The translations under genes were made by a program, and so were the position numbers. The notes under the pieces are model-generated. The model was not told the origin of the DNA and searched no databases. It was given only the letters and a program-made list of their open reading frames with translations. 8,716 nt of DNA. Source: an uncultured Synergistia bacterium. Its GTDB lineage: Bacteria > Eremiobacterota > SpSt-956 > JAKJGF01. Shown here one piece after another: positions 1 through 8,716 of this stretch (position 1 is its first letter; every line of letters begins with the position of its first letter). Location of the stretch: positions 1 through 8,716 of the forward strand of contig CALARM010000246.1 in NCBI GenBank assembly GCA_937888925.1, read 5' to 3'.

Positions 1-7
1 TCCGGGA

Positions 8-454
8 GTGAAAAATTTGTTTCAATTATCCAAAAAAACCTGTTATGGTCTTCGTGCTTTATTTGAGCTTGCCCTTGCTCATGGTAAAGGGCCTGTAACC
101 ACGTCAACAATCGCAGAAAAACAGAATATTCCCATACCGTTTCTTGAGCAGATTTTTTATGAGCTTAACAAGGGAGGTATTATATCCAGTAAAAGAGGGC
201 CAGGCGGCGGGCACAGGCTTGCTAAAAGGCCTGAAGATATAAAATTCAGTGATATAATCCAGATACTTGAAGGGCCGGAATTCCTTTTTGATTGTCTCGG
301 TCCGGAAGTCGATCTCCATGCATGTAAGGAATACAGTCTGTGTCCTTCCCGTTTATTTGTGAATCAACTTGCAAGGAAAATAAAAGATATTTTCGATACT
401 TTTACTATGACAGATTTAATCCATATATGGGTTGAAGAAGTAAGAAAGAAGTAG
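8..454 (+). CDS. Rrf2/IscR-family transcriptional regulator
   Basis: A winged helix-turn-helix regulator of the Rrf2 family, which includes IscR, NsrR and CymR; many members sense iron-sulfur, nitric oxide or cysteine status. The N-terminus (LSKKTCYGLRAL), the FLEQIFYELNKGGII recognition region (about residues 45-59) and the wing SKRGPGGGHRLA (61-72) followed by DIIQILEGP (82-90) are classic for the family. Cysteines at 96, 106 and 112 (C-x9-C-x5-C) sit where IscR-type members bind an Fe-S cluster, with wider first spacing than IscR. The length of 148 aa is normal. The start is uncertain. GTG at 8 has no visible ribosome site. TTG at 17 lies 8 nt after GGGAG (4-8) and gives MFQLSKK, closer to the usual family start. 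The frame is also open to the window edge. The stop TAG is followed directly by an in-frame TGA. The target genes cannot be told from this window. Confidence 0.93.
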   Translation: MKNLFQLSKKTCYGLRALFELALAHGKGPVTTSTIAEKQNIPIPFLEQIFYELNKGGIISSKRGPGGGHRLAKRPEDIKFSDIIQILEGPEFLFDCLGPEVDLHACKEYSLCPSRLFVNQLARKIKDIFDTFTMTDLIHIWVEEVRKK

Positions 455-542
455 TGAAGAGTGAAAAGTAAAAAGTGAAGAGTGAAGAGTGAAGAGTGAA
501 GAGTGAAAAGTGAAAAGTGAAAAGTGAAAAGTGAAAAGTGAA
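454..542 (+). repeat. Heptamer tandem array, unit GTGAAGA/GTGAAAA
   Basis: Twelve consecutive 7-bp units run from 454 to 537: GTGAAGA or GTGAAAA, with one GTAAAAA at 468-474. A partial unit GTGAA follows at 538-542. The first G is the last base of the Rrf2 stop codon. Each unit carries TGA (TAA in one unit), and since 7 is not a multiple of 3 the stops fall in all three + frames. Confidence 0.95.
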
Positions 543-605
543 CTGGTCACTGGTCACTGGTCACTGATAACTGGTCACTGGTCACTGGTCACTGGTCACT
601 GATCA
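543..605 (-). repeat. Heptamer tandem array, unit CTGGTCA (reads TGACCAG on the - strand)
   Basis: Nine 7-bp units run from 543 to 605: CTGGTCA, with variants CTGATAA at 564-570 and CTGATCA at 599-605. On the - strand they read AGTGACC, sharing the AGTGA core with the left array, so the two arrays are diverged inverted versions of one heptamer. The stop and last two codons of the M16 gene lie inside this array. Confidence 0.93.
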
Positions 606-3142
606 CCCTTCTTTCCAGGTCTTATTATAGACAGAGAATAATTTTCCAGATCGAAATATTTTTTTGCCACATTATTTACATTTTCCAGTGTTACATTCTC
701 TATAAGAAGAGGATAGGCCTTTACCCTCTCATAACCGAGTCCCAGTATTTCATATGAGGAATACTTGGTAGCCCGGGCTATTCTTTCCTGGAGAGTAATT
801 TCATATCTTCCTTTTATCATGTTTTTAGCTTTTCTCAGCTCTTCTGCAGTTACTCCTTCATCCCGGACTTTTTCCAGTTCTCTCAATAATGCTTTTATCG
901 CTTTTTCTTCCATCTCGGGGCCTGTACCTATATAAGCTTTAAAACTCCCGTTTTCTATACCATGTTCCAGATAGCAGAAAATTACATAAGCAAGACCCTG
1001 AATATCTCTGAGTTCTATAAAGAGCCTGGAACCCATGCCATGTAATATGGAATTTAATACAATAAAATCTATGTAATCTTCCGAATTTACGGAAGGAGCG
1101 AGAAAACCTATTGCTATAGATGACTGTCTTATATCTTTTTTCTTTATCGATTGTTTCATTTTCTCCGGCTTCTCTTCTCCGGCAGGACATGGGAAATCTT
1201 TCGTATTATCTCCTTTACCTCTGATAGAATGTTCAAATTCAGAAATAATATCTTCTCTGTTAAAATTACCGACAACCGATATATACAGATTTTCTCCATG
1301 GACATAATTACCATAAAAATCGATGATATCTTTTCTCTGAATATTTTTTATAGTTTTTTCTGTTCCTGTAACAGGCATTCCGTAAGGATGATGTTTAAAA
1401 ATCAGACTGTCACATTTTTCTATGCACATTCTCATCGGGTCATCGTATTTTTCTCTAATATCAGATAAAATAAAAATCCTTTCTTTTTCTATTTCATACT
1501 CAGGGAATGAAGGGTTTGTAAGGACATCGAGAAAGATATTCAATCCTTCTTTAAAATATCTATCAATAATAGCCATTGAAAGTCCGAAAGAATCTTTTCC
1601 TGACCTGGGAGATATAAAACTCCCAAGAGACTCTATCTGTTCTGCGATTTCTCTGGCAGTTCTGTTTTTAGTACCTTTTATCAGTAATTTACTCATAAAT
1701 CTGCAGATACCGTTTGTTTCTTCAGTTTCAAACCTGACTCCTCCTTTGAGTCCTGCATAGACAGCTACTACGGGCAGAGTTTTATCCTGCTCCAGTATTA
1801 ATGTCACTCCGTTTTTGAGCATGACTTTTTCTGCATTTACGGTATGTGTTTCTTCTGCTGTTTTCTTTGAAACATATGGGGCAGATTTGCTGTTACCTCT
1901 TAACAGATTTTCCATTTCTTCCGCTGATATATTCAGATGATCTTTTGAACCCAGAGGACTGTATATGGATATACTGCAATTATCAAGTTTTAGATATTTT
2001 TCTGCCACATCTTTTATATCCTGTTCCGTAATTTTTTTGAGTATATTCAGGTATTTTTTTGCCATCGTATAATCGCCAAGACCTGCACAGTGACCGATTT
2101 TATCAGATTGACCGTCTACTGTTTCCAGATCAAATAAATAATCATTTTCTATAGATACTATGGCTTTCCGCAGTTCTTCCTCTTTTACTCCCTTTTTAAT
2201 GAGTTCTATTTCATACCATAGAGCTTTAAGCATATCCGGTGCCGTATCTTCATCAGTTACTGCAGATATTATAAAAAGACCGGGGTCACGGCCGTTTATA
2301 TCTCCAGTGCCTATAGACATAGCCAGTTGCCTTTTCTCTTTGAGTTCCTGGTATAATCTCGAACTTCGTCCCTGTCCAAGGATAAAAGACAGAATTTCCA
2401 TTGTAAATGAATGTGAATGAAGTTCGTCGGGAATATGGAATCCTATGTCTATATAGGTTCTCTCTATATCACCTTTGAAATAGTCATAACGTAATTTTTT
2501 CTGAGGTACCTCTACAGGTGAAAGATTTACGGCATCTTCTTTTCTGTCAGTTAAAGGATAAAGCGCTTCAAGCTGTTCTATAAAATCTTCTATTTTAACA
2601 TTTCCTGCAAGTATAAGGGTCATATGTTCGGGACGATAATACTGGTTGTAAAAGGACATAAGTGAATCTCTTGTAAAATTTTTTATCAGGTTTTCTTCTC
2701 CTATTATAGAACGTCTGTATCTGTGCTGTTTGAAGGCAATTTTCATCAGATTTTCCCATGAACGTACAGCCGGAGTGTCATCTCTCATTTTACATTCTTC
2801 TATAATTACGTGACCTTCTTTTTCTATTTCCTGAGGATCAAAGGAAGAATGTTTCAGTGCATCAAGAAGGATTTCAAGGCCTTTTGAGAAGTTTTCTTTC
2901 GGTATGGTAATTTGATAGGCTGTTGCTTCATAACTGGTAAACCCGTTTAAATATCCGCCAAGCTCTTCTATTTCTTTTGATATTTCACCTACTTTTCTCT
3001 TCTCTGTTCCTTTAAAAAGCATATGTTCTATGAAGTGAGCAATACCTGCCATATGATCTTCTTCGTTGTTGGAGCCTGCTCTGATCCAGAGATTAATGGA
3101 AACCATTTTTGCATGTTCCATATGCTTCAATAAAATTTCCAT
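596..3142 (-). CDS. M16 (insulinase/pitrilysin) family zinc metallopeptidase, fused two-unit form
   Basis: A zinc peptidase with two M16 units in one chain (848 aa from this ATG). The first unit has the inverted zinc motif HFIEH (residues 36-40), with E116 76 residues after H40 as third ligand and E109 seven residues before it, as in active M16 enzymes. Its C-terminal half carries GQGRSSRLYQELKEKR (256-271). The second unit (about 440-848) keeps the fold but has RFMSK (481-485) in place of HxxEH and D561 in place of the glutamate, so it is expected to be inactive and to help close the substrate chamber. GMGSRLFIELRD (702-713) matches the C-terminal signature. No signal peptide is visible, so the location is unclear. 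Coordinates use the first conventional ATG, but this omits the first beta-strand of the domain. The frame continues upstream as ITRIELENG and probably starts at ATT 3202 (see separate entry). The substrate is unknown. Confidence 0.95.
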   Translation of the reverse strand: MEILLKHMEHAKMVSINLWIRAGSNNEEDHMAGIAHFIEHMLFKGTEKRKVGEISKEIEELGGYLNGFTSYEATAYQITIPKENFSKGLEILLDALKHSSFDPQEIEKEGHVIIEECKMRDDTPAVRSWENLMKIAFKQHRYRRSIIGEENLIKNFTRDSLMSFYNQYYRPEHMTLILAGNVKIEDFIEQLEALYPLTDRKEDAVNLSPVEVPQKKLRYDYFKGDIERTYIDIGFHIPDELHSHSFTMEILSFILGQGRSSRLYQELKEKRQLAMSIGTGDINGRDPGLFIISAVTDEDTAPDMLKALWYEIELIKKGVKEEELRKAIVSIENDYLFDLETVDGQSDKIGHCAGLGDYTMAKKYLNILKKITEQDIKDVAEKYLKLDNCSISIYSPLGSKDHLNISAEEMENLLRGNSKSAPYVSKKTAEETHTVNAEKVMLKNGVTLILEQDKTLPVVAVYAGLKGGVRFETEETNGICRFMSKLLIKGTKNRTAREIAEQIESLGSFISPRSGKDSFGLSMAIIDRYFKEGLNIFLDVLTNPSFPEYEIEKERIFILSDIREKYDDPMRMCIEKCDSLIFKHHPYGMPVTGTEKTIKNIQRKDIIDFYGNYVHGENLYISVVGNFNREDIISEFEHSIRGKGDNTKDFPCPAGEEKPEKMKQSIKKKDIRQSSIAIGFLAPSVNSEDYIDFIVLNSILHGMGSRLFIELRDIQGLAYVIFCYLEHGIENGSFKAYIGTGPEMEEKAIKALLRELEKVRDEGVTAEELRKAKNMIKGRYEITLQERIARATKYSSYEILGLGYERVKAYPLLIENVTLENVNNVAKKYFDLENYSLSIIRPGKKGDQ

Positions 3143-3220
3143 ACCGTTTTCCAGTTCTATTCTCGTTATATCTACATCAGCATTGTAGTAATGTTCTTTA
3201 ATGATAATTTCCTCCCCTCG
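3143..3220 (-). promoter_or_regulatory. Strong ribosome site and probable ATT/ATC start of the M16 gene
   Basis: Reading the - strand, GAGGGGAGG (3211-3219) is a near-ideal Shine-Dalgarno. Eight nt further is an ATT codon (3200-3202) in frame with the M16 gene, preceded by ATC (3203-3205). The 20 codons from ATT to the ATG at 3142 are open and encode KEHYYNADVDITRIELENG after the first residue, which looks like the usual start of an M16 domain. No ATG, GTG or TTG occurs in this frame between the upstream stop (3272-3274) and 3142. The ATG at 3142 has only a weak GGA before it. Initiation at ATT, as known for infC, is the best reading; a sequence error is the alternative. Confidence 0.6.
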
Positions 3221-3256
3221 GGAAAATAAGATGTGAGAATGGCCACAAATTGGGCG

Positions 3257-3271
3257 AGGACAGATTGTCCT
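3257..3271. promoter_or_regulatory. 15-bp perfect inverted repeat upstream of the M16 gene
   Basis: AGGACA (3257-3262), spacer GAT, then TGTCCT (3266-3271) form a perfect 6-3-6 inverted repeat about 55 nt upstream of the probable M16 start. It lies in the leader or promoter region, so it could be an operator or a small mRNA hairpin. No convincing -35/-10 pair was found beside it. The role is inferred from position only. Confidence 0.35.
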
Positions 3272-3371
3272 TCATATCTGTAATGACTATAAAAATATTC
3301 CTTTATGTTCACTATATTTTAAGAAGTTCCTTCCTTGAAAAATAAAAAAATAGCGGAAAAATCAACAAAAC

Positions 3372-3400
3372 AAAAAGAGTTGTTTTTCACAACTCTTTTT
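3372..3400 (-). terminator. Intrinsic terminator closing the pilin/pseudokinase unit
   Basis: GAGTTGT (3377-3383) and ACAACTC (3389-3395) pair around a 5-nt loop, and the stem is extended by five A-T pairs (3372-3376 with 3396-3400). Read on the - strand the stem is followed by a T-rich tail (TTTTTGTTTTGTTG). It sits 68 nt after the stop of the 51-residue gene and before the M16 leader, so it separates the two units. Because it is flanked by A and T runs it may work in both directions. Confidence 0.85.
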
Positions 3401-3467
3401 TGTTGGCTCGATAATAAGATTTTTATATCTTTCTACATCATGCATATAATGCTTCAACTCCCGGTCA

Positions 3468-3623
3468 TCAGAATTCTTCTACAACTTCTTTCAGGCATTT
3501 CTCGCATATACCATGTGACACATCCAGAAGTTCGTCACAGTCTTCTATATATTGGCCGTCAATCATAAGACAGAGACACCAGGCACATTGATGTATCTCC
3601 GGACATGTCATTAGAGCAAGCAT
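3468..3623 (-). CDS. Small cysteine-rich zinc-ribbon-like protein (51 aa)
   Basis: A short gene on the - strand with an excellent ribosome site: AGGAGGT (3631-3637), 7 nt before ATG at 3621-3623. The 51-residue product has seven cysteines (7, 13, 16, 18, 29, 40, 43), including CAWC (13-16) and CEKC (40-43), and the segment DVSHGICEKCLKEVVEEF (34-51). The pattern C-x2-C ... SHGIC-x2-C-L resembles a cysteine module I know as a tail on bacterial PAS, GGDEF and response-regulator proteins (CxxCKKIR...SHGICPxC). Here it stands alone. The two CxxC pairs could bind one zinc ion. The gene lies 106 nt after the pseudokinase stop with no terminator between them and is followed by a strong terminator, so it is probably the last gene of the pilin unit. 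The function is unknown; a regulatory or adaptor role is inference. Confidence 0.78.
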   Translation of the reverse strand: MLALMTCPEIHQCAWCLCLMIDGQYIEDCDELLDVSHGICEKCLKEVVEEF

Positions 3624-3651
3624 TTTTACCACCTCCTCTCATGAATTTTCC

Positions 3652-3668
3652 TGATGGAAACACCATCA
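3652..3668 (-). other. Small hairpin upstream of the 51-aa gene
   Basis: TGATGG (3652-3657) and CCATCA (3663-3668) form a 6-bp stem with a 5-nt loop in the leader of the small cysteine-rich gene. No T-run follows on the - strand, so it does not look like a terminator. It may affect mRNA stability or ribosome access, or be chance. Confidence 0.35.
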
Positions 3669-3702
3669 ACATTATCCCGGTTGTAAGTGAAACCTCCTGT
3701 GA

Positions 3703-3728
3703 CGCGTAACACGTAACGCACCACGAAC
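3703..3728. repeat. Degenerate heptamer array just after the pseudokinase stop
   Basis: CGCGTAA, CACGTAA, CGCACCA and the start of a fourth unit (CGAAC...) follow each other in a 7-bp register from 3703 and end against the stop codon of the pseudokinase gene (3730-3732). The period and the position directly after a stop match the larger arrays at 454-605, although the unit sequence differs. Confidence 0.55.
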
Positions 3729-3729
3729 A

Positions 3730-5697
3730 TTAAAATCCTCCCATAGCCACATGAGACTCCCCTGTTAAAGGAGTAAATACCATTTTTATACACTGTTTTT
3801 TTAGCGTAATTTCTTTTATCCTGTTTTTACTCATCGTATCATATACTATAATTTCACTTTTCTGGTTTTCAGCTACAGCAGGGCTGCATATATAAAAATA
3901 TTTACCATCTGATGAAAAAGTTATGGAAGCTACGTTTTTCTTTACCAGCAGCTCTCCTGTAATCCTGTTCTGTACCGGATCTATAAGCAATATACTTTTT
4001 GTTTCAGGTATTACGACACAGATCAGTTTTTCATCGGGATATACTGTAATATCTCTTGCAAATCCCGGTGTAGTGATAGTGCTTATTATTTTTTTAGTTT
4101 TTATATCAATTACCGATACTGTTTCAGATGCAGAGTTTGCAACATATAATTTCTGTACCATAGAATTAAAGGCTATTGCTACAGGTCTTCTTTCTACAGG
4201 AATATTTTTTACTAATTTATTGTTGTTAATATCAATAACAGATATGTCATTTGACGAGTAATTACATACATATAACTCTTCGCCTGCCATTACTGCATCT
4301 ACCGGTTCTTTCCCGGCAGGTATGTGAGCCAGTAACATCTGGCTTTCTCTGTCTATTACAGTTACTGAATTTCCTTTTTTGTTCAGTACAAAGAGCCTGT
4401 CACCTTTCCTGGAGAGTTTTACGCTTACCGGTTCATCTTTTACTATTATATTATTTATTTCCTTTTCCTGTTTTATGTCTATGACTGAAAGTCTGTTCCC
4501 TGTTCTTGTAACATAAAGATATTTCCCGTCAGGAGATACTGCTATACCGCCTGATGTAAGGCCTGTTTCTATTTTCCCTGTTATTTCTCCGTTAACAGCA
4601 TTCATAACTGTTATATTATGGCCGTTATATTCTAAAAGATAGGCTGATTTCTGTACCGATGAGGTATTTCTGTATAAAAATGCTGTTCCCATAAGTAAAA
4701 TCAGTGCAATTACAGCCAGCGCATACCTGATACCGGTATATCTGTTTACTGTCCACATAAGATATTCTTTCCAGCTGTTAACTTCTTTCCCGACAGGTTT
4801 ATAGAGTTTTACATTTGAATGTTCTTCCTGATGTTCTTTCTTTTTTGCTATGTCCATAGTTATCTGTGTGTCCATAAGGGGAATAGTTTTAATAGTTTCT
4901 TTTAAGTCCAGAAAATTTACAAACCTCTCTTCAGGGTTCACCTGAATACATCTGGATACAAACCTTGCAAATTGTATTGAAACAGAAGAGTTGAAATTTC
5001 TTACAGGAGAGAAATTAAGGGGATGTTTTGCAGGGTCGTCACCTGTGAGCAGATAGTAAATGATTGTTCCCAGGGCAAATATGTCTGCCCTTGTGTCTAT
5101 TTCTTTTATACCATACTGTTCAGGTGCGGAATATCCTGCTATACCCATATACCTGTTGTTTTTATAAGGCCCTTTCCTGAAAGTCCTTATAAGCCCGTAG
5201 TTTATCAATTTTACATTATTTTCTTCTGTTATCATTATATGATCAGGTGAGAGGTAATAGAATAATAAAGATGGATTTATTCTGGACAAGAATATAAACA
5301 CATTGCAGATCTGTTCGAGCCACTCTGAAATTTCTTCTATGGATATATTCCTTTCCTCTTTTATCTGTCTTAAGGTTTTACCTTCTATATATTCCATTAC
5401 AATGATCTGTCTGTTTTCCGTGCATACGGCACTTGTGATGGAAAAATAATCTATGACAGAAGCCATATGTTTATGTTTTAAGTGTTTATAAATTTCTACT
5501 TCTTCAGTCAATTTTTTTACAGCTTCTTCTCTGTCATTACTATCTATAGCTCTGTTCTGTAATTCTTTTATCATTACTTCTTTTTTGTTAATAAGATCAT
5601 AGCCTTTATATATATTACAGAATTCTCTTGATGATATACAGTTGTATATTTCATATCTTTCCTGTAATACAATTCCTTTCGGTAAGCTATTATTCAT
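3730..5697 (-). CDS. Transmembrane pseudokinase fused to a seven-blade YVTN beta-propeller
   Basis: A 655-aa protein with a Ser/Thr-kinase-like domain (about 14-272), a linker, one membrane helix (about 324-342) and an extracytoplasmic YVTN propeller (about 351-655). The kinase fold keeps the VAIK-type lysine (VMIK, K44), an alpha-C glutamate region (64-68), APE (191-193) and DIFALG (205-210). The glycine loop reads ISSREFC (21-27). The HRD segment reads FYYLSPDH (146-153), losing the Asp, Lys and Asn of HRDLKPxN. DFG reads NYG (166-168). It is therefore predicted to lack normal phosphotransfer. Seven repeats such as LYVTRTGNRLSVIDI (394-408), LYVCNYSSNDISVIDI and LYVANSASETVSVIDI make the propeller. 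Start chosen at 5697 because GGAGGT (5705-5710) lies 7 nt upstream; the frame is open to an ATG at 5769 deep inside pilX. It overlaps the pilX-like stop by 8 bp. A pilus-linked sensor or scaffold role is inferred. Confidence 0.9.
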   Translation of the reverse strand: MNNSLPKGIVLQERYEIYNCISSREFCNIYKGYDLINKKEVMIKELQNRAIDSNDREEAVKKLTEEVEIYKHLKHKHMASVIDYFSITSAVCTENRQIIVMEYIEGKTLRQIKEERNISIEEISEWLEQICNVFIFLSRINPSLLFYYLSPDHIMITEENNVKLINYGLIRTFRKGPYKNNRYMGIAGYSAPEQYGIKEIDTRADIFALGTIIYYLLTGDDPAKHPLNFSPVRNFNSSVSIQFARFVSRCIQVNPEERFVNFLDLKETIKTIPLMDTQITMDIAKKKEHQEEHSNVKLYKPVGKEVNSWKEYLMWTVNRYTGIRYALAVIALILLMGTAFLYRNTSSVQKSAYLLEYNGHNITVMNAVNGEITGKIETGLTSGGIAVSPDGKYLYVTRTGNRLSVIDIKQEKEINNIIVKDEPVSVKLSRKGDRLFVLNKKGNSVTVIDRESQMLLAHIPAGKEPVDAVMAGEELYVCNYSSNDISVIDINNNKLVKNIPVERRPVAIAFNSMVQKLYVANSASETVSVIDIKTKKIISTITTPGFARDITVYPDEKLICVVIPETKSILLIDPVQNRITGELLVKKNVASITFSSDGKYFYICSPAVAENQKSEIIVYDTMSKNRIKEITLKKQCIKMVFTPLTGESHVAMGGF

Positions 5698-7600
5698 TTT
5701 CGACACCTCCTGATTGCCATGATGTAATCTGCGCTCCTCTCGGAAATTCCGGCGGATGGTTTGTAGCAAGAGACGGGTCCGGACCGTAATCTCTGTAAGG
5801 AGGATTATACTGCGCTCCTGTAACCCATGCTGCTATACCGCTCCCTGTATTTGAATTAGTCCAGTCTGCCATAGTAGAATTCTGTAAATGAATTATAGAG
5901 CCCCTCTTTTTTAACGTCCTGGACGTCCCCCAGTCTTCAAGGAGATCATCTACATTCGGCCACTGGTTATTCAAAGTATTATTATAAAAGGGATTTGTTG
6001 AACCTCCCCAGTTTTTTCTATAATACCTTTCATCCACTGTAGGTACGCCGTCTATGATAGCCCCGTTGACTTCCATAACATTTAACGCATCACTGGTATA
6101 TCCTGTTTTTTTCGGATCATTGGCATATTTCAGTACCCTTGTGCCGGACGGGTGTTCCGGGTCTTTCCAGCTTGCTGACAGAAAATATACCCTCGATGTG
6201 CTGCAGATTGCTGCAGGCTGTTTTTTCGTATACGACGAATTTGATATATGACTGTTATAATCTGACTGAGTCGGTAATTCCATATTAAAATCACTTTTTA
6301 CATATACATTATAAGGACTGACTATTGTCACAGGCCCCGGAAGTTCTTCTCCGTTTATTATCCTTACAGGTGTATCTGCGTAAATTATTCCGTTGTCTGG
6401 CCAGATTTTATCGGAACTGTTTCCGTTTCCGTCCGGATCAAGCATTTTCTTAATATCTATATCTACAACTGTTTCAGACCTTCCTTCATTTTCGTTCCAG
6501 AAAGAAGTGCATCCTCCGGCTGAGACTCTTTCCCCTGAAGTTATTACTGCATTCTGGACAGTTGACGGAACTGAAGTGGAACCATTGAAATATTCTGCTC
6601 CGGTAGCGGTAATTCTCAGACCTGCAGCTATGGCTTTTTGATCATAATAGCCTCCTTCTGTAAAGGATTGAAAATTCGGAACGTTGATAGTCTGAGCTCC
6701 TGTGGAAGAATCTTTTACTGTTCCGCTCCATTTGTCAAGAGAGCCCCTGTCGTTGCCCGGTATGTTTTCTGCCCACTCTGTATGGTTGTGATCATAGGCC
6801 ACACCTGATGCTCCGCCGGTAAGTTCTATTTCGTTTCCATTGTTATTATCTATATATATATGAGAACCTGACTGCCATGGCCTTCCCCACGCATCCTGTG
6901 ATGCTATGATACTTCTTGCACAGGTTACGGAAATTATACCGGTGGAATCTTTCTTTAATTTTAAGGTCGAGCCGCTTGGTCTCATATATAAGTTACCATT
7001 TGTATGTATTTTGCCGTACACAGTCTGGTTTGGGCCTCGCACGAATTCACTTAAATCCTGGTTGTCGAAGATTGTATACTCAAGAAGATTTGTGCGTGAC
7101 CCTCTGATAATTATAGATTTTGCCATATTTCCTCCAAAGGATATTTTTCCTATGGATTTTATTACAAAATCACTTCCTTCCGGATATATTTGAAACATAA
7201 ATTCCTCCCCGTAAGATGAGCCCAGCATAGAATCATGAGGATCACCGGGTTCCCATTTCCATCTGATCCATCCGTCGCAGTTTCCTTCTGTGATTCTTGA
7301 AAAACCCGGATAGGAAGGAATACCTGTGAAAAGAGGAGCATCATCTTCATATTTAGTATTTTCATTTTCATGGGTATATCTGCCGAAATTATTTGAGCTG
7401 AATATGGAATAGGCCATATCTATACCGGCCTCTGTCAGATAGAAAACCTGTTCACTTCTTTTTTCCCTGAGAAGAAAATATGATTCTGCAATTGTTTCTT
7501 TAACGATACATCCGAGAAGGAGAAGAAGTACAGGCACAAAAGAAAGAACTGTAAAGAGGGCTATCCCTTTTTCTTTGAAGATTTCTTTTAAGAATTTCAT
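5690..7600 (-). CDS. PilX-like minor pilin/assembly protein with large extracellular domain
   Basis: A 636-aa protein. The N-terminus has a basic stretch (MKFLKEIFKEKG), a hydrophobic helix (13-33) and then EQVFYLTEAGID (50-61), the typical end of a PilX N-terminal domain. G12/I13 is the likely prepilin-type site; position +5 is Thr rather than Glu, as is common in PilX and GspK. The ectodomain has segments familiar from large PilX-like/DUF4900-like proteins: YGKIHTNGNLYM (195-206), NGIIYADTPVRI (403-414) followed by GPVTIVSPYNVYVKSDFN (422-439), and a C-terminal PPEFPRGAQITSW (616-628). DPDGNGNSSD (388-397) resembles a calcium loop. It is far longer than typical PilX, so it may act as a tip or adhesive subunit. 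ATG follows GGAGGT (7608-7613) by 7 nt. A lipobox-like LLGC (28-31) is an alternative reading of the N-terminus. The family call is strong, the exact role is not. Confidence 0.82.
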   Translation of the reverse strand: MKFLKEIFKEKGIALFTVLSFVPVLLLLLGCIVKETIAESYFLLREKRSEQVFYLTEAGIDMAYSIFSSNNFGRYTHENENTKYEDDAPLFTGIPSYPGFSRITEGNCDGWIRWKWEPGDPHDSMLGSSYGEEFMFQIYPEGSDFVIKSIGKISFGGNMAKSIIIRGSRTNLLEYTIFDNQDLSEFVRGPNQTVYGKIHTNGNLYMRPSGSTLKLKKDSTGIISVTCARSIIASQDAWGRPWQSGSHIYIDNNNGNEIELTGGASGVAYDHNHTEWAENIPGNDRGSLDKWSGTVKDSSTGAQTINVPNFQSFTEGGYYDQKAIAAGLRITATGAEYFNGSTSVPSTVQNAVITSGERVSAGGCTSFWNENEGRSETVVDIDIKKMLDPDGNGNSSDKIWPDNGIIYADTPVRIINGEELPGPVTIVSPYNVYVKSDFNMELPTQSDYNSHISNSSYTKKQPAAICSTSRVYFLSASWKDPEHPSGTRVLKYANDPKKTGYTSDALNVMEVNGAIIDGVPTVDERYYRKNWGGSTNPFYNNTLNNQWPNVDDLLEDWGTSRTLKKRGSIIHLQNSTMADWTNSNTGSGIAAWVTGAQYNPPYRDYGPDPSLATNHPPEFPRGAQITSWQSGGVENE

Positions 7601-7619
7601 ATAAATTACCTCCTTTTTT

Positions 7620-7647
7620 GTAGAGGCGTTTATTAAAACGTCTCTAC
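7620..7647. repeat. Intercistronic palindrome between pilW-like and pilX-like genes
   Basis: GTAGAGGCGTTT (7620-7631) and AAACGTCTCTAC (7636-7647) pair over 12 positions with one imperfect pair and a 4-nt loop. The element begins within the pilW-like stop codon and ends 6 bases before the pilX ribosome site. On the - strand it is followed by A6, not T, so it is not a classical terminator. Its form resembles dispersed REP-like palindromes with GTAGAGACG ... CGTCTCTAC arms, recalled from other bacterial genomes but not checked. It may adjust mRNA stability or the ratio of the two pilins. Confidence 0.75.
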
Positions 7648-8321
7648 CTGTTATTCCTCATAAAATAACCGGATTCTATCTTTTGCTGAACAGGGGGAAG
7701 GTTTGCCAGTTTTCTTTCTACTTTCACTGCCGCAGTTTTTATGCCTCTTGGAGGGTCGAATACGGTAAATTCCAATCCCTGTGGCTCAATATAATGGGCC
7801 AGAACAGTAAAGTTTGTATCAGAACTGGTAATAACTGTTTGAAGATTAACTGATAAGGGATCTACAGGACTGGCCTGTGTACCTTCTGTTGTGTTATAGC
7901 AAAACCTTACAAGTTGCTGTGCCCCCGGATTATATCTGTCAGGGCTACTCTGTCCCTCCAGAAAATAACCTGTTATGGTATAATTACCGCTTCTTATACC
8001 ATTCGAATCTATGGCAGGAATAGCTACTGCAATAGTATAGCCGGGACTATCAGGATAGAGCGGATCAGGCGGTATTTGATAGGTTTTGCTTTTATAGATA
8101 AAAGTTCTTCCTGTATAAATTATTTCTGCCATTTTAAAATCCGAATTCATTCTGTGCAGGGCTGTCCTGAGTTCTCTTCTGGAGTCTATGGTAGTAATAT
8201 CAACTGTGTAGATTTTTCTCACACATAACCATACAGATACTACAGTAGAAGTACATAAAAGAAAGATGAATGTAGCTATCAGTAGTTCTGTCAGAGTCAG
8301 ACCTTTAAAGTTGTATTTCAT
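7644..8321 (-). CDS. PilW-like prepilin (minor pilin)
   Basis: A 225-aa prepilin. The leader MKYNFKG is followed by LTLTELLIATFIFLLCTS, a class III signal cut after G7 by prepilin peptidase, with Glu at +5 (E12) as required for pilin packing; Leu instead of Phe at +1 is tolerated. The hydrophobic helix spans about 8-32, then RRELRTALHRMNSDFKMAE (43-61) continues the amphipathic alpha-1 spine, as in PilW and GspJ. The rest is a variable beta-rich head with few cysteines. ATG follows AAGGAG (8331-8336) by 9 nt. It lies between the pilV-like and pilX-like genes, the usual order of minor pilin operons, supporting a role in the priming or tip complex of a type IV pilus or pseudopilus. Confidence 0.87.
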   Translation of the reverse strand: MKYNFKGLTLTELLIATFIFLLCTSTVVSVWLCVRKIYTVDITTIDSRRELRTALHRMNSDFKMAEIIYTGRTFIYKSKTYQIPPDPLYPDSPGYTIAVAIPAIDSNGIRSGNYTITGYFLEGQSSPDRYNPGAQQLVRFCYNTTEGTQASPVDPLSVNLQTVITSSDTNFTVLAHYIEPQGLEFTVFDPPRGIKTAAVKVERKLANLPPVQQKIESGYFMRNNR

Positions 8322-8388
8322 AAAATATTTCTCCTTTCTTATAAGCCTTAAATGGGTATAAGTGTTAATTTTAGATATTTAAGTGCTT

Positions 8389-8402
8389 CGTGACACGTCA
8401 TG
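8389..8402. repeat. Heptamer pair/near-palindrome downstream of the pilV-like gene
   Basis: CGTGACA followed by CGTCATG. The 12 bases 8389-8400 match 10 of 12 bases at 3705-3716 (CGTAACACGTAA), so this looks like a remnant of the same repeat type. It is also a near-palindrome (TGAC-AC-GTCA core), so an operator is an alternative. The rest of the 131-bp gap between the pilV-like and pilW-like genes shows only the pilW ribosome site and no convincing promoter. Confidence 0.35.
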
Positions 8403-8452
8403 AGAGCAGAGATGTATTATTTATGCTCACCTCAGTAATTGCCGGTGTGCTG

Positions 8453-8716
8453 CTACTTTCTTGAAATGTATGTACTGATCTGGATAAGTTTATTCCCGGA
8501 CGGTTGCGGAGTAGCTGATTTTTTATCATGATAATATACTCTCAATGTAACTTTTTTTAAGGTGTCTCCTTCAAGAGTTGATACGGAAACATCATATATC
8601 AATCTGCTTGTATCGGAGTTTTCTATATCGGTAAAGGAATAGGGAATATCTGAAAGAGAACTGAATTTACTTGTATCTATAATATCGGATCTTATATGTT
8701 CTATTTTTTGCTGGGC
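8453..8716 (-). CDS. PilV/GspI-like prepilin, C-terminal part (cut by window edge)
   Basis: An open - strand frame of 87 codons from the window edge to TAG at 8453-8455; the start lies outside. The visible part begins AQQKIEHIRSDI, matching the ALAQQKIEEIRS stretch that follows the hydrophobic helix of PilV and GspI proteins. It continues with a beta-rich segment YDVSVSTLEGDTLKKVTLRV (41-60) and ends KLIQISTYISRK, the usual form of the short C-terminal sheet in this family. It is probably the gene before pilW-like in the same operon. The prepilin signal cannot be seen, so the family call rests on this C-terminal pattern and on context. Confidence 0.78.
   Translation of the reverse strand, partial: AQQKIEHIRSDIIDTSKFSSLSDIPYSFTDIENSDTSRLIYDVSVSTLEGDTLKKVTLRVYYHDKKSATPQPSGNKLIQISTYISRK

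Follow-up and report, generated by a model that had tools for sequence, protein, structure and literature searches.

An 8,716-nucleotide stretch of DNA from an uncultured Synergistia bacterium (placed by GTDB in the Eremiobacterota; CALARM010000246.1, here called the window) encodes a protein in which a kinase-like domain stripped of catalytic residues precedes a YVTN beta-propeller. The question raised by this locus is whether a kinase is decaying or a domain without catalysis is kept for another job, and what that job may be. An initial annotation, made from the DNA letters, had suggested selection for a non-catalytic role, such as that of a sensor or scaffold.

The gene lies at 3730..5697 on the minus strand, the coordinates first given for it being correct, and encodes a protein of 655 aa (P0001) with a pseudokinase - transmembrane - propeller layout according to its open reading frame, translation and Pfam. 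The ATG start is at 5697-5695 and the stop codon ends at 3730. An alternative, longer reading frame begins at TTG 5769. This start is disfavoured because an AGGAGG Shine-Dalgarno sequence (5706..5711, minus strand) is found 8 nt before the ATG and because the alignment with the relatives P0003 and P0004 begins at this Met. Downstream, a hairpin scan detected a terminator-like hairpin (3372..3400, minus strand), which is weak evidence since the region contains 8 such sites against 3.4 (sd 2.0) in shuffled sequences. A 54-aa open reading frame beginning at GTG, with the paired cysteines CAWC and CEKC, lies between the pseudokinase gene and this hairpin (3468-3632, minus strand) and had no match in Pfam. 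A two-unit M16 peptidase (596-3142, minus strand) and an Rrf2-type regulator (2-454, plus strand) are ordinary genes of the window.

Both a family match and a bilobal model assign the N-terminal half to the Hanks-type (PknB-like) kinase fold. PF00069 matches residues 25-259 (E 6.3e-27, 95.0 bits, cut-off 31.7), and together with the kinase-only model and Foldseek it delimits a kinase-like domain at residues 8-275 (4873..5676, minus strand). P0001 also matches several propeller families in Pfam and the YVTN repeats TIGR02276 in NCBIfam (E 3.6e-34), which confirms the domain pair of the initial annotation. The propeller spans residues 350-645 (3763..4650, minus strand; Pfam, NCBIfam and model) and is modelled with 28 strands as seven blades. 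In the full-length model (pLDDT 76.6, pTM 0.49), the propeller is confident, and the linker and activation loop are weak. The best 50 PDB matches of this model are propellers throughout, so a separate model of the kinase half was built and searched. The propeller's best match is 1l0q, a YVTN propeller from a surface-layer protein of an archaeon. Structure prediction, which had been proposed as a check, gave a confident kinase-only model from 54 sequences (pLDDT 87.5, pTM 0.85); its first Foldseek match among solved folds is PknB, and WNK, Stk1, PknA, and other kinases are among the matches listed.

The only hydropathy windows above 1.4 mark a predicted transmembrane helix at about residues 323-345 (4663..4731, minus strand). 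Six Lys/Arg residues precede the helix and two follow it, which would place the kinase half in the cytoplasm. For the earlier claim that the halves are joined through the membrane there is thus one predicted helix. From this single hydropathy peak and the positive-inside count, the topology is predicted as kinase half inside and propeller outside. A cultured member of the phylum is described as having a Gram-negative envelope and type IV pili (PMC9758169), so "outside" is likely the periplasm.

The residues singled out at first inspection are all present, namely I21-S-S-R-E-F-C27, K44, FYYLSPDH (146-153), NYG (166-168), APE (191-193), and DIFALG (205-210). At the glycine-loop position, I21-S-S-R-E-F26 contains no glycine by sequence and alignment (5620..5637, minus strand, as are all codons that follow). 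FYYLSPDH replaces HRDLKPEN (5239..5262) and NYG replaces DFG (5194..5202), which changes the HRD Asp to Tyr148, the loop Asn to His153, and the DFG Asp to Asn166. In addition, the catalytic-loop Lys is Ser150 and the P+1 Thr is Ile, two changes absent from the initial annotation, as was the retention of the aC Glu66 (5500..5502) beside that of the b3 Lys44 (5566..5568).

A protein database search returned 155 proteins at E 1e-3, and 22 of them (P0002-P0023) are close relatives. With P0001 and one locus from a genome search (L001, on the same contig as L046, in genome G001), these make a clade of 24. P0012 and P0022 are short, P0023 is partial at the N-lobe in the alignment, and P0008 and P0021 are possible assembly chimeras. 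The 24 form one clade in a FastTree of 197 domains (support 0.991). When seven catalytic columns were masked, the 16 of the 24 used in a 59-row IQ-TREE still grouped together (100/96, in a run whose bootstrap had not fully settled). The searches also described the distribution of the family. A single-protein search of genome contigs with P0001 gave no matches, and the same contigs searched with the alignment gave one locus. Viral contigs gave no matches, and of 149 genomes of the phylum, each scored for up to 8 candidates, one was positive at E 1e-75. The best 120 of 496 proteins from a second protein search added P0122, a sister-clade protein, and contained no new clade member. The relatives P0003, P0025, and P0026 are named "Candidatus Eremiobacterota bacterium".

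Within the clade, the three substitutions are fixed. Asp to Tyr, Asn to His, and Asp to Asn occur together in 24/24 members, so that by HRD Asp, loop Asn, and DFG Asp none qualifies as an active protein kinase. Position 150 is likewise Ser or Thr in all 24. The P+1 Thr is lost in every member (Ile in 20, Val in 3, Met in 1); Thr or Ser occupies this site in 105 of 121 other kinase-like domains of G001. Glu is kept at the aC site in 24/24 and Lys at the b3 site in all 23 members with a letter there. This alignment of homologues, suggested with the initial annotation, found the changes at Tyr148 and Asn166 conserved, and an HRD Asp or DFG Asp in 0 of the 23 other clade members; intact homologues had been named as the sign of mere decay. 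Decay of a single copy is ruled out by the identical substitutions in all 24. In all 24, the kinase-like domain is thus without the residues that normally serve catalysis and metal binding, and the case for a pseudokinase is strong. The conserved Lys44 and Glu66 are compatible with nucleotide binding, which P0001 may retain.

Conservation is also uneven along the protein. In 18 of the 24 sequences (alignment A2), mean pairwise identity is 62.6% in the kinase half versus 36.5% in the propeller, and the kinase half is the more conserved in 143 of 153 pairs. Invariant sites peak in the DFG-APE stretch (14/31) and in the EQYG-aF-aG stretch (20/41), a pattern that we take as a probable sign of selection on a binding surface. 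The shared triple, the 143 of 153 pairs, and the confident kinase model give good support to the view that the domain is not decaying and is selected for a job other than catalysis. As a separate observation, P0008 and P0009 have nearly identical kinase halves but their propellers differ (51% and 21% identical with that of P0001), and P0021 changes partner midway. These may be cases of propeller swapping or assembly chimeras.

The nearest group that has both Asp residues is a sister clade of five proteins (P0024-P0027 and P0122) with the same architecture and 28-30% identity. It keeps the HRD Asp, loop Asn, and DFG Asp in 5/5, and shows the mirror-image loss: the b3 Lys is Arg in 5/5 and the aC Glu is Arg or Lys in 5/5. 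The reading of this sister clade as an intact active kinase was dropped for these two replacements. On the next branch, made up of five G001 domains and P0038, the DFG Asp is Asn and the aC Glu is absent in 6/6. Together the three groups comprise 35 domains, each of which is missing two or more of the five canonical residues, by routes that differ between the groups; such a deficit is seen in 9 of 121 other G001 domains. The three groups are jointly supported at 97/86 in the masked IQ-TREE and at 0.957 in FastTree.

Three G001 open reading frames pair a kinase-like region with the propeller of this clade, in a count that covers kinases with this propeller type because the propeller model was built from the window's clade family. 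The full set of Lys and both Asp is present in none of the five kinase-like domains in these frames; of 122 other domains, 17 are incomplete (Fisher p 1e-4, the five domains in three frames not being independent). Two cases run counter to an exact rule that ties this propeller to degeneracy. The Streptomyces protein P0127 has a YVTN propeller with HRDVKPAN and TDYG, and L009, in the degenerate branch, has no propeller in its open reading frame.

The genes upstream of the pseudokinase gene on the same strand encode, in order, a PilV-like, a PilW-like, and a PilX-like protein, labels that derive from sub-threshold family matches and gene order. The PilX-like gene (636 aa, 5690..7600, minus strand) overlaps the pseudokinase gene by 8 nt. 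Its product has no Pfam match, and the homologue in G001 matches PilX_N at E 7e-4 and 20.0 bits, under the cut-off of 25.5. The PilW/GspJ-like minor pilin gene (225 aa, 7644..8321, minus strand) matches N_methyl at E 0.0018 and 18.2 bits, under the cut-off of 21.2. The PilV/GspI-like pilin gene (8453..8716, minus strand) has its 5' end beyond the window; its product has no Pfam match and a weak match to the first gene of a trio at locus L042 (E 4e-4).

At E 1e-8, four of the 149 genomes of the phylum contain PilX-like homologues. By reading-frame size and partial matches, the same three-gene order is found in G136 and at one of two G140 loci, and G141 has a W-like and an X-like gene. No kinase gene lies beside the PilX-like loci of G136, G140 (two), and G141 in the stretches read, the downstream side of the G141 locus running off its contig. 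G001 has a single PilX-like match at E 1e-8 (L032, 5771-7858, minus strand), 240 bp away from a degenerate kinase-transmembrane-YVTN gene of 1255 aa (L032, 1763-5530, plus strand). These two genes are convergent and thus not one operon. The 1255-aa protein carries two degenerate kinase-like domains that differ from each other, one with GSLSPGH and LNYG and the other with GDLRPSN and LNYG, besides a charged linker, a hydrophobic segment, and the YVTN propeller; a similar protein is encoded at L079. No pilin genes are present on the 5264-base contig of the G001 clade member (L001/L046), so linkage of orthologues to pilin genes outside the window is unsupported in the single readable case. Two overlapping open reading frames of similar length (L001, 398-1492 and 1489-2523, plus strand) lie upstream of this clade member and have no convincing Pfam match. 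Gene order at two of the six PilX-like loci read (the window and G001) supports a link to the PilX-like protein, and a role at the pilus would follow from it by conjecture.

A second connection to pili comes from the kinases of G001. The alignment gave 148 matches in this genome, some of them propeller-only, and the stretches fetched contain 145 distinct kinase-like domains. Some 145 such domains are thus carried by a 5 Mb genome. Among the 130 that cover all three sites, 108 have the Lys and both Asp. The DFG Asp is absent in 13 of the 130, and 6 of those 13 keep the Lys and HRD Asp; one kinase on L032 (11773-13230, minus strand) has HRDIKPSN with NFG replacing DFG. G001 has five PilM homologues. 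In four of the five, the same reading frame also encodes a kinase domain in which Lys, Glu, and both Asp are intact (L016:1375-3663, L092:489-2882, L092:2882-5137, and L087:1-2181, the last on the minus strand). The same type of fusion is seen in P0148, which is named "pilus assembly protein PilM [Candidatus Eremiobacterota bacterium]". These translations show that the lineage fuses kinase domains to a protein of the pilus platform, and such PilM-fused kinases could offer a cytoplasmic partner for the pseudokinase half.

The reading that we favour, and hold tentatively, is that the membrane pseudokinase is a scaffold or sensor which links a pilin complex at the outer face of the inner membrane to cytoplasmic partners. 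On the periplasmic side, the PilV/W/X-like pilins would be bound by the propeller, as by PilY1 in other systems, and in the cytoplasm the conserved activation segment and aF region would let the pseudokinase half dock onto a partner. The best candidates for this partner are the PilM-fused kinases carried by relatives. Assembly or surface contact would then be relayed by binding and not by phosphate transfer, and the protein would act through conformation. Several lines of evidence point this way: the PilX-like gene that overlaps by 8 nt, the 240-bp spacing in G001, the four of five PilM homologues fused to intact kinases together with P0148, and the precedent of EssB/YukC, a membrane pseudokinase hub of an export machine (PMC9600267). 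The retention of Lys44 and Glu66, which a pure scaffold would not need, weakens the scaffold part of this reading. Also counting against the reading are the G001 clade member without pilin neighbours, the four of six PilX-like loci without a kinase in the stretches read, the convergent orientation of the G001 pair, the sub-threshold pilin labels, the absence of a propeller from the L009 frame, and the HRDVKPAN and TDYG of P0127.

A pilus-independent receptor is a possible alternative to which we give somewhat less credence. Here, the variable propeller would sense a periplasmic ligand, the dead kinase would switch an active kinase, and the pilin neighbours would be chance or passenger genes. 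A protein conserved inside and divergent outside is receptor-like, the G001 clade member has no pilin neighbour, and partners abound in a genome where 108 of 130 kinase-like domains have Lys and both Asp. However, chance neighbours fit poorly with the 8-nt overlap and with the second adjacency of a PilX-like gene and a kinase-propeller gene in G001.

It is rather improbable that the domain is a nucleotide-dependent switch or performs other chemistry, with Lys44 and Glu66 anchoring a nucleotide without the usual metal and with binding, or a different kind of transfer, as the output. The conservation of these two residues would suit such a switch, and SelO and SidJ are described as pseudokinases with other activities (PMC12599244), but the protein has neither of the Asp residues, no loop Asn, and no glycine in the glycine loop, and no other catalytic residue was identified. 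A kinase on its way to loss is the least credible explanation by far: degenerate kinase domains are not rare in the lineage (22 of the 130 G001 domains lack at least one of Lys, Asp, and Asp), yet identical substitutions across the clade, open frames, a well-conserved kinase half, and a confident kinase-only model speak against decay.

The scaffold or sensor reading can be extended to a bolder scheme, which we consider unlikely as a whole. The clade would be a new pseudokinase family of Candidatus Eremiobacterota that performs the PilY1 job from the inner membrane, its propeller capping a minor-pilin priming complex and its dead kinase docking on the active kinases fused to PilM. A kinase/pseudokinase pair would thereby join pilus assembly to a kinase cascade, and the mirror losses of the sister clade would represent complementary halves of a split kinase.

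To our knowledge, few bacterial pseudokinases have a known function. A 2025 review describes seven bacterial families (PMC12599244), and the residue pattern of the window's clade fits none of them as described there. The b3 Lys is replaced in ActPs1, ActPs2, ActPs3, and GLW, and is present as Lys44 or its equivalent in 23/23 here. CP1 is described with a COG3899 domain and no transmembrane segment; P0001 has a predicted one, and a propeller instead. DLHK keeps the HRD Asp and has no transmembrane segment, as against Tyr148 and a predicted helix in P0001 (all PMC12599244). DYD pseudokinases resemble the sister clade in that they are membrane-associated, have Arg for the b3 Lys, and lack the aC Glu. 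They are reported, with the DYD motif, from actinobacteria and firmicutes (PMC12599244). The sister clade instead reads DYG, and Lys and Glu are both retained in the clade of P0001. The words "propeller", "YVTN", "pilus", and "Eremiobacter" do not occur in the main text of that review. In the open-licence literature, we found no pseudokinase with YVTN repeats and no PilM-kinase fusion; by titles and the starts of abstracts it contains no pseudokinase of this kind with a type IV pilus, and by title nothing relevant on an Eremiobacterota protein kinase.

Among propeller proteins, PilY1 is encoded with minor pilins and belongs to the priming complex (PMC7541494). The pseudokinase gene shares this neighbourhood in the window, and the G001 orthologue was not seen to do so. 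The best 25 of 33 Pfam matches of P0001, down to E 0.0079, include no PilY1 family. We know of no kinase-like half or membrane anchor in PilY1. PknD of Mycobacterium tuberculosis has the same kinase - membrane - propeller layout, in which the propeller is described as a sensor (PMC3322341). It differs in being a kinase with a six-bladed propeller, whereas the window protein has lost its catalytic residues and is modelled with seven blades.

Two further comparisons concern membrane pseudokinases. In MviN (ActPs3), a membrane protein likewise uses a pseudokinase to recruit a cytoplasmic partner; MviN lacks the b3 Lys and its family has an activation-loop deletion, neither of which applies to the window protein (PMC12599244). 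EssB/YukC of type VIIb secretion also combines a cytoplasmic pseudokinase, one membrane pass, and an extracytoplasmic part, and is described as the hub of its export machine (PMC12599244, PMC9600267). In EssB the VAIK motif has been lost along with the other two, the activation loop is reduced, and there is no propeller (PMC12599244). In contrast, the window's clade conserves Lys44, Glu66, and a full-length activation segment, so the protein is not an EssB/YukC member by motif loss, and this hub, the nearest well-studied case of a membrane pseudokinase in an export machine, serves as a model for it by analogy. In this lineage, a fixed set of substitutions is found together with a sister clade that has lost the opposite residues, with pilin-like genes next door, and with PilM proteins fused to kinases. 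If the proposed role is correct, it becomes testable whether type IV pilus machines in the phylum rely on a kinase paired with a pseudokinase to assemble or to sense surfaces.
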